The position numbers and the translations under genes were made by a program. From Hahella sp. KA22 (GTDB taxonomy: Bacteria; Pseudomonadota; Gammaproteobacteria; Pseudomonadales; Oleiphilaceae): 64,000 nt of DNA. Shown piece after piece: positions 1 to 64,000 of this stretch (within the stretch, counting starts at the first letter, position 1; the number at the start of each line of letters is the position of its first letter). The notes beneath the pieces were generated by a model. The model worked only from the letters and a program-made list of their open reading frames with translations, made no database searches and was not told the DNA's origin. The stretch is taken from NCBI RefSeq assembly GCF_004135205.1, contig NZ_CP035490.1, forward strand, positions 1,240,001 to 1,304,000, given 5' to 3'.

Positions 1-2663
1 CGCTTGAGGTAGGAGAGAGAGGAGTAGCCTGTACCGAAATCGTCCACGGTGATGCGCACCCCCATCTCCCTCAGACGGGAGAGCATAAACTGGGTGCGGC
101 TCATGTTTTCCATAAGCGTGCTTTCCGTCAGCTCCAGATCCAGCAGATGTGGGGGAAGGTCTGTGTCCTGCAGAACTTTGCGCACCAGTTGCGGTAAGTT
201 GCTTTGACGTAACTGATGGGCGGAAAGATTGACGGATACCTGTATATTATCCAGCCCCTCCCGGCTCCAGGCGGCGGCTTGAGCGCAGGCGGCGCCAAGC
301 ATCTGCTCTCCCAGCTCGGTGATCAAACCGCTTTCCTCCGCCATGGGCACGAAGTCGCTGGGGCCGATCAGTCCCCTTTGAGGGTGCCGCCAGCGCGCCA
401 GCGCTTCTACCCCGGTAATGCGACCGCTATCCAGCGATAATTTGGGCTGGAAGAAAACTTCCATCTGTTGATTTTGTATCGCTCTGCGTAGTTCAGTCTC
501 CACCTCCAGGCGCATGCGCGACATGCTGCGCAACATGCGACTGTAAAACTCATAAGTGTTGCCGCCGAGGTATTTGGCCTGCCGCACCGCCATATTGGCT
601 TGCTGCATCAGAGTTTGGATTTCCCAGCCGTTGTCAGGGGCCTGAGTGACGCCTATTGAGGTTGAAACGTAAAACTCATGACCATCGATATTGAAGGGTG
701 CTTTTAGTTCATCCAGCAGTTGCTCACAGAAACGGCTCATCTGGGAGCGGCTTTTCGCCGGGGTGAGAATGGCGAATTCATCGCTGCCCAGGCGCGCCAG
801 GGTATGGACGTGGGGTGCGGTTTGTGAAATGCGCGTAGCAACCTGCTTTAACAGCTCATCCCCGCGGTCCTGACCCAGGCTTTCATTCACCTGTCGAAAG
901 CGGTCGACATTCAGGAGCAGCATATTAATGCTGAGTCCTTGCTCCCGCACTTTGCGGAGAATTTTATCCAGTCGCTCACGGAATAACATGCGATTCGCCA
1001 GCCCGGTCAATTCGTCATAGTTCAGCAGATAGTGGAGCTTCTCGTCCGCCTGTTTACGCTCCGTCAGGTCGGAAAACAGGCCTGCGTAATGCGTGGTGGC
1101 GCCTTCTGAATTGATGATCGAAGTAATTTGCAGCCACTGACAGTAGAATTCGCCGGACTTGCGCTTTTCATATAACTCGCCTTGCCAGCGGCCCCGTAAA
1201 GACAGCTCATCGCGAATTCGGCTGAACACTTGTCGCTTGTTGGGCGCCTGGCTGAAATCCTCAAGACTGCTGCCGATTACTTCTTCTGTTTCATAACCCG
1301 TGATCTGACTGAATGCGTTGTTGACAGTGAGGAAGCGGAACTCGGTATCCAAGGCGAAGACGCCCTGAGGCGTATGGTCAAAGACGGACTTGGCTAACAG
1401 CAGCTGTTCATCGCGGCTTTTCTCTTTGCTGATATCTCGGCGCGACCCGATCATACGGGTAATGCGGCCCAGCTTGTCGAAGCTTACGGGTTTACCGCAA
1501 TCCTCCACCCAGATCCAAGCGTCTTTGGCGGTGGTGACGCGATACTGTACTTGATAAGTGTTACTCAAACCTTTCAGGCACAGCATCATTTCTTTTCTAA
1601 TGCGTGGGCGGTCGTCAGGGTGTATCAGACCATGCATGCGCTCGACGAAGGCGGTCGCCGACAATTCACGAGGACCAAAGGCGTCGTGAAAGAATGATTG
1701 ATAAAGGGAGTTTCTCGGAATATCCCAATCCCACAAGGCTAACCCGGTGGCTTCTATGGCCTGCGATAAACGGGTCTGGCTTTTCATCAGCGCGTCGCTG
1801 ATATTTTTCCGTAGTTTGATTTGCTGACTGAGAATACGGTTGGCTTCGGACAATTCGTGGGTGCGTTCGCAGATTGCGCCTTCCAGTTCCTTTTGCGTTT
1901 CCCGCAATTCCTGTTCAATCTCTTCTCGGTAAGTTATTTCATATGCTAGCTGTTGATTAAGCAGTTCTGAAGCGGAGCGGGCGTTATCCAGATAGGCGAT
2001 CAAGCCTTGCATCTGCAGATTCTGATTAAGGTAGCGACTGGAGGCGAGGTACCATAACGCGGCGAGCGGATAGAGAAAGACGCTGAGAATGGCCGCGTTG
2101 GTCAGTAACTCTGGAGGGAGGGGCTGCCTACCGTTTAACAGCACTGCAAGCGATAGAAGAGGCATCGCGCTGAGAATAATAAACGGGGTGCGCCAGACGC
2201 CGAGAAAAAAGGATAGAAGGCCCGCGCCAACGAACTGGGCGATAGTGGCGCTGTCCAGCCATGACGCGGGAAGATCCATGATGACGTATGCGGTTATCGG
2301 CCCCAACACGGTGGCGATTGCAGCGCTGAGTAGTACATAAAGCCTGCTAAGATTAGCGACGTTGCGAGGCAGGTTGGCGCTCTCATTCTGTAATTGCGCC
2401 TGAGCCTGTGAGCCGAAGGCGACGAGCAGAACTGCGCAGAAAGCTCCCAGCGCGGTGAGGCCGATCAGAGGCTCTATGGCCTGATGGGGAAAGGCGGTGG
2501 CGACAAACCCCATGGTGATTGAAAAAAGCAATGCGGCGGCGTGGCGACTGCGACGCCCCAGCTTTATGAGTTGCTCCCGACGCACCGTGAGAGGTTTAGG
2601 GCGCGCCATGGTCGACATCAGCTTTAAACTGCTTGCTTGAATATCGTTTGTCCCGGGGTGCAT
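1..2663 (-). CDS. Membrane PAS-GGDEF-EAL c-di-GMP protein, 3' end outside the window
   Basis: This is a bifunctional-type cyclic di-GMP enzyme whose C-terminus lies beyond the left edge; about 887 codons are visible. In-frame ATGs occur at 2663, 2618 and 2609, and I cannot choose between them. The first ~210 residues hold about six hydrophobic segments. A coiled-coil linker, two PAS domains (the second near 'FDHTPQGVFALD') and a GGDEF domain follow. The GGDEF signature reads RLGSDEF, so the first Gly-Gly is Gly-Ser, and no RxxD inhibitory site is visible at the usual place. The EAL domain has VEALARW, ELTES and the DDFGTGYS loop, so the visible phosphodiesterase residues are intact. Inference: the protein degrades c-di-GMP, while cyclase activity is uncertain. 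It is transcribed away from uvrD. Confidence 0.9.
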   Translation of the reverse strand, partial: MHPGTNDIQASSLKLMSTMARPKPLTVRREQLIKLGRRSRHAAALLFSITMGFVATAFPHQAIEPLIGLTALGAFCAVLLVAFGSQAQAQLQNESANLPRNVANLSRLYVLLSAAIATVLGPITAYVIMDLPASWLDSATIAQFVGAGLLSFFLGVWRTPFIILSAMPLLSLAVLLNGRQPLPPELLTNAAILSVFLYPLAALWYLASSRYLNQNLQMQGLIAYLDNARSASELLNQQLAYEITYREEIEQELRETQKELEGAICERTHELSEANRILSQQIKLRKNISDALMKSQTRLSQAIEATGLALWDWDIPRNSLYQSFFHDAFGPRELSATAFVERMHGLIHPDDRPRIRKEMMLCLKGLSNTYQVQYRVTTAKDAWIWVEDCGKPVSFDKLGRITRMIGSRRDISKEKSRDEQLLLAKSVFDHTPQGVFALDTEFRFLTVNNAFSQITGYETEEVIGSSLEDFSQAPNKRQVFSRIRDELSLRGRWQGELYEKRKSGEFYCQWLQITSIINSEGATTHYAGLFSDLTERKQADEKLHYLLNYDELTGLANRMLFRERLDKILRKVREQGLSINMLLLNVDRFRQVNESLGQDRGDELLKQVATRISQTAPHVHTLARLGSDEFAILTPAKSRSQMSRFCEQLLDELKAPFNIDGHEFYVSTSIGVTQAPDNGWEIQTLMQQANMAVRQAKYLGGNTYEFYSRMLRSMSRMRLEVETELRRAIQNQQMEVFFQPKLSLDSGRITGVEALARWRHPQRGLIGPSDFVPMAEESGLITELGEQMLGAACAQAAAWSREGLDNIQVSVNLSAHQLRQSNLPQLVRKVLQDTDLPPHLLDLELTESTLMENMSRTQFMLSRLREMGVRITVDDFGTGYSSLSYLK

Positions 2664-3023
2664 GTTAGTATAATTGTCCGATTTCACTGGAATCCCGCCG
2701 CACAAACAAACCCGTCATATCTGCTTTTGACGGTCGGCGAACCTGGAAAGCAGCGATGCAATGTTGTAATAGGCTGTAAAATTATCCAGTATTAATCGCC
2801 GCAAATATGCAAAGCGGCGACTCCGGTTAGCGGTTCAGTGTGCTTACTGTATGTAACATTTTGTTATTTTTTGTTCGTTGTCCCATTTAACCCGATAGTG
2901 AACTCGCGCACAAGCACTTCGAATAAAATCGGAGATTGGTCTGCGGTTAATTTTCCTGACATGTCTTACGCGGAAAGCCGTTAACAACAAAGCCCTTCAA
3001 ACAAAGAGAGGTAAGTCTCAGCA
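2664..3023. other. Divergent intergenic region upstream of uvrD
   Basis: About 360 bases lie between the divergent EAL gene and uvrD. I see no gene. A 6-bp inverted repeat (CGCCGC 2797-2802 with GCGGCG 2814-2819) is present but lacks a T-run. The stretch at 2850-2890 is AT-rich and probably holds promoters, which I cannot place with confidence. Confidence 0.5.
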
Positions 3024-5189
3024 ATGGACGTAACGGCGGTATTGGACCCGCTTAACGATGCTCAACGCGAGGCGGTTACCGCCAGCGCCCGCAACCTGCT
3101 GGTTTTGGCTGGCGCCGGTAGCGGCAAAACCCGCGTTCTTGTGCACCGCATGGCATGGTTGATTCAAGTCGAGCGTATAGGCGCTCACGCAATAATGGCG
3201 GTGACGTTCACCAACAAGGCGGCGCGGGAAATGCGCGAGCGGGTGGAGTCTCTGCTGCATATTCCTACACGGGGCATGTGGCTCGGCACCTTTCACAGTC
3301 TGGCGCATCGACTGCTGCGCGCGCATTGGCGGGAAGCCGGCCTGCCGGAAAACTTCCAGGTCATCGACTCCGATGACCAGCAGCGCATGCTGAAGCGTGT
3401 GATTCGCGAGCTGGGACTGGATGAGTCCAAGTGGCCTGCGCGCCAGGCGCAGTATTTTATCAACAGCCAGAAAGACGAAGGGCTGCGACCGGAAAACATT
3501 GAGCCGGGTAGCGACGCCTGGCGGCAGACCATGAACAAGATATACCAGCGTTACGACGAATATTGTCGGCAGAGCGGGCTGGTGGATTTTGGCGAGTTAC
3601 TGCTGCGCTCCCATGAACTCTGGCTGCAAAAGCCGGATCTGTTACAGCACTATCAGCAGCGCTTCCAACATATTCTGGTTGATGAGTTTCAGGATACCAA
3701 CACTATTCAGTATGCGTGGCTGCGCGTGTTGGCGGGGGATCGCGTCCCCATGACAGTGGTTGGAGACGATGACCAGTCCATTTACGGCTGGCGCGGCGCC
3801 AAGATTGAGAATATACAACGTTTCCAGAATGATTTCGGCGAAGCGGCCCTAGTGCGTCTGGAGCAGAATTACCGCTCGACGCAGACCATTCTGCGGGCTG
3901 CTAACCACGTCATCGCCCATAACCCAAGTCGCCTTGGCAAACAGCTCTGGACGGATCAGGGGGAAGGCGAGGCGATTGATGTGTATGCCGCGTTTAACGA
4001 GCAGGATGAAGCCAACTATATCGTCGAGTCCGTGCAGTCCTGGGTGAATCAGGGACGCTCGCGTTCGGAAGTGGCGCTGCTGTACCGCTCCAACGTGCAG
4101 TCGCGGGTATTGGAGGAAGCGCTGATTCGCCACGGCGTGCCTTATCGGATTTATGGCGGTCTGCGTTTTTATGATCGTCTGGAAGTCAAAAACGCGGTGG
4201 CCTATTTACGTCTGGCTCATTTCGCTCACGATGACGCCGCCTTTGAGCGGGTGGTCAATATCCCCCCTCGCGGCGTTGGCGCCAAGTCGTTGGAGACATT
4301 GCGCGACGCCGCTCGCGAGCGTAGAGCGTCGTTGTGGCAGACCACCGTGGCGGCGGTTGGGGCAGGTTTGCTTAAAGGCAAGGCGGGAGTTGGCCTGAAG
4401 CACTTTATTGAAATAGTCGAAACCCTGCGTGAGTATGCGAAAGAGAACAGTTTGCAGGATCTGACCAAGCATATGCTGGATGTCAGCGGCATACTGGAGC
4501 ATCACGCCAATGAAAAGGGCGATAAGGCGGAGGCGCGTAAGGAAAACTTACTTGAGCTGGTGAATGCGGTTGCTGAGTATGAAACGCTCGACAATGAATC
4601 GCCTTTGGCGGAGTTCCTGACTCAGGCGGCGCTGGATGCAGGCGAGCGGCAGGCGGATGCGGAACAGGATGCAGTGCAGCTTATGACACTGCACTCCGCC
4701 AAAGGTTTGGAGTTTCCTTTGGTGTTCCTGACAGGTATGGAGGAAGAACTGTTTCCACACTCGATGGCGCTGGAAGAGGCGGGTCGTCTGGAGGAAGAGC
4801 GTCGATTGTGCTATGTCGGCATCACGCGCGCCATGGAAAAGCTGGTGCTTACTTTCGCGGAAAGCCGCCGCTTGTATGGTCAGGATAAATACCACTCTAT
4901 CTCTCGCTTTGTCCGCGAAATTCCCAATGAGCTATTGCGCGAAGTGCGTTTGCGCTCCGTCGTGAGCAAGCCTATGTTTTGGGATCGTGGTCCGGCGCAT
5001 GGCGCGATTGGCGAATCCGCGCAGCAGTCGGGTATTTCCCTTGGGCAGCGGGTGCGACATGAAAAGTTTGGCGAAGGCGTGGTGCTGAACTATGAAGGCA
5101 GTGGGCCGCATTCTCGCATTCAGGTGAATTTCGACGATCAGGGCAGTAAATGGCTGGTGCTTTCATACGCCAAACTAGAAGTGATTTGA
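3024..5189 (+). CDS. uvrD: DNA helicase II UvrD
   Basis: This is a superfamily 1A 3'-to-5' DNA helicase acting in nucleotide excision repair (removing UvrC and the cut oligonucleotide) and in methyl-directed mismatch repair. The product is 721 aa, close to the 720 aa of the E. coli enzyme, and the N-terminus (MDVTAVLDPLNDAQREAV) follows the UvrD pattern. Helicase motifs appear in order: Q-motif, Walker A GAGSGKT (residues 30-36), TFTNKAAREM (Ia), DEFQDTN (II), GDDDQSIYGWRGA (III), QNYRST (IV), TLHSAKGLEF (V) and YVGITRAMEKL (VI). The C-terminal ~60 residues form a Tudor-like tail of the UvrD/PcrA type (GQRVRHEKFGEGVVL). The ATG follows an AGAGAGG ribosome-binding sequence. Rep is the main alternative, but the start and tail favour UvrD. 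Confidence 0.96.
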   Translation: MDVTAVLDPLNDAQREAVTASARNLLVLAGAGSGKTRVLVHRMAWLIQVERIGAHAIMAVTFTNKAAREMRERVESLLHIPTRGMWLGTFHSLAHRLLRAHWREAGLPENFQVIDSDDQQRMLKRVIRELGLDESKWPARQAQYFINSQKDEGLRPENIEPGSDAWRQTMNKIYQRYDEYCRQSGLVDFGELLLRSHELWLQKPDLLQHYQQRFQHILVDEFQDTNTIQYAWLRVLAGDRVPMTVVGDDDQSIYGWRGAKIENIQRFQNDFGEAALVRLEQNYRSTQTILRAANHVIAHNPSRLGKQLWTDQGEGEAIDVYAAFNEQDEANYIVESVQSWVNQGRSRSEVALLYRSNVQSRVLEEALIRHGVPYRIYGGLRFYDRLEVKNAVAYLRLAHFAHDDAAFERVVNIPPRGVGAKSLETLRDAARERRASLWQTTVAAVGAGLLKGKAGVGLKHFIEIVETLREYAKENSLQDLTKHMLDVSGILEHHANEKGDKAEARKENLLELVNAVAEYETLDNESPLAEFLTQAALDAGERQADAEQDAVQLMTLHSAKGLEFPLVFLTGMEEELFPHSMALEEAGRLEEERRLCYVGITRAMEKLVLTFAESRRLYGQDKYHSISRFVREIPNELLREVRLRSVVSKPMFWDRGPAHGAIGESAQQSGISLGQRVRHEKFGEGVVLNYEGSGPHSRIQVNFDDQGSKWLVLSYAKLEVI

Positions 5190-5406
5190 ATAGCCTGACC
5201 GTTAAGTGATCCGTTAGATTTTGCGCGCGCTCAGCCAGTGTCCTTTTGCCGGATAATAGAGTTATACTGCGGAGCGCAGCCTTCTCGTCGGCTCATCTAA
5301 ACAGGCTATATCCGCCGATTTAGATAGCTTGACGACTGGCGCTGGATGCTTGGCTGCGCAAGGCGCCGAGATCACATAAGAATAAAGACAAAGGAGACGC
5401 AATCGA

Positions 5407-6510
5407 ATGAAAAGACGCTATCTGTTTTCCCTGATGGGCGCAGGCATGCTGGGAATGCTGTTAGGCGGATGCTCCGCCGAGAAAGAAGCGGCGGCCCCGG
5501 TTGCCCAGCAGGCGCCCAAGCAAACCATTCAATGGAAGCTGGTGACATCCTGGCCCAAAAACTTCCCGGGACTGGGTGAGGCTCCAGAGCGCTTCGCTAA
5601 AGAAGTCGAACGCATGAGCGATGGCCGCCTTAAGATCAAAGTCTATGGCGCTGGCGAACTGGTTCCCGCGCTGGAAGTGTTTGACGCCGTCTCTCAGGGT
5701 ACTGCGGAAGCAGGCCATGCCGCATCCTACTATTGGAAGGGCAAAATTCCCGCCGCACAGTTCTTCTCCACCGTCCCCTTTGGTTTGAACGCCCAGGAAA
5801 TCAATTCCTGGATCAGCTATGGCGGCGGTTTGGAGTTATGGCGTGAATTGTATGAGCCATTCGGCGTCGTTCCTATGCTCGGCGGCAACACCGGCGTGCA
5901 GATGGGAGGCTGGTTCAACAAAGAGATTAACTCTCTGGATGACCTGAAAGGCCTCAAGATGCGTATCCCAGGCCTGGGTGGCGAAGTGTTGCAGCGGGCG
6001 GGAGGCACGCCTGTGCAGCTGCCTGGCGGTGAAATTTTCACCGCTCTGCAAACCGGCGCGATTGACGCCACTGAGTGGGTAGGCCCGTACAATGATCTGG
6101 CGTTCGGCCTGCATAAAGCGGCCAAATTCTACTACTACCCAGGTTGGCACGAACCCGGCACTTCGCTGGAATTCACGTTCAACAAGAAAGCGCTTGAGGC
6201 GTTACCGAAAGATCTACAGGCTATCGTTGAGGTCGCCGCGCGTATGATCAATCAGGATATGCTGGATGAATACACGGCGCGTAACAATGCAGCGTTGAAC
6301 GAACTGGTTAACAATCACGGCGTGGATGTCAGACGTTTCCCTGATGACGTACTGAAGGAGCTGCAGGACATCTCCCGTCAGACGATTCAGGAGATTGCGG
6401 AGAAAGATCCCGCAGTGAAAAAGGTATATGAGTCTTATGAGAAGTTCCGCAGTAATGTGTGGAAATACCATGAGATCTCAGAAAGAGCGTATATCAACGC
6501 CAGATCCTAA
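5407..6510 (+). CDS. dctP: TRAP transporter periplasmic solute-binding lipoprotein, DctP family
   Basis: This is the extracytoplasmic receptor of a tripartite ATP-independent periplasmic transporter; it delivers an organic acid to the DctQM permease. The 367-aa product has a lipoprotein signal with lipobox LLGGC (Cys22) and an RR pair at residues 3-4. Its mature part is DctP-like: TSWPKNFPGLGEAPERFA, the G-x-L-x-P-x-x-x-x-F-D region, MRIPG, and TGAIDATEWVGPYND near residue 220. The GAIDATEWVGP stretch is typical of the TakP/lactate-binding branch that takes 2-oxo or 2-hydroxy monocarboxylates, so such a ligand is likely; this is inference. A ribosome-binding AAGGAG lies upstream of the ATG. 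The permease genes are on the opposite strand beyond yciA, an unusual split arrangement. Confidence 0.9.
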   Translation: MKRRYLFSLMGAGMLGMLLGGCSAEKEAAAPVAQQAPKQTIQWKLVTSWPKNFPGLGEAPERFAKEVERMSDGRLKIKVYGAGELVPALEVFDAVSQGTAEAGHAASYYWKGKIPAAQFFSTVPFGLNAQEINSWISYGGGLELWRELYEPFGVVPMLGGNTGVQMGGWFNKEINSLDDLKGLKMRIPGLGGEVLQRAGGTPVQLPGGEIFTALQTGAIDATEWVGPYNDLAFGLHKAAKFYYYPGWHEPGTSLEFTFNKKALEALPKDLQAIVEVAARMINQDMLDEYTARNNAALNELVNNHGVDVRRFPDDVLKELQDISRQTIQEIAEKDPAVKKVYESYEKFRSNVWKYHEISERAYINARS

Positions 6511-6526
6511 AGCGTTCGGCAGACAC

Positions 6527-6557
6527 AAAAAACCGCAGCTCAGACTGCGGTTTTTTT
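6527..6557. terminator. Bidirectional intrinsic terminator between dctP and yciA
   Basis: The hairpin is AACCGCAG (6531-6538), a 6-nt loop and CTGCGGTT (6545-6552). A T-run follows on the plus strand and a matching A-run precedes it, so it can serve both convergent genes. Confidence 0.9.
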
Positions 6558-6578
6558 ATGCCTCGGCCATACGCCTGT

Positions 6579-6974
6579 TCACTCTCCGGCAGGTACTGCG
6601 CGAATGCGTCCGGAGTCGTCAATCGCAACCAGCACAAATACGCCTTCGGTTACCTTGCGGGGAGTATTCTGATGGTTGTCGCGGGTCCAAACCTCCACTT
6701 CGATATGCATGGAGCTGGTGCCGATATTCACCATGCGCGCATAACAACTGACTTCCGCGCCGATTCTGACTGGAGATAGAAAATCCAATTGTTTCACGGA
6801 TATCGTCGCAGTCCGACCCTTGGCGATACGACCGGCCATGCTGGCGGCGGCCAAGTCCATCTGCGACATCAACCAGCCAGCGTAGATATCGCCGTTGGAG
6901 TTGGTGTCCTTATCGAGAGCAATGACGCGAAGCGCCAATTCTCCGTTAGGTGCTGAGCTACTAGAAGCTTTCAT
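6579..6974 (-). CDS. yciA: Acyl-CoA thioesterase, YciA type (hotdog fold)
   Basis: This enzyme hydrolyses acyl-CoA esters in the cytoplasm; YciA enzymes accept a broad range of chain lengths. I start at the ATG at 6974 (131 aa), preceded by TAAGAGAAC, rather than at an upstream ATG at 7013, because E. coli YciA is ~132 aa and begins just before the equivalent of 'GELALRVIA'. The hotdog motif is clear: DTNSNGDIYAGWLMSQMDLAA, where the Asp of NGDI is the expected catalytic acid, followed by the TISVKQLDFLSPVRIG strand and IEVEVWT. It sits between the TRAP receptor and TRAP permease genes; co-transcription with the upstream dctQM is possible because strand and direction match. The spacing from dctM is ~100 bp. 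Confidence 0.9.
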   Translation of the reverse strand: MKASSSSAPNGELALRVIALDKDTNSNGDIYAGWLMSQMDLAAASMAGRIAKGRTATISVKQLDFLSPVRIGAEVSCYARMVNIGTSSMHIEVEVWTRDNHQNTPRKVTEGVFVLVAIDDSGRIRAVPAGE

Positions 6975-7075
6975 GACAGTTCTCTTATATTTATGAAAAT
7001 CCGTTATCTGCAAGTTTAGGCGCTGGTGAGGCGATTCTCCGCCAGTATATCCATTGCGCCTGAACTGCGGGGCGA

Positions 7076-8455
7076 CTACGGCCCGTAAACCACCTTAGGC
7101 AACCAGGTCGCCAGTGACGGCCAGGCCGCCAGCAGACAAAGCATTAATACCTGGATTGCGATAAATGGGACCACGCCCATGTAAATGTCCGTCGTTTTCA
7201 CATGGCTTGGAGCGACCCCGCGTAAATAAAACAGCGAAAACCCGAAGGGCGGGGTCAGGAACGACGTTTGCAAATTCAAGCCAATCATGATGCCCAGCCA
7301 GATGGGATCTACGCCCATCGCCAGTAACACCGGGCCGACAATGGGCACCACGACGAAGGTGATCTCAATGAAGTCGAGAATAAAGCCCAACAGGAAAATA
7401 ACCAGCATCACTACCAGCACCGCCATGAATACGCCGCCGGGCATGGATGTGAAAATATCTTTGATCAGCTCATCGCCGCCATAGGCGCGGAACACCAGTG
7501 AGAAAATGGTGGCGCCTATCAGAATCATGAACACCATACAGGTGACGCGGGTAGTTTGCTGACAAACGTCCCTTAATACAGAAAGCGAGATCTGGCGTTT
7601 ATAAATCGCCAGGATAATGGCGCCAAATGCGCCCACGCCTGCGGCTTCCGTTGGCGTGGCGACGCCGGACAGAATTGAGCCAAGGACGGCGATAATCAGC
7701 GCCAATGGCGGCGTCAGGTCGCGTAACAGGGAGAGCTCGCGGGAGTGCATTTCCTGCTTGCTCAGTTTTTCGCCTGCTGGCAACAGCTCGGGTTTAACCA
7801 GCGCCAGCACAAATAGATAAATAATGTACAGCAAAACCAGTACAAGGCCCGGGATCAGCGCTCCCACGAACAGGTCGCCTACGGATACCGTGTCAGGATT
7901 GAAGATACCCATATCGCGCTGGGCCTGTTGGTATGCGCTGGATAGCACATCGCCCAGCAACACCAGGGCGATCGACGGGGGAATGATCTGACCCAAGGTG
8001 CCTGTAGCGCAAATTGTGCCCGTGGCTACTGCTTTACTGTAATTGCTTTTCAGCATGGTGGGCAGGGAGATCAGGCCCATCGTCACCACGGTGGCGCCGA
8101 CGATGCCGGTGCTGGCCGCCAGCAACATGCCCACGACCGCCACGGAAATGCCCAGACCGCCAGGAATATTGCGGAACAGCATGGCCATGCTTTCCAGCAG
8201 GTTCTCCGCGATCTTTGACTTTTGCAGCATGCAGCCCATAAACACAAACAAGGGAACCGCCAACAGAGTCTGGTTATTCATCAAACCATATAAGCGGCTG
8301 GGAGTGGCCAGCAGGAAGCTATTATCAAAAACTCCCGCCATGGCGCCAATGCCAGCGAAGGCGAGGGCGGTGCCGGCGAGAGAGAATGCGACGGGATAAC
8401 CGCAAAGCAATACCAGGCAAACAGCTGCGAACATGAACAGCGACATATACTCCAT
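7076..8455 (-). CDS. dctM: TRAP transporter large permease, DctM family
   Basis: This is the large membrane subunit of a TRAP transporter; it forms the Na+-driven translocation path in the inner membrane. The product is 459 aa with about 12 hydrophobic segments. The conserved DctM features include GYPVAFSLAGTALAFA at the N-terminus, the GATVVTMGLISLPTM and GTICATGTLGQIIPPSI segments, GVATPTEAAGVGAFGA, and the C-terminal LNLQTSFLTPPFGFSLFYLRG. The start codon is one base after the dctQ stop, so the two genes are probably translationally coupled. The partner receptor is most likely dctP on the opposite strand. It is longer than the shortest DctM proteins (~425 aa), as in the TakM-type branch. 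Confidence 0.95.
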   Translation of the reverse strand: MEYMSLFMFAAVCLVLLCGYPVAFSLAGTALAFAGIGAMAGVFDNSFLLATPSRLYGLMNNQTLLAVPLFVFMGCMLQKSKIAENLLESMAMLFRNIPGGLGISVAVVGMLLAASTGIVGATVVTMGLISLPTMLKSNYSKAVATGTICATGTLGQIIPPSIALVLLGDVLSSAYQQAQRDMGIFNPDTVSVGDLFVGALIPGLVLVLLYIIYLFVLALVKPELLPAGEKLSKQEMHSRELSLLRDLTPPLALIIAVLGSILSGVATPTEAAGVGAFGAIILAIYKRQISLSVLRDVCQQTTRVTCMVFMILIGATIFSLVFRAYGGDELIKDIFTSMPGGVFMAVLVVMLVIFLLGFILDFIEITFVVVPIVGPVLLAMGVDPIWLGIMIGLNLQTSFLTPPFGFSLFYLRGVAPSHVKTTDIYMGVVPFIAIQVLMLCLLAAWPSLATWLPKVVYGP

Positions 8456-8456
8456 C

Positions 8457-8996
8457 TCAGTCTTGCTCCTCTTGTCCGCGGGAATGATTGGGGTCGATGA
8501 TCAGGCAAAGGTTGCGCAGCGCCTCTGCGAGGCCCTGCGCGCCAAGCACAACAACCAGCGCCAAGATGAGCGACTTTAAGATGAAGACCGCAGGCAGGCC
8601 GGCCGCTTCGGCGGACACCTCGCGAATGCGCCAGCTCTGCGCTATATAAGGCCAGCTTTCTATGCCGATATAGATGATCAAAGGGAATAGAAGAAGTAGC
8701 GTTCCCAACAAGTTCACGATGGCTTTGCCGCGCACGGAGAATCGTTGATAAAGAATATCCACCCTGACGTGCTCGTCGTGTTTCAGGGTGTAGGCGGAAG
8801 CAATCATGAATACGAAGCCGTGCATGTAGAGCACGGATTCTTGCAGGGCGATGGAACTGTTATTGAAGACATACCTGAGCAGGACGACGGCGACAGTTCC
8901 GACTACCATTCCGATATTGAGCCAGGAGATAATGGCGCCGGTTTTCTCGGTGAATGCGTCAATGAGTCTCACAACCGCAGTGAGGCCGTTAGTCAT
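8457..8996 (-). CDS. dctQ: TRAP transporter small permease, DctQ family
   Basis: This is the small four-helix membrane subunit that partners DctM. The product is 179 aa with four hydrophobic segments: near residues 18-40, 50-72 (YMHGFVFMIASAYTLKHDEHVRVD), 90-112 and 135-158. The sequence LKHDEHVRVDILYQRFS after helix 2 is the conserved DctQ signature. The ATG at 8996 is preceded by AAGGAAAATCC. It is the first gene of a minus-strand dctQ-dctM unit, with yciA possibly read through as a third gene. Its promoter must lie in the 9000-9200 region shared with the divergent pstS. Confidence 0.9.
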   Translation of the reverse strand: MTNGLTAVVRLIDAFTEKTGAIISWLNIGMVVGTVAVVLLRYVFNNSSIALQESVLYMHGFVFMIASAYTLKHDEHVRVDILYQRFSVRGKAIVNLLGTLLLLFPLIIYIGIESWPYIAQSWRIREVSAEAAGLPAVFILKSLILALVVVLGAQGLAEALRNLCLIIDPNHSRGQEEQD

Positions 8997-9229
8997 TATG
9001 GATTTTCCTTCTTGTTGTTAGATGGGGCTATCAGCGTTTCGACCGAGTCGACAGCCCTTCATGTCCACAGCTCTTACTTCTGACATATCTATGCATACGA
9101 CGCCCGAAAAATCCCTAATGTGAAGCAGTCTCTTGTTTCCTTAACCGGGGCGGGAATTCAACCGCTAAGTTTAACCTGAGTAAAAGGGGAATGCGATGCG
9201 CCTTGGGTGAAATCACGTTGCAATCTGAA

Positions 9230-9280
9230 TGTCACAACGCGTCATTGTGTAACATCCCTGTCACATTCGAATCCTATAGT
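9230..9280 (+). promoter_or_regulatory. PhoB-dependent pstS promoter (Pho boxes and -10)
   Basis: Half-sites TGTAACA (9248-9254) and TGTCACA (9259-9265) have their GTAA and GTCA cores 11 bp apart, the PhoB spacing. A further TGTCACA (9230-9236) and GTCATTG (9241-9247) lie just upstream. A -10 hexamer TATAGT (9275-9280) follows the last half-site by ~10 bp, with the box in place of a -35, as at PhoB-activated promoters. Phosphate-starvation induction of pstS is inferred. Confidence 0.8.
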
Positions 9281-9338
9281 GGCGATCAATCCGACGAACC
9301 TATCGGATACGTCGTTACAAAACCAGGAGTTCATCCCT

Positions 9339-10310
9339 ATGCAATTAAAAAAATTTTTTGCGGCAGCCACAGTTGTAGCTGCTTCATTCTGGGCAGGCGC
9401 AGCTTCCGCGGATCTGGATCCAAAGCTGACTGATTACAGCAAAGCAAGTGGTGTTTCCGGCAATCTATCCAGCGTAGGTTCCGATACTCTGGCCAACTTG
9501 ATGACACTGTGGGCTGAAGAGTTCAAGCGTAACTATCCGAACGTCAATATTCAGATTCAGGCCGCTGGTTCATCAACCGCGCCGCCTGCTTTGACTGAAG
9601 GCACTTCCAACTTGGGCCCAATGAGCCGCAAGATGAAAGATAAAGAGCTGGAAGCCTTTGAGAAGAAATTCGGTTACAAGCCTACCGCTATCCCTGTTGC
9701 GATCGACGCCTTGGCGGTGTTCGTACACAAAGACAACCCCATTAAAGGCATGACCATGGCGCAAATCGACGCTGTGTTCTCCTCTACTCGCAAGTGCGGT
9801 TACAGCAAAGACATCACTACCTGGGGCGATCTGGGACTGACCGGCTCCATGGCGAACCGTTCTATCCAGTTGTTCGGTCGTAACTCTGTATCCGGCACTT
9901 ACGGCTACTTCAAAGAGCACGCGCTGTGTAAAGGCGACTACAAAAACAACGTGAACGAGCAGCCTGGCTCCGCTTCTGTTGTACAAGGCGTTTCCGAGTC
10001 TGTTAACGGCATCGGCTACTCTGGCATCGGCTACAAAACCGCCAGCGTACGTTTGGTTCCTCTGGCCAAGAAAGAAGGCGACAAGTTCGTAGAAGCTTCA
10101 CCTGCAACGGCGATCACTGGCGAATACCCACTATCCCGCTTCCTGTACGTATACGTTAACAAGGCTCCAAACAAAGACCTGGACCCTATCGTTGGCGAAT
10201 TCGTTAAGATGATCATGTCCAAGCAAGGTCAGGAAGTGGTCGTGAAAGACGGCTATGTGCCGCTGCCTGCTTCCGTCACCAGCAAGTACCTGAAAGAGCT
10301 GTCACTGTAA
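9339..10310 (+). CDS. pstS: Phosphate ABC transporter periplasmic binding protein PstS
   Basis: This is the periplasmic orthophosphate receptor of the high-affinity PstSCAB transporter. An open frame begins at 9207, but the true start is the ATG at 9339, with AGGAG at 9325-9329 and a clean signal peptide ([24 protein letters not shown]). The upstream frame would run through the Pho promoter. The product is 323 aa. Phosphate-contact regions are visible: [38 protein letters not shown], and the [12 protein letters not shown] loop near mature residue 170. It belongs to the Pseudomonas-type PstS branch rather than the E. coli one. A strong terminator follows, so it can be expressed apart from pstCAB-phoU, which has its own Pho box 2.1 kb downstream. 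Confidence 0.95.
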
Positions 10311-10340
10311 GACTTTCTTACAGACAAAGCCAAAAGGTCG

Positions 10341-10370
10341 AAAAAAACCGCCTCCCACAGGCGGTTTTTT
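10341..10370 (+). terminator. Intrinsic terminator after pstS
   Basis: An A-run precedes CCGCC (10348-10352), a 7-nt loop, GGCGG (10360-10364) and TTTTTT. The flanking A and T bases extend the stem. It allows excess pstS mRNA over the rest of the locus. Confidence 0.9.
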
Positions 10371-10507
10371 CTTTTGTGAAGCGCACTTACCTGCTTGGGT
10401 TCTACGCATAATCCCCGCCATCCCGCAATACACATTTCACATCCGCGCTGCTATCTTATGCGGTTATCGGGGTAACTCTCTCGCCAAAGAAAACATAAGG
10501 AAAAGCC

Positions 10508-12199
10508 ATGCGCGTACTTAAGTTTGTTGGCTATGTATTCGTTCTGTTGATCGTAATAGTCATAGCCGCTCTCTTTTTTATAGACATCATCGCCAAGTTC
10601 GCGATTGAAGAAGAAGGAACCAAAGCGGTTAAGGCCAAGGTTGAAGTCGATTCGGTGGATGTCCGATTCTTTCCCCTTGGCGCCTCAATTCATGGTTTGA
10701 AGGTGACCAATCCTCAAGCGCCGATGACCAATGCGTTTGAGGCGGAGCTGATCGACGCTAATCTGGACTGGGAACCTCTCCTGAAGTCCAAAGTGATTGT
10801 TGAGACCGCAGCGCTGGAAGGCATGCGCTTTAATACTGCGCGCTCGGTCACTGGCGCTGTGCCAGGATTGACGCCGCCGCCCAGTCAGGAACCATCGTTG
10901 GTTGATCAGTTCAAAGAAGATATGAAGCTGCCGGCCATTGATATTCCAGACCCAAATGAACTGCTGGCCAGAGTGGACCTAAAGACCGTATCCATGGCCA
11001 AAGAGATGGAGGCGTCTCTAGCTGCGCGCAAGAAAGCCTGGAAAGAGCGCATCGATGGCCTGCCAAACAAAGAAACCCTGGAAAGCTATAAGCAGCGCAT
11101 CAAAGCGTTGAAAGAGGCGAAAAATCCTTTGGAAAGACTGCAGGCGGTCGCAAAAGTGAAGGATTTGCAGAGCGACGCTAAGAAAGACCTGCAGAAAATT
11201 CGCGACGCCAAGTCTGATCTGGAAAAAGAAGTCGCTCAGTTGAAAGCGGATCTGGCGAAAGTAAAAGCCGCGCCGCAAGAAGATATGAAGCGTGTAATGG
11301 AGCTGGCTGGTTTGAATCCGGGCGCCTGGGAAGGTCTGGCGAAAGCTTTGTTTGGCGATGAAGTGGCGAAATGGGCGAATAACGCCTACATGTGGTACGG
11401 CCGTTTGCAGCCCTACATCAATGGCTCTGGCGAAGAAGCGCAGAAGTCCGCTCCCGAACCTGACACAACGGACTACAGCGATGGCTTGCCACGGTTCCTG
11501 GTGAAGACGCTGAGCATCAGCGGTAAGTTGCCGATCCCGCAGCAGGATGTGCCGTTCTCCGGTAAGTTCAACAACTTGACCGATCGCGCCGACGTATGGG
11601 GCAAACCTGCGCAACTGGCGTTGCAAAGTCAGGCGCAGGGCGTCGGAAAAATGGACTTCAAAGGCGTTCTTGATCATGTCACCGCGATCGCCAAAGACTC
11701 CTTCTCTTTCGACCTGAAAGATCTGCCTGTCACCGATCTTGTTTTCTCTGATAAAGAAGATTTCCCTGTGACCTTGAGCAAAGCGATCGCCGCTATTGCG
11801 GGCAAGGCCGATATCACGGACGGCAAACTGGCGATGAATGTCGACGCCAAGTTCCTGGAAGTGCAACTGGCCAATCTGTTGGAGGGTGAGAGCGCTCCGT
11901 TGAAGAAAGCGTTGCTGAACGCCTTGAAGAATATCTCTCAGTTCGATGTGAACATGCTGGCCTCCGGCGCATTGCAGGATCCACAAGTGAAGATCACTTC
12001 CAGCCTGGATAAAATCCTTTCGCAAAGCGTGAAAGGGCTGATCGATGAAGAGAAGAAAAAGCTTTCCGGCAAAGTGCAGGCGAAGCTGAATGAAATCGTC
12101 AGCGAAAAAGTTGGCGGGTTGGACAGCGAGCTGAATGGGTTGGTGGATATCAACGCGTTGTTACAAGAACGCATCGGCGACTTTTCCAACTTGCTGTAA
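10508..12199 (+). CDS. TIGR03545-like membrane-anchored protein with coiled coil
   Basis: The function is unknown. The 563-aa product begins with a single membrane segment (residues ~5-27, RVLKFVGYVFVLLIVIVIAALFFID). An AsmA-like strand region follows (KAKVEVDSVDVRFFPLGASIHGLKVTNP, residues ~40-70), which would place the bulk in the periplasm. Residues ~160-270 are rich in Lys, Glu, Asp and Leu with heptad character, so a long coiled coil is likely. The C-terminal ~230 residues alternate polar and non-polar residues, as in beta-rich AsmA/lipid-transfer-like proteins, ending in a short helical repeat. I recognise the pattern as the TIGR03545 family from memory only. It lies between pstS and pstC on the same strand, after the pstS terminator and before the pstC Pho box, so it is probably transcribed on its own. 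The ATG is preceded by AAGGAAAAGCC. Confidence 0.75.
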   Translation: MRVLKFVGYVFVLLIVIVIAALFFIDIIAKFAIEEEGTKAVKAKVEVDSVDVRFFPLGASIHGLKVTNPQAPMTNAFEAELIDANLDWEPLLKSKVIVETAALEGMRFNTARSVTGAVPGLTPPPSQEPSLVDQFKEDMKLPAIDIPDPNELLARVDLKTVSMAKEMEASLAARKKAWKERIDGLPNKETLESYKQRIKALKEAKNPLERLQAVAKVKDLQSDAKKDLQKIRDAKSDLEKEVAQLKADLAKVKAAPQEDMKRVMELAGLNPGAWEGLAKALFGDEVAKWANNAYMWYGRLQPYINGSGEEAQKSAPEPDTTDYSDGLPRFLVKTLSISGKLPIPQQDVPFSGKFNNLTDRADVWGKPAQLALQSQAQGVGKMDFKGVLDHVTAIAKDSFSFDLKDLPVTDLVFSDKEDFPVTLSKAIAAIAGKADITDGKLAMNVDAKFLEVQLANLLEGESAPLKKALLNALKNISQFDVNMLASGALQDPQVKITSSLDKILSQSVKGLIDEEKKKLSGKVQAKLNEIVSEKVGGLDSELNGLVDINALLQERIGDFSNLL

Positions 12200-12399
12200 C
12201 GGCAATCAGCTGTCATCACCAGTAATACGCGGGGGCGAAATGGCTTCGTCCCCGCTAACGCTTCCTCTCTTTATTCCCTTAAATTGCGCGTTACGCGTAC
12301 GCCACGCGGAAGTTCGGCGCCGGCTGGGCTCGCGTTCTGACAGGCTGTCACAGAAGCTTAAAATCCCTTTGCTTTAATGAAGGCTTCGCCAGCGACAAA

Positions 12400-12440
12400 T
12401 GTGACAGGGTTGTAACATAACTGTCACATTGTGCCGTTAT
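12400..12440 (+). promoter_or_regulatory. PhoB box upstream of pstC
   Basis: TTGTAACATAACTGTCACA (12410-12428) has GTAA and GTCA cores exactly 11 bp apart, the PhoB arrangement. TGTGACAG (12400-12407) and CTGTCACA (12421-12428) also form an inverted pair around it. A possible -10, CGTTAT (12435-12440), follows. A further CTGTCAC half-site lies at about 12345. The pstC start is 34 bases downstream. Confidence 0.85.
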
Positions 12441-12473
12441 CGTTTGCGCATCTTTTAATATTGGGATTTCACT

Positions 12474-14750
12474 ATGAATGAGGCGGTATCTGTCAAAGCC
12501 CCGGAGATAGACTTCAATACCCCCCAGCTCAAGCGCCACCGCAATATCAGAACCCTGAAAGACAAAATGGCGAAAGGGTTTATCGCCGCTGGCGGTGTGA
12601 GCGTCATTGTTGCAGTCACCCTGATCTTCTTTTACTTGCTTTATGAAGTGGCGCCGATTTTTGAATCCGCGTCCGTAGACGCTGTCGCCAGTTATGACGC
12701 GCCCGGCGAGAAGGGCGAAACTTTGTTGTTGGGCATGGAAGAGCAGGCTGAGAAGGGGCTGCGTCTGGATGATAATGGCAATGTCACCTTCTTCAATTTA
12801 AAAGACGGCACTGTCGATTCCGCGACCCGCCTGCCTATTCCTGATGGGGCGTCTTTGACTGGCGTCAACGAAGGCGCGCCGGGCTCCAACACGGTGGTGG
12901 CCGGTGTGAGTGACGGCAGCGTCGTTATCTTCAAGCACACCTATAACATCACCTGGCCCAATAATGTTCGGGTAATTACGCCATCGCTGGAATTTCCATA
13001 TGGCGAGTCGCCGATGGCGTTGGACCCGTCCGGGGCGGCGCTGACCCATGTGGCGGTGCGTGACAATAATGATTATCTTCTGGTCGTTGGGTCCAACACC
13101 TCGAACAAGCTGTTCGCCAGCTTTTACGAGAAGGAAGCGAACTTTCTGACTGGTGATGTAACGCTGGAAGAATCCTCCGTCACCATGCCCTCAGTGAATG
13201 GCGATATCGTTTCCATTCAAATCAGTCCAGACACTCGCTGGCTGTATGTCGCCACCAAGAGCGGCAAGCTGGATATGTACGACATATCCAACAAGCAGTC
13301 GCCGGACTTGATCGCTCGCGTCGACGCTGTCGCGTCAGGCTCCCAGATCACTGACATGAGCTTTCTGCTGGGCGGCTATTCCTTGTTGATCGCTAACAAC
13401 CGTGGCGAAATCCGTCAGTGGTTCCCCGTTCGCGATGCTGAAAACCAGTATCATCTGCAGCATGTGCGCAGCTTCCAGGCAGGCAAGGCGGCTATCGCCA
13501 AGATTGCGGTGGAGCCGAGACGCAAAGGCTTTCTGGTCGCTACAGCTCAGGGCGAAGCGGCGATTTTTAACACCACTGCCGAACGCAATCTATTGCAAGA
13601 GCCAGTCGTCGAGGGCGACGTGAAGCACATGACGGTTGCGCCCAGAGCCAACTTCATGCTGCTGCAATCGCAGGATGATCGTCTGCATTTCTGGAGTATC
13701 GATAACGAGCACCCGGACGTATCCTGGTCCGCGCTCTGGAGTGAAGTCTGGTATGAGGGCTACTCGGAGCCTGACTATGTTTGGCAGTCCTCCGCCGCCA
13801 GTAATGACTTTGAACCCAAGTACAGCCTGACGCCTTTAGTGTTCGGCACGATCAAAGCGGCGTTCTACGCTATGTTGATCGCAATTCCTCTGGCGATCTG
13901 CGGCGCCTTGTATACCGCTCATTTCATGTCGCCGACCCTGCGTCGGAAAGTGAAGCCGGCGATTGAGCTGATGGAAGCGTTGCCAACGGTTATCCTGGGC
14001 TTCCTGGCGGGGTTGTTTTTCGCTCCGTTCATGGAGTCTCACATGCCGGGCGTGTTTACGCTGCTGGTGTTGACCCCGATCGCGATACTTGTGTTCAGTT
14101 TCGCTTGGGCCAATATGCCGCAATCCGTACGCCTGATGGTGCCGGAAGGCTGGGAGCCATTGTTGCTGCTACCGGTAATCTGTTTCATCGGCTGGCTTAG
14201 CTTCGCTATCAGCCCCGCGGTAGAGATCGCCTTATTCGACGGCAATATGCCCCACTGGCTGAAAGAAACAGTTGGTTTGGATTATGACCAGCGCAACGCG
14301 CTTGTGGTAGGCGCGGCGATGGGCTTTGCGGTGATCCCAACCATTTTCTCCATCACTGAAGACGCGGTGTTCAGCGTGCCGAAGCATCTGACCTACGGAT
14401 CTCTGGCGCTGGGCGCTACGCCTTGGCAAACCATGATTCGCGTAGTGTTGCCGACCGCCAGCCCCGGTATTTTCTCCGCGCTGATGATCGGTCTGGGTCG
14501 CGCTGTCGGTGAAACCATGATCGTACTGATGGCGACAGGCAACACGCCGATTATGGATATGAATATCTTTGAGGGCATGCGTACGCTGGCCGCTAACATT
14601 GCGGTGGAAATGCCGGAGTCCGAAGTTGGCAGCTCCCACTTCCGGATCTTGTTCCTGGCGGCGTTCGTGTTGTTCCTGTTCACCTTCCTGGTGAACACCG
14701 TGGCTGAATTCGTGCGCCAGCGTCTGCGGGCCAAGTACAGCGTGATTTAA
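12474..14750 (+). CDS. pstC: Phosphate ABC transporter permease PstC, long form with large periplasmic domain
   Basis: This is an inner-membrane channel subunit of the Pst phosphate importer. The product is 758 aa, far longer than E. coli PstC (~319 aa). After one membrane segment (residues ~36-58), an insert of ~390 residues (about 60-450) precedes the normal permease core. The insert has repeated short strands ending in aromatic-Asp-x motifs, such as DTRWLYVATKSGKLDMYDIS, LLIANNRGEIRQWF, GFLVATAQGEAAIFN and DRLHFWSIDN. These resemble WD40/beta-propeller blades and are predicted to be periplasmic. The core from ~455 has the usual helices and the EAA loop (YGSLALGATPWQTMIRVVLPTASPGI). Long PstC proteins occur in pseudomonads and related bacteria; I know of no described role for the insert. 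It is the first gene of pstCAB-phoU, under a Pho box. Confidence 0.93.
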   Translation: MNEAVSVKAPEIDFNTPQLKRHRNIRTLKDKMAKGFIAAGGVSVIVAVTLIFFYLLYEVAPIFESASVDAVASYDAPGEKGETLLLGMEEQAEKGLRLDDNGNVTFFNLKDGTVDSATRLPIPDGASLTGVNEGAPGSNTVVAGVSDGSVVIFKHTYNITWPNNVRVITPSLEFPYGESPMALDPSGAALTHVAVRDNNDYLLVVGSNTSNKLFASFYEKEANFLTGDVTLEESSVTMPSVNGDIVSIQISPDTRWLYVATKSGKLDMYDISNKQSPDLIARVDAVASGSQITDMSFLLGGYSLLIANNRGEIRQWFPVRDAENQYHLQHVRSFQAGKAAIAKIAVEPRRKGFLVATAQGEAAIFNTTAERNLLQEPVVEGDVKHMTVAPRANFMLLQSQDDRLHFWSIDNEHPDVSWSALWSEVWYEGYSEPDYVWQSSAASNDFEPKYSLTPLVFGTIKAAFYAMLIAIPLAICGALYTAHFMSPTLRRKVKPAIELMEALPTVILGFLAGLFFAPFMESHMPGVFTLLVLTPIAILVFSFAWANMPQSVRLMVPEGWEPLLLLPVICFIGWLSFAISPAVEIALFDGNMPHWLKETVGLDYDQRNALVVGAAMGFAVIPTIFSITEDAVFSVPKHLTYGSLALGATPWQTMIRVVLPTASPGIFSALMIGLGRAVGETMIVLMATGNTPIMDMNIFEGMRTLAANIAVEMPESEVGSSHFRILFLAAFVLFLFTFLVNTVAEFVRQRLRAKYSVI

Positions 14751-14816
14751 GGTCACGCTGAGTCATGCGGAAGTCCGATGGGCAGTAAAGAAATCTGAGA
14801 GAATCGAGAGAACAGA

Positions 14817-16481
14817 ATGCGCGTTTCACTGAAAACCTGGTTTAACAAAGGCGATCCCTGGATCTGGATTAACGCCGGCGCTGTATCAATCAGTCTGGTG
14901 ATGGTGTTCGGTCTGCTGTTGCTGATTGGCGTGCGAGGCTTGGCCCACTTTTGGCCTCACAGCCTGATGGAAACCGATTATCTGGGCGAGAACGATAAAA
15001 CCACGCTGTTGATTGGTGAGATCGTCGAAACAGAAGAAGTGCCGGCGGAGCAATTGCATGCCGCGGGCGTACAGGTGCCGTCGGGCGTTGACTATATGCG
15101 CCGCGATTTGATCAAGACCGGCAACCGGGACGTACTTGGTTCAGACTTCCGTTGGGTGCTGGCGGACCGCATGCGTGACGTGCGCTATCCCAAAGAGTTG
15201 ATGACGCTGGAGCGTCGCGAATGGGGCAATTTCTACGGCTATCTGGTGTCAGTCAAAGAAGACGGCTCGGTAGTGGCCTCAGGCTCTGGCGCCTGGGATG
15301 AATTGCAGTCCCGTATAGATCGCGCCTTGTCGCTGCACGACCGTATCTATGACATTGAAAAACAGCAGATTGGTAAGGTGAACTACACCCTGGAGCGTCT
15401 GCGTCTGAAGGAACGCCGTCTTGAGCTGGATGGTCGCAAGACGCCGGAAGCCATGGCGGAGATTGAAGCGGAGCGCGCTGAACAACATGCGACCTATGAA
15501 GTACTGCAGAAGGATCTGAACGAGCTGTATCTGGAAATCAAACGCGACGCTTTGGTGGCGCGTGCGATGAACGGTAAGGAGCTGGAAATTTCTCTGTCCA
15601 AAGTGGTGCGCGCATTTCAGCCGAACCAGATGGGGCTGCTGGATAAAATCGGATTCTATTTCGCCAAGATCTGGGAGTTCATCAGTGATGACCCACGTGA
15701 GGCGAACACCGAAGGCGGTATTTTCCCCGCTATCTACGGTACGGTGCTGATGGTGGTCATTATGTCCGTGTTGGTGACGCCCTTGGGTGTGATCGCAGCG
15801 GTTTACCTAAGAGAGTATGCGCACCAGGGCGCTTTGACGCGAATCATCCGCATCGCGGTGAATAATTTGGCGGGCGTGCCCTCTATCGTATACGGCGTAT
15901 TTGGCCTGGGCTTCTTCATTTACTTTATTGGCAGCGGCATTGACGAACACTTCTTTCCAGAAGCGCTGCCGTCGCCGACCTTTGGCGCTCCCGGGTTGCT
16001 GTGGGCCTCCATTACCCTGGCTATTTTGACCCTGCCTGTGGTGATTGTCGCTACGGAAGAAGGTCTGGCGCGTATTCCCCGTTCTATTCGTGAGGGCAGC
16101 CTTGCGCTGGGCGCGACCAAGGCCGAGACGTTGTGGCGGGTTGTGCTGCCGATGGCCAGTCCGGCGATGATGACTGGCGTGATCCTGGCGATTGCGCGCG
16201 CCGCCGGGGAAGTGGCTCCTTTGATGCTGGTAGGGGTGGTCAAGCTGGCCCCGTCGTTGCCCCTGGATGGCAATTATCCTTACCTGCATTTGGACCAAAA
16301 ATTTATGCACCTGGGCTTCCATATCTATGACGTTGGCTTCCAAAGCCCGAACGTAGAGGCGGCGCGCCCACTGGTTTATGCGACGGCCCTGTTGCTGGTG
16401 GCGGTGATCGCATTACTTAACCTGAGTGCGGTGGCGATTCGTAACCGCCTGCGTGAAAAGTACAAAGCCCTTGAGATGTAA
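14817..16481 (+). CDS. pstA: Phosphate ABC transporter permease PstA, long form (DUF3333-type N-terminus)
   Basis: This is the second membrane subunit of the Pst phosphate importer. The 554-aa product is about twice the length of E. coli PstA (~296 aa). It has an N-terminal membrane helix (residues ~16-40), then a ~260-residue periplasmic region (about 42-300) that ends the DUF3333-type extension. This extension contains a charged helical stretch (~160-250, EKQQIGKVNYTLERLRLKER...) likely to form a coiled coil. The permease core starts near residue 300, with GGIFPAIYGTVLMVVIMSV and the EAA loop REGSLALGATKAETLWRVVLP. The gene is 66 bases after pstC and 42 bases before the pstB start. Both permeases being enlarged on the periplasmic face suggests the two inserts meet each other or PstS; this is inference. 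Confidence 0.93.
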   Translation: MRVSLKTWFNKGDPWIWINAGAVSISLVMVFGLLLLIGVRGLAHFWPHSLMETDYLGENDKTTLLIGEIVETEEVPAEQLHAAGVQVPSGVDYMRRDLIKTGNRDVLGSDFRWVLADRMRDVRYPKELMTLERREWGNFYGYLVSVKEDGSVVASGSGAWDELQSRIDRALSLHDRIYDIEKQQIGKVNYTLERLRLKERRLELDGRKTPEAMAEIEAERAEQHATYEVLQKDLNELYLEIKRDALVARAMNGKELEISLSKVVRAFQPNQMGLLDKIGFYFAKIWEFISDDPREANTEGGIFPAIYGTVLMVVIMSVLVTPLGVIAAVYLREYAHQGALTRIIRIAVNNLAGVPSIVYGVFGLGFFIYFIGSGIDEHFFPEALPSPTFGAPGLLWASITLAILTLPVVIVATEEGLARIPRSIREGSLALGATKAETLWRVVLPMASPAMMTGVILAIARAAGEVAPLMLVGVVKLAPSLPLDGNYPYLHLDQKFMHLGFHIYDVGFQSPNVEAARPLVYATALLLVAVIALLNLSAVAIRNRLREKYKALEM

Positions 16482-16523
16482 CCTGAGCCGGATGACGCCC
16501 CGAAGCCGGTGGGGAGGACTATA

Positions 16524-17408
16524 ATGAGTGAAACTATGACCAATCAGAACGTAGTGAACGAAGAGCAGCCATTCAACGAATCCAAGCACCGTTCTCACGG
16601 TATCGACATTAGCGCGATCGAGCGCTCGATGGAGGATTTGTCGATCGACAATGAGACGGTCGCCCTTGAGGTAAACAAGCTCAAGCTGTTCTACGGCGAG
16701 AAAGAAGCGTTGCATGGCATTGATATGCGCATTCCGCAAAAGCGGGTGACGGCGTTTATCGGTCCGTCAGGTTGTGGTAAGTCCACCCTGCTGCGCTGCT
16801 TTAACCGCATGAATGATCTGGTTGATGGGTGTCGCATTGACGGGCAGATTCTGCTGGAAAAAGAAGATATCTACCGTAAGGGGGTGGACGTAGCGGAGTT
16901 GCGCCGTCGCGTAGGCATGGTGTTCCAGAAGCCGAACCCATTCCCCAAGACTATCTATGAAAATGTGGCGTACGGGCTCAGAATCCAGGGCATCAACAAG
17001 AAGCGCATTCTGGATGAAACGGTGGAGTGGGCGCTCAAGTCCGCGGCGTTGTGGGATGAAGTGAAAGACCGTCTGAACGACAGCGCTTTGGGCCTGTCCG
17101 GCGGTCAGCAGCAGCGTCTGGTTATCGCCCGCACCGTGGCGGTGAAACCGGAAGTGCTCCTGCTTGACGAACCCGCGTCAGCCTTGGACCCGTTATCAAC
17201 GTTGAAGATCGAAGAGCTGATCCATGAGCTGAAGGACGACTACACCATCGTCATCGTCACCCACAATATGCAGCAGGCGGCGCGAGTATCGGACTATACT
17301 GCGTTCATGTACATGGGCGACCTGATTGAGTTCGGCAGCACCAACCAGCTGTTCACCAATCCGTCCTGCAAGCAGACAGAAGATTATATTACCGGGCGTT
17401 ACGGGTAA
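16524..17408 (+). CDS. pstB: Phosphate ABC transporter ATPase PstB
   Basis: This is the cytoplasmic ATP-hydrolysing subunit that drives Pst phosphate uptake. I start at the ATG at 16524, which has GGGGAGGACT directly upstream; an in-frame GTG at 16509 lies before that ribosome-binding site. The product is 294 aa, ~35 residues longer at the N-terminus than E. coli PstB. Motifs are Walker [11 protein letters not shown]-loop [15 protein letters not shown] signature LSGGQQQRL, Walker [13 protein letters not shown] and the H-loop [33 protein letters not shown] is diagnostic for PstB over other ABC ATPases. It is the third gene of pstCAB-phoU; phoU starts 38 bases after its stop. Confidence 0.97.
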
Positions 17409-17446
17409 CAGTTTTCCCCGGCGGAAATTAGTAATAGGAAGCATTT

Positions 17447-18166
17447 ATGGCGAACTCAGACGTTCATTTGCAGCATATTTCTCAACAGTTCAATGTGGAT
17501 TTGCGGGAGCTCCGGAACCATGTTCTGGTGATGGGCGGCCTGGTGGAAAAGCAGGTGGCGGACGCGGTTGAGGCGTTGGTGCGGGGGGATTCCGAACTGG
17601 CGGAAATGGTGCGCCAGAATGACAATGACGTCGACAAACTGGAAATCACCATCGATGAAGAATGTACCCGGGTTATCGCCAAGCGTCAGCCGACGGCGAG
17701 CGACCTGCGTCTGGTGGTGGCGATTGCGAAAATGGTCAACGACCTGGAGCGTATTGGCGACGAGTCGGAGAAGATCGCCAAGAACGCGCTGCAACTGCTG
17801 GAAGAGGGCGAAGCGCCGCGTGGCTATGTGGAAGTGCGCCATATCGGCAGTCATGTCGGGAAAATGGTGCATGACGCACTGGACGCCTTCGCTCGCTTCG
17901 ATCTGGATCTGGCCTTTGAAGTCATGAAAGAAGACAAGTCTGTGGACATCGAGTATAAAACCGCGATGCGCTCACTGGTGACGTTCATGATGGAAGATCC
18001 GCGCAGTATCTCCCGTATCCTCAGCGTCATGTGGGTATTGCGTGCGCTGGAGCGCATCGGCGACCATGCCAGAAATATCTGTGAGCACGTAATTTTCATG
18101 GTGAAGGGCAAGGATGTGCGCCATGCTTCTCTGGAGAAGACCGAGAAGCTAATCGAAAGATCCTGA
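17447..18166 (+). CDS. phoU: Phosphate signalling protein PhoU
   Basis: This cytoplasmic helical-bundle protein links the state of the Pst transporter to the PhoR kinase and represses the Pho regulon when phosphate is plentiful. The product is 239 aa (E. coli PhoU 241 aa). Two three-helix repeats are visible, each with the E/D-x-x-x-D metal-binding type motif: DNDVDKLEITIDEEC (residues ~45-60) and the second near EDKSVDIEYKTAM (~160-172). Conserved NDLERIGDESEKIAKNA and LERIGDHARNICEHVIFMVKGKDVRH confirm the family. It is the last gene of the pst operon and is followed by a strong terminator. PhoB and PhoR, its output partners, are encoded 15 kb away in this window. Confidence 0.97.
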   Translation: MANSDVHLQHISQQFNVDLRELRNHVLVMGGLVEKQVADAVEALVRGDSELAEMVRQNDNDVDKLEITIDEECTRVIAKRQPTASDLRLVVAIAKMVNDLERIGDESEKIAKNALQLLEEGEAPRGYVEVRHIGSHVGKMVHDALDAFARFDLDLAFEVMKEDKSVDIEYKTAMRSLVTFMMEDPRSISRILSVMWVLRALERIGDHARNICEHVIFMVKGKDVRHASLEKTEKLIERS

Positions 18167-18193
18167 TCTTTTTTCAGCGGCTCATTTCATGGT

Positions 18194-18217
18194 AAAACGC
18201 AGCTTCGGCTGCGTTTT
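18194..18217 (+). terminator. Intrinsic terminator after phoU
   Basis: Perfect 10-bp stem AAAACGCAGC / GCTGCGTTTT with a TTCG tetraloop (18204-18207) and a T-run. It closes the pst operon. Confidence 0.95.
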
Positions 18218-18264
18218 TTGCGTTTAGCGCCGCGGTTTCAACCACTGTTATCAGGATTTGTGCA

Positions 18265-18657
18265 TTGTCTACGCCGCTTTTTTGTTATGGCACGCTGCGT
18301 CATCCACATGTGATGCAACGGCTGTTAGGATGGGCGCCGGAAGCCTCCGCCGCCAGATTGCCGGGATATCGATGTCTACAGGTTGTCGGGAAGGCCTATC
18401 CTGGCCTCTGGCGCGATCGTAGCGCTATTTGTCCCGGTTACCTCTACCATGGCCTGACTCAACATGACATCGCCCGCCTTGACCATTATGAAGGCGATGA
18501 TTACGTGCGACGTTACGCCACCGTCAGGACGCCGGGAGGCGGCCGCCTTACCGCCTGGATTTACCTTTATCGCCGGCCTGAGAAACTGACCACCCGTATC
18601 TGGCGTTACGAAACTTTTCTAAGAGACAGTCTGGTTAACTATCTTAGTGAATTGTAG
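18265..18657 (+). CDS. Gamma-glutamylcyclotransferase-like (AIG2 family) protein
   Basis: This is a small cytoplasmic protein of the AIG2/gamma-glutamylcyclotransferase fold; members cleave gamma-glutamyl-amine or related peptides to release 5-oxoproline. The product is 130 aa. The family signature FCYGTLRHPHVMQRLLG at the N-terminus forms the substrate loop (YGTL). A catalytic-type Glu sits in DHYEGDDYVRR (residues ~73-83), followed by a WIYLYRR strand. The start is a TTG at 18265, with AGGA 8 bases upstream; no better ATG is in frame. The true substrate cannot be read from sequence. The gene stands alone after the phoU terminator. Confidence 0.8.
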   Translation: MSTPLFCYGTLRHPHVMQRLLGWAPEASAARLPGYRCLQVVGKAYPGLWRDRSAICPGYLYHGLTQHDIARLDHYEGDDYVRRYATVRTPGGGRLTAWIYLYRRPEKLTTRIWRYETFLRDSLVNYLSEL

Positions 18658-18783
18658 GTTTTTGTAATATAAGCCGGTTTTCCAAAGCGCTGAAAATTTA
18701 GACAACTATACTGCAAGAAAGGCGAACGGATTCATGCCGCTCGCCACGTCTTCCTGTTGTCGTTGTTTTTGGGATGCTCTCAT

Positions 18784-19611
18784 ATGAAGTTGTTCCGCGC
18801 TATTTTCTGTCTGCTGTCCGCTCTTCTGCTTTCCGCGCCTGTTTTCGCCGTCAAATCGGACGCTTCGTTGTCCGCAAATTTGCTGGCTCAGACCGGAGTG
18901 GATGAATTGCTGTCGCGCTATCCGGATATGATTAAAACCGGGATTCGCGCCAACATCCGCCGCACTGGCGCGTCGGAAGATCTGATGGATCTGTTTGAAA
19001 GGGTAGTAGATGGCGCTTATCAGGCGGACAGCCTGCAAAGTCAGGTGGAGAGACGCCTGGAGCAACAGTTGTCGCCAGCGGAAATGCGCCATGTCTTGCA
19101 GTGGTATCGCTCGCCCATCGGCCAGAAAATCGTGGCGGCTGAACTCAACGCCATGAGTTCTGAGGAGTATGCCGAGGCGCAAAAAAGAATGGAGCGCCTG
19201 AGTGAGGAAAACAAAGGCGGTGAGCGGGAGCATCTGTTTTCCGCCTATGATCGCGCCACCCTGGCGACGGATTCCATGCTGGATAATACCGTCACTATCC
19301 AATTGGCCATGGCCGCGGCAATCACTTCGGTGGTGAAAGGTCCTGAGTTGCCTTCGTACCATGATCTCAAAAGAGTCATTGAAGAGCGTCGCTTTTCCAT
19401 GCGTGGCATGGTGGGGCAGCAGGTTTATCTGAATTATCTGTATACCTATCGGGATGTGCCCCTTGCAGACATGAAGGACTACATTGCATTTGCGCGCACA
19501 GACGCGGGAGCGCGTTTTGTGGAAGCGTTAAAGACGGCATTGTTTGATGTATTGCAAGAGCGCTCAGAGGTGCTGGGCGAACGGCTGAATCAATTGGCTG
19601 GGGCGCAGTAA
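18784..19611 (+). CDS. Secreted DUF2059-like protein
   Basis: The function is unknown. I start at the ATG at 18784, which gives a Sec signal peptide (MKLFRAIFCLLSALLLSAPVFA) and a 275-aa product; the frame continues upstream to 18757 without need. The mature protein is helical and charged. The part SPAEMRHVLQWYRSPIGQKIVAAE (residues ~95-120) matches the short DUF2059-type helical repeat ('ei..f..SP.G.k'). A second copy appears as PLADMKDYIAFARTDAGARFVEALKTALFDVL near the C-terminus (~230-262). It probably resides in the periplasm. No neighbour suggests a pathway. Confidence 0.7.
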   Translation: MKLFRAIFCLLSALLLSAPVFAVKSDASLSANLLAQTGVDELLSRYPDMIKTGIRANIRRTGASEDLMDLFERVVDGAYQADSLQSQVERRLEQQLSPAEMRHVLQWYRSPIGQKIVAAELNAMSSEEYAEAQKRMERLSEENKGGEREHLFSAYDRATLATDSMLDNTVTIQLAMAAAITSVVKGPELPSYHDLKRVIEERRFSMRGMVGQQVYLNYLYTYRDVPLADMKDYIAFARTDAGARFVEALKTALFDVLQERSEVLGERLNQLAGAQ

Positions 19612-20035
19612 CCGCCTGGGCTCTTTGCATGGCGAATGGCGTTGTGAAAGATAAGTTGCCCGCGGGTCGGGAGGAGGGAGAGATGACCCGCGGGCGACCA
19701 CCCTGTCGAAACCGGATGGAGCGCCGGATGGCGTTGCAACATCACCGGACCCCTTGAGCTCAGTCCTGCCGCTAATCCGCCAGCGCTGTGCGGAACTGTA
19801 ACCAATTCCCTTCGCACCAGGGTTGACGCATATCAACAACCTCTGCGTTTTATTCAGATTATCCTTAAGGCTATCAATACCTAAGAGACTTAAGCGTAAT
19901 TGCGCAAAGTGATCCCAGCCCATAGAATCTCAACGTTTTTCATTATGTTCTGCGTCTGCAGGCGATGGTTTGTAGTAAATCGTTGACAGGGGCGCTCAAT
20001 AAAAATAACCGAGAACTAAAGTACGGATTAGCTGA
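19612..20035 (+). other. Long structured leader/intergenic region upstream of nhaD
   Basis: These 424 bases carry no convincing gene. A perfect 11-bp inverted repeat, GCCCGCGGGTC (19658-19668) and GACCCGCGGGC (19685-19695), encloses a purine loop with three GGA motifs. Further on, CCGGATGG is repeated twice (about 19711 and 19723). No T-run follows the hairpin, so it is not a normal terminator for the preceding gene. It may be a regulatory leader of nhaD. Confidence 0.5.
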
Positions 20036-21403
20036 ATGAAAAAACTGCAACTTCTGCTGGGCGGTCTGCTGTGCGCGGCCGGTCCTGTTTACGCCTCTGA
20101 AGGCGGCATGCTTGTTCTAGACGCCACCGATTCACCCAAGGCGATACTCGCCGTCATCCTTTTTATCGTCGCTTATATCGCCGTCATGGCGGAAGAAGTG
20201 TTGCATTTAAGGAAATCCAAGCCGGTCATATTCGCCGCTGGATTGATCTGGGTATTGGTGGCCAGCGTCGCCCAGGACATGGGGCGCAGCAATGACGATA
20301 TCCACGACGCCGTCGCCCACAACCTGCTGGAATACGGCGCTTTATTTCTATTTCTTTTGGTGGCGATGACTTTCATCAATGCGATGGAGGAACGCCATGT
20401 CTTTGAGTCCTTGCGCTCGTATCTGGTTCACAAAGGCATGAGTTATCGTAAGTTGTTCTGGGTCACCGGATGGCTGGCGTTTTTCATTTCGCCAGTGGCG
20501 GATAATCTGACCACAGCATTGCTGATGGGCGCGGTGATCATGGCGGTGGGAGGCAAAGACGCCAAGTTCGTCTCTCTGTCGATGATTAATGTGGTGGTGG
20601 GCGCTAACGCCGGCGGGGCGTTCAGTCCTTTTGGGGACATTACGACCTTGATGGTGTGGGCGTCCAAGAAAGTGCAGTTTGAAGAGTTTTTTGAGCTGTT
20701 CATTCCCTCCGTGCTGAACTTTGTAACCCCAGCGCTCATCATGAACTTCTTCCTGCCCAATGGCGTTCCGACGGGACATGGGGGACTGGTTCCCATCAAG
20801 CGTGGGGGCTTGCGCATCTGTATTTTGTTCTTGTTGACCATTGCGACGGCGGTCTGTTTTGAGCGCTTTTTCCACTTACCGCCGTTTCTCGGCATGATGA
20901 CCGGTATGTCCGTACTGATGTTCTTCGCGTATTTTCTGCGTAAAACCGGAACCGTCGAAGACGACATTCAATTTGATATCTTCCGCAGGGTGGCGCGTGC
21001 GGAGTGGGACACGCTGCTGTTCTTCTTCGGCGTGATTTTCTGCGTGGGCGGTCTGGCGACGCTGGGCTTCCTGCAGATGATGTCTCATGGCATGTATGAC
21101 AACTGGGGGCCTACGATCGCCAATATCGTGGCGGGAACCATCTCGGCGGTCGTGGATAATATTCCGGTGATGTTTGCGATCATATCGATGGAGCCGGATA
21201 TGGACGTAAACCAGTGGCTATTGATCACGCTCACCGCTGGCGTTGGCGGCAGCCTGCTGTCCATTGGGTCGGCAGCCGGGGTGGCGTTAATGGGGCAGTC
21301 GAAAGGCAGCTACACTTTCCTGTCGCACCTGAAATGGTCCTGGGCCATTTTTATCGGCTACGGCGTATCTATCGCCGCGCATTTGGCGATCAACGGAACC
21401 TGA
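20036..21403 (+). CDS. nhaD: Na+/H+ antiporter NhaD
   Basis: This inner-membrane antiporter expels Na+ (and Li+) in exchange for protons, typical of marine and halophilic gammaproteobacteria. The product is 455 aa with a cleavable-looking N-terminal segment (MKKLQLLLGGLLCAAGPVYA) and about 12 membrane helices. Family motifs include AEEVLHLRKSKPVIFAAGLIW, EYGALFLFLLVAMTFINAMEER, FFISPVADNLTTALLMGAV (the conserved Asp-Asn in helix 5), GANAGGAFSPFGDITTLMVW and VVDNIPVMFAIISM. It is monocistronic, with a 424-base leader and its own hairpin downstream. The window also holds mrpEFG and a KefB/C-type antiporter, so Na+ and K+ homeostasis is well represented. Confidence 0.95.
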   Translation: MKKLQLLLGGLLCAAGPVYASEGGMLVLDATDSPKAILAVILFIVAYIAVMAEEVLHLRKSKPVIFAAGLIWVLVASVAQDMGRSNDDIHDAVAHNLLEYGALFLFLLVAMTFINAMEERHVFESLRSYLVHKGMSYRKLFWVTGWLAFFISPVADNLTTALLMGAVIMAVGGKDAKFVSLSMINVVVGANAGGAFSPFGDITTLMVWASKKVQFEEFFELFIPSVLNFVTPALIMNFFLPNGVPTGHGGLVPIKRGGLRICILFLLTIATAVCFERFFHLPPFLGMMTGMSVLMFFAYFLRKTGTVEDDIQFDIFRRVARAEWDTLLFFFGVIFCVGGLATLGFLQMMSHGMYDNWGPTIANIVAGTISAVVDNIPVMFAIISMEPDMDVNQWLLITLTAGVGGSLLSIGSAAGVALMGQSKGSYTFLSHLKWSWAIFIGYGVSIAAHLAINGT

Positions 21404-21419
21404 ATCGGCGTTTATGCCG

Positions 21420-21444
21420 GACCCGGTTGAAGTGAAACCGGGTC
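21420..21444 (+). terminator. Probable terminator after nhaD
   Basis: 9-bp stem GACCCGGTT (21420-21428) / AACCGGGTC (21436-21444), followed by a T-rich but interrupted tract (TTCACCTTTCTT). Confidence 0.7.
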
Positions 21445-21504
21445 TTCACCTTTCTTGCTCGCCGATATTAGCATGGAACACATTGACGCCTGAGAGCCTT
21501 CGCC

Positions 21505-22392
21505 ATGTCCCCTGAAACCTTACCTGTCATTAGCCAGGACCAAGTGCATTCCACGCTGTCGCTCTATCGCACGGAGGATGCGTTGGCGCCAGTGGTTGTC
21601 TGCATGCCCGCCATGGGCGTGCGCGCCCGCTTTTATGCGCCCTTGGCGGAGGCGTTAGCCGCACGCGGCGTTCACTGCGTGACGGCGGATCTGCGCGGAC
21701 ATGGCAGTAGCTCCGTGCGCGCCTCCCGACGCACGAACTTCGGCTATTACGAGATGATCCAATACGACTGGCCAGCCGTGCTGGACTGCGTGAGGCTGCA
21801 TCTGCCGGACTCTCCGATCTGGCTGCTCGGCCACAGTCTGGGTGGACAATTGAGCTCTCTTTACATGGCGGAGCAGCCGGGATCTGTCGCGGGACTGATT
21901 TTGCTGGCTTCCTGCAATGTCTACTACAAAGGGTACGCCAAACCTTTGCGAACGCTCGCCGGCACGCAGTTGTTACGTGGCATCAGCGAGATCTGGGGAT
22001 ATATGCCGGGAGACCGTATCGGTTTCGCGGGGCGGGAGGCGCGCCGCCTGATTCGCGATTGGGCGCGGAACGCCCGCACCGGAGACTACTACCCGGAGCG
22101 CAGTCCGATAAATTATGAGCGTCTGCTGTGGACGGTCACCAAGCCTGTGCTGGCGATATCCTTCGAGTCGGATGAGTTGGCTCCGGCTGAAGCAGTGGCG
22201 AATCTGTATCGCAAAATGCCTTCTGCGGAAGTAACGCACTGGCGTCTGACGGACGCTGATTTCGGCGGCGCCAGTGTGGGACACTTCAATTGGATTAAGT
22301 ATTCAGAGAGCCTGGCGCAACGTGTGGGGGACTGGCTGGAGCACAGCGCTCTGCAATCTGAGTCGCCTTTGGCTGTTTCGGAGGGGAGTTGA
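21505..22392 (+). CDS. Alpha/beta hydrolase (esterase/lipase-like)
   Basis: This is a cytoplasmic serine hydrolase of unknown substrate, 295 aa. The alpha/beta fold is clear: VVVCMPAMGVRARFYAPLAEALAARG (oxyanion strand), TADLRGHGSSS, and the nucleophile elbow GHSLGGQ with Ser111. The likely acid is the Asp in ISFESDELAP (~218) and the likely base the His in SVGHFNWIKY (~258). There is no signal peptide. Proteins of this kind in pseudomonads are annotated as predicted alpha/beta hydrolases without assigned function. It converges with hinT across a small hairpin. Confidence 0.85.
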   Translation: MSPETLPVISQDQVHSTLSLYRTEDALAPVVVCMPAMGVRARFYAPLAEALAARGVHCVTADLRGHGSSSVRASRRTNFGYYEMIQYDWPAVLDCVRLHLPDSPIWLLGHSLGGQLSSLYMAEQPGSVAGLILLASCNVYYKGYAKPLRTLAGTQLLRGISEIWGYMPGDRIGFAGREARRLIRDWARNARTGDYYPERSPINYERLLWTVTKPVLAISFESDELAPAEAVANLYRKMPSAEVTHWRLTDADFGGASVGHFNWIKYSESLAQRVGDWLEHSALQSESPLAVSEGS

Positions 22393-22394
22393 AA

Positions 22395-22413
22395 GGGTAA
22401 GTTCGCCTTACCC
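22395..22413. terminator. Small hairpin between the hydrolase gene and hinT
   Basis: GGGTAAG (22395-22401), loop TTCGC, CTTACCC (22407-22413). T-runs are short on both sides, so this is a weak bidirectional terminator at best. Confidence 0.5.
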
Positions 22414-22437
22414 TGTCTATCGTCTAAAAAGGCAAGT

Positions 22438-22800
22438 CTAGACTTTGAGCTTGTCCGTATAGGGCGGCCAGCCCAGAGGTTTCCCCGCCAGAACGTGAAG
22501 GTGGATATGGAAAACCGTTTGTCCTGCGTTTTCGTTGCAGTTCATCACCACACGATAGCCGTCGTCAGCGAACCCTTTTTCTTGGGCGATTTTAGCTGCG
22601 GCGATATACAAGTGGCCCACTAACTCACGATCCTCTTCTTCAATATCGTTGATGGTGGCGATGGGCTTTTTGGGAATGACCAGGAAATGCACTGGCGCCT
22701 GAGGGTTGATGTCGTTGAACGCCAGACAGAACTCATCCTCATAGATAATGTCGGCGGGGATTTCCCGTTTGATGATTTTGCTGAAAATTGTTTCAGACAT
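22438..22800 (-). CDS. hinT: HIT-family purine nucleoside phosphoramidase HinT
   Basis: This is a cytoplasmic homodimeric hydrolase of AMP-lysine and other adenosine phosphoramidates. The product is 120 aa, a normal length. The histidine triad HIHLHVL is at residues 98-102, within GQTVFHIHLHVLAGKPLGWPP, and the N-terminal part (TIFSKIIKREIPADIIYEDE) matches the HinT pattern closely. It lies 53 bases downstream of the ubiF-type gene on the same strand, so the two may be co-transcribed, although no functional link is known. Confidence 0.95.
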   Translation of the reverse strand: MSETIFSKIIKREIPADIIYEDEFCLAFNDINPQAPVHFLVIPKKPIATINDIEEEDRELVGHLYIAAAKIAQEKGFADDGYRVVMNCNENAGQTVFHIHLHVLAGKPLGWPPYTDKLKV

Positions 22801-22853
22801 GGTCTTGCATCCTTTGGCTGCGTTTACGGTGTGGTTATGTTTTGCTGCGACAG

Positions 22854-24137
22854 TCAGCGCGTCAGCGGACGTTCCGTCTGCGCGCCATTCAGTCCCATGG
22901 CGTAGGCGATGACTTTGCGTTTCGCCGGTCCTAACAGGCCAGCAAGCCCGAGTCCCAGGTTGCGCGCCAACTTCACCGGGGCGAGGTTGTTGCTGAAGGC
23001 GTAATAAAAACCATCCATCAACGTCATCATTTTTAGGTTCTCTCCTCGGCGCAGTCGCTCATATTGACGCAGGGTTTGCAGACCGCCTATGTCCAGCCCT
23101 TGCTCTGCGGCTTGTTGAAGCACCTCCGCCAGGGCTGCGGCGTCCTGAAACCCAAGGTTAACTCCCTGTCCCGCGAGGGGATTAATTGTATGCGCGGCGT
23201 CGCCCGCCAGCGCGACGCCCTGGGCCACATAATGTTGAGCGTGTCGTTTCACAAGTGGGAATGAGCCTTTGCCGAGCACTTGGAGCAATTCCGGCAACTG
23301 ACGGGGAAACTCTTTGCGCAGGGCGCGGATAAATTCGTCCTGAGAGAGTTGTTGTAACGCCTTTAGCTTGGCGGGCTGGTCGTACCAGACCAATGAGGCG
23401 TAGGCGACGCCGTCGATGGCGCACAAGGGTAGGAACGCCAGTGGTCCATGGGGCCGGAATGCCTGCCAGGTGATATTTTGAGGCTCGCCGGCGATGGCGA
23501 CGCTAACCACCAGCGCATGCTGCTCATAGGCGTCGCTGAGCAACCCGAGCTGCGCCTGCTCCCGAACCAGGGAGGAGCCGCCATCGGCGCCAATGATCAA
23601 GCGTCCGCGGAGTCGTGTTTTATCATCCAATATGACTTCGGGAGACGAAGCGCGAAAGTTGATGGCGTGAATGCGCCGACCGCTGATCAAGGTTGTGTTA
23701 TCCGCCTGCTCAACCACGCGCAGCAGCGCCAACTGAATGACCCGGTTCTCAACAATATGACCAAGATGAGAGTGGCCAATCTGGCGAGAGTCGAACTCTG
23801 TTTTGTTGACCACTGACGACAACCGCTCGCCTAAAGGATTGCCCAGTTTTTCCCACACCGCCAGACGTTGGTAAGGATGGGCGCGCATACTCAGTGCGTG
23901 CTCCCATGCTCCAATCCGGGTGAGAAACTGCTCGCTGGCGAAGTTAATTGCGGATACGCGCAGGTCCGGCGTTTCGTCTGGGTTGAAGGAGGCCGGCAGT
24001 TCTCTCTCTATCACCGCCGTTTTTAACGCCGTGTTCTTTAATGCTGCGGCGATGGCTGCGCCGACCATGCCTCCGCCGACGATAATGATGTCATAATCGG
24101 GAGCGTCGCTGAGCTGGGAAGAAGCCTTGTCTGTCAT
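22854..24137 (-). CDS. ubiF: FAD-dependent ubiquinone-biosynthesis hydroxylase, UbiF type
   Basis: This is a flavin monooxygenase of the UbiH/UbiF/COQ6 family, which hydroxylates the ring of a ubiquinone intermediate. UbiF acts on C-6 of 2-octaprenyl-3-methyl-6-methoxy-benzoquinol. The product is 427 aa. The sequence shows the FAD ADP-binding motif IIVGGGMVGAAIAAAL (residues ~18-33), the DxxxxxxxxGADG motif (LIIGADGGSSLVR), and the second FAD motif GVALAGDAAHTINPLAGQGVNLGFQD. The C-terminal FYYAFSNNLAPVKLARNLGL is very close to the E. coli UbiF ending and favours UbiF over UbiH or UbiI. The N-terminus carries ~14 extra residues. It is followed on the same strand by hinT. Confidence 0.85.
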   Translation of the reverse strand: MTDKASSQLSDAPDYDIIIVGGGMVGAAIAAALKNTALKTAVIERELPASFNPDETPDLRVSAINFASEQFLTRIGAWEHALSMRAHPYQRLAVWEKLGNPLGERLSSVVNKTEFDSRQIGHSHLGHIVENRVIQLALLRVVEQADNTTLISGRRIHAINFRASSPEVILDDKTRLRGRLIIGADGGSSLVREQAQLGLLSDAYEQHALVVSVAIAGEPQNITWQAFRPHGPLAFLPLCAIDGVAYASLVWYDQPAKLKALQQLSQDEFIRALRKEFPRQLPELLQVLGKGSFPLVKRHAQHYVAQGVALAGDAAHTINPLAGQGVNLGFQDAAALAEVLQQAAEQGLDIGGLQTLRQYERLRRGENLKMMTLMDGFYYAFSNNLAPVKLARNLGLGLAGLLGPAKRKVIAYAMGLNGAQTERPLTR

Positions 24138-24239
24138 AGTAATATCAATACGTTCCGGACGGCGGCTGGATAAGCCGGGAGCCTAATGATAGAGGAAGAG
24201 GGAAGGGGACTGCAAAGCTTCGGCGCAGGCGCCCGGGCC

Positions 24240-25037
24240 TTATTCGTCCGCCATGGAAGGCGGCGTGCGGGTAAGGATATCCAGAGGGCTCTCCGCTATG
24301 CCGTAGCGCCGATATATGGTCGCCACCCAACCGCTTTGCAGAAGCTCGGCCAGGGCTGCGTTGAAGTCGGCGGCGATGGCTTCTGCGTTGTCCAGGTTAC
24401 GACGCACCCCCATGTGCAGAGGGCGGTACACCAGGGGGAGAGGCAATATCTTCAGGTGCTTGCTAAGCCTGTCATCATGATTGATGAGGTTTTGCAGAAT
24501 CCTGACATCCTCCACGGTCAGGTCCAGACGCCCGACAGCGGTCATATTGAGGGCGCTTTCCGTTGTGTTGACGGTAATTTTGTTCAGCGATGTTGAGAAA
24601 TCGAACGGACTCCAAAAGCGGGCGCCTTGGCGCACGCCGATGCGGGCGTTGGTGAGATCGCTGAGACGCGCGGGTTTGAATGTGCTCTCTGTCGGCGCCG
24701 CGAAGCCGATGACGTTGACATAATAGGGGGAAGAAAAGAGGAAGACTTCTTCTCTTTCCAGTGTCCACCAGAGGCCTATCATGACATCGACTTCTTTGAA
24801 TTCCGCTGCGCGCAACAGCCGAGGCCACGGCAAAATCTTGATCTGTACTGGGTAGCCGGCTTTATTGAAGGCGGACTCCACGATTTCCGTGGCCAGACCG
24901 CGGTGAGGCTGGGCTTCATCCAGGTAAGGCGGCCAGGGCGGGCCGCCCAGGATCAGCGTGGGCTTCTCCGCGTTGGCGAAGCCTGCGTGCAGCCATAACG
25001 CCGCCAGCACAAGCGACAGATATTTGTATATCGGCAA
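24240..25037 (-). CDS. Periplasmic solute-binding protein family 3-like
   Basis: This is an extracellular solute-binding-type protein resembling amino-acid receptors of family 3; the ligand is unknown. The open frame extends to an ATG at 25157, but that would bury the signal peptide behind 40 odd residues and overlap the upstream gene. A TTG at 25037 gives PIYKYLSLVLAALWLHAGFANA as signal and a 265-aa protein. The mature part reads PPWPPYLDEAQPHRGLATEIVESAFNKAGYPVQIKILPWPR, then DVMIGLWWTLEREEVFLFSSPYYVN and GVRQGARFWS, as in TransP/SBP_bac_3 proteins. No permease or ATPase gene is adjacent, so it may serve signalling or a distant transporter. It lies 40 bases after the YbaK-like gene on the same strand. 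Confidence 0.8.
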   Translation of the reverse strand: MPIYKYLSLVLAALWLHAGFANAEKPTLILGGPPWPPYLDEAQPHRGLATEIVESAFNKAGYPVQIKILPWPRLLRAAEFKEVDVMIGLWWTLEREEVFLFSSPYYVNVIGFAAPTESTFKPARLSDLTNARIGVRQGARFWSPFDFSTSLNKITVNTTESALNMTAVGRLDLTVEDVRILQNLINHDDRLSKHLKILPLPLVYRPLHMGVRRNLDNAEAIAADFNAALAELLQSGWVATIYRRYGIAESPLDILTRTPPSMADE

Positions 25038-25077
25038 CGCTGCCGGTCTATGCTGGCGAATATTGACTGCTCCGGGG

Positions 25078-25605
25078 TCAGGCGTGCCTGTGGGCGCGTT
25101 TACGGCCTTGCCGCACCCGCTGTAGAGGCGGGCTATTGGGCTGAACGAACCCTTCATTCATGATTAGCGGCCGCGCCAAATCCACATACGCGCTCATAGA
25201 CATACGCAGAATTTCGCTGTGAGTGCCTGCGCTGAAGGCGATCTCTTCGTTATTGCGCAGGTGCTCGTCCATATAGACGGACATGCCGTACAGATTGCCG
25301 AAAGGGGGGATTGCGCCGACTTCACATTCCGCAAAATGATCTTTGAAGTCCTCCTCGTCCGCCAACTCGATGAAATCCGTACCCATCGCGCGCATGAAGC
25401 GGTCCCAACGAATACGCGATGTAGCGGGCATAACCGCCATCGCGAACTTGCCATCCATCATAACAATCACGGTTTTTGCGAGCATCTTCCCGCAGATATG
25501 CGCGGATTGAGCGATCTCCTGAGCGGTATAAGCCGGAGAGTGCTGTATCGACACATATCGGACTTGATGTCCATCGAGGAAGTTCTTCAAAGATTGTACA
25601 GGCAT
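25078..25605 (-). CDS. YbaK/EbsC-type aminoacyl-tRNA deacylase domain protein
   Basis: This is a free-standing trans-editing domain of the YbaK/ProX superfamily; such proteins hydrolyse mischarged tRNA (for example Ala- or Cys-tRNAPro). The product is 175 aa. The core motifs are VRYVSIQHSPAYTAQEIAQSAHICGKMLAKTVIVMMDGKFAMAVMPATSRI, in which the Lys of AKTVIV (~44) is the family's key residue, and a C-terminal VGAIPPFGNLYGMSVYMDEHL. The ~25-residue C-terminal tail is basic (RQGRKRAHRH). Which tRNA it edits cannot be read from sequence. The downstream solute-binding protein gene is on the same strand. Confidence 0.85.
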   Translation of the reverse strand: MPVQSLKNFLDGHQVRYVSIQHSPAYTAQEIAQSAHICGKMLAKTVIVMMDGKFAMAVMPATSRIRWDRFMRAMGTDFIELADEEDFKDHFAECEVGAIPPFGNLYGMSVYMDEHLRNNEEIAFSAGTHSEILRMSMSAYVDLARPLIMNEGFVQPNSPPLQRVRQGRKRAHRHA

Positions 25606-25722
25606 AAGCCACCTCCAGCCTGGATAAGAAACATTCGCTCTTATTAATTAAGATAGCCTATTAAGTTGTGATTGCAGCAAACAGAGGGGCTGAAAGTTGG
25701 GAACTGGGTAACGGATGGGGAA

Positions 25723-25750
25723 AATAAAAAGGGGAACCCGAGTTCCCCTT
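25723..25750 (-). terminator. Intrinsic terminator after the OmpA-TSP3 gene
   Basis: Read on the minus strand: AAGGGGAAC (from 25750), loop TCGG, GTTCCCCTT, then TTTATTTT. The perfect 9-bp stem with T-run lies directly after the gene stop. Confidence 0.92.
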
Positions 25751-25776
25751 GCTTGGACTATCCGGCGAATGAGCCG

Positions 25777-27063
25777 TTATTGATTGGTTTTAACGGTCGC
25801 TTCCACAACAGCGACAACGCGACGGTTGGCGCTACGGCCTTCTGCGGTGTTGTTATCGCCAATCGGACGGGCTTCGCCGTAACCGACGCTGGAGATTCTC
25901 TCGCCCGCGATGCCGAAACGCTCAACGACCATCTGGCGCACAGCGCTGGCGCGTTTCTCAGACAGCTTCTGGTTGTAGGCGTCTTGACCGCGATCGTCAG
26001 TGTGTCCTTCAACGACAGCTTTCGTGTCTGGATACTGGCGCATGAATTCAGCCAGTTTCTCTACTTCCGCCACGAACTCATCTGGAATGGCCGCTGAGTT
26101 GGTGGGGAAAGTGACGTTCAGTGTAATGGTGACCGTTTCACTCAGCTGAATACGGCAGCCGCGGTTGTCCACTTTCGCGCCATAGGGCGTGTCAGGGCAG
26201 GCGTCCAGACCGTCGGTGATGCCGTCACGGTCGGTGTCCAGAGGGCAGCCTCTGCTGTCCACTTTCGCCGCTGCCGGAGAGTTCGGGCACTGGTCTTTTT
26301 CGTTTGGTACGCCGTCTGCGTCATCGTCGCCGACAACAGGACAGCCCGTAGCGTCAACGCGCGCGCCGGCCTTGGTGTTGGGGCACTGGTCTTTGTCATC
26401 GGTCACGCCGTCGCCGTCCGCATCGCCGATCACCTCGCATCCGCGAACGTCGACTTTAGCGCCGTAAGGCGTGCCAGGGCAGGCGTCTTCATCATCATAT
26501 ACGCCGTCTCTGTCGCTATCCTTAGGAGCAGGCGCGGCGGAGGCGAACATGTAAGTGAAGCCCAGGTTCAGCATGGCGTCTTTGGTTTCGTCTTCATCGC
26601 CATATACGCCGCGGGCGTCAAAGCGCACGTCCATCGAATCGCTGATGGCGTGCTTGATGCCTGCGCCCAGATTGTATTGAGTTTCCTCATCTTTGCCGCC
26701 GCCATCATATTTGAAGGCGTAGTTGCCGACGCCGCCGACTAGATATGGACGCCAAGCTTCGCCTGGGCTGAAGTGATATAGGGCGTCTAGACGATAAAAG
26801 ATGCCATTGAGATAGCCCGTGTTGTGTTTTCTTTCGAGATCCGCGCCACCAAAGAGAACCTCTGCAGAGATTGCTGGCGTGAAATTGTAGCCCAAGCCTG
26901 CAGCAAGGTTCGGATCGTCTTCAATTTGACGCTCATGGTCGAAGAATGTGTAGCCGAGCAGGCCGGTGAAGTAAGCGCCTTTCTCACGCCCGTCGGCGAA
27001 CGCCGGTTGCGCGGAAGCGATGGCGCTCATCAGTAAAATAGATGGGAGTAGTTTTGCTTTCAT
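25777..27063 (-). CDS. OmpA-family outer-membrane protein with thrombospondin type 3 repeats
   Basis: This is a structural outer-membrane protein that tethers the membrane to peptidoglycan. I start at the ATG at 27063, which is preceded by AGAGGTG (an in-frame GTG at 27069 overlaps that site), giving 428 aa. Domains: signal peptide to ~22 (ending ASAQPAFA); an eight-strand OmpA/OprF-like barrel (~25-170, ending NLGFTYMFA); four calcium-binding thrombospondin type 3-like repeats (~180-305) of the form DxDxDGVxDxxDxCPxTPxGAxVDxxGC; and a C-terminal OmpA domain (~315-428) with EGHTDDRGQDAYNQKLSEKRA and the Asp/Arg residues that bind diaminopimelate. A strong terminator follows. It resembles OprF-type porins in overall order. 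Confidence 0.9.
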   Translation of the reverse strand: MKAKLLPSILLMSAIASAQPAFADGREKGAYFTGLLGYTFFDHERQIEDDPNLAAGLGYNFTPAISAEVLFGGADLERKHNTGYLNGIFYRLDALYHFSPGEAWRPYLVGGVGNYAFKYDGGGKDEETQYNLGAGIKHAISDSMDVRFDARGVYGDEDETKDAMLNLGFTYMFASAAPAPKDSDRDGVYDDEDACPGTPYGAKVDVRGCEVIGDADGDGVTDDKDQCPNTKAGARVDATGCPVVGDDDADGVPNEKDQCPNSPAAAKVDSRGCPLDTDRDGITDGLDACPDTPYGAKVDNRGCRIQLSETVTITLNVTFPTNSAAIPDEFVAEVEKLAEFMRQYPDTKAVVEGHTDDRGQDAYNQKLSEKRASAVRQMVVERFGIAGERISSVGYGEARPIGDNNTAEGRSANRRVVAVVEATVKTNQ

Positions 27064-27142
27064 TGCCACCTCTTAGTGTAGTCTTTTCCCTGGCCAGACC
27101 GGCCCGGGAGAACTTTCCAAAATAAAACAGGGATTAAGGGAT

Positions 27143-27961
27143 TTATTGAGTTTCTTGATAAATGTGGACATCCCTTTGCGGGAAAGGAATTGTCACGCCT
27201 TCTTCGTCGAAGCGTTTCTTCACATTCTCATGCATGTCGAAATACAGCGGCCAATAATCGGCAGTAACGACCCAGGGGCGCACAGCGATATTGACGGAGC
27301 TGTCCGCCAGCGCCAGCACGGCGATGACGGGAGCGGGGTCTTTCAACACACGTGAATCGGCTTCAAGCATTGACTTAATTATATTTTTTGCCTTGTCGAT
27401 GTCGTCGTCATAGCTGATGCCGAAAACCATGTCCACTCGTCTGGTTGCTTCCGCTGCAATGTTGATCAAGGGGTTATTGGCCAGGTTGGAGTTGGGAATA
27501 ATGACCCGGCGATTGTCCGGGGTCATCAAAATCGTCGTGAAGATCTGGATTTCCCTGACCGTACCGATATAGCCAGCTCCATCTATCACATCGCCAACCT
27601 TAAAAGGCTTGAACACCAGGATCATAATGCCGCTGGCGAAGTTCGACAGGTTGCCCTGTAGCGCCAGGCCTATAGCCAAGCCGGCGGCGCCTAAAACAGC
27701 GATAAAGGAAGTCGTTTCAATACCCACCATTTGCGCCACGCTGACGAGCAACATCGCCTTGAGGGCAACTGATGCAAGGCTGTGAACAAACTTGGTGAGT
27801 GTTGGATCAAACTTTTTCTGCAGGCGATCGTCGGTGAATTTGAGCGCCTTGTTGATCAGCCACATACCTACCACGAGTGTAATGATGGCTAGCAGCAATT
27901 GTGGCGCGTACTCCATCACCAGCTCGACAGCTTTATCTAAATACTGATCTAGGTTCTCCAT
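27143..27961 (-). CDS. mscS: Small-conductance mechanosensitive channel MscS
   Basis: This inner-membrane heptameric channel opens under membrane tension to release solutes in hypo-osmotic shock. The product is 272 aa (E. coli MscS 286 aa). Three membrane helices are visible (~20-42, 62-85, 90-110), followed by the pore helix with the Gly/Ala ladder GAAGLAIGLALQGNLSNFASGIMILVFKPFKVGD, the strongest family signature. The beta domain (~125-175, ILMTPDNRRVIIPNSNLANNPL) and alpha/beta vestibule domain follow. The ATG at 27961 is preceded by GGAGTC. Marine salinity changes make this a natural companion to NhaD and the KefB/C-type antiporter in the window. Confidence 0.95.
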   Translation of the reverse strand: MENLDQYLDKAVELVMEYAPQLLLAIITLVVGMWLINKALKFTDDRLQKKFDPTLTKFVHSLASVALKAMLLVSVAQMVGIETTSFIAVLGAAGLAIGLALQGNLSNFASGIMILVFKPFKVGDVIDGAGYIGTVREIQIFTTILMTPDNRRVIIPNSNLANNPLINIAAEATRRVDMVFGISYDDDIDKAKNIIKSMLEADSRVLKDPAPVIAVLALADSSVNIAVRPWVVTADYWPLYFDMHENVKKRFDEEGVTIPFPQRDVHIYQETQ

Positions 27962-28324
27962 TGAAGACTCCTTAGCGGTTTTAGTTCTTATGCGTCAGCG
28001 CTCGCCACCTGGGACAGGTGAGGTTGGTTTTTGCAGTGCAAAAGATGACGGCGAACGTGCGGACATCGAAGCCAGACAGCGCTAGTCTAGCAGAAGCCGG
28101 CGCTCTGCCAAGCGCTTTTACACGCAGAATCGTGGGCTTAGCCGCGCAATAGGTGCATTTCCGTAGGTGTGACGAAATATTGACGCAAATTTCAAGCAAG
28201 AGATGACGGAAGGTTTTCATAACCAGATTTCCGCGATTTGGCGCTATTTGTGACATAATGGCCGCTATTTTCTGGAATTTTCGTCTTATTCGATAATCTA
28301 CGTTCAGTAGCGGATTAACTTCTC
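27962..28324. other. Divergent intergenic region upstream of mscS and the methyltransferase gene
   Basis: About 360 bases. I see no convincing gene; a possible minus-strand frame (28256-27981) matches nothing I know and lacks a good start context. The region should hold the promoters of mscS (minus) and the methyltransferase (plus). Confidence 0.5.
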
Positions 28325-29053
28325 ATGTCGGACTTATTGCTGCCTTTGCTGCAACGCACTTTGCCTCGCGGCGCTCTTCGAGTGGGCGCGCCGCCGCTTA
28401 TTCCTGAAATCCATCTTTATTTATTCGACCCTGTGGTAATGGAAGGACCGCTCTCCCATGAGGAGGCGCAGGCTGTCGTCGCTGAACCGGCTTACTGGAG
28501 TTTTTGCTGGGCCAGTGGGCAGGTGTTGGCGCGATATATTCTCGATCACCCTGAGCTGGTGGCGGGCAAAACGGTGTGGGACATCGGAGCGGGTTCCGGC
28601 GTGGTGGCGATTGCCGCAGCGCTGGCGGGAGCCTCGGCCGTCCTGGCCTGTGACCTGGATTCGGCTGCGCAAGTGGCGGCGGCGGAGAATGCTGCGTTGA
28701 ATGGGGTGCAAGTGAGGGTGTGTGAGACGCTGCCGTCTGCCAACAAGCCTGATGTGATCACGGCGGCGGATATTCTCTACGACCGAGACAACCTGCAATG
28801 GTTGCCGGAATGGCGGGATAGAGCGTCTAAAGTGCTGTTAGCGGATTCGCGGGTGCGTAATCTGGTTGCGCCTGGATATGAGCTGAAAAAGGCCGCATCT
28901 GGCAGAACGTTTCCTGATCTCAATGAGTTAGAAGAGTTTAATGAAGTGAGAATCTACGAGAGCGGACGCCATATCCCAGGCGAAAAAAAGGCGACTAATC
29001 AGGTCGCCTCATTTGGAATAGGTTTTGGATTCCCATCCGCCGTTCCTTGGTAA
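28325..29053 (+). CDS. SAM-dependent methyltransferase, ETFB lysine methyltransferase-like
   Basis: This is a class I methyltransferase similar to the group containing PrmA and the ETFB lysine (METTL20) and predicted nicotinamide N-methyltransferases; the substrate is unknown. The product is 242 aa. Motif I (GKTVWDIGAGSGVVAIAAALAGA, residues ~79-101) and the post-I acidic loop (VLACDLDSAAQVAAAENAALNG) bind S-adenosylmethionine. VITAADILYDRDNLQWLP (~140-157) corresponds to the 'D.iy' motif of this group. The family normally ends near 'VRIYE'; here ~29 further residues (ESGRHIPGEKKATNQ...) are encoded by DNA that is antisense to the terminator and 3' part of the regulatory RNA on the other strand. 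The tail may be a product of that overlap. Confidence 0.8.
   Translation: MSDLLLPLLQRTLPRGALRVGAPPLIPEIHLYLFDPVVMEGPLSHEEAQAVVAEPAYWSFCWASGQVLARYILDHPELVAGKTVWDIGAGSGVVAIAAALAGASAVLACDLDSAAQVAAAENAALNGVQVRVCETLPSANKPDVITAADILYDRDNLQWLPEWRDRASKVLLADSRVRNLVAPGYELKKAASGRTFPDLNELEEFNEVRIYESGRHIPGEKKATNQVASFGIGFGFPSAVPW
28983..29009 (-). terminator. Intrinsic terminator of the CsrB-type RNA
   Basis: On the minus strand: AGGCGAC (29009-29003), 7-nt loop, GTCGCCT (28995-28989), then a T-run to 28983. It lies inside the 3' end of the convergent methyltransferase gene. Confidence 0.92.
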
Positions 29054-29201
29054 AGCGCCATCCTATGCGCCAGCTTTATCCTGTTTTATTCCTGGATTAA
29101 CTCCAAAAATTCCCTCAAGCATCATTCCTTATCCTTGCTTCCCTTCGCTTCCTGCGAAGAAACCATCCTGGCTGGATTCCATTTCCTTGTCTGCCTTGAC
29201 G
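28983..29201 (-). ncRNA. csrB: CsrB/RsmZ-type regulatory RNA
   Basis: This is a predicted small RNA that binds several copies of the translational regulator CsrA (RsmA) and so relieves its repression. On the minus strand between about 29186 and 29031 I count 15 GGA triplets in ~155 nt, nine of them as AGGA, the CsrA recognition core. The one at 29168-29166 sits in a CCA-GGA-TGG hairpin. The RNA ends in an intrinsic terminator, GGCGAC / GTCGCC with a 7-nt loop and seven Ts (28983-28989). A -10 hexamer TATATT (29213-29208) places the start near 29201, giving ~219 nt. The GacA/UvrY box centred at 29380 is ~180 bp upstream, its usual position at rsm genes. No protein-coding reading of this stretch is convincing. 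The family call is strong; the exact ends are predicted. Confidence 0.88.
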
Positions 29202-29207
29202 GTTGTA

Positions 29208-29213
29208 AATATA
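29208..29213 (-). promoter_or_regulatory. Predicted -10 element of the CsrB-type RNA
   Basis: TATATT read on the minus strand from 29213 to 29208. No good -35 hexamer is seen at 16-18 bp, as expected if an activator is needed. Confidence 0.55.
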
Positions 29214-29371
29214 CCTCGGGCCGAATGGCCTTTTTGTGACAATCTTCAAGAGCGGGTACGCCGCTTAACTCAGTCTGTTTTAGAAAGGTTATATAAAACA
29301 ACGTGTTACGAAATGTCTCAGCAAGTAAATCCGTAATGATTACAGTAACTTCCGCTAATTTCCTACGGCTT

Positions 29372-29389
29372 TGTGAGATATCTCGCACA
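29372..29389 (-). promoter_or_regulatory. GacA/UvrY upstream activating sequence
   Basis: TGTGCGAGATATCTCACA on the minus strand (plus strand TGTGAGATATCTCGCACA) is an 18-bp near-perfect palindrome, very close to the TGTaaGaNNNNtCttACA box bound by GacA/UvrY-type response regulators. Its centre is ~180 bp upstream of the predicted RNA start. Confidence 0.8.
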
Positions 29390-29472
29390 ACATGTTGGGC
29401 TGATTTCTTACTACTAATACATTAGTGCATTTTCTGTAGAAGCCTGCTCGCCAGGGAAACTCGACGGTGGCT

Positions 29473-29871
29473 TCAGTAGGATGCTTTGGGCGGACGCGCG
29501 GACACTACCAGCCAGTTCGCCAGGGACACGCCAATCGCAATGCCGATAGTATTGGCCACAATATCTCCAAGACTGCCGTCCCGATAGGGAATAAAGCTTT
29601 GCAGGCCTTCAATGAGCAGGCCATAGCAAGTCATGGCGATAAAAACATGAAGGACCCGGCTATTGCGGTGACTCCACATGGCCATGCCACTCATTACGGC
29701 GAAAGAAAACGCATGCCGTATTTTATCGTTCACAGTCCCCAGTGGCGTGTACTCGTTGGGAGTGAGCGCAATGACCAGGCCCACCACCATCAGTACGTAG
29801 AAGGCGACACGGGCGGACCAATGCCCTCCAAGAACGATCAAGCTTTTATATAATTGAGACAAACTAAACAT
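29473..29871 (-). CDS. VanZ-like family membrane protein
   Basis: This is a small inner-membrane protein of the VanZ-like superfamily; its role outside glycopeptide-resistance loci is unknown. I start at the ATG at 29871 (AGGAAG 8 bases upstream) rather than at 29895, giving 132 aa. Four hydrophobic segments are visible: ~20-40, 55-75, 80-98 and 103-125. The VanZ-like signature appears as DKIRHAFSFAVMSGMAMW in helix 2 and GLLIEGLQSFIPYRDGSLGDIVANTIGIAIGV in the last third. The latter shape (E-x-x-Q-x-F-x-P-x-R-x-x-x-x-x-D-x-x-x-N) is the most conserved. The start region overlaps the leader of the divergent DUF2971-like gene. Confidence 0.85.
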   Translation of the reverse strand: MFSLSQLYKSLIVLGGHWSARVAFYVLMVVGLVIALTPNEYTPLGTVNDKIRHAFSFAVMSGMAMWSHRNSRVLHVFIAMTCYGLLIEGLQSFIPYRDGSLGDIVANTIGIAIGVSLANWLVVSARPPKASY

Positions 29872-29898
29872 GGGAAAGCGCTTCCTGGGCATCAAAAC

Positions 29899-30714
29899 AT
29901 GAAATTATATCTGTACGCCGACAAGCTGAGCATTACCATCTTGAGAGAAGGCAAATTGCCTTTCCGTGGGCTGGACGGCTTGCACGATCCTTTTCTGAGT
30001 CCAGAACTCCCTTTGGCGGCCGCTCCAGTCAGGGATATCACTCAAGCGGAGTTCGTGGCGGAAGTAAAGCGGCAATATGACGCGCTTCCCGAGGAGCTGA
30101 GCAGTCTGGTCACCTTCGAGTATTACCTGCAGCAGGCCAAGCATAAACGCAAGGAAATAGAAGCCATTTTATTGCAGGGAGTCGCAAATGAGCCTTTGTT
30201 TCTCAACCCTCGTTTTATGCTGTCACTGGGGGTGCTTGGTCTGTTCGAAACTGTTGAAAGCCTTGTGCTGTGGCGGTGTCAGGGGGATCGCCATCGTGGC
30301 GTCGCACTGGAGATAGATCCTGATAAGGCGGGACTAATGGACGGGCGCTATCAAGACAGTCCGCAAACGTTCAAAAAAGTCGAATATTGTGACGAGAGAC
30401 CACAAACTGGGGCATTCGGCTTCAGCCCTTTGTTTCAGTGCTCCACTGAGTTTTCTGGAGAGGGTGAGTGGCGCTTGTTGCGCCCGTTGGATACGGGACA
30501 GAAACAAATACTATGGGATGGTGAGGCATTGTCCCTTTGTAAGTTTCCCTCCAACGCCATATCTGCGATCATGTTCGGCTGCGCTGTGGACCCTGAGCTA
30601 AGAGATGCGTTGACGCATCTGCTACAGGTGGATATGCGCTACCGTCAATTGCGTACATTTCAAATGAAAATGAGCGCGTCCCGGTTTCGCCTTAGCGCGG
30701 AACCTTTAAACTGA
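29899..30714 (+). CDS. DUF2971-like protein
   Basis: The function is unknown. I start at the ATG at 29899 (MKLYLYADKL), giving 271 aa; the frame also extends upstream to 29854. Soluble, with no signal or membrane segment. The pattern LYLYADKLSITILREGKLPFRGLDGLHDPF at the N-terminus, VLWRCQGDRHRGVALEID near residue 135, and FSGEGEWRLLRPL near 195 follow the DUF2971 order (an opening 'yky' strand, 'W.ha..h.G..ieF', 'k...w..E.E.R'). DUF2971 proteins appear across bacteria and sometimes beside phage or defence genes, but nothing here indicates such a context. The family call is from memory of the motif order. Confidence 0.65.
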   Translation: MKLYLYADKLSITILREGKLPFRGLDGLHDPFLSPELPLAAAPVRDITQAEFVAEVKRQYDALPEELSSLVTFEYYLQQAKHKRKEIEAILLQGVANEPLFLNPRFMLSLGVLGLFETVESLVLWRCQGDRHRGVALEIDPDKAGLMDGRYQDSPQTFKKVEYCDERPQTGAFGFSPLFQCSTEFSGEGEWRLLRPLDTGQKQILWDGEALSLCKFPSNAISAIMFGCAVDPELRDALTHLLQVDMRYRQLRTFQMKMSASRFRLSAEPLN

Positions 30715-30767
30715 GTTAAACGGCGGCTATCACAATTTTTTTGTATGAGGCAGAAAGGAAAAAGAGC

Positions 30768-31541
30768 GTGAAATTATTCGCTAAAGGTTTTAACGACCTG
30801 CTGGAAGGGTTTCGCCTGATTCAGCATCCCAAGCTGCGGGTCTTTGTCATTATCCCTTTGATTATCAATATATTGGTATTTGTAGGCTTCATCTGGGGCA
30901 TGAGCGCTTACTTTTCCGGCTGGGTGGACGCCATGGTCAGCTGGCTACCAGACTGGCTATCTTTCTTGCGCTGGTTGGTATGGCTGGTTTTCGCCATTCT
31001 GGTGGGCATTCTGGTGTTTTACACCTTTGTGTTTGTCGCCACACTGGTTGGCGCTCCCTTCTATGGTTTGCTGGCGGAACAGACGCAGAAGTTGTTGACT
31101 GGAAAAGAGGTGGATGAAGATACCCCCTGGAAACAAGTGATTATGAATATTCCCGCCAGTGTCTGGCGTGAGATCAAGAAGTTCCTTTATTATCTTCCGC
31201 GTGCGCTGGGGTTATTTTTGCTTAGCTTCATCCCTGTGGTGAACTTGGTGTCGCCATTGCTTTGGGCGGTGTTCTCTTCATGGATCATGGCGCTTGAGTT
31301 TGTGGACTACCCTGCGGATAACAACAAGCGCAAGATTGATGACGTGATTCGTTTCATGCGCGAGCGCCGCAGTCGGACGCTGGGCTTCGGCCTGGGCGTT
31401 TGGGGCAGCACTTTGATTCCTATCGTGAATTTGGTGTCCATGCAGGCGGCGGTCGCCGGCGGCGTTAAATTCTGGCTGGAAGAGCACGGTCAGTTACCTA
31501 AAGCGAACCCCGCTTCTGGCGCCGGCGTAGCTGTGAGGTGA
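30768..31541 (+). CDS. cysZ: Sulfate transporter CysZ
   Basis: This inner-membrane protein takes up sulfate for cysteine synthesis. The start is a GTG at 30768 following GAAAGGAAAAAGAGC; starting at the earlier ATG (30741) would put the ribosome-binding site inside the gene. The product is 257 aa (E. coli CysZ 253 aa). The N-terminal FAKGFNDLLEGFRLIQHPKLRVFVIIPLIINILVF and GAPFYGLLAEQTQKLLTG in the middle are strong CysZ/EI24 matches. About four to six hydrophobic stretches are seen. A perfect 8-bp hairpin (31551-31573) lies just after the stop but has no T-run. The neighbouring genes are unrelated to sulfur metabolism. Confidence 0.92.
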   Translation: MKLFAKGFNDLLEGFRLIQHPKLRVFVIIPLIINILVFVGFIWGMSAYFSGWVDAMVSWLPDWLSFLRWLVWLVFAILVGILVFYTFVFVATLVGAPFYGLLAEQTQKLLTGKEVDEDTPWKQVIMNIPASVWREIKKFLYYLPRALGLFLLSFIPVVNLVSPLLWAVFSSWIMALEFVDYPADNNKRKIDDVIRFMRERRSRTLGFGLGVWGSTLIPIVNLVSMQAAVAGGVKFWLEEHGQLPKANPASGAGVAVR

Positions 31542-31550
31542 TCCTGCTGT

Positions 31551-31573
31551 GGCGGCGTGATAGCTACGCCGCC
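31551..31573 (+). terminator. Hairpin after cysZ, no T-run
   Basis: GGCGGCGT (31551-31558), loop GATAGCT, ACGCCGCC (31566-31573). Stable but not followed by a T-tract, so intrinsic termination is uncertain. Confidence 0.45.
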
Positions 31574-31656
31574 GCTTAAGTACTGAATAAAGTGGGAATT
31601 TTGTCAGACAGTGCTAGCCTTATAGTTATGTGATTAACGGAAAGTGTAGCTCTGAC

Positions 31657-32535
31657 ATGGCTTTAAAGGTGTTGGTGGTTGATGATGCGAGTTTCGTCCG
31701 TGATATGGTCAAGCGGGCGATGCGAACCTATTTTCCTCAGGTGACGGTGGAAGAAGCCATCAACGGGAAGAAAGCGCAGATCCTGATGAATAAGACGCAC
31801 TATGATCTCATCCTGTGCGACTGGGAAATGCCGGAAATGTCGGGGCTGGAGTTATTGCAGTGGGCGCGTGGACAAGACGCCTACAAGAAGACGCCTTTCG
31901 TTATGGTGACCAGCCGGGGGGATAGGGGCCATGTGGTAGAGGCGGTGCAAAGCGGCGTTTCCGATTATCTGGGCAAACCCTTCAGTCCTGAAATGCTGGC
32001 GCAGAAAGTCAACAAGCAATTGGCCGCCAAGCTTAAACGCGCTGCTGGTGAAAAGTCCTCTTCGGCCCGTCCGGGCTCCGATTCCGCTTCTGTATTGATG
32101 CAGGCGTCTGACAGCGCCAAGCAGGCTTCGACTCCAGCCGTGACGCCGGGCCCGTTTGCAGATAGTGCAGCCCTGCTGACTGGTGGTTCTACATCTCCTA
32201 AAAAACCAGCGCCGGACCCAACGTCAGGTAAGAAAGCGCTGGCGCAGATTCGATTTGCTGAGTTCAACCTGCCCTGTGTGATCAAGGCCATTACTTTGAC
32301 TGAAGTGAAAGTGATCGCCAAACGGGGGCAGAAGTTTCCGATGATTCTTGATCCCGCCGTGGTGGATATAGAGGTCGACGATGGTGAAACTCTGGAACGG
32401 ATTAACGGCTACGTGCACATGCTGCAGGCAGTGGAGAAGCGGGTGGACACGGACTTTATCAGCATCGTTATTCGGTTTGTGGATGAAGACCCGGATAAGA
32501 TGGCGTCGCTGTCCAAGTTTATCGCCAAATTCTAA
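31657..32535 (+). CDS. Response regulator with C-terminal PilZ-like domain
   Basis: This is a two-component receiver protein with an unusual output. I start at the ATG at 31657 (MALKVLVVDD), giving 292 aa. The receiver domain (~1-125) has all key residues: acidic pair DD9-10, phospho-acceptor Asp55 (LILCDWEMPE), VTS and the Lys of YLGKPF. A ~70-residue Ser/Pro/Ala-rich linker (~130-200) follows. The C-terminal ~95 residues (KKALAQIRFAEFNLPCVIKAIT...) end in FISIVIRFVDEDPDKMASLSKFIAKF, which has the strand pattern of PilZ domains. The N-terminal RxxxR and DxSxxG c-di-GMP contacts are not obvious, so binding is unproved. No cognate kinase is adjacent; phoR is the convergent neighbour (6-base gap). 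Confidence 0.75.
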   Translation: MALKVLVVDDASFVRDMVKRAMRTYFPQVTVEEAINGKKAQILMNKTHYDLILCDWEMPEMSGLELLQWARGQDAYKKTPFVMVTSRGDRGHVVEAVQSGVSDYLGKPFSPEMLAQKVNKQLAAKLKRAAGEKSSSARPGSDSASVLMQASDSAKQASTPAVTPGPFADSAALLTGGSTSPKKPAPDPTSGKKALAQIRFAEFNLPCVIKAITLTEVKVIAKRGQKFPMILDPAVVDIEVDDGETLERINGYVHMLQAVEKRVDTDFISIVIRFVDEDPDKMASLSKFIAKF

Positions 32536-32541
32536 CTCTGG

Positions 32542-33870
32542 TTAATCACTGACATTCTCGGCTTCCGCTAACGCCTCCGCAGAAGCCATGCGAGTGCGCG
32601 GGAAGTGGCAGGTGAAGGTGCTGCCTTCGCCGATGTGGCTGGTGATTTCCAGCTCGCCGTCATGATTGATCAGGACATGCTTGACGATTGCCAGTCCCAA
32701 CCCTGTGCCGCCGGTATCTGCAGCCCGTGAAGGGTCAGCTCGGTAAAAACGTTCCGTCAGTCTGGGAATGTGCAGGGGATCAATGCCGATGCCACTGTCC
32801 CTGACGGCGAAATGCACGCCTTTCTTATCCTCGAACCAGCGCACCCGAATCTCGCCATTGGGAGGCGTGTATTTCACTGCATTCATAACGATATTGGAAA
32901 AAGCGCTGTGTAATTGCGTTTCGTTGCCGGTAAGCCCGGCGCTGCTCTCCAGACTCAGCTCTATGCGGTGGCCTTTTTCCTGGCTCAGGGCGCGGGCGTC
33001 GTCGCAGATAGCGCGCAGCATGCTATCCACATCCACCAACGTAGCTTTGAAGTTGGAGCCGTCATTCTCTATGCGGGAAAGCAGCAGTAAGTCATTGACC
33101 AGTGCTTCCATACGCTGCGCTTGTTGCTGCATCTGGTTCAAGGCGCGATTCCAGCGAGGAGGCAGTTCATCGGCGTTGTCGATGAGGGTCTCCAGATAGC
33201 CGGATATGACCGTCAATGGCGTGCGCAACTCATGGGATACGTTAGAAACGAAGTCCCGTCGCATCTCTTCCAGACGGTATAGCCGCGTCACATCCTGCAC
33301 CAGTAGCAGGCGATCGTCTTCTCCGAACAGTGTGATATGAAACTGTAACTTCAAGTTGGGATTATTGGGGGCGTTGAGGATCAACGGCTCCTGGTATTTC
33401 TTGGAGGTGAAGTAGCGCTTGAAAATAGGCGTGCGGATCAGGTTGTAAATCAGCTGGCCCCGGTCGGTCGGATATTTGAAGCCCAGCAGCTTCTCCGCGG
33501 ATTGGTTCCACCAGTCCATAGCGCCTTCGCTGTTGGTCATGACGACAGCGTCTTTAAGGGCGTTGGTGGATTCCTGGATGCGGTCGATCATGGCTTGCAG
33601 TCGATCGCGGGAACGATAGTGCTGAACCTGGAGACGATGAATGCCGTCGAATAGATCTCCCCATAATCCGCGGCTCTCGGGAGGGTCTTCCATTTTCGCC
33701 TGGTACAGCCAGCGGTGCATGCGAAACGCCTGGGTGAGCGTCCACCCCAGGTAGGCGGTGAGACCGAACACCAGCGCCCAGGCTACTGAACCGATAATAA
33801 GGCCGACAATGATGCAGCCCAGCAAACTGTAAACCAGTAGCCGTACATAATGACGCCAGTGATTGCGCAT
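32542..33870 (-). CDS. phoR: Phosphate regulon sensor histidine kinase PhoR
   Basis: This membrane kinase phosphorylates PhoB under phosphate limitation and acts with PhoU and the Pst complex. The product is 442 aa. An N-terminal membrane hairpin (~8-50) is followed by a PAS domain (~100-200, RIQESTNALKDAVVMTNSEGAMDWWN). The HisKA domain carries the H-box FVSNVSHELRTPLTVISG with His213, and the catalytic domain has NAVKYTPP (N), DSGIGIDPLHIPRLTERFYR (G1/F) and GTGLGLAIVKHV (G2). The lack of a periplasmic sensor loop fits PhoR, which senses Pi through Pst/PhoU. It lies 56 bases after phoB on the same strand, so phoB-phoR form an operon. Confidence 0.95.
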   Translation of the reverse strand: MRNHWRHYVRLLVYSLLGCIIVGLIIGSVAWALVFGLTAYLGWTLTQAFRMHRWLYQAKMEDPPESRGLWGDLFDGIHRLQVQHYRSRDRLQAMIDRIQESTNALKDAVVMTNSEGAMDWWNQSAEKLLGFKYPTDRGQLIYNLIRTPIFKRYFTSKKYQEPLILNAPNNPNLKLQFHITLFGEDDRLLLVQDVTRLYRLEEMRRDFVSNVSHELRTPLTVISGYLETLIDNADELPPRWNRALNQMQQQAQRMEALVNDLLLLSRIENDGSNFKATLVDVDSMLRAICDDARALSQEKGHRIELSLESSAGLTGNETQLHSAFSNIVMNAVKYTPPNGEIRVRWFEDKKGVHFAVRDSGIGIDPLHIPRLTERFYRADPSRAADTGGTGLGLAIVKHVLINHDGELEITSHIGEGSTFTCHFPRTRMASAEALAEAENVSD

Positions 33871-33926
33871 GCGTTTTATGAATACTTCTTTTGGAATTAT
33901 TTATTTTTTAAGACGGATCGCGGCGC

Positions 33927-34619
33927 TTATGGCGCTCGGGTCGAAAAGCGATAACCCGTCCCACGCACGGTTTGAACCAGATGATGATGACTGGGCTCCA
34001 GCGCTTTGCGTAAACGTCGAATATGCACATCCACCGTGCGTTCTTCCACGTAGACATTGCCGCCCCATACCTGATCCAAAAGCTGCCCGCGAGTATACAC
34101 CCGTTCCTGATGCGTCATAAAGAACTGCAGGAGCTTGTATTCCGTGGGGCCCATGTTGAGCGCATCGCCTTTGGCGGTGACGCGATGGCACACTGGATCG
34201 AGGCGGAGTCCTTCGACCTCAATGGGGGTTTCCATGCCTTGTACGGCGGTGCGGCGCAGCACTGCTTTCAGGCGCGCGACCAGTTCTCTGGGAGAGAATG
34301 GTTTGGTGATGTAATCGTCTGCGCCCACCTCCAGGCCCTGGACTTTGTTGTCCTCTTCGGTTTTGGCGGTGAGCATGATGAGAGGGATTTCCGAGGTGTT
34401 TTGGTCTCGCTTTAACCGGCGTGCGAATTCAATGCCGCTGACGCCGGGAAGCATCCAGTCCAGCAGTATGAGGTCCGGCTTCTGATCAATGATCAATGCA
34501 TGCGCTTCCCGCGCGTCCCCGGCCTCCAGGTAGTCATAGTCAGCCATTTCCAGAGCGACTGCGATCATTTCCCGGATGGCGGGCTCATCGTCCACTATGA
34601 GAACTTGTTTGCTTGCCAT
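33927..34619 (-). CDS. phoB: Phosphate regulon response regulator PhoB
   Basis: This is an OmpR-family transcription factor; when phosphorylated by PhoR it binds Pho boxes to activate pst and other phosphate genes. I start at the ATG at 34619, with AAGGTG 6 bases upstream, giving 230 aa (E. coli 229 aa). Key receiver residues are the acidic pair Asp10-Asp11, phospho-acceptor Asp54 in [14 protein letters not shown] (Thr in motif) and the Lys of [10 protein letters not shown]. The C-terminal winged-helix DNA-binding domain reads [54 protein letters not shown], with the PhoB recognition helix. A Pho box precedes the gene, so it is probably self-activated. Confidence 0.97.
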
Positions 34620-34654
34620 GCAAAACACCTTTTTGAATACTCGATTGCCGAATT

Positions 34655-34688
34655 ATTACAACGGCGTTTTGTTACAAGTATATGACAG
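34655..34688 (-). promoter_or_regulatory. PhoB box and -10 upstream of phoB
   Basis: On the minus strand: CTGTCATATACTTGTAAC (34688-34671) has GTCA and GTAA cores exactly 11 bp apart. After a 10-base gap the -10 hexamer TGTAAT (34660-34655) follows. This implies PhoB autoregulation. Confidence 0.85.
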
Positions 34689-34713
34689 GCGCTTAATTAA
34701 TGTGATGGAAATG

Positions 34714-34737
34714 AGCCCGACCGTTTGCAGTCGGGCT
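34714..34737 (-). terminator. Probable terminator after ubiA
   Basis: AGCCCGAC / GTCGGGCT 8-bp stem with an 8-nt loop. On the minus strand a weakly T-rich tail (CATTTCC) follows, 20 bases after the ubiA stop. Confidence 0.65.
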
Positions 34738-34758
34738 GTAAGCTTGGCGGAATGGGCT

Positions 34759-35661
34759 TTAGGGACGGAAAATAAACTCCAGAACCAAGCCAAGAAAAAC
34801 GGCTGCGCCAACCCAGTGATTGTTGAGGAAGGCCTTAAAACAGTGCTGGGAACTGCGGTCGCGAATCAGGTGCTGTTGATACACAAACAACATGGCGGCG
34901 GCGATCAGGGAGACCTGGAAGTAAATGCCCAGCTCGTATTGCGCGCCGACCATGAACAGGATGCCCAACGTTAATACCTGCAAGCCCGCCACGGCGGCGC
35001 GATCCGCCTCGCCAAATAGAATGGCGGTGGATTTAACCCCGATCTTGAGGTCGTCCTCCCTGTCCGCCATGGCGTACATGGTGTCATAGGCGACAGTCCA
35101 TACCACTGTCGCGGTGTACAGCAGCCATGCCTGCTGCGGCACGGCGTCAAGCTCCGCGGCGAAAGCCATGGGTATGCCCCAGGCGAAGGCCGCGCCCAGT
35201 ACGACCTGGGGCAGGTAAGTGTGGCGCTTCATGAAGGGGTAAGTTGAAGCCAGCGCCAGCGCTCCGGCTGAGAGGTAAATCGTCAGGGCGTTGGTGAACA
35301 GCACCAGAATGAAAGAGACCCCGACCAGAACGCCGAACAAGGTCAGCGCCTCTTTTTCCGTCACCCGGTTCTGTGCAAAGGGACGGCTTTTGGTGCGCTC
35401 GACATGCATGTCTATACGTCGGTCTGCATAGTCGTTAATGACGCACCCGGCCGAACGCATCAGCAGGACGCCGACAACGAAAATGAACAGGTTCTTGAGG
35501 GAGGGGGAGCCTTCAGCAGCCAGCCATAGCGCCCACAGCGTTGGCCAGAGCAGCAGATAGGTTCCGATAGGACGGTTCAGTCGCGTGAGATCGATATAAA
35601 CCGGCAATTTCGCCTTGATTTGTTCCGCCAGGGATGGAAGTGGACGCCCTTGGGATTTCAT
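34759..35661 (-). CDS. ubiA: 4-hydroxybenzoate octaprenyltransferase UbiA
   Basis: This inner-membrane enzyme attaches the polyprenyl tail to 4-hydroxybenzoate, the second step of ubiquinone synthesis. An upstream ATG at 35763 opens a frame of 334 codons, but the true start is probably the ATG at 35661 ([11 protein letters not shown]), giving 300 aa and leaving the antiporter gene's 3' end free. Both Asp-rich metal-diphosphate motifs are present: [19 protein letters not shown] (residues ~80-98) and [16 protein letters not shown] (~195-210). About eight or nine hydrophobic segments are visible. The partner gene ubiC, often upstream, is not found here. A UbiF-type hydroxylase lies 11 kb away in the window. 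Confidence 0.95.
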
Positions 35662-35710
35662 AGCCAAACAGAATCCTGATTTAGTATGTGGTTTGCCACT
35701 GTGTTCAAGC

Positions 35711-37684
35711 TCAGCCGCCCAGTAACTTATTTTCCGCCTGTTCAACTTGATCCGCCGAACCATGCAGAATCAGCGTATCGCCGGGCTGCAGAACAAAATC
35801 GCCGGAAGGATCGAAGAATTCCTCATCTCCGCGTCGAATACTATCGACATTACAGGCGGCCAGTTTCATCTGCGCCAGAGAGCGATGACAGCTGTAAGCG
35901 CCATCCGGTAGCGTCAACGCATGTAATTTTTCCAGCGGCGTGCCGTCAGCGCCGACCAACTGGGAGTTAATGCCAGGGTAATAACCGTGCAGCATTTTGT
36001 AGCGGCTACGGCGCACTTCCTCAATTTGACGATGAATTTTCCTGGCCGGCGCGCCCATAAGGGTAAGCACTTGAGTCACCAACATCAAGCTGGCCTCCAG
36101 CGTCTCCGGCACGATTTCCGTCGCTCCCGCTTCCTGCAGCAACGACATTTTTGAGTCATCCGCCGTGCGCACCAGGATCGGCACGTTGGAGCCGGTGGAG
36201 CGGACCTTGCGAATGACCGCCAGACTCTTGTCCACATCAGCGTAAGTGATGATCAGCAGGCGCGAGCGCTCCAGGCCCAGCGCCTTGAGAATATCCAGCC
36301 GTTCAGAGTCGCCATAGTGCACAGGCTCGCCAGCAGCGGCGGCTTCTTTTACCCGCACAGGGTCCTTATCCACGGCGGTCATGGGCATGCTGCTGCGACG
36401 CATGAAGCGGGCGACGGTCTGTCCTACCCGGCCGAAACCGCAGACAATGGCGTGGCCTTCCAGTTCGGAGCAGGCGTTGGTCAACGCTTCCACGCGGGTT
36501 TGAGCGACACCCTGTCCTTTATCGGAAGGGAAGCGGGCGCTGAGATAGCGCGCCAGATTCATCAGCCAGGGCGTCAACGTAATACTGAGAATGACAGTGG
36601 TGATCACCACTGCGCCAGCTTGTTTGGATATCAGCTGGAACTTTTCGCCCAGTGCGAAGAGAGCGAAACCGAATTCGCCGCCCTGAGCCAGGTACAGGCC
36701 GGTCTTCAGCGCAACGGCTCTGTCTTTCTGGTGACGATAGGCGAGGGCGCCGATCAGCGTCGCCTTAGCCAGCAGGAGCATTGCAGTGATGAGGAGAATC
36801 CAGGGCCAGTTGGCGAGCACTTCCTGAAAGTCCACGATCATGCCTACGCTGATAAAAAACAGGCCCAGCAGAAGGTCGCGGAAAGGGCGAATATCCGCCT
36901 CAATCTGATGTTTATAGTGGGTTTCCGACAGCATCATGCCGGCGATAAACGCGCCAAGCGCCATGGATAGCCCGAAGCTGTGGGTCAAAGCCGCCGCCAG
37001 CAGCGACACCATCAACACGGTCAGAACGAAAAGTTCTTCCGAGTGGGATTTGGCGACTTCCGTGAAAATAAACGGCAGCACGTATTTACCAATCGCCAGC
37101 ATCAACGCGAATAGCAGAGCGCCTTTACCCAGGGTGATGGCCAGTGCCGCCGCCAGGGATCTGTCCGAGCCGCCCGCCAGAAACGGGATCAGAATCAAAA
37201 AGATAACCGCAGCCAGATCCTGGAACAGCAGCACCCCCATTGACATGACGCCGTGAGGCAGACCCAGTTCATTGCGCTGCACCAGCTCTTTGCTGACCAC
37301 CGCTGTGGAGGAAAGCGCCAGAGCTCCGGCGATGATAATGGCCTCTTCCGTACTGGCTTTGAACAGCCGGGCGATGCCGAAGATCACCAGACTGCTCACC
37401 GCCACCTGCCAACCGCCCAGGTTGAACACCACCTTGCGTAAAGCAATCATCTTGGCCAGAGAGAACTCCAGCCCGAGGGAGAACAGCAGAAATACCACGC
37501 CGAACTCCGCCAGCACCTGGATCGTTTCCACGTCGTCCACCCATCCCAAGGCCGTGGGACCGACGCCGAGGCCCACCGCGAGGTAAGCCAGGACAGAGGG
37601 TATGTTCATGCGCCGGAACAGCGACGATACGACGACCGCCGCGGTGATCAGCACCAAAAACTGACTCAGATTAGCTTCATGCAT
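35711..37684 (-). CDS. KefB/KefC-family cation:proton antiporter (CPA2)
   Basis: This inner-membrane transporter probably exports K+ or Na+ in exchange for protons. The product is 657 aa. Residues ~1-385 form a Na+/H+ exchanger domain of 12-13 helices, with [15 protein letters not shown] and [13 protein letters not shown] (the conserved Gln-Asp in the transport site). Then comes an RCK/TrkA-N NAD-binding domain (~415-535; [32 protein letters not shown]) and a C-terminal TrkA-C domain (~575-657) with a typical [15 protein letters not shown] ending. The overall order matches YbaL/KefB-type proteins. No KefF/KefG ancillary flavoprotein is adjacent, so glutathione-adduct gating, typical of KefB/C, is not supported here. 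Confidence 0.92.
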
Positions 37685-37745
37685 AAGAGGTAAGGAACCA
37701 ACATCGCCTGTTAGTGAATTGGTTTAGCGCCCGGGCGGGCTTAGC

Positions 37746-38303
37746 TTAAAGACCTTTTACGGCGTAGATGCCAGGTGCGTTGCGCCAGTAGCCTTTGTAG
37801 TCCATGCCATAACCGAATATGTAGCGGTCAGCGACTCTCAGGCCAGTGAAATCGCACTTCTGGCCGGGATAGACTTTACGTTCATGCTGCTTGTCCACCA
37901 GCACTGCGGTGTAGACTTTCTCTGGCTTCTTGTCTTGGCAGTAATCGCAGATGGCGTGCAGGGTGGCGCCTTCGTCAAGGATATCGTCAAGGATGATGAC
38001 CGTACGTCCTTCCAGGTTTTCGGCCGGCTCCACTTTCCATTTCAGACCGCCGCCGCTGGTCTGGTTGTTATAGCGGGTGGCGTGAATATAACTGACTTCC
38101 AGCGGAAAGCGCAGCTTGGGAAGCAGCTTGCCTGCGAACACGACGCCGCCGGTCATCACGCAATACACCAAAGGGTTGCTGTCTTTCAGTTGCGCCGTGA
38201 TTTCCTGCGCCAGACGCTCGATAGCCTGGTCTACCTGCGTTTCGTCGAATAGGCAGTCTGCTTCCTGAAATACCTGCTGCATGTTTTCCATATTATGGGA
38301 CAT
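37746..38303 (-). CDS. hpt: Hypoxanthine(-guanine) phosphoribosyltransferase
   Basis: This purine-salvage enzyme makes IMP (and GMP) from free bases and PRPP in the cytoplasm. The product is 185 aa. The PRPP-binding loop VIILDDILDEGATL (residues ~100-113) and the family's N-terminal VMTGGVVFAGKLLP loop are intact. The C-terminal FTGLRVADRYIFGYGMDYKGYWRNAPGIY matches the type-I bacterial enzymes. The preferred base cannot be read reliably; members in pseudomonads are called hypoxanthine-guanine phosphoribosyltransferase. Divergent from the rubredoxin gene across ~235 bases that include a GC-rich dyad near 38369-38395. Confidence 0.92.
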   Translation of the reverse strand: MSHNMENMQQVFQEADCLFDETQVDQAIERLAQEITAQLKDSNPLVYCVMTGGVVFAGKLLPKLRFPLEVSYIHATRYNNQTSGGGLKWKVEPAENLEGRTVIILDDILDEGATLHAICDYCQDKKPEKVYTAVLVDKQHERKVYPGQKCDFTGLRVADRYIFGYGMDYKGYWRNAPGIYAVKGL

Positions 38304-38538
38304 TGGAATTACCTGAGAGTTACCGTTGTGATGATGAATGTTCTAAGAATTTATAAAAGTTACAGGGCTTGTTGGCGACGCCGGCGCCTCAACAAAGCCT
38401 AGTATAACGATTTAGCCCCGGAATGACTTGATCAATGCCGGCCGGAACCTTATAAATGCACTCACTGTGAATCAGGCGTTTTACCATAAATAAGAAGCTC
38501 TTTGCGGCTTTTTTGACAAATTTGAATAGGATACTGTG

Positions 38539-38706
38539 ATGCGTAAATGGCAATGTGTGGTGTGCGGATACATTTATGATGAGGCGGAAGGCTGGCCCGA
38601 AGACGGTATCGCTCCCGGAACCCGCTGGGAAGATGTGCCGGAAGACTGGATTTGCCCGGACTGCGGCGTCGGCAAAGAAGACTTTGAAATGATTCAAATC
38701 GGTTAA
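38539..38706 (+). CDS. rubA: Rubredoxin
   Basis: This is a small iron-sulfur electron carrier with one Fe held by four Cys, 55 aa. The two metal-binding CxxCG/CPxCG hooks are visible: CVVCGYIYD near the N-terminus and [16 protein letters not shown] near the C-terminus. The ATG at 38539 has AGGA at 38528-38531. It is short enough to be missed by length-limited gene calling. The rubredoxin reductase gene begins 52 bases downstream on the same strand, so the pair forms an electron-transfer unit, as in alkane-hydroxylase systems, although no alkB is present in the window. Confidence 0.95.
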
Positions 38707-38757
38707 TTCGCTCTCCAAGCCGCTCAACTCTCTACTGGAAATATAAAAGGATACGTC

Positions 38758-39918
38758 ATGCCGGATACTGCGCCCATCGTCATTATCGGAACCGGCCTCG
38801 CTGGCTATACGCTGGCCCGTGAGTTCCGCAAACTCAATAAAGACGCGCCGGTGCTGATGCTGACGGCGGACGACGGCCATTCATACTCCAAGCCGATGCT
38901 CTCCACTGGCTTCGCTAAGGCCAAAACCGCGGATCAACTGTCCATGGCGGACCCCGGCAAGATGGCGGAGCAATTGAATATCGACGTGCGTACGTTCGCC
39001 ACGGTGACGGCGCTGGACCCGGAAGGACATCGTTTGTACATCGGGGAAGAGGCGCTGGAGTACAGCAAACTGGTGCTGGCCTGGGGCGCGGATCTGATTC
39101 ATCTGAATATCCCCGGCTCTGGCGCAGGCAAGGTTTTCGCGGTGAATGACTTAATGGATTACCGTCGTATTCGGGATGCCCTGCAAGAGAAAAAGAGAGT
39201 GGCGATTCTCGGCGCCGGCTTGATTGGCTGTGAATTCGCCAACGACTTGCTGCAAGGCGGTTACGAGGTGGAGCTGATTGCGCCCTCCGATACCGCGTTG
39301 CCGGGCATGCTGCCGAAGGCCGCTGGCGATGCGGTGGTGAAAGGCCTGCAGGCTCAGGGCGCGGTATTCCATTTGGGACAAGTAGCGACAGCAGTGGAGG
39401 ATACTGGCGACGGCGTGGCGCTGACGTTGGATAACGGCGTCAAGGTGCAGGCGGATATCGTGCTGTCAGCCGTCGGGCTCCGACCGCGTACGTCTCTCGC
39501 CAAGCATGCTGGCGTTCAGGTTAACCGAGGAATCGTCGTGGATCGGGAAATGCGCACCAGCGCGGCGGATGTTTATGCATTAGGCGATTGCGCGGAAGTG
39601 GATGGGCATGTGCTGTTGTATGTACTGCCGCTGATGGCTTGCGCGAAAGCGTTGGCGAAGAGTTTGGCGGGCGAGCCGACCAGGGTCAGTTATGGCGTGA
39701 TGCCGGTAGTGGTGAAAACGCCGGCTTGTCCGGTAGTGGTGGCTCCACCGCCGGTTGGCGCAGAAGGTGACTGGCAAGTAGAGCAATCCGGCGATTGCGA
39801 CGTCAAAGCCCTGTTCGTCAACGCGAAGGGCGCATTGGAAGGGTTTGCGTTAACCGGCGCGCATGTGATGGAAAAGCAGAAACTGGCTCAGCAATTGGGC
39901 CCCATTCATAACGACTGA
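38758..39918 (+). CDS. rubB: Rubredoxin-NAD(+) reductase
   Basis: This FAD-dependent oxidoreductase passes electrons from NADH to rubredoxin. The product is 386 aa. FAD-binding IVIIGTGLAGYTLAREFRKL is at residues ~5-24 and the NAD-binding VAILGAGLIGCEFANDLLQGGYEVELI at ~147-173. The C-terminal DVYALGDCAE (~272-281) completes the second FAD contact. The short length and absence of extra redox centres fit the rubredoxin reductase group (Pseudomonas RubB type) more than the larger nitric-oxide or nitrite reductases. It is the second gene of the rubA-rubB unit and converges on rimK across a hairpin. Confidence 0.92.
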   Translation: MPDTAPIVIIGTGLAGYTLAREFRKLNKDAPVLMLTADDGHSYSKPMLSTGFAKAKTADQLSMADPGKMAEQLNIDVRTFATVTALDPEGHRLYIGEEALEYSKLVLAWGADLIHLNIPGSGAGKVFAVNDLMDYRRIRDALQEKKRVAILGAGLIGCEFANDLLQGGYEVELIAPSDTALPGMLPKAAGDAVVKGLQAQGAVFHLGQVATAVEDTGDGVALTLDNGVKVQADIVLSAVGLRPRTSLAKHAGVQVNRGIVVDREMRTSAADVYALGDCAEVDGHVLLYVLPLMACAKALAKSLAGEPTRVSYGVMPVVVKTPACPVVVAPPPVGAEGDWQVEQSGDCDVKALFVNAKGALEGFALTGAHVMEKQKLAQQLGPIHND

Positions 39919-39927
39919 ATGGGGCCC
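39897..39927. terminator. Inverted repeat between rubB and rimK
   Basis: Perfect 11-bp arms GGGCCCCATTC (39897-39907) and GAATGGGGCCC (39917-39927), with a 9-nt loop. The rubB stop codon lies inside the repeat. T-runs are weak, so termination is likely but not certain. Confidence 0.65.
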
Positions 39928-39935
39928 TGGTTCTC

Positions 39936-40847
39936 TCAGCCCTGACCTTTGGTGCGGGTGCTGGATTTATTTTCCTGAATCTTCTTTTCGATAAAGGCGT
40001 AAATCAAACCGGCGATATCCTTGCCGGTTGCGTTCTCAATGCCTTCCAGTCCTGGTGACGAGTTGACCTCCATGACCAATGGGCCATGGTTGGAGCGCAG
40101 CAAATCGACCCCGGCGACGTTCAAGCCCATGACGCGAGCGGCTCTAACTGCGGTAGAGCGCTCCTCGGGAGTAATCTTGATCACTGACGCCTGACCGCCC
40201 CGGTGCAGGTTGGAGCGAAATTCGCCCGGCTGCGCCTGTCTTTTCATGGCTGCGACCACTTTATCGCCGACGACGAAGCAACGGATATCGGCGCCGCCGG
40301 CTTCCTTGATGAATTCCTGCACCAGGATGTTGGCTTTCAAGCCCATAAAGGCTTCGATAACGCTTTCCGCGGCCTTGCGGGTTTCCGCCAGCACCACGCC
40401 AATGCCTTGCGTGCCTTCCAGCAGCTTGATGACCAGCGGCGCGCCGCCGACCATGGAGATCAGGTCGCGAATGTCGTCAGGGGAGTGGGCGAATCCGGTG
40501 ACCGGCATGCCCACGCCTTTGCGTGAGAGCAGCTGCAAAGAGCGCAATTTGTCGCGGGCGCGTGAGATGGCCACGGACTCATTCAACGGAAATACTCCCA
40601 TCATTTCGAACTGGCGCAATACCGCCGTGCCGTAGAAAGTGATGGATGCGCCGATCCGGGGAATGATGGCGTCAAACCCTTCCAGCACCTGACCCTGGTA
40701 ATGGATGGTGGGTTTGTGGGTCGCCATGTTCATGTAACAACGCAGTGTGTCGATTACATGCACCTCATGCCCCCTTTTTTCACCTGCCTCCTTTAAACGG
40801 GAGGTGGAATAAAGAGAAGGATTGCGCGACAAAATGGCTATTTTCAT
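39936..40847 (-). CDS. rimK: Ribosomal protein S6 glutamate ligase RimK
   Basis: This ATP-grasp ligase adds glutamate residues to the C-terminus of ribosomal protein S6. The product is 303 aa (E. coli RimK 300 aa). The N-terminal [40 protein letters not shown] is close to the E. coli form. The ATP-grasp parts are [44 protein letters not shown] (Lys of the nucleotide site) and [15 protein letters not shown] (metal-binding Glu-x-Asn motif). Pseudomonad RimK links c-di-GMP and ribosome modification; the presence of several c-di-GMP proteins in this window is a context worth noting but not proof. Confidence 0.94.
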
Positions 40848-40869
40848 AAGTTACCAAGGAAATATTGAA

Positions 40870-42354
40870 CTAAGGTAGATTGGCGTCGTTGATAATCAGC
40901 ACTTCAACTCTGCGATTAGCCGCGCGCCCTTCTTTGGTGTCATTGTTCGCCACCGGACGGGATGCTCCGAAGCCTTCTGCTTCTATCCGGCTGGAATCTA
41001 TGCTGCCCACATTGGCGAGGAACTTGGCGACGTTGCTGGCGCGCTTCTCAGAAAGAGACTGGTTCAGGGCCCGGTCGCCGCGGTTGTCAGTATGACCGGA
41101 AATGCGAATTTTGCAATTGGGGAAGGCTTCAATTGCGTCGATGATCTTGTTCAGCAGGGTGACGTTGTCACGTTGCACTTCACTGGAGCCGGAGGCGAAC
41201 TTGAAGCCGTGGGCGCGGATCAGCACATTGGCGTTCTGCCGGTAAACATCGGCTTCCGTCAGGGTAAACAGTTCCTGCACGAACTCAAAGCGGCGTTGGA
41301 TTTCCTCGCTGGCGCGTTTGGCCGCGTCCGTCTCCAGCTGGACCGCCAGCAGCTTCTGTTCCATTTCCTGCTTCATTGTTTCCAGGCTGGCGGCGCTTTG
41401 GACCTCGCGAACTTCCGCTTCCGCCAGAGCATGACGCAGGGTCAGTTTTTCCTGCTGCAGTCGGTTCAGGGCTTCGTTGATGGATTCTTTGACCTGCGCA
41501 GGCCCTTTCTCGAAAGGAATTTCAGGAACTACAGGCTGTACGGCCTCGGCCAGCCTGGCCTCATGCCAGAGTAAAATATCTTCCAGACTGGCGTCCTTGG
41601 CGTCGAAGTCTGCGGCCTGGGCGGCGATGGCGCGAGCGTGTTGCACCTGAGTCAGGGCGCTGTTGGCGTGGCGACGGGCTTTTTCCTGTTGACTGCGGTC
41701 ATTTTCCAGTGTGGACAGCGCCAGCAGCATTTCCTCTTCCGCTACCCGCAGGGTTTTGGGTGCGCGGTCATCGATGTCCTCTTTGCGCGCCTGCTCGATC
41801 GCCTTGCGGGCTTTGCCTGTCACGTCCAGTTTCAGTGAGCGCAGTTCGATATCCCGGTATACGCCTGCGAGGGCGGTTTGGGCTTTGCTGTTGTCAGCGC
41901 CGGGTTGTTTCTCCAGTTGCGCGGCGATATCGCGCAGTTGCTTGTCGGCGGAAGCGAACTCATCTGCAAGCAGCTCATCTCCGCTCACGGCTATCGCCGC
42001 CTGACGGGCGTTTGCAATGGCCTGCAGTTTTCCGCGGGCGGCGACCGCCTGCTTTTCCGCCTGAGCGGCGTAGGTCAGGCCTGCCTGGGCCTTGGCGGCG
42101 GCGACAGTGGGTTTGCTGCGGGAAAGATCCAGCGCTTCATTATAGGCTTCCACGGCTTTTCCATAAGCGTCTGGCGCGTACAGATGCACACCGTTGTCGC
42201 GCGCGGTTTCCATTTGGGCGTATAGCTGCTTCGCCTCATCCAGAGAAACGGCGGCGGGCTCCTGCTTCAGCACCGGCGTGCTGCTGCAGGCTGTGATAGC
42301 CAGGGCCAGGGAGGAGGCGGTGAAGAAACGATATAGCTTTTTGGAAATAAACAT
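40870..42354 (-). CDS. OmpA-family lipoprotein with DUF4398-type helical region
   Basis: This is an envelope protein that anchors the outer membrane to peptidoglycan, 494 aa. The lipoprotein signal ends in LAITAC (Cys23), so it is predicted to be lipidated. Residues ~35-170 are Ala/Glu-rich and helical, as in DUF4398 proteins (DEAKQLYAQMETARDNGVHLYAPDAYGKAVEAYNEAL). A coiled-coil zone (~290-360, KESINEALNRLQQEKLTLRH) follows. The C-terminal ~115 residues are an OmpA domain with ISGHTDNRGDRALNQSLSEKRASNVAKFL and GRAANRRVEVLI, carrying the Asp and Arg that bind the peptide of peptidoglycan. The window also contains a separate OmpA-TSP3 protein. Confidence 0.9.
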   Translation of the reverse strand: MFISKKLYRFFTASSLALAITACSSTPVLKQEPAAVSLDEAKQLYAQMETARDNGVHLYAPDAYGKAVEAYNEALDLSRSKPTVAAAKAQAGLTYAAQAEKQAVAARGKLQAIANARQAAIAVSGDELLADEFASADKQLRDIAAQLEKQPGADNSKAQTALAGVYRDIELRSLKLDVTGKARKAIEQARKEDIDDRAPKTLRVAEEEMLLALSTLENDRSQQEKARRHANSALTQVQHARAIAAQAADFDAKDASLEDILLWHEARLAEAVQPVVPEIPFEKGPAQVKESINEALNRLQQEKLTLRHALAEAEVREVQSAASLETMKQEMEQKLLAVQLETDAAKRASEEIQRRFEFVQELFTLTEADVYRQNANVLIRAHGFKFASGSSEVQRDNVTLLNKIIDAIEAFPNCKIRISGHTDNRGDRALNQSLSEKRASNVAKFLANVGSIDSSRIEAEGFGASRPVANNDTKEGRAANRRVEVLIINDANLP

Positions 42355-42602
42355 TATTCGGTAGTCCGTGTTTGATTTGAGGCGGCGACAAGGCCGGAGC
42401 AGAGTCTATCTGTCTTCCCCAGTTGAACTTTTCTTATGTCGTTCTGTTGTACGTTATTTGGCTGGCATACTAGCTCAAAATGACGCCGGGCCAAAGTTTA
42501 CCAAACCTGGATTATCATTATATTCAGAATCATCGGCTGTTCACGGAGGCAGCGGACTCGCCCCTTGCTGCTGATGGCGGCGCAAGCGCGCTTCAATGAA
42601 GC

Positions 42603-42839
42603 TCAGTCAGCCGCGTCCGTCTCGCTTTGTTTGGCTTTCAGGCGCTCGTTCAGACAGCTTCTGCAGTAACACTTCGCGCCTTCTGTGAACAACTCGGAGG
42701 TCAGTCCCGAAGGTGGGAGGGAGAAGCACCAGCATGTGGACTTGCCTTTCTCCAGGTCACATTGCGCTGGACGACCGCAGCCCGGACAGGCGTGCGTGTA
42801 AGCGGAGTCGGGAAAGACGATGTTGACGGCGTTTTTCAT
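42603..42839 (-). CDS. Cysteine-rich CWC-family small protein
   Basis: This is a 78-aa protein of unknown function that belongs, by its motif, to the cysteine-rich CWC family. The order is CPGCGRPAQCDLEKGKSTCWCFSLPPSGL then CYCRSCLNERL. The Cys pairs suggest a bound metal, probably zinc. Members are widespread in gammaproteobacteria and often lie near tRNA-modifying or DNA-repair genes, which is not the case here. ATG at 42839. The upstream side contains an orphan plus-strand hairpin with T-run (42878-42904). Confidence 0.8.
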   Translation of the reverse strand: MKNAVNIVFPDSAYTHACPGCGRPAQCDLEKGKSTCWCFSLPPSGLTSELFTEGAKCYCRSCLNERLKAKQSETDAAD

Positions 42840-42877
42840 TTTGCCGGTCTCCGGAAGCGGTAGTATTGATTGTTAGC

Positions 42878-42905
42878 CAGCCCGATAGCTGCGGGCTGCT
42901 TTTTA
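42878..42905 (+). terminator. Orphan intrinsic-terminator-like hairpin
   Basis: CAGCCCG (42878-42884), loop ATAGCTG, CGGGCTG (42892-42898), then CTTTTTATA. It has plus-strand polarity, but no plus-strand gene ends before it; tesB begins ~170 bases later. Confidence 0.55.
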
Positions 42906-43076
42906 TACTTAGACGTCTTCCAAGTCAATAAAAGGACGGGGCGCTTATCTCTAAGGCGACCTGCTTTAGGTTAGGAGTATTTGAAATTCGACGCAAGCCG
43001 TCGCGTAAAGCGGGTTGATTTACTGCTGGCCGAGGGTCAGTTAAAGTTTTATGACCGACTCAAACAGGAAAGCAAG

Positions 43077-43940
43077 ATGAACGATGTAGTCCAGAAACTG
43101 TTGGATTTGTTGCAGCTGCGTGCGCTTGACGATTGCCTGTTTCAGGGCTCTAGCGAAGACCTGGGATTTAAAAACGTATTTGGCGGTCAGGTTGTCGGCC
43201 AGGCGCTGATGGCGGCATACCGCACGGTGGATGAGACGCGGGTCGCCCATAGCCTGCACGCTTATTTTTTGCGCGCTGGCGACCCCGACCATGACATTAT
43301 TTACGAGGTGACGCCGATTCGTGATGGCCGCTCCTTCAGCGCCAGGCGCGTCGCCGCGCGCCAGCATGGTAAGGAAATACTTACTCTCATGGTTTCGTTC
43401 CAGACGCCTGAACAGGGGTTTGAGCATCAGGAGCCGATGGTTGACGTAACGGGGCCGGAGGAAATCGTATCGGAACTGGAGATGCGTCGTCGCTTCCAGG
43501 ATCTGATTCCTGAGAGCCGCCGGGAACAATTGACCCGTGAGCGCCCGATTGAGATTCGTCCGTTGAATCCGGTCAACCCTCTGAATCCCGAGAAGCAGGA
43601 GCCGAAAAAGTACAATTGGTTTCGTGCGGTGCGCGATATGCCTGAGGGCGTGCGTTGGCATCATTGCGTATTGGCCTATGCATCGGACTTCGGTTTGTTG
43701 GGAACCAGCCTGCACCCACACGGAGTCTCTTTTTTCCAACGCGGCATGCAGGTGGCGAGCCTGGATCATGCGGTCTGGTTTCATCGCGACTTTCGCGTGG
43801 ATGACTGGTTGCTGTACGCGATGGACAGTCCCAGCGCCTCCCACGGACGCGGCTTTAATCGTGGCTTGATTTATGACCGCTCTGGCCGGCTGGTGGCCTC
43901 CACCGCGCAGGAGGCGCTGATTCGTCGACGCACGGATTGA
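43077..43940 (+). CDS. tesB: Acyl-CoA thioesterase II (TesB)
   Basis: This double-hotdog enzyme hydrolyses medium- and long-chain acyl-CoA in the cytoplasm. The frame opens at 42981, but AGGAAAG just before the ATG at 43077 gives 287 aa, matching E. coli TesB (286 aa). Landmarks: FKNVFGGQVVGQALMAAYRTV (residues ~32-52), HSLHAYFLRAGDPD, SFSARRVAARQHGKEILTLMVSFQ in the first hotdog, and DHAVWFHRDFRVDDWLLYAMDSPSASHGRGFNRGLIYD in the second, which holds the catalytic Asp, Ser/Thr and Gln triad. It stands alone on the plus strand. Confidence 0.95.
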   Translation: MNDVVQKLLDLLQLRALDDCLFQGSSEDLGFKNVFGGQVVGQALMAAYRTVDETRVAHSLHAYFLRAGDPDHDIIYEVTPIRDGRSFSARRVAARQHGKEILTLMVSFQTPEQGFEHQEPMVDVTGPEEIVSELEMRRRFQDLIPESRREQLTRERPIEIRPLNPVNPLNPEKQEPKKYNWFRAVRDMPEGVRWHHCVLAYASDFGLLGTSLHPHGVSFFQRGMQVASLDHAVWFHRDFRVDDWLLYAMDSPSASHGRGFNRGLIYDRSGRLVASTAQEALIRRRTD

Positions 43941-44027
43941 GCCTCAGAGTGTGCTTCATTCGTAATATAAAACGCCTCCAGAGAATGCAGAGGCGGAAGA
44001 CTTCTATTATCACTGAGAGACTGGCGC

Positions 44028-45026
44028 ATGACCAAAATACTGGACCTGGATGTTCCCCACGCGTATCGCAACCGTCCCCACCATGTAGGCGGTCGCTTCC
44101 GGTCTCCGCCAGGAGGGCATCATGATGGCCGGCATTCCTCGGAGATGGCGAAAGTCCTGTGGGAGCTGTTCCGGCATGGCAATGACCCGGTACGTGGCGC
44201 ACACGATCATTGTCTGCAGCGTGATGCGGCGATGGCGGAGCTAGCTGCGGCGCAGGCGGAGCAAAGTCTGACCTGGCTGGGGCAGTCCTGCTTTTATCTG
44301 CGTCTGGGGGATCAACGAATTCTGACGGACCCGTTCCTGGGAGAGCGGGCTTCGCCCCTGCAGTTCAGCGGTCCCAGGCGCCTGGTTCCCGCGCCCTTGC
44401 AGATTGAAGATCTGGATGTCGATGTCATCGTCATGTCCCACAATCACTATGACCATTTTGACGCGCCGACGCTGGCGCGGGTGAAGAACAAAGAAAATGT
44501 GCCGGTTGTGACAACCTTGGGTTTACGCGCGGATTTTATCCGCTTGGGGTATCGCAAGATTGTCGAACTGGACTGGTACCAAACCTGTCGTATTCACGGC
44601 GTGCACTACACTGCGCTGCCGGCATATCACTTTTCCGGGCGTTCGCTCTGGGATGCGGATCAGACATTGTGGGCGAGCTTCGCGATAGAGGGCGGGGGCG
44701 TTAAGTGCTTCTTCGCCGGCGATACCGGATATGGCGATGAGTTTAAGCGCATTGGTGAGTTAACCGGCCCCTATGATATCGCCTTAGTGCCTATCGGCGC
44801 TTATGCGCCGCGGGAAGTTTTCGCAGGAGTGCACGCGAGCCCGGAAGAAGCGGTTTCAATGGGTAAGGACCTGAAGGCGGCGCGATTGGTGGGGATGCAC
44901 TGGGGGACAGTGCGTCTGACCACGGAGCCGTTCTGGGAGCCGCGCGACCGTTTTCTGGCACCTGGTTCGGGGCCGCAGAGACGCGTTATGAAAATCGGCG
45001 AAACCCGCGCGATATCCTCTTTGTAG
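44028..45026 (+). CDS. Metallo-beta-lactamase-fold hydrolase, NAPE-PLD/UlaG-like
   Basis: This is a zinc-dependent hydrolase of the metallo-beta-lactamase fold, 332 aa. The metal site HxHxDH is seen as SHNHYDHFD (His138 to His143), with further ligands likely in the GDTGYG (Asp ~230) and GMHWGT (His ~287) regions. The sequence LTWLGQSCFYLRLGDQRILTDPFL in front of it is the strand pair of the family. The closest shape I know is the NAPE-hydrolysing phospholipase D group, whose bacterial members act on N-acyl phosphatidylethanolamine or similar phosphodiesters. No signal peptide is visible. Substrate assignment is inference. Confidence 0.85.
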   Translation: MTKILDLDVPHAYRNRPHHVGGRFRSPPGGHHDGRHSSEMAKVLWELFRHGNDPVRGAHDHCLQRDAAMAELAAAQAEQSLTWLGQSCFYLRLGDQRILTDPFLGERASPLQFSGPRRLVPAPLQIEDLDVDVIVMSHNHYDHFDAPTLARVKNKENVPVVTTLGLRADFIRLGYRKIVELDWYQTCRIHGVHYTALPAYHFSGRSLWDADQTLWASFAIEGGGVKCFFAGDTGYGDEFKRIGELTGPYDIALVPIGAYAPREVFAGVHASPEEAVSMGKDLKAARLVGMHWGTVRLTTEPFWEPRDRFLAPGSGPQRRVMKIGETRAISSL

Positions 45027-45031
45027 CCGCC

Positions 45032-47650
45032 TCAGCCGGACTTGGCGCGCATATCCCGCTCCGCCGCCCGCTCTTGAGCATGGGCGGCGTAAGTGCGCAG
45101 CCACTCGATGGCGAACTCCCAGGGCATCGGCCGGGCCAGCCAGTATCCTTGAATGTAACGGCAACTCATGGACCTTAGCAGATTGAGCGATTCGACATCT
45201 TCCACCCCTTCCGCAATCGCCTCATAGCCCAGGCCATGGGACATATCAATGGCGGTGCGCGCTACGACGCCGGCGTCCGGCGCGCTGGCGAGATCGCTGA
45301 CCAGAGAGCGGTCTATTTTCACCTTATGCAGGGGCAGCTTCTTGATATAGGAGAGAGAGGAGTAACCCACGCCGAAGTCATCCAGCGCAATCAACACGCC
45401 CGCCGCTCTGAGGGCCTGCAATGCCGATAGCGCCCCTTCGGGATCACGCATGAGGGCGGTCTCTGTGAGCTCCAGCGTCAATCGCGTGGGGGGAACGCTG
45501 GCGCTGGCGAGTAAGCGTTGCACTTTCTCGATAAAGCTGTCGTTCTCCAGATCCACCATGGAAATGTTCACCGCAATACTGATGTTTGCGTAGCCGGCTT
45601 CGCTTAATTCCTGTAAATGGCCCAGAGCCTGTTTGATCACCCAGAGAGTGAGTTTAGTGATATGGCCGGCCTGCTCCGCCAACGGGATGAACTCGTCCGG
45701 GAAAACTTGCCCGAAGTCGTCATGAGTCCAGCGGATCAGCGCCTCAAACCCGGTAATGACATCCGCCTCAATGTCCAATTGCGGTTGGAAATGCAGGCTG
45801 AGCTTATTGGCGTCGATGGCTTTGTCCAGCTCCGCCAGCAGGGTGAGGCGTCGCTCGCTGTAAGGGTTGTACTGGGACTGGTAAACCGCGGCGCAGCCCT
45901 TGCTGTGATGGGTGGCGTCCAGAGCGATGCGCGCCAGTCGCAACAGGCCTTCAGCGCTGTCCGTGTGATGGGGGTAGGCGGCCAGACCAAAGCGCGGGTC
46001 GAGATCAAGTGAAAGGTAGCCGAATTGAATGCGTTGTCCTAGAAACTTCGACAGAGCCCGCACTTCCTGGTCGGCTTCACTGTCGCGACGGCGCTCCAGC
46101 AGCATCGCCAGGGTGATTTCGTCCAGCGACGCCACGTAAAGAGGCCCCTGTACGGACTGCTCGATGGGGATGACGCCATCCAGCGTTTCCACAAACTCAT
46201 TGAGCTGATGGGCGATTTGATACATCAGTTGGCGTGCGTTTTCATTGCCCAGAGTGCGGTCTATGTCGCGGTAGCGCTGCAGGCTGATCAGGCAGGCCAT
46301 AAAGTCGGCGCCGGGCCTGGCGCTGATGCGATCGGTAATGAAGCGCTCCAGATAGGCGCGGCTGGGCAGCTCGGTGACATGGCTATGAGTCGCCTCATAT
46401 AAACGGCGTTGCTCCAGCAATTGCAGTTCCTGCTGCTCTTCGATGATCTGCTCCTGGGCCTTGAGGCGCTCGTTCCGTTCAACATAGATGCGCTCCACAA
46501 TGGCGACCGACAGCAGCACGGCTTCCGCGGCGGAGCCGATTTCGAAGCCGTAGGCGGTCAGCAGGTTATGGGGAACGACGCCCAGAACCAATAACAGCGT
46601 CAAACTGGCGCCCAACTCCAGCATCAGCCAGGCGCAGGTAAACAGACGAGCCGAGCGCACGCCCTTCCACCAGAGATAGGGGCCGATAATGACGAGAATC
46701 AGGTCTGTCACCAGTACTAACGCGGTGGATACGCCTTTTGACAGGTGCGGAGGCGCGGCGAATACGCCGACGATTGACGCCGCTCCGGCGATGCTGACGC
46801 CGATCAACAGGTAATTCAGGCGCGGGGCTTTGACGGGCAGTTTCAGGAAACGCCGGGAGAACTCCGCCGCAGACAGCGCTATCAGGGGCACGGAGACCAG
46901 GATAGTGAAGTTCTGCAATTGAGGTACATTGGGCCAGAGGAACTGGAAGGTGCGGCCTTGCAGCGTCGCCTGCACCAGCAGAATCATCAGGGTGAAGATG
47001 ACGTAGAACAGATACATGGGCTCTCGGAGCGCCAGGAAAATAAACAGGTTGAACGTAACCACGAAGAGCAGGAAGCCGTAATAAAGTCCGTGAGTGAGGG
47101 CCTCCCGATCATTGCGCAGGTAGAACGCGTCTTCTCTCCATATCTCCAGAGGCAGACTGAGGGAACCCTCGCTCTGGATGCGGAACATAAACTCATGCGC
47201 TTCGCCGGGCTCCAGCTCCACGGGATAGATATAAAGAGGGTGCAGCGTCTCCCGTTGGCTGAACGGGTAGTATTCGCCGGTCTGGCTGCGCCGGACGACC
47301 TCGTCGTTGATCAGCTCGACAAAGAGAACATCATCCAGATGAGGCGCTCTGACTACGAGCAGACGACGCTTCGGCTTATCAGTGGCGTTGGCCAAGGTGA
47401 AGCGGAACCAGAAGCTGTCTTTGGTGTAGCCGAAATTGGCGTGGTTGGCGGCGATGGTCTCCCAATTGAGGTCAGTATGGCTGAGCAGTTCCTCCAGGTT
47501 TTCTTCCCCGGTCATGTCCCGCCAGTAGTCGACAATCGGTATGGCCTTATCCTCGGCGCTGACATAGTTGCGCGGCGCTGCTGTTTCCCCCAGGCAATGG
47601 GTGCTTAGCGCGAGCAGACATAGGATCAGGAACGCTTTGATATTTGGCAT
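45032..47650 (-). CDS. 7TM-DISM membrane protein with degenerate GGDEF and intact EAL domain
   Basis: This is a membrane c-di-GMP phosphodiesterase-type protein. I start at the ATG at 47650, which gives a signal peptide (MPNIKAFLILCLLALSTHCLG) and 872 aa; an in-frame GTG at 47680 is an alternative. Order: periplasmic 7TMR-DISM extracellular-type domain (~25-165), seven membrane helices (~170-380), coiled coil, GGDEF domain (~410-575) and EAL domain (~590-850). In the GGDEF domain the signature is replaced by VASLDEITLAML, so cyclase activity is very unlikely. The EAL domain keeps EALIRW, ELTETALMRD, DDFGVGYSSLSYI and EGVEDVE. It is followed by the convergent MBL gene, whose stop is only six bases away. 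Confidence 0.92.
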   Translation of the reverse strand: MPNIKAFLILCLLALSTHCLGETAAPRNYVSAEDKAIPIVDYWRDMTGEENLEELLSHTDLNWETIAANHANFGYTKDSFWFRFTLANATDKPKRRLLVVRAPHLDDVLFVELINDEVVRRSQTGEYYPFSQRETLHPLYIYPVELEPGEAHEFMFRIQSEGSLSLPLEIWREDAFYLRNDREALTHGLYYGFLLFVVTFNLFIFLALREPMYLFYVIFTLMILLVQATLQGRTFQFLWPNVPQLQNFTILVSVPLIALSAAEFSRRFLKLPVKAPRLNYLLIGVSIAGAASIVGVFAAPPHLSKGVSTALVLVTDLILVIIGPYLWWKGVRSARLFTCAWLMLELGASLTLLLVLGVVPHNLLTAYGFEIGSAAEAVLLSVAIVERIYVERNERLKAQEQIIEEQQELQLLEQRRLYEATHSHVTELPSRAYLERFITDRISARPGADFMACLISLQRYRDIDRTLGNENARQLMYQIAHQLNEFVETLDGVIPIEQSVQGPLYVASLDEITLAMLLERRRDSEADQEVRALSKFLGQRIQFGYLSLDLDPRFGLAAYPHHTDSAEGLLRLARIALDATHHSKGCAAVYQSQYNPYSERRLTLLAELDKAIDANKLSLHFQPQLDIEADVITGFEALIRWTHDDFGQVFPDEFIPLAEQAGHITKLTLWVIKQALGHLQELSEAGYANISIAVNISMVDLENDSFIEKVQRLLASASVPPTRLTLELTETALMRDPEGALSALQALRAAGVLIALDDFGVGYSSLSYIKKLPLHKVKIDRSLVSDLASAPDAGVVARTAIDMSHGLGYEAIAEGVEDVESLNLLRSMSCRYIQGYWLARPMPWEFAIEWLRTYAAHAQERAAERDMRAKSG

Positions 47651-47850
47651 TGTTCTTTTGAATTCAATAATTAGCGTCACCCCATTAAGGCTGTAATAGG
47701 GAGAAGCGAAGGCGGCGTATACAACTTAAGATTAGGTAGGGATGGACGATCACGCCAACTTGGGGCGTTCATCGTAGAGAGAAAGGGAAGGCCATTGCGA
47801 ATCAATGGCCTGTTGAAAGCAGTCGGAGGCTGGCGTGGCGTCGAGAACGG

Positions 47851-48300
47851 TTACGCCAATTGCTGCGCCCAGGTTTGCGCCCAGGCGACAGCCTCCGCAG
47901 CCGGATCGGCGGTTTCCATCGCGTCGATCTTGAGTCCGTCTCCCACTTTCACCGCCGCCAACTCGGTCATGGCGTGCTCCATCAGCTCGCCTGCGCCGCA
48001 ATAGCTATCGAAATAAGAGCTGTCGCCCAAGGTAATGACGCCAAAGGGTTTGCCGACGATATTGGGGAATTGCGTGGTGAGCGCCGTATATAAAGGCGCG
48101 ATGTTGTCGGGCAGGTCGCCGCTGCCGGTGGTGGACGTACAGATCAGCGCGGCGGAATCCGCTTCCGTGATGTCTTCCAGAGTGGGATTTTGCGCCACCC
48201 GGGTTTCATATCCTTCCTCATTCAGCGCCTTTTGCACCGCCTCGGCGGTTTCCAGCGCGGCGCCGTACACGGTGCCGACGCAGATAACAATCTTTTTCAT
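47851..48300 (-). CDS. Flavodoxin, MioC-like
   Basis: This is a short-chain FMN-binding electron carrier, 149 aa. The FMN phosphate-binding loop is near the N-terminus (VGTVYGAALETAEAV, residues ~8-22), a departure from the usual T/S-x-T-G-x-T. The second loop is STTGSGDLPDNIAPLY (~56-71), typical of the MioC/YkuP-type group. LGDSSYFDSYCGAGELME (~90-107) continues the pattern and supplies FMN contacts. The gene is monocistronic on the minus strand. Which reductase or partner it serves cannot be read from sequence. Confidence 0.85.
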   Translation of the reverse strand: MKKIVICVGTVYGAALETAEAVQKALNEEGYETRVAQNPTLEDITEADSAALICTSTTGSGDLPDNIAPLYTALTTQFPNIVGKPFGVITLGDSSYFDSYCGAGELMEHAMTELAAVKVGDGLKIDAMETADPAAEAVAWAQTWAQQLA

Positions 48301-48488
48301 GTTCTTTCCCGGTTACTGGGACGATACAATGTCCGATTAATTCAGTCGGGTATTGTAAGCAGCCGCGCCAGGAATTTTAAGCATCTCCGTCAGGATTTGT
48401 TGTCGGAGCGCGCCGCATTAGAAATTTCTCGGCTTTGCATTTATTGTTTAGACCCCGCCATCCCGCATCTCAACAGGAGGACAAACCT

Positions 48489-48944
48489 ATGGCGCACTGG
48501 CTGATGAAAACCGAACCCGACGCATTCAGCATTGATGACCTGGCGAACTCGCCGGAAGGTGTGTCCGGCTGGGATGGCGTGCGGAATTATCAGGCGCGTA
48601 ACTTTATGCGCGATGATATGAAAGTGGGCGATCAGGTGTTCATCTATCACAGCAGTTGCCCCGAGCCGGGCGTGGCGGGTATCGCGGAAGTCTGCCGGGA
48701 AGCCTACCCGGACCCATCCTCCTTTGATCCAGAGTCGCCTTATTACGACCCTAAATCCACGGAGGAGAACCCTCGCTGGTGGTGCGTCTCAGTGAAGTTC
48801 GTGCGTAAATTGAAAAAGGTCGTTCCGTTGGGGGAGATTAAGCTGAACCCGGCGCTTCAGGACATGGCGCTGGTCAAGCGCGGCCGGCTTTCTGTGATGC
48901 CGGTAGAGCCCCATGAGTGGGACGCGATTATAGCGATGACGTGA
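48489..48944 (+). CDS. EVE domain protein
   Basis: This is a small nucleic-acid-binding protein of the PUA-like EVE superfamily, which reads modified bases in DNA or RNA. I start at the ATG at 48489 (strong AGGAGGAC upstream), giving 151 aa. The domain spans almost the whole protein: HWLMKTEPDAFSIDDLANSPEGVSGWDGVRNYQARNFMRDDMKVGDQVFIYHSSC, then RWWCVSVKFVRKLKKVVPLGEIK and RLSVMPVEPHEWDAI. The order and length match the THYN1/DUF589-type group. No restriction or modification genes are nearby, so a housekeeping role is more likely than defence. Confidence 0.9.
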   Translation: MAHWLMKTEPDAFSIDDLANSPEGVSGWDGVRNYQARNFMRDDMKVGDQVFIYHSSCPEPGVAGIAEVCREAYPDPSSFDPESPYYDPKSTEENPRWWCVSVKFVRKLKKVVPLGEIKLNPALQDMALVKRGRLSVMPVEPHEWDAIIAMT

Positions 48945-48949
48945 TGCGC

Positions 48950-50053
48950 TTAGACGGGTTCGTCCTCGCTGGCTTTTTGCACAACTAAAGGAATCACCAT
49001 ATTGCGGCCTTTGATTTTGGCCTGATACAGATTGACGTCCGCCTGCTTTAGTAGAGAGGCCAGATCCTTCGCCTGACTGATAGAGCAGACGCCGCAACTG
49101 ATGGTATAGCTGATATCCTGGTTTTTGTACTGCAGCGGACTGGCCTCAATGCTTTTACGTAGCCTTTCCGCCAAAGTCAGGGCCTGCACCAGTGAGGTAT
49201 CCGGCAATTGAATGAGAAATTCCTCACCCCCCCAACGCGCGGCCATGTCCATTTTACGGCAGGCGTTGACCAGTAACTCTGAAATTTTCATCAGCACAAA
49301 GTCGCCAGCGTCGTGACCGTATGTGTCATTGATCATCTTGAAATGATCAATATCCAGCAGGATCACCGAAAAGTGGCTGCCATGACGTTTGTAACGGAAA
49401 TATTCTTTCTCAAGCTGTTGCTGCATGTCGCGCCGGTTCGGCAACTGGGTCAGCTCGTCAGTGCGTGCGGCCTTCTCATACAGGCGCGCCATGTTGATCA
49501 GTTCCTGACGAGCCTTACGTCTTGAGTGGTCCATGACAAAGGCGAAGACGGAGACAAAGGAAACCGTGGCGGCGAAGCGGAGTTGGAAGTCCAGGTTGTA
49601 GACGGTGCGCACCCAGGGGAGCTCCGGGAAGCGGAAGATAATGGCGATCAGCGCCACCATGATGATTAACATCCAGCTGCCGGTGCGCAGCCCCGCCACA
49701 TAAAAGACGAAGGGCGGGAACACGTAAAACCACAGAATGCCGGTATTGCTCTCGCCACCGCCGGCGATGAGATACAGGAACAGCAGACCCACCAGCCATA
49801 AGAACAGGGTTTTGAACAGTTGCTGATTGAGAGTGCGGTTGTAGGAAATCACGTTCATCAGCATCAGCGCGCAAAACAGGAACAGCGCGGATGCGTGCGC
49901 AGTATGGGACCACAGCCAGGACTTCACGCCAATAACGAAGGACATGAATGACGCCGCATAAGCCAGCGCTTTAATGACGCTAACGACTTTGGCTTCTTCG
50001 TCGAGGACTGCGCTTAACAGATGGAAGTTGGTTTTGCGGTTACGCTCTGTCAT
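48950..50053 (-). CDS. Membrane diguanylate cyclase (GGDEF)
   Basis: This is a c-di-GMP-synthesising enzyme, 367 aa. About six membrane helices (~25-180) form the sensory part with no recognisable named domain. The GGDEF domain (~200-360) has the active signature RWGGEEFLIQ and a product-inhibition site RKMD placed five residues upstream (RKMD-MAARW-GGEEF), so an active, feedback-inhibited enzyme is likely. LTQLPNRRDMQQQLEKEYFRY opens the domain and DIDHFKMINDTYGHDAGDFVL carries the metal-binding Asp. It is convergent with the EVE gene. Confidence 0.93.
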   Translation of the reverse strand: MTERNRKTNFHLLSAVLDEEAKVVSVIKALAYAASFMSFVIGVKSWLWSHTAHASALFLFCALMLMNVISYNRTLNQQLFKTLFLWLVGLLFLYLIAGGGESNTGILWFYVFPPFVFYVAGLRTGSWMLIIMVALIAIIFRFPELPWVRTVYNLDFQLRFAATVSFVSVFAFVMDHSRRKARQELINMARLYEKAARTDELTQLPNRRDMQQQLEKEYFRYKRHGSHFSVILLDIDHFKMINDTYGHDAGDFVLMKISELLVNACRKMDMAARWGGEEFLIQLPDTSLVQALTLAERLRKSIEASPLQYKNQDISYTISCGVCSISQAKDLASLLKQADVNLYQAKIKGRNMVIPLVVQKASEDEPV

Positions 50054-50223
50054 GTCTTATTGTTATGGCCGCCTCTGCAAGTGACTGTTTCTATTATAGT
50101 CCACATATATTCGATAAATTGCCGACACTATCAGGTATTTCCCGCAACAACTGTTAAATATTATTTCGGAATGCGATGGCGGCGGTCGGCGAAAGATCAG
50201 GAAATCAGGCGGCGCCCGTCGGT

Positions 50224-50583
50224 TTAACCTAACGGGCGGCGATGGGTTTGTTCGGAGCTGATTCCCGGCAGGGAAATAGCGGCCAGCCTGAAGCGTACGA
50301 AATCCAGAGCCTGTTGCGCGGAAGAAAACCTGAAGCTGGCGTAACGGCTGGCTCCGCGGCGGTCGCGGTACTCCGCGTAGACCCAATAGCAGGCGTGGCT
50401 TCCCTGAGTTTTGCATCGGAATGAGCCGTGCGCCATCCAAACATACAGGGGACAAAGGTGAACGTAATGGCTGATCGTCGCGCCGGACGTAAGAAGCTGT
50501 TCGAGACTGGGCGGCGGTAGCTCGGGCTGATCCTGAAGCTCATGGGCCTCAGCTTGATCCGCTAATGAAGCAGTTAATGACAT
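50224..50583 (-). CDS. Hypothetical protein
   Basis: I do not recognise this 119-aa product. It has no signal or membrane segment and carries four Cys and several Trp/Tyr in YVHLCPLYVWMAHGSFRCKTQGSHACYWVYAEYRDRRG. The ATG at 50583 has GGAGAACC ~11 bases upstream. A second minus-strand frame (50543-50229) overlaps it in another phase and looks less protein-like. It lies beside the structured leader of pit. Expression should be tested before it is taken as real. Confidence 0.45.
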   Translation of the reverse strand: MSLTASLADQAEAHELQDQPELPPPSLEQLLTSGATISHYVHLCPLYVWMAHGSFRCKTQGSHACYWVYAEYRDRRGASRYASFRFSSAQQALDFVRFRLAAISLPGISSEQTHRRPLG

Positions 50584-51087
50584 GTTCTAGGTTCTCCACG
50601 TTAATACTATCGATTAAAACGTGCGAGAACTGACGTGGGGCTTGCCTGTGAGTTGCCAGGATGGCCACATCTCAGAACCCGGAAAACAGTTTTTTGGTTA
50701 AGTCATTCCCGCACGTGGGAGTTTTTTTCTAATGTCTATTGCCTAAAGAGGCGCAAACGATCGGGGCTTATTTACCGGTTGGTAACATGCCCTTGGTAAT
50801 TCGTTTGGTAATCGACATTAATGACTTAAACAAAATGTTTCCTGTAAAGGTTCTGGCACCACCTTGCCCAGGTCGGCAGGTTGGTGAGGACGTCAGTCCT
50901 TCTCTTGATGCACGAACACGCTTAATGTATACAAAATAATCGGTTGAATCAATAACCTGGCGAGACGCAGATCAATCTTCGAGGAAATTCCCCGTTAATA
51001 GCCGTTATTTCCGCGATTTTGGACTATGTCCATCAGATGACTGTTTTGTTAAAGTTGCGCCTTCAAATTTACTGAGGGGAAAATCTG
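50584..51087 (+). other. Structured leader/intergenic region upstream of pit
   Basis: These ~500 bases hold no convincing gene. ACGTGCG (50619-50625) pairs over a distance with CGCACGT (50710-50716). A terminator-like ATTCCC-GGGAGT hairpin with seven Ts ends near 50728. A CCA-GGA-TGG hairpin (50656-50664) sits inside. A strong 12-base stem (50857-50868 with 50875-50886, one mismatch) lies further on. Together these suggest a regulatory RNA or attenuator ahead of pit. Confidence 0.5.
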
Positions 51088-52656
51088 ATGGAGTTTCGCA
51101 ACCTGGGTCAGTTGGAAGAGGCCGCCTCCAGTGGGCAGCAGGAACTGGCTCGCATTGGTATTGCGCTACTTTTTATTCTGGGCATCCTGATATACACCAA
51201 TCTTCGGATCGGCGACCTTGAGGGAGGATACCTGCTTGTAGTCGCCGCTATGATCGGCGGTTATATGGCGTTGAATATCGGCGCCAACGACGTAGCCAAT
51301 AATATGGGGCCCGCTGTGGGCTCGAAAGCGATCACTCTGCTGGGCGCGCTGGCGCTGGCGGCGATATTTGAAGCGCTGGGCGCGCTGGTCGCCGGGGGCA
51401 ACGTAGTCAGCACCATCAAGAACGGCATTATCAACCCGGAGTTCATTCAAGATTCAACCACCTTTATTTGGCTGATGATGGCTGCGCTGTTAGCCGGCGC
51501 GCTGTGGCTGAACGTGGCGACCTACCTGGGCGCGCCGGTATCCACCACGCACTCCATTGTTGGCGGCGTACTGGGCGCGGGCGTTGCAGCCGGCGGCTTT
51601 GGCGTTGCGAACTGGGGACAAATGGGCGCGATCGTCGCCAGCTGGGTCATTTCGCCGGCATTGGGCGGCGTTATCGCGGCGGGGACCCTGTACTTCATCA
51701 AGCGCTCCATGTTGTATGAAGAAGACAAACTGGGCGCGGCCCGTCGTTACGTTCCTGTTCTTATCGCGATCATGGCGTGGGCGTTCGTCACCTACCTGCT
51801 GTTGAAAGGCACTAAAAACATTATCAAGCTGGACTTCATGACCGCCTTACTGGCGGGGCTCGCTGCCGCCGCCGCGTTGTATTTTGCGCTGTTGCCGTTG
51901 GTGGGGCGCGCCGCACGGAAAATGGAAAACACCCGTGAAAGCGTCAACAAGTTGTTCACTGTGCCTTTGATCTTCGCGGCGGCGTTGCTGAGCTTCGCTC
52001 ATGGCGCCAATGACGTGGCCAACGCAATCGGGCCGTTGGCGGCGATCAATGACGCTATCGTTAATCACGGTATCGTGCAAAAGGCGTCCATTCCGTTGTG
52101 GGTAATGATGGTCGGCGCGTTGGGCATCGCCATTGGTCTGCTGTTGTATGGACCGAAGCTGATCAAGACGGTCGGCAATGAGATTACTGAGCTGGATAAG
52201 ACGCGGGCTTTCTGTATTGCCCTGGCTGCTGCGATCACAGTAATTGTGGCCTCACAACTGGGCTTGCCGGTCAGCTCCACTCATATCGCTGTCGGCGCCG
52301 TCTTTGGCGTAGGCTTCCTGCGGGAATACCTGAAAGTGAACTACGCCAGCCAGCTGCACCTTATTCTGGATGAGCATGCAGGCCTGGAGCGGGAGAAGCT
52401 GCAGAAGTTCCTAAACAACTTCGAAAAAGCCTCTGTGGAAGACATGAAGCAGATGTTGAAGCAGGCCAAGAAACACAAAGAAGACGTGCCTCTCACCAAA
52501 GAAGAGCGCAAGCGTTTGAAGCATGTGTATCGCGAAGAACTGGTCAAGCGCGCCAGCATCAAGAAGATTGTGGCCGCCTGGGTTATTACAGTGCCTGTGT
52601 CAGCGTTGCTGGCGGCCCTGTTGTATTTCATGATCCGCGGCATGCTGTTGCCATAG
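51088..52656 (+). CDS. pit: Low-affinity inorganic phosphate transporter (PiT family)
   Basis: This membrane transporter takes up phosphate with H+ or Na+ and works when phosphate is plentiful, complementing Pst. The product is 522 aa. The PiT signature GANDVANN (residues ~68-75) occurs a second time as HGANDVANAIGP (~307-318), the two-fold repeat of the family. About ten helices are visible, with PVSTTHSIVGGVLGAG and PVSSTHIAVGAVFGVG in matching halves. A charged stretch of ~70 residues before the last helix (~425-495, EREKLQKFLNNFEKASVEDMKQMLKQAKKHK...) is predicted cytoplasmic. No DUF47 partner gene lies beside it, unlike many Pit loci. Confidence 0.94.
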   Translation: MEFRNLGQLEEAASSGQQELARIGIALLFILGILIYTNLRIGDLEGGYLLVVAAMIGGYMALNIGANDVANNMGPAVGSKAITLLGALALAAIFEALGALVAGGNVVSTIKNGIINPEFIQDSTTFIWLMMAALLAGALWLNVATYLGAPVSTTHSIVGGVLGAGVAAGGFGVANWGQMGAIVASWVISPALGGVIAAGTLYFIKRSMLYEEDKLGAARRYVPVLIAIMAWAFVTYLLLKGTKNIIKLDFMTALLAGLAAAAALYFALLPLVGRAARKMENTRESVNKLFTVPLIFAAALLSFAHGANDVANAIGPLAAINDAIVNHGIVQKASIPLWVMMVGALGIAIGLLLYGPKLIKTVGNEITELDKTRAFCIALAAAITVIVASQLGLPVSSTHIAVGAVFGVGFLREYLKVNYASQLHLILDEHAGLEREKLQKFLNNFEKASVEDMKQMLKQAKKHKEDVPLTKEERKRLKHVYREELVKRASIKKIVAAWVITVPVSALLAALLYFMIRGMLLP

Positions 52657-52674
52657 GTTGTTTCTACCCTATGT

Positions 52675-52710
52675 AAGCCCGGCTTTCCTGAAGGAGAGCC
52701 GGGCTTTTTC
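52675..52710 (+). terminator. Intrinsic terminator after pit
   Basis: AAGCCCGGCTTTCC, loop TGAA, GGAGAGCCGGGCTT then TTTT. A long GC-rich stem with T-run. Confidence 0.92.
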
Positions 52711-52798
52711 ATTTTGGCTTACCGGAAAGTGGCGTTGAGCCGTCCTCTGAACTTAGCGTATATATGCAGTTATAAGGACTGTATAAGGTGAGTGATCG

Positions 52799-53662
52799 GT
52801 GACTCAGACTCTCGTAATTTATCATGGCAATTGCCTCGATGGCTTCGGTGCGGCTTATGCGGCGTACCGCCGTCTGACGATGTTGGATAAACAGGACGCG
52901 GACTACTATGCGGCGACTCACGGCGAGCCGCCCCCGGACTGCGCGGGCAAGCGTGTTTACCTGCTGGACTTCTGCTACAAGCGAGAGGCGTTGAAGCAAC
53001 TGTGCGCCAGCGCTGACGCCGTTATCGTGCTGGATCACCATATCAGCGCGGCGGAAGAGGTCGCCGGGTTGGATCAGGAATGCCCAAATTTGAGTCTGAC
53101 GTTCGATATGAGCCGCTCCGGCGCGGTGATCGCCTGGGAGCATTTTCACGAAGACCCGCCTCCAGCCTTGCTGGCGATGATTCAGGACCGCGACCTTTGG
53201 CAGTGGCGCATCGCTGACAGTCGTGATGTCAATGCGGCGTTGATGTCTTACCCCAAGGACTTTGAGGTATGGGATGAGCTGGCGCAATCCGGGGCCGCTT
53301 TGTCGCGTTTGGCGGACGAGGGGCGCGCCATTAACCGTTTCCGCGAGCAAATGATCGAATACTACAAGGGGCGGGCGGTGATGGGGGAAATCGCCGGCTA
53401 TGCGGCGCCTATTGTTAACTGTCCTCTCGCAGTGACCAGCGAGTTGCTCAATGTGCTGGCGCAGGGACATCCCTTTGCGGCTGGTTACAGTGACAAGGGC
53501 GGTAAGCGCGGCTGGTCGCTGCGATCCACGGAAGATGGCGTCAATGTGGCGGAGGTGGCGATAAAGTTCGGCGGCGGCGGGCATCCGCGCGCAGCAGGCT
53601 TTTCCACTCGGATAGATGAACGCTGGTTGACCCTGGAGCCGCCGGAAGCTGCAGAGGAATGA
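52799..53662 (+). CDS. DHH-family phosphoesterase
   Basis: This is a predicted manganese-dependent phosphoesterase of the DHH/DHHA1 superfamily, which includes RecJ-type nucleases and nano-RNases that degrade short oligoribonucleotides or cyclic nucleotides. The product is 287 aa with a GTG start at 52799 (AAGGTGAG upstream). Motif I is YHGNCLDGFGAAYAA (residues ~8-22), the DHH motif is VIVLDHHISA (~76-85), and the C-terminal DHHA1 motif GGGGHPRAAGF (~261-271) binds the substrate. Its stop overlaps the start of the DUF488 gene by four bases (ATGA), so the two are translationally coupled. Substrate is not readable from sequence. Confidence 0.88.
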   Translation: MTQTLVIYHGNCLDGFGAAYAAYRRLTMLDKQDADYYAATHGEPPPDCAGKRVYLLDFCYKREALKQLCASADAVIVLDHHISAAEEVAGLDQECPNLSLTFDMSRSGAVIAWEHFHEDPPPALLAMIQDRDLWQWRIADSRDVNAALMSYPKDFEVWDELAQSGAALSRLADEGRAINRFREQMIEYYKGRAVMGEIAGYAAPIVNCPLAVTSELLNVLAQGHPFAAGYSDKGGKRGWSLRSTEDGVNVAEVAIKFGGGGHPRAAGFSTRIDERWLTLEPPEAAEE

Positions 53663-54255
53663 GCGACTCAACGTCTTCTCTTTACAGCATTGGTTACGCC
53701 ACCAAGCCTGTGGCCGTCTTTATCAGCCAGTTGCAGAGCCATCGTATCGATGTGGTCGCCGATGTCCGTTCCGTACCTTATAGCCGCGCCTTTCACGACT
53801 ACCATCGGGAAACTCTGATCCAGCATCTCAAGGAGCATGGCTTACGCTATGTCTACCTCGGCGAGGAACTGGGGCCGCGCTCCAAGGACCCGGCCCACTA
53901 TGATGAAAGCCGACAGGTGCAGTTTGACCGCCTGATTCAATCCGATTTGTTTCAGAGCGGGGTGGCAAGGCTGAAAGAAGGAATGAACAAAGGCTTTCGC
54001 ATTGCCCTGATGTGCGCCGAGAAAGACCCCGCCAGCTGCCATCGTAGCCTGCTGATCGCCTACGCCCTGCAACGTGAAGGCATTACCGTCAGACATATCT
54101 CTCATGGGGGCGACATCGAGGCGCAACCTGAACTGGAGCGCCGCCTGATGGAACTCACCGGCATTCAACCCGATATGCTGACCCCAGAGGAAGAATGTCG
54201 CGACCTGGCCTATCGTAAATATTGTCAGGTCATGGCTTATCGAAAGCCGGAGTGA
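53659..54255 (+). CDS. DUF488 family protein
   Basis: This is a protein of unknown function, 198 aa, from the DUF488 family. The motif order is clear: SLYSIGYATKPVAVFISQLQSHRIDVVADVRSVPYSRAFHDYHRETL at the N-terminus, GLRYVYLGEELGPRSKDP in the middle, and RIALMCAEKDPASCHRSLLIAYAL with the conserved Cys-x-x-x-x-x-x-x-C-His-R (~115-128). Some members are linked to nucleic-acid or nucleotide processing, but no activity is established to my knowledge. It is translationally coupled to the DHH phosphoesterase, which suggests a shared substrate or complex. Confidence 0.88.
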   Translation: MSDSTSSLYSIGYATKPVAVFISQLQSHRIDVVADVRSVPYSRAFHDYHRETLIQHLKEHGLRYVYLGEELGPRSKDPAHYDESRQVQFDRLIQSDLFQSGVARLKEGMNKGFRIALMCAEKDPASCHRSLLIAYALQREGITVRHISHGGDIEAQPELERRLMELTGIQPDMLTPEEECRDLAYRKYCQVMAYRKPE

Positions 54256-54338
54256 GAAGGCTTACTTTGAGCCCCTACCGATGAGTTTGTAAACCTGGTT
54301 GGGAGTTGAGCAATACTTTATTCGGCCCTTTGAAATAC

Positions 54339-54695
54339 TTATACAATGCCGGCGATATTAACCCGATCCCCATGGCTAGGCGGGGTTGAGGTCACTGTGA
54401 AAATTATGTCTTCCGGTGACTCGTTCCGCAGCTGATGGGGTACGCCGGCTGGGACGTGTTTGCCTTGGTGAGGGTGCAGGGTGTAAGTTTCTCCTCCAAC
54501 TTCCAGCGTCGCGACGCCGGATAGGACGAAAAAGAACTGCTCCGCCTTTTGATGCAGGTGGCGCACTTCCGCGCAGCCGCTGGGAACCCGCTCCTGGATG
54601 ACGCTTAAGGTTGGGCTTTTAACCAGATGCCAGCCGTCGCAGCGTTCTCCCCAGATGTAATGCTCGGCGTTGTCCTTGGATACTACGCTCATCAT
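54339..54695 (-). CDS. Cupin domain protein
   Basis: This is a small single-domain cupin, 118 aa, of unknown function. The cupin motifs are visible: the first as RHLHQKAEQFFFVLSGVATLEVG (residues ~44-66; G(X)5HXH(X)3-4E(X)6G pattern, with the initial Gly shifted) and the second as PHQGKHVPAGVPHQLRNES (~73-91). A metal ion is therefore likely. ATG at 54695 is preceded by AAAGGAAG. Such proteins act as sugar-nucleotide epimerases, dioxygenases or mere binding proteins; no choice can be made. Confidence 0.8.
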   Translation of the reverse strand: MMSVVSKDNAEHYIWGERCDGWHLVKSPTLSVIQERVPSGCAEVRHLHQKAEQFFFVLSGVATLEVGGETYTLHPHQGKHVPAGVPHQLRNESPEDIIFTVTSTPPSHGDRVNIAGIV

Positions 54696-55016
54696 GTCTT
54701 CCTTTAAGCTTTTGTTTTATTGATAGTTACTTAGACGCTGGGAATTATATTCCCCCCCCATGGATGCTTCCAACTCAAGGCTGGCGATTGTCATCAAGCC
54801 GCTGCGAAAAGGATGGCGTTTGCCGCCAGCCCGCGACCTGACTGCGCTCGACTAAACACGAATCCGCGTAGTCCTGATTTTTCAGCTAATCTCTTATAGA
54901 TATAACGGTGCGTCAGCCAAAGCCCTGGCGGCGCAGCATCTTATACTGGCGCGAGGAGGCGGTTGATCTGTAACGGCTTCTCCTCCGGGCCCGCCGAACA
55001 GGCGATGGGAGCTTGG

Positions 55017-58000
55017 ATGTCAGGGAAATCTTCCTCAGCTCAATTGCGAATCTTTACTGCGCTGGTTGTGATTGTCGGCGTTTGTCTGTTTGTGGTGTAC
55101 CTCAGCATAGACATGGAGCGCCGAAGAGTTTACTCAGAAGTGGAAGCGTTGATGCAGGGGCAGATCACCTTCCGCTCCGAGAAAATCGCACAGCGTTTGG
55201 AAGGCCTTTCTCATGATGTGCGCTTCCTCCTGTTCACCCCTCCTATCCAAGGTATCGTGCGCGCGACGGAAAACGACGGCTACGACGTTCGTGAAGACAG
55301 TTCCCTGTCGCTATGGCGACGCCGCCTGAATACGATTTTCTCCGGTTATCTGGTCACTCATCCGGAAGTTACGCAGGTGCGCTTAATTGGCGTGGCGGAT
55401 GGCGGCAAGGAGATTGTACGAGTTGAGCGTATTGGCGATCTACCGGAAATTATTGCGGAAGATGAATTGCAGCCTAAAGCGCAGAGAGATTACTTTCAGG
55501 AAGCTATCCGAATTCCGCCGGGCTCCCTCTATGTGTCCGACCTGAACCTTAACCGTGAATACGATATGGTGCAGTGGCCGCATGTGCCGACGTTGAGAGT
55601 GGCGACTCCGGTAATCAATAGCGCAGGCAATGCGTTTGGCATTCTGGTGATCAATATGGACGCCAGCTTCATGTTAGACGACATCAAGGCGGGAATGTCG
55701 CCGGACTATCGAGTATACCTCACCAATCAATTCGGCGACTTTTTGATTCATCATGACAAAAACAAAGTGTTTGGCTTTGATCTCGGCCGACATTACCGCT
55801 GGGATGACGAATTCAAAAGCATTCCAGTTGATTCCGAGCGGTATGGGAATTTATCTGTATTTGAGGGAGAGGAGGACGTGCTGCTTACCATGGAGCATGA
55901 CGTTCCTCTTCAGGCGGGTATGTCGGATCGGGGACTTAAGCTGCTTATCACTTACCCGCAACATGCGGCTGAGAAGCTGGTCGGCCGAAGAGTCGCCAAC
56001 ATTATGCTTGCGCTGCTTGGCGGCATGGCGATAGTGGGCGGCTTTCTATATCTCTATTGGCTGAATATGCGCCAGCGGCAGCTGGTCAACGCTGGTCAGG
56101 AGCGCTTGGCCGCGATAGTGGAAAGCGCCCAGGATGCAGTACTGGGGATGGATCTGGACGGCGTGATCACAGACTGGAACCGGGGAGCCGAATTGATGTT
56201 CGGCTATCGTCGCGACGAGGCGATCGGGCGTTTTGTGCAGAAGCTTATCGTGCCGGCGGAGCGGGTGGCCGAAGAAACAAACATTTTGGGCCGAATAGAA
56301 GATGGGGGACCGGTTAAGCCTTTCAACACCCAGCGTAAGTGCAAAGACGGGCGCATGGTGGAAGTCTCGGTGTCTGTCTCGCCGATCAGAAACGCGGATG
56401 GAGAGATTATCGGCGCCGCCAAGACGATTCGCGATATCAGCCGACAGATTTCCGTAGAGAATCAGATTCGGGAAATGAATGCTTCTCTTGAGCGTCAGGT
56501 GGAGGAGCGAACAGCAGAAATTCAACGGTATTTGGCGTTGCAGCAGGCGATTCTTGATAACGCCGGCAATGCGATTATCGCCACGGACCTGGAAGGCATG
56601 ATTACGCTGTTCAATCCGGCTGCTGAGCGCATGCTGGGATACGACGCTGAGGAGATGGTCGGAAAAAGAACGCCGGCGGTTTTCCATTTGCGGGAGGAAG
56701 TGGCGGCGCGGGCGCGGGAGTTTTCTGAGGAACTACGTGAGAAAGTGGCGCCAGGGTTTGAGGTATTCATCGCTAAGACCAAGCGCGGGTTGCCCAATGA
56801 ACACGAATGGACCTATGTGCGTAAAGATGGAACGCGTTTCCCGGTTCAACTTTCTGTGACGGAGTTGAAGGACGAAAATAATCGCGCCAGCGGCTATCTT
56901 GGCGTTGCAACGGATATTTCCCGGCAGGTGCAGGACCGCCGTAACCTGACATCCATGCGGGATCAGCTGTTGAAAGCGGCGGAAGTGGCCGAGCTCGGTA
57001 TTTGGACCTGGGACCTGATAAGCGATGCGCTCACCTGGAATCGGCAGATGTTCGAAATTTACCAGGTTCCCTATGAGTTGAACAATGCGGGCTTGAGTCA
57101 TCGCCATTGGCGCAACGCGCTGCATCCGGAAGATGAAGCCGCGACGACGGCCAAGCTGGAGGCGGCTTTAGCGGGCGAAGGCGTTTACGACCCCATCTAT
57201 CGCATAGTGCGGCCCAGTGGCGAGGTGCGCTATGTGCAGGCCGCCGCAGTGGTGGAGTTCAATGACCTGGGTAAACCGATTTTGGTGCTGGGCGTCAACA
57301 GAGACATCACGGAACAGCGCGAGTACGAACAACGCCTGCGTGAAGCCAAGTCGATGGCTGATAAAGCCAGTAAGGCGAAGTCCGAGTTCCTGGCCAATAT
57401 GAGTCATGAAATCCGCACTCCTATGAACGCGATCCTGGGGATGGTCAACTTACTCAAACGAACTGACCTGGAAGAGCGTCAACGGGACTATGTGCAAAAG
57501 GCGGAGTCCTCCGCCCAGGCGTTGCTGGGCATTCTTAACGACATTCTGGACTTCTCTAAAATCGAGGCCGGCAAACTGACCCTGGATTTAGAGCCATGCA
57601 GCCTGGATAAGCTACTGCAGGACGTCGGTGTCATCATCACCGCCAATATCGGCGATAAACCGCTGGAGGTGCTGTTTGACGTTGATCCGAGAATACCTGA
57701 CTGGCTGGAGCTGGATGGTCTGCGTTTACAGCAGATTCTGATTAATCTGGCGGGTAACGCCGTGAAGTTCACGGAACAGGGAGAAGTGGAAATTTCCGTC
57801 AGACTGGAGTCCGTACAGGACGATAATCTGGTTTTGTCATTCTCTGTGCGCGACACCGGTATCGGTATTTCTCCCGAGCAGTTGCAGCGCATTTTTGAAG
57901 GCTTCACGCAAGCGGAAGCGTCAACCGCCCGTCGTTTTGGCGGCGCTGGTCTGGGGTTGGCCATATGTCGGCGCTTGGTGCGCTTGATGGGAGGAGAAAT

Positions 58001-59417
58001 TACGGCGGAAAGTAAGGAAAGTGAGGGCAGTCTTTTCCGCTTCTCCATTACCTGCCTCAGGGCGCAAGCCCGGAGCGTGGCGAAAAAAGCCTGCAGTCTG
58101 CCGAAACGACTGCGCGTGCTAGTGGTGGATGACAACGCCAACACCAGGGAAGTGCTCAAAGGGGTGATTGAGTCTTTCGGTTGGACGGCGGACATTGCGG
58201 TCAGTGGCGAGGAAGGCGTCGCCAAGCTGATGGCGGCGGCGGACTTCGCTACGCCTTACAACCTGGTTCTGATGGACTGGATGATGCCCGGTATAGATGG
58301 CTGGCGCGCCGCAGAGCTGATTAAGGCGCAGTATCCGGCGGGTCAGGCGCCGCTGATCATGATGGTGAGCGCTCAGGCGCGGGATGAGATGGAGCGTCGT
58401 CGCCTTTCCTCTCCCAACACGATTGATGGATATCTCACCAAACCAGTGACTGCCTCCATGATTCTTGACGCCGCTTCGGACACGATGAAACTGGATCGCT
58501 CCCGCAGTCGCGTCAACAGTGCGGTCGCTGGCGAGCGTCTGCATGGCATGAGCATATTGCTGGTAGAGGACAACCCGACTAATCAGCAGGTGGCCATGGA
58601 GTTGCTGCAGAGCGAAGGCGCGAATGTAAGCATTGCCGGGGATGGTTTGGAAGCCGTGGCGGCGATTCAGAACGCAGAGTCAATGTTTGACGCAGTGCTG
58701 ATGGATATCCAGATGCCGGGTATGGACGGTTACACCGCCACCCGTGAGATTCGCGGCAAACTGAAAATGAATGCATTGCCGATTATCGCCATGACCGCCA
58801 ACGCGATGTCCTCTGACCGGGAGGCGGCGCTCTCCGTGGGAATGAACGACCATGTTGGCAAACCCTTCGACTTTGATCATCTACTGGAAGTACTGATAGA
58901 ACAAACCGGCTGGGGTGAGTCACTTACGCCAACGCCAACGTCAGCCCCCGAATCTGAGGTGGAAGCGAAAGCGGAAGCAGCAAAAGAAATGCAATCAGAA
59001 ACGGAAGCTCAAACAGAAATGGAGGTTCCCACACCGGAAACCGCTGTTTGCGCCATAGAGAGCAGCGGCGCCATAGACGCGTCTTGCGCGCTGGCGCGGA
59101 TGAACGACAACTGGGGGATATACTGCCGCGCCATTCAGTTGTTTCTGCGCGACGCGCCGAAATTGATAGAGCTTTATCCTGAGCAATGGCCTACGGACCC
59201 CGAAGAGACCCGGCGGAATTATCACAGTCTCAAAGGCATGTCCTCTACGGTGGGGGCCAACAGAGTGTCCGAGCTGGCGGCGGAGCTGGAACATCTGGTT
59301 AAAGAGGGGCCGCGCGACGACGCTCGCTATCAGACGCTGCTAGAGCAGCTCAGGCTTAACATCAAGGCGGCGTATGCGGAGGCGGAAGAGTTGTTGCAGC
59401 GTCGTGACGTTGGTTAA
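55017..59417 (+). CDS. Large hybrid sensor histidine kinase with Cache, PAS, receivers and Hpt
   Basis: This is a complex phosphorelay protein. I start at the ATG at 55017 (GGGAGC upstream); in-frame starts at 54963 (TTG) and 55005 also exist. The product is 1466 aa. Order: membrane helix 1 (~10-30), periplasmic dCache-like sensor (~35-320), helix 2 (~325-350), PAS 1 (~365-490), coiled coil, PAS 2 (~515-640) and PAS 3 (~650-780). Next are HisKA with His in ANMSHEIRTPMNAILGMVN (~805), HATPase (~915-1025), receiver 1 (~1038-1160; VVDDNANTRE, YNLVLMDWMMPGIDG), receiver 2 (~1180-1300; LVEDNPTNQQ, FDAVLMDIQMPGMDG) and an Hpt domain with the phospho-His in YHSLKGMSSTVGA (~1405). No separate response regulator is adjacent. 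The stimulus is unknown. Confidence 0.93.
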   Translation: MSGKSSSAQLRIFTALVVIVGVCLFVVYLSIDMERRRVYSEVEALMQGQITFRSEKIAQRLEGLSHDVRFLLFTPPIQGIVRATENDGYDVREDSSLSLWRRRLNTIFSGYLVTHPEVTQVRLIGVADGGKEIVRVERIGDLPEIIAEDELQPKAQRDYFQEAIRIPPGSLYVSDLNLNREYDMVQWPHVPTLRVATPVINSAGNAFGILVINMDASFMLDDIKAGMSPDYRVYLTNQFGDFLIHHDKNKVFGFDLGRHYRWDDEFKSIPVDSERYGNLSVFEGEEDVLLTMEHDVPLQAGMSDRGLKLLITYPQHAAEKLVGRRVANIMLALLGGMAIVGGFLYLYWLNMRQRQLVNAGQERLAAIVESAQDAVLGMDLDGVITDWNRGAELMFGYRRDEAIGRFVQKLIVPAERVAEETNILGRIEDGGPVKPFNTQRKCKDGRMVEVSVSVSPIRNADGEIIGAAKTIRDISRQISVENQIREMNASLERQVEERTAEIQRYLALQQAILDNAGNAIIATDLEGMITLFNPAAERMLGYDAEEMVGKRTPAVFHLREEVAARAREFSEELREKVAPGFEVFIAKTKRGLPNEHEWTYVRKDGTRFPVQLSVTELKDENNRASGYLGVATDISRQVQDRRNLTSMRDQLLKAAEVAELGIWTWDLISDALTWNRQMFEIYQVPYELNNAGLSHRHWRNALHPEDEAATTAKLEAALAGEGVYDPIYRIVRPSGEVRYVQAAAVVEFNDLGKPILVLGVNRDITEQREYEQRLREAKSMADKASKAKSEFLANMSHEIRTPMNAILGMVNLLKRTDLEERQRDYVQKAESSAQALLGILNDILDFSKIEAGKLTLDLEPCSLDKLLQDVGVIITANIGDKPLEVLFDVDPRIPDWLELDGLRLQQILINLAGNAVKFTEQGEVEISVRLESVQDDNLVLSFSVRDTGIGISPEQLQRIFEGFTQAEASTARRFGGAGLGLAICRRLVRLMGGEITAESKESEGSLFRFSITCLRAQARSVAKKACSLPKRLRVLVVDDNANTREVLKGVIESFGWTADIAVSGEEGVAKLMAAADFATPYNLVLMDWMMPGIDGWRAAELIKAQYPAGQAPLIMMVSAQARDEMERRRLSSPNTIDGYLTKPVTASMILDAASDTMKLDRSRSRVNSAVAGERLHGMSILLVEDNPTNQQVAMELLQSEGANVSIAGDGLEAVAAIQNAESMFDAVLMDIQMPGMDGYTATREIRGKLKMNALPIIAMTANAMSSDREAALSVGMNDHVGKPFDFDHLLEVLIEQTGWGESLTPTPTSAPESEVEAKAEAAKEMQSETEAQTEMEVPTPETAVCAIESSGAIDASCALARMNDNWGIYCRAIQLFLRDAPKLIELYPEQWPTDPEETRRNYHSLKGMSSTVGANRVSELAAELEHLVKEGPRDDARYQTLLEQLRLNIKAAYAEAEELLQRRDVG

Positions 59418-59469
59418 CGGTCTTTCGACTATGCTTAAGTCCTTTGAATGGATAATGGGAAGGCAAGCA

Positions 59470-59801
59470 ATGAAAAGAATAACCATAATTACGGCACTGG
59501 CGCTGTTCGCAATAGGAGCGCAAGCGGCGGAGCTGAGCAAGCAGGCCTTGCAGGGAAGCTGGTTGATTCTGTCCATGAACGGAGAGTCTGACGACGAGAA
59601 CGACAAGTGGGAATTCGAGGGCGATAACTTCTATCAGAACCTGGGTGGACGGCGTATTTCTCCCGACGCTTTCACGGTGAAAGGACAAACTATTGACCTG
59701 GGCTACGCCAAAATCAAGGTGCTAGCGTTCGATGACGACACGATGACGACACGATGACGGCGGATATGGCGGGTTTCACCTATGAACTTAAAAAGGATTG
59801 A
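59470..59801 (+). pseudogene. Small secreted-protein gene disrupted by an 11-bp tandem duplication
   Basis: The ATG at 59470 opens a signal-peptide frame (MKRITIITALALFAIGAQAAELS) that meets TGA at 59757. Within it the 11-bp unit GATGACGACAC occurs twice in tandem (59731-59741, 59742-59752), followed by a partial copy. Removing one copy restores a frame that continues as ...DDDTMTADMAGFTYELKKD and ends at TGA 59799-59801, giving 106 aa. That C-terminus is sensible, whereas the current one (…DDDTMTTR) is abrupt. The restored protein reads LQGSWLILSMNGESDDENDKWEFEGDNFYQNLGGRRISPDAFTVKGQTIDLGYAKIKVL, a lipocalin-like pattern seen in 'lipocalin-like/DUF4488-type' small secreted proteins; this family link is only suggestive. 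A sequencing error is also possible. Confidence 0.75.
59731..59758 (+). repeat. 11-bp tandem repeat (GATGACGACAC)
   Basis: Two perfect copies (59731-59741, 59742-59752) plus GATGAC (59753-59758). The duplication shifts the reading frame of the small secreted-protein gene. It could expand or contract by slipped-strand pairing. Confidence 0.9.
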
Positions 59802-59879
59802 GTCAGTTTTATATAAGGAGGACTGACAGCCAGCTTTCCTGGTCCCGCTCTGGCGGTCGTGAGTCTATGTGCGCATAAT

Positions 59880-59943
59880 GCCGCTCGGATTTAATCGAGC
59901 GGCTGTCGACGCGCAGGACTAACAGCCGCCATTAGCGCAAGGA
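59880..59943 (+). promoter_or_regulatory. Two mutually exclusive hairpins upstream of the membrane-protein gene
   Basis: GCCGCTCG (59880-59887) pairs with CGAGCGGC (59896-59903). Alternatively GCGGCTGT (59899-59906) pairs with ACAGCCGC (59922-59929). The two 8-bp stems share 59899-59903, so only one can form. The ribosome-binding AAGGA (59939-59943) is just downstream. Attenuator-like geometry, unproved. Confidence 0.45.
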
Positions 59944-59947
59944 TCAT

Positions 59948-60532
59948 ATGAAGTTACGAGTATTACTGTTCACGCTTATCACCGGGCCGTTTTTTAGCGC
60001 GTTTTCCTTTGTTACGGTTATCTTCTTAATGGGTGCGATTCAAGCTCCTGACTCTTTCATGGATAGGGGCGTTGAAACGCTGGGAGTCTATTTAGGTTCT
60101 ATTTTCATCTCCACCATTGCAGGTTATCTGGTGGCCTTTTTAGGCGTTGAGGAACTGCCGCCTGGCATTTTCCCTCTTGTCATCTATTCAGTCTTATTTT
60201 CAGCAGCGGTCAGTCGATATTTCCTGTGGACCTACTTTAAGGAATATTCGAGAAAGACGGTGGTTCTGCATATCACGCTGATCAGTATGCTCGTCGCCTT
60301 GCTCGACTACGGCGTGTTTATTCTGCTTTTTTCTCAGTCGCCTAAAATAAGTTTCGTTATATCGTCTATGGTTCTGCCGACCAGCATTGTTCTGGGGGTT
60401 ATCTGCGGTGTCTGGGAGAGCGGTAAAGAGAATCGTAAAGGCGTAGGGAAGAGGGAAATGGGTAAGGAAAAAAGTGGACTACGCCCCAGTGCTGAGCCTG
60501 GAGAAAAGCTTCAGACGACGGACGTCATCTGA
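59948..60532 (+). CDS. Hypothetical multi-pass membrane protein
   Basis: I do not recognise a family. The 194-aa product has four or five hydrophobic segments (~5-30, 44-66, 74-90, 100-125, 132-152). It has a cytoplasmic-looking Lys/Arg/Glu-rich tail (ESGKENRKGVGKREMGKEKSG...). The sequence is AT-richer than its neighbours, and the C-terminal tail is low-complexity, which may mean recent acquisition or relaxed constraint. ATG at 59948, with AAGGA 5 bases upstream. It converges with ygiQ. Confidence 0.7.
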   Translation: MKLRVLLFTLITGPFFSAFSFVTVIFLMGAIQAPDSFMDRGVETLGVYLGSIFISTIAGYLVAFLGVEELPPGIFPLVIYSVLFSAAVSRYFLWTYFKEYSRKTVVLHITLISMLVALLDYGVFILLFSQSPKISFVISSMVLPTSIVLGVICGVWESGKENRKGVGKREMGKEKSGLRPSAEPGEKLQTTDVI

Positions 60533-60549
60533 AGCCGGATATGCTGTTA

Positions 60550-62745
60550 TCAGCCTTTCGCCGGCGTGCGTCCAGCAGGTTTTCCGCGCTTGGGCCCGGC
60601 GCCCTGACGGGGAGGCAGGCCAGTGTGCTGAGTTAGAACCCGGCCTTTGCGCGGCTGTCCGCCTTGCGGATTCAGCTTGGAGCCGTACTTTTTTGCGCTG
60701 GGATGATTCGCTGGCTGCGTCGGCGGCACCAGGTGCTTCTTGCCGTAGCCAATCAAATGCGCCTTGCCCATACGCTGCAGAGCTTCTCTGAGCATCGGCC
60801 AGTTGTCCGGGTCGTGATAGCGCAGAAAGGCCTTGTGCAGACGGCGCTGCCGCTCGCCTTTCGGGATGTATACCTTGTCCGTCTTATAGTTGATGCGGTG
60901 CAAGGGGTCGCGCTCAGAGTGATACATGGCGGTGGCGCTGGCCATCGGAGAAGGATAGAACGCCTGCACCTGATCGGCGCGGAAGCCGTTTTCCTTCAGC
61001 CACATCGCCAGATTCAGCATGTCTTCATCCGTGGTGCCTGGGTGGGCGGCGATGAAGTAAGGGATCAGATACTGTTCTTTACCTGCTTCTTTGGAGAAGC
61101 GTTCGAACATCTCCTTGAACTTGTAGTAGGTGCCCATGCCAGGTTTCATCATTTTCGACAGGGGCGCTTCCTCAGAATGCTCCGGTGCGATTTTCAGATA
61201 GCCGCCGACATGGTGAGTCACCAGTTCGCGTACGTATTCCGGATCTTCCACCGCCAGGTCATAGCGTAAGCCGGAGGCGATCATCACCCGCTTCACGCCA
61301 GGCAAGGCGCGGGCGCGGCGATACAGCTGCGTGGTCTCCGAGTGATCGGTTTTCAGGTTCTTACAGATCGTCGGGTAAACGCAGGACAAGCGACGGCAGT
61401 TGGCGTGAATTTCCTCACTCTTACAGTTGAGGTGATACATGTTGGCGGTGGGACCGCCCAGGTCGGAGATCGTGCCGGTAAAGCCGGGCGTCTTGTCGCG
61501 AATGTTCTCAATCTCGCGGATGACGGAATCCTGAGAGCGGCTCTGAATCCAACGTCCCTCATGCTCAGTGATGGAGCAGAAGGAACAACCGCCGAAACAG
61601 CCGCGCATGATGTTCACGGAGAAGCGGATCATGTCATAGGCGGGTATACGCGCTTTGCCGTACGCCGGATGAGGAATGCGCTGGTAAGGCAGTTCAAAGA
61701 CGTCATCCAGTTCTTTAGTCTGCAGGGGAATCGCCGGCGGATTCATCCACAGGAATCGGTCGCCGTGCTTTTGCGCCAGGTTATGGGCGTTGGCCGGGTT
61801 GGTTTCCAAATGCAGAACGCGTGAAGTGTGCGCGTACAGCACCGGGTCATTGCGCACTTTTTCATAGGACGGCAGCATAATAAAGCGTTTGTGGCCGCCG
61901 CTGGGGGGCAGAATATGCACCACTTGTTCTTCGGGTTCATTGGCTGCGGTTTGCTTGGAGCCGCAGCCTTCTTCCGTTCCCTCCTCATTGGCGTACACGT
62001 AAGGGTTGGGAAGCGGGTCGACTCTGCCGGGCTTGTCGATGCGGGTTGAGTCCTTCATTTCCCAGTCGTGGGGAAGCTCAGACAATACGCATGCGGTGCC
62101 GCGGATATTGGTCATGTCTTTCATGTGTTCGCCGGCGGCGGCGCGATGGGCGATTTCCACCACCGCTCTCTCCGCGTTGCCGTAGACCAGCAGGTCGGCT
62201 TTGGAGTCGAACAGCACCGAGCGGCGCACTTTGTCCGACCAGTAATCATAGTGGGCGATGCGGCGCAGGCTGGCTTCGATGCCGCCGACCAGCACCGGTA
62301 CGTCGCTGTAGGCTTCTTTACAACGCTGGGTGTACACCAGCACGGCGCGGTCGGGACGCTTGCCGCCTTCGTTGTTGGGCGTATAGGCGTCATCGTGGCG
62401 CAGTTTGCGGTCCGCCGTGTAGCGGTTGATCATGGAGTCCATGTTGCCCGCGGACACGGCGTAGAACAGGTTGGGTTTGCCCAGCGCCATGAAGGCGTCC
62501 TTCGACGACCAGTCCGGCTGCGCAATGATGCCGACGCGGAAGCCATGGGACTCCCACAGACGCCCAATCACCGCCATGCCGAAGCTGGGGTGATCGACAT
62601 AGGCGTCGCCGCTGATGATGATGATGTCGCAGCTGTCCCAGCCCTGCGCCTCCATCTCCTTGCGTGACATCGGCAGAAATTCCGCCGTGCCGAAGCATTC
62701 AGCCCAATAGCGTTGATAGGAAAACAGAGGACGCGCCGCGTGCAT
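60550..62745 (-). CDS. ygiQ: YgiQ-family radical SAM protein
   Basis: This is an iron-sulfur enzyme of the radical SAM superfamily, UPF0313/YgiQ group, of unknown substrate. The product is 731 aa, the usual length for the family. The 4Fe-4S motif CX3CX2C is seen as [18 protein letters not shown] (residues ~380-397). The N-terminus [29 protein letters not shown] is the YgiQ N-terminal domain with a cobalamin-binding-like fold, and the [38 protein letters not shown] region is well conserved. The C-terminal ~60 residues are Gly/Arg/Pro-rich ([26 protein letters not shown]), a common disordered tail. Monocistronic and not linked to its neighbours. Confidence 0.93.
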
Positions 62746-62894
62746 ACAGAACTCACCGGGAGGGTTGATTAAAAAATGGCCGAGTATTTTACTCGATTAT
62801 TCCGGCGGACGCGATAGCGGAGACCCGGCAGGGAGAAGAAATCCCCTTCGGCCGGGCATTATAGGGTTGTAGCGAAGTGTATCTTTTCGCTTGT

Positions 62895-63254
62895 TTACTC
62901 CGGCGGCAGGCGCTTGCGGATCTTCTCCGTCAGCGCCTGATTGCGCGTATTTGCGACCGATTGCTGGCGTTGGTGCAGCGCAACTTTCGCCAGCATATGC
63001 GCGGTGACTGGCGCGGTGATCATCACAAACAGGGTGATCAGCAGTTCATGGGCGGAAAGGCGCTGCTCACGCACAGTGAAGGCGATAATGGAGGCGATCA
63101 GCAGTGATCCCATGCCCACCGTTGCGGCCAGGGTCGGCGCATGCAGGCGGGTATAAAAATCGCTCATCTTCAGTACGCCAATGGAGCCCAGCAGGGCGAA
63201 AAGGCCCCCAAGCAGGACCAAAGCGCAGATAATCAGTTCTACCGTAAAGCTCAT
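62895..63254 (-). CDS. mrpG: Na+/H+ antiporter subunit G (MrpG/PhaG)
   Basis: This is the smallest-module subunit of the multisubunit Mrp-type cation:proton antiporter in the inner membrane. The open frame extends to 63401, but I start at the ATG at 63254 (MSFTVELIICALVLLGGLFALLGSIGVLKM), which gives 119 aa and the family's N-terminus. Three membrane helices are seen, with the conserved GSIGVLKMSDFYTRLHAPTLAATVG loop. It follows mrpF by 28 bases on the same strand. It is the last gene of the mrp operon in this window. Confidence 0.92.
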   Translation of the reverse strand: MSFTVELIICALVLLGGLFALLGSIGVLKMSDFYTRLHAPTLAATVGMGSLLIASIIAFTVREQRLSAHELLITLFVMITAPVTAHMLAKVALHQRQQSVANTRNQALTEKIRKRLPPE

Positions 63255-63282
63255 ATCAGTACTCTCACATTCTTTTTCGGCG

Positions 63283-63552
63283 TCATTCGATGATGTCGCC
63301 GCGCAGAAGAAACTTGCACAACGCCGCGGTGCTGGCGAAGCCCAGCATGGCCACCAGCAGCGCAGCCTCGAAGAACAGGGCGGCGCCTTGCCAGAGTCCA
63401 AACAGAATGATCAACGCCATGCTGTTCAGATACATGGTTTCCAGGGCCAGAATCCGATCGGCGGACTCCGGGCCCAACAACAGTCGCCACAAGTTCAGAA
63501 GCATGGCGATGGAAACCATGCCGATGGCGATTTGCAGAGCCAGACTCAGCAT
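63283..63552 (-). CDS. mrpF: Na+/H+ antiporter subunit F (MrpF/PhaF)
   Basis: This is an 89-aa, three-helix subunit of the Mrp antiporter. The conserved RLLLGPESADRILALETMYLNSMALIILFGLW (residues ~23-54) and the FFEAALLVAMLGFASTAALCKFLLRGDI end are typical of MrpF, where the Asp in the DR motif is the family's key acidic residue. Its start overlaps the stop end of mrpE by a few bases (63546-63552), a sign of translational coupling within the mrp operon. Confidence 0.93.
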   Translation of the reverse strand: MLSLALQIAIGMVSIAMLLNLWRLLLGPESADRILALETMYLNSMALIILFGLWQGAALFFEAALLVAMLGFASTAALCKFLLRGDIIE

Positions 63553-64000
63553 TCGAATATCTCCTTCAAGGCGGCTTCGTAACGGCCTTTGATATGCGCA
63601 ATCAGCTCGGCCTCGTCGTCCAGATGCAAGGTGTGGATATAAAGCCAGAGCTTATCCTCGGAAACTTCCACGCTGACCGTGCCTGGGGTCAACGAGATGG
63701 TTCCGGCGAGTATGGTAAGGGGGAGAGGCTCGTGCAGCTCCAGCGGTAAAGCCACAAAGGCGGGCTGTAAACGCTGGTTTGGGCCCATGATCAACAGCGC
63801 GACGCGGAAGTTATCGCGAATAATGTCGCCCAGCACGCGCAGGAAAAAGCGGATCGCCAGTACAGGCCGTTTCATGGTGGGCTGAGGGTCGCCAAGTCGA
63901 GCCGTCAGTCTTGGAATCGCAATAGCCAATAAGGCTCCCAACACCAAGTGACCCGGCGCAGCACTGTTGTTGAGCATCAGCCAGGCGACGAACAGCAGCA
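63546..64000 (-). CDS. mrpE: Na+/H+ antiporter subunit E (MrpE/PhaE), 5' end outside window
   Basis: This is an Mrp antiporter subunit truncated by the right edge: the frame runs from 64000 inwards, and the first internal ATG (63977) is not the true start, because upstream codons (LLLFVAWL...) continue the family's N-terminal helix. The visible ~151 residues include NNSAAPGHLVLGALLAIAIP, a helix region, GTISLTPGTVSVEVSEDKLWLYIHTLHL and a short C-terminus. The last block is the conserved MrpE signature. It overlaps mrpF. mrpA-D should lie beyond 64000. Confidence 0.93.
   Translation of the reverse strand, partial: LLFVAWLMLNNSAAPGHLVLGALLAIAIPRLTARLGDPQPTMKRPVLAIRFFLRVLGDIIRDNFRVALLIMGPNQRLQPAFVALPLELHEPLPLTILAGTISLTPGTVSVEVSEDKLWLYIHTLHLDDEAELIAHIKGRYEAALKEIFEC

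Follow-up and report, generated by a model that had tools for sequence, protein, structure and literature searches.

The promoter of E. coli csrB carries a palindrome with its centre at -183/-182, according to the available text of PMC4682653. The same text describes crosslinking of UvrY to csrB between -56 and +25 in vivo and protection of the upstream site only in vitro, and its authors favour indirect crosslinking via RNA polymerase. An RNase E cleavage segment of the CsrB RNA is described in the accessible part of PMC5027483. GGA-rich Csr RNAs were found by motif counts in Alteromonas (i.e. Aln1a-c) and Pseudoalteromonas (i.e. Pf1-3), as given in the available parts of PMC5864184 and PMC11882849.

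A predicted GGA-rich RNA gene in Hahella

The window (i.e. the whole 64-kb stretch of DNA analysed, from a 6.96-Mb single-contig Hahella genome) very probably encodes, as judged from its sequence, a CsrA-sequestering small RNA, which is a known kind of switch. The features of the locus are as follows.

28983 to 29200, minus strand: predicted CsrB-type sRNA of 218 nt with 15 GGA (from GGA count, promoter, terminator and relatives)
28983 to 29008, minus strand: intrinsic terminator (stem 29008-28990, T run 28989-28983)
29015 to 29022, minus strand: conserved segment CCTATTCC, after the last GGA and ahead of the terminator
29208 to 29213, minus strand: -10 element TATATT, with the extended -10 G at -2 present (GGTATATT), as in the promoters of relatives
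29225 to 29242, minus strand: direct repeat TTGTCAC-AAAA-AGGCCAT with an 11-bp period, replacing the -35; the second half is degenerate here
29359 to 29367, minus strand: partial second copy CGTAGGAAA just downstream of the palindrome, resembling TGTAGGAGA at E. coli csrB
29372 to 29389, minus strand: putative GacA/UvrY palindrome TGTGCGAGATATCTCACA, 18 bp, centre at -180 (from sequence and spacing)
28325 to 29053, plus strand: convergent methyltransferase ORF, a conserved neighbour (Pfam PrmA and Methyltransf_16 matches)
29473 to 29895, minus strand: VanZ-like ORF, the other neighbour, upstream of the RNA (ORF and conservation in relatives)

The original prediction listed 15 GGA triplets (nine as AGGA), a terminator, a TATATT -10 and a palindrome, and each was found on the minus strand where it had been placed. 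All 15 GGA lie within 29186-29031; A precedes nine of them, with eight AGGA falling fully within this interval and the ninth beginning at 29187. Approximately six GGA would be expected in the 218-nt RNA from base composition, and no other 156-nt stretch on either strand of the window reached 11 GGA, the plus-strand maximum being 9. The predicted 5' end is the G of a GTC triplet (29200), placed there on the strength of a GTC that relatives conserve downstream of the -10; the length of about 219 nt proposed originally was near-exact, as the end that fits the relatives gives 218 nt. The region had also been described as looking like an empty intergenic region, which is not wholly so: the RNA and the methyltransferase ORF overlap at their 3' ends by 71 nt (29053-28983), which takes in the terminator. 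This ORF ends within the terminator stem in each of the three closest relatives that were checked, and the longer tail here is probably due to a T run that is one base shorter (7 vs 8). A CC[TC][AG]TTC motif preceded the terminator in 39 of 56 loci for which a terminator was found; by analogy, CCTATTCC may hold a position comparable to that of the segment at which RNase E cleaves E. coli CsrB.

Comparison with E. coli csrB indicated the same geometry, with the palindrome centre (placed by the original prediction about 180 bp upstream) lying 180 nt before the predicted 5' end as compared to a computed -182 in E. coli. Just downstream of the palindrome, TGTAGGAGA in E. coli is matched at the equivalent position by the TGTAGGA-like CGTAGGAAA. 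Both loci share the promoter form, the 5' GTC...GACA, the GAC...GGGA context, an abundance of GGA (some of them predicted to lie in hairpin loops here) and an intrinsic terminator. E. coli CsrB starts with GTCGACAGGGA, and the relatives here start with GTCA...GACAGGGA. Differences were observed in length (369 nt by annotation in E. coli vs 218 nt), GGA number (22 in the available text of PMC11882849 vs 15) and neighbours (yqcC and syd vs the methyltransferase and VanZ-like ORFs). PrrB/RsmZ and RsmX/Y of Pseudomonas are alike in being GGA-rich sRNAs with a GacA box, and the likeness of Aln1a-c and Pf1-3 to the window RNA is GGA richness, by description only.

Conservation, RNA structure and distribution

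A BLASTN search with a 407-bp region gave matches in 16 of 58 genomes (own genome included) and 7 of 37 genera. The loose palindrome TGT..G......C..ACA was present near all 18 loci of this search. The 16 distinct RNAs ranged from 198 to 651 nt with 12–44 GGA, each having about twice the expected number or more, and the distance from palindrome centre to 5' end was 177–181 nt in 15 of them and 170 nt in the remaining one (i.e. L016). The methyltransferase neighbour was retained in 14 of the 16 matched genomes and the VanZ-like neighbour in 11.

The first 90 nt were aligned across 16 genomes (i.e. alignment A1), and a covariance model (i.e. R1) was trained on 16 sequences. Four helices were named in this domain: a 5' GUC/GAC hairpin, a CCA-GGA-UGG mini-hairpin, a CUUCGC-AGGA-GCGAAG hairpin and AAGC/GCUU.

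29111 to 29200, minus strand: conserved 5' domain of 90 nt, modelled as R1 (alignment A1, pair counts, R1 match)
29143 to 29159, minus strand: hairpin CUUCGC-AGGAA-GCGAAG, predicted to present a GGA (both-sided changes in four of six pairs)
29163 to 29171, minus strand: CCA-GGA-UGG mini-hairpin, weakly supported (cells paired: 88% in A1, 64% in A3)

Both-sided changes were observed in 7 of the 16 pairs of A1, with 96.9% of cells paired as compared to 23–45% for slid control structures. Shuffles scored as high in 0 of 500 cases on four of five measures and in 3 of 500 on the fifth. A wider, model-fitted alignment of 73 matches (i.e. A3) was weaker than A1 yet above control, with 88.1% of cells paired and 80 cells changed on both sides as compared to 24 expected; as many pairs with both-sided changes were seen in 49 of 500 shuffles, and the AAGC/GCUU helix exhibited no both-sided changes in A3. 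The single-sequence fold was modestly more stable than shuffles (z -2.1, 5/200). Presentation of the GGAs in loops was borne out in part when the RNA was folded, since 8 of 15 GGAs were mostly unpaired in the predicted ensemble and 7 were not. The mean unpaired probability was 0.54 at GGAs as compared to 0.45 over the whole RNA, and in each of the 16 folded RNAs the GGAs were less paired than the average position.

Named genomes were scanned by the neighbouring methyltransferase protein only, which gave 135 relatives; the best 80 of these were retained. R1 matched 69 of these best 80 loci, near the methyltransferase gene; training genomes account for at least five of the 69 (i.e. L109, L110, L124, L136 and L145). 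Matches were single per locus, save for L136 (four) and L150 (two, one at E 0.1). The 69 loci belong mostly to Marinobacter, and also to Hahella, Mangrovitalea, Halovibrio, Vreelandella and uncultured relatives, while no R1 match was found in 11 of the 80 loci (i.e. Tamilnaduibacter, L127, and ten others). The script located a terminator in 56 of the 69 loci, for which the median length was 235 nt with 15 GGA. The exact palindrome was present at -176 to -181 in 61 of the 69 loci and a near match at -176 to -182 in 68, the exception (i.e. L144) lying on a contig that extends just 137 nt upstream. Conservation of the GGA array and palindrome reaches well beyond the genus. An R1 search of 390 genomes of the order gave matches in 18, all of one family; misses in this search are not evidence of absence, due to strict filters and the scoring of ten candidates per genome.

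Expanded forms were also noted. One RNA of an uncultured gammaproteobacterium (i.e. L006/L136) is about 628 nt long with 35 GGA and four tandem copies of the 5' domain. The expanded orthologues L012, L011, L008 and L007 have about 445–651 nt and 24–44 GGA, with ends partly set by eye (i.e. for L007, L008 and L012) because the script found no terminator.

Class assignment and protein partners

A CsrB covariance search (RF00018) had been proposed as a check and did not recognize the RNA, which scored 17.1 bits against a gathering cut-off of 71 (E 0.013 in a 601-nt search). No Rfam cut-off was reached by any of 15 relatives scanned, as compared to 380 bits for the E. coli control. As this score is far below the cut-off, the RNA is classed as a Csr/Rsm-type sRNA by anatomy and not as RF00018; the CsrB/RsmZ type originally assigned very probably holds in the former sense and not as family membership. 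A genome-wide Rfam search of the own genome yielded three sub-threshold CsrB matches, among which the window RNA was absent. These matches are uninformative, as the same search gives matches below cut-off in 8 of 14 control genomes. The match at 4246057 (14 bits) had no dense GGA array. The sole Rfam pass in the window was a SAM-I/IV riboswitch above its cut-off (window 50825-50916, minus strand).

The host encodes CsrA, GacA and a BarA/GacS-like kinase. CsrA has one match in the genome, of 67 aa. GacA/UvrY scored above the NCBIfam cut-off (313 vs 280 bits) and its gene adjoins uvrC. The kinase is full-length and scored 863 bits, just below the cut-off of 890, with the next best at 463.

The basis obtained here is sequence anatomy, conservation, compensatory base changes and three protein partners, and on this basis we hold with high confidence that the window RNA is a Csr/Rsm-type antagonist sRNA driven by GacA. 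Transcription, GacA binding, CsrA titration and turnover via the pre-terminator segment we infer from the E. coli and Pseudomonas systems. The BarA/GacS-like kinase would phosphorylate GacA, and GacA-P would bind the palindrome at -180 and activate an extended -10 promoter without a -35 hexamer. The resulting 218-nt RNA would expose numerous GGA motifs, in loops or as single-stranded RNA, and bind several CsrA dimers, such that CsrA-repressed mRNAs would be freed, and its turnover may occur through the segment before the terminator.

Further predicted GGA-rich RNAs and palindromes in the genome

Seven further GGA-rich candidates (8–9 GGA in 142 nt) were detected in three clusters, lying in tandem or as nearby pairs.

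Genome 2276161-2276844 (i.e. L037): three short Rsm-type RNAs, predicted
Genome 3247894-3248404 (i.e. L038): two short Rsm-type RNAs, predicted
Genome 670299-673584 (i.e. L205): two short Rsm-type RNAs, predicted

The best palindrome match was at -65 from the assumed 5' end in six of these RNAs (13 to 18 of 18 letters, wildcards counted) and at -87 in the seventh, and the -35 repeat was absent from all seven. The short RNAs look nearer to PrrB/RsmZ (RF00166) and RsmX/Y than the window RNA does; two of them matched RF00166 end to end, with scores of 27.6 and 26.9 bits that fall short of the family's cut-off (44), and the window RNA does not match it. Matches to the L037 cluster were found in six of seven genomes of the genus (over most of the length in four) and to the L038 cluster in four of seven. 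With the window RNA, a total of eight CsrA antagonists is predicted for one genome.

The loose palindrome pattern was unspecific, with 102 places in the genome as compared to 58 in a reversed control, while a tighter consensus gave nine genome sites as compared to none. The only tighter-consensus sites by GGA arrays were the window site, 2276161 and the pair 3248068/3248385; no GGA array adjoined the 131195 site or four weaker sites. The 131195 site (131195-131212, L039) carries TGTGAGAGATGTCTCACA, which is near-perfect as a GacA-type palindrome.

A direct repeat in place of the -35 element

The promoter repeat is the part of this locus that a specialist would not expect. Promoters were compared for 68 loci (i.e. 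the 69 named loci minus L112, which was left out as it has no recognisable -10), and the G at -2 was present in 67. Where a -35 hexamer would be expected, these promoters share, throughout the family, TCAC...TGT(C/A)A with an 11-bp period. TCAC was located 26–23 nt before the -10 in 58 of 68 promoters, as compared to five or fewer at any other offset not within the repeat, and G[TC][AC]A was located 16–13 nt before the -10 in 47; both halves were present in 45. The repeat lies at -42 to -25 here, whereas E. coli csrB has only a weak counterpart at -46 (i.e. CTGTAAG-CGCC-TTGTAAG; 9 of 14 positions, next place 8). At E. coli csrB, UvrY crosslinks in this same region and leaves no footprint there. 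An A/T block near -95 and, as a candidate factor, IHF were also noticed at the promoters.

A Pho box consists of two CTGTCAY-type heptamers with an 11-bp period, 10 nt before the -10, and the direct repeat resembles such a box. Consensus scoring involved 56 promoters, since many named promoters did not pass a length filter, and 39 after removal of near-duplicates. For these 39, the Pho-type consensus had a mean of 8.46/14 as compared to 4.60 for shuffles. The best tested consensuses in proportion were a GTCA direct repeat (5.72/8) and an everted TCACA/TGTGA (7.05/10). The everted TCACA-N4-TGTGA is disfavoured mainly by one position, since it predicts G at -14, which was seen in 1 of 39 promoters (A in 22, C in 12). 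A CRP site was rejected, its left half being unconserved and its best place merely reusing TCACA, and CpxR, ArcA and PhoP consensuses gave lower scores than the Pho type. The window copy matched 10 of 14 Pho-consensus positions and fits the period. Its spacer to the -10 is 11 nt, as compared to 10 nt (by eye) at Pho boxes of the same genome before phoB, a pst permease gene and a phosphate-binding-like ORF; this spacer and the degenerate second half in the window weaken the Pho reading. The Pho pattern was not enriched genome-wide (110 places vs 101 in a reversed control), and a literature search found no PhoB link to rsm promoters in the text available.

Genes of the Pho system flank the RNA gene in the window, with pstS, pstC, pstA, pstB and phoU at 9207-18166 and phoR and phoB at 32542-34688. 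Pho-box-like sites precede pstC (12410-12427) and phoB (34671-34688).

Alternative explanations

The GGA-rich stretch could be purine-rich by chance, or the convergent methyltransferase gene could give rise to it as antisense or 3'-UTR by-product; the overlap of the RNA's 3' 71 nt with the end of that ORF speaks for such an origin. We regard this as very improbable, as the stretch has its own promoter, a palindrome at a fixed distance and a terminator, all conserved while the flanking ORF end shifts. Compensatory changes occur in the RNA, and in one relative (i.e. L141) about 1.9 kb separate the RNA from the methyltransferase gene. A different account retains a CsrA-binding RNA and assigns its main control to an OmpR-type activator (PhoB or another) at the -35 repeat and a secondary part to GacA. 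The constancy of TCAC (58 of 68 promoters, with both halves in 45), the seven short RNAs with a nearer box and without the repeat, and the presence of phoB, phoR and pst-phoU genes in the same window would fit this account. Against it, the palindrome is better conserved than the repeat, the repeat stands 11 nt from the -10 and not 10 nt (by eye) as at the genome's own Pho boxes, and the second half is poor in the own genome (i.e. AGGCCAT). Likewise, the absence of Pho-pattern enrichment (110 vs 101) and an everted TCACA-N4-TGTGA that scores as high in proportion (7.05/10 vs 8.46/14) argue against PhoB-type control as the principal input, and we consider this account unlikely.

The preferred reading of a GacA-driven CsrA antagonist also permits both elements to act. 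The csrB of Hahella and Marinobacter might be a two-input promoter, with GacA-P at -180 acting in cooperation with an OmpR/PhoB-type activator on the repeat; this proposal is tentative and, on the promoter sequences, somewhat doubtful. The first candidate for the second activator would be PhoB itself.

Implications

A predicted master CsrA antagonist is hereby placed in a widespread marine group (i.e. Hahella, Marinobacter and kin), for which a literature search found no report of a CsrA-antagonist RNA. That search found no report on a CsrA-linked small RNA in Hahella or on CsrB with GacA in Marinobacter. The R1 model recovers the RNA where Rfam fails. As the RNAs span about 200 to 650 nt, and one relative has the 5' domain in four copies, variation in CsrA site number constitutes a natural experiment. 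The -35 repeat provides a handle on what acts at the csrB promoter besides the distant GacA/UvrY site. If the two-input reading is true, the place of UvrY crosslinking at E. coli csrB would be a remnant or counterpart of the repeat, and phosphate or another signal would be coupled to the whole Csr regulon.
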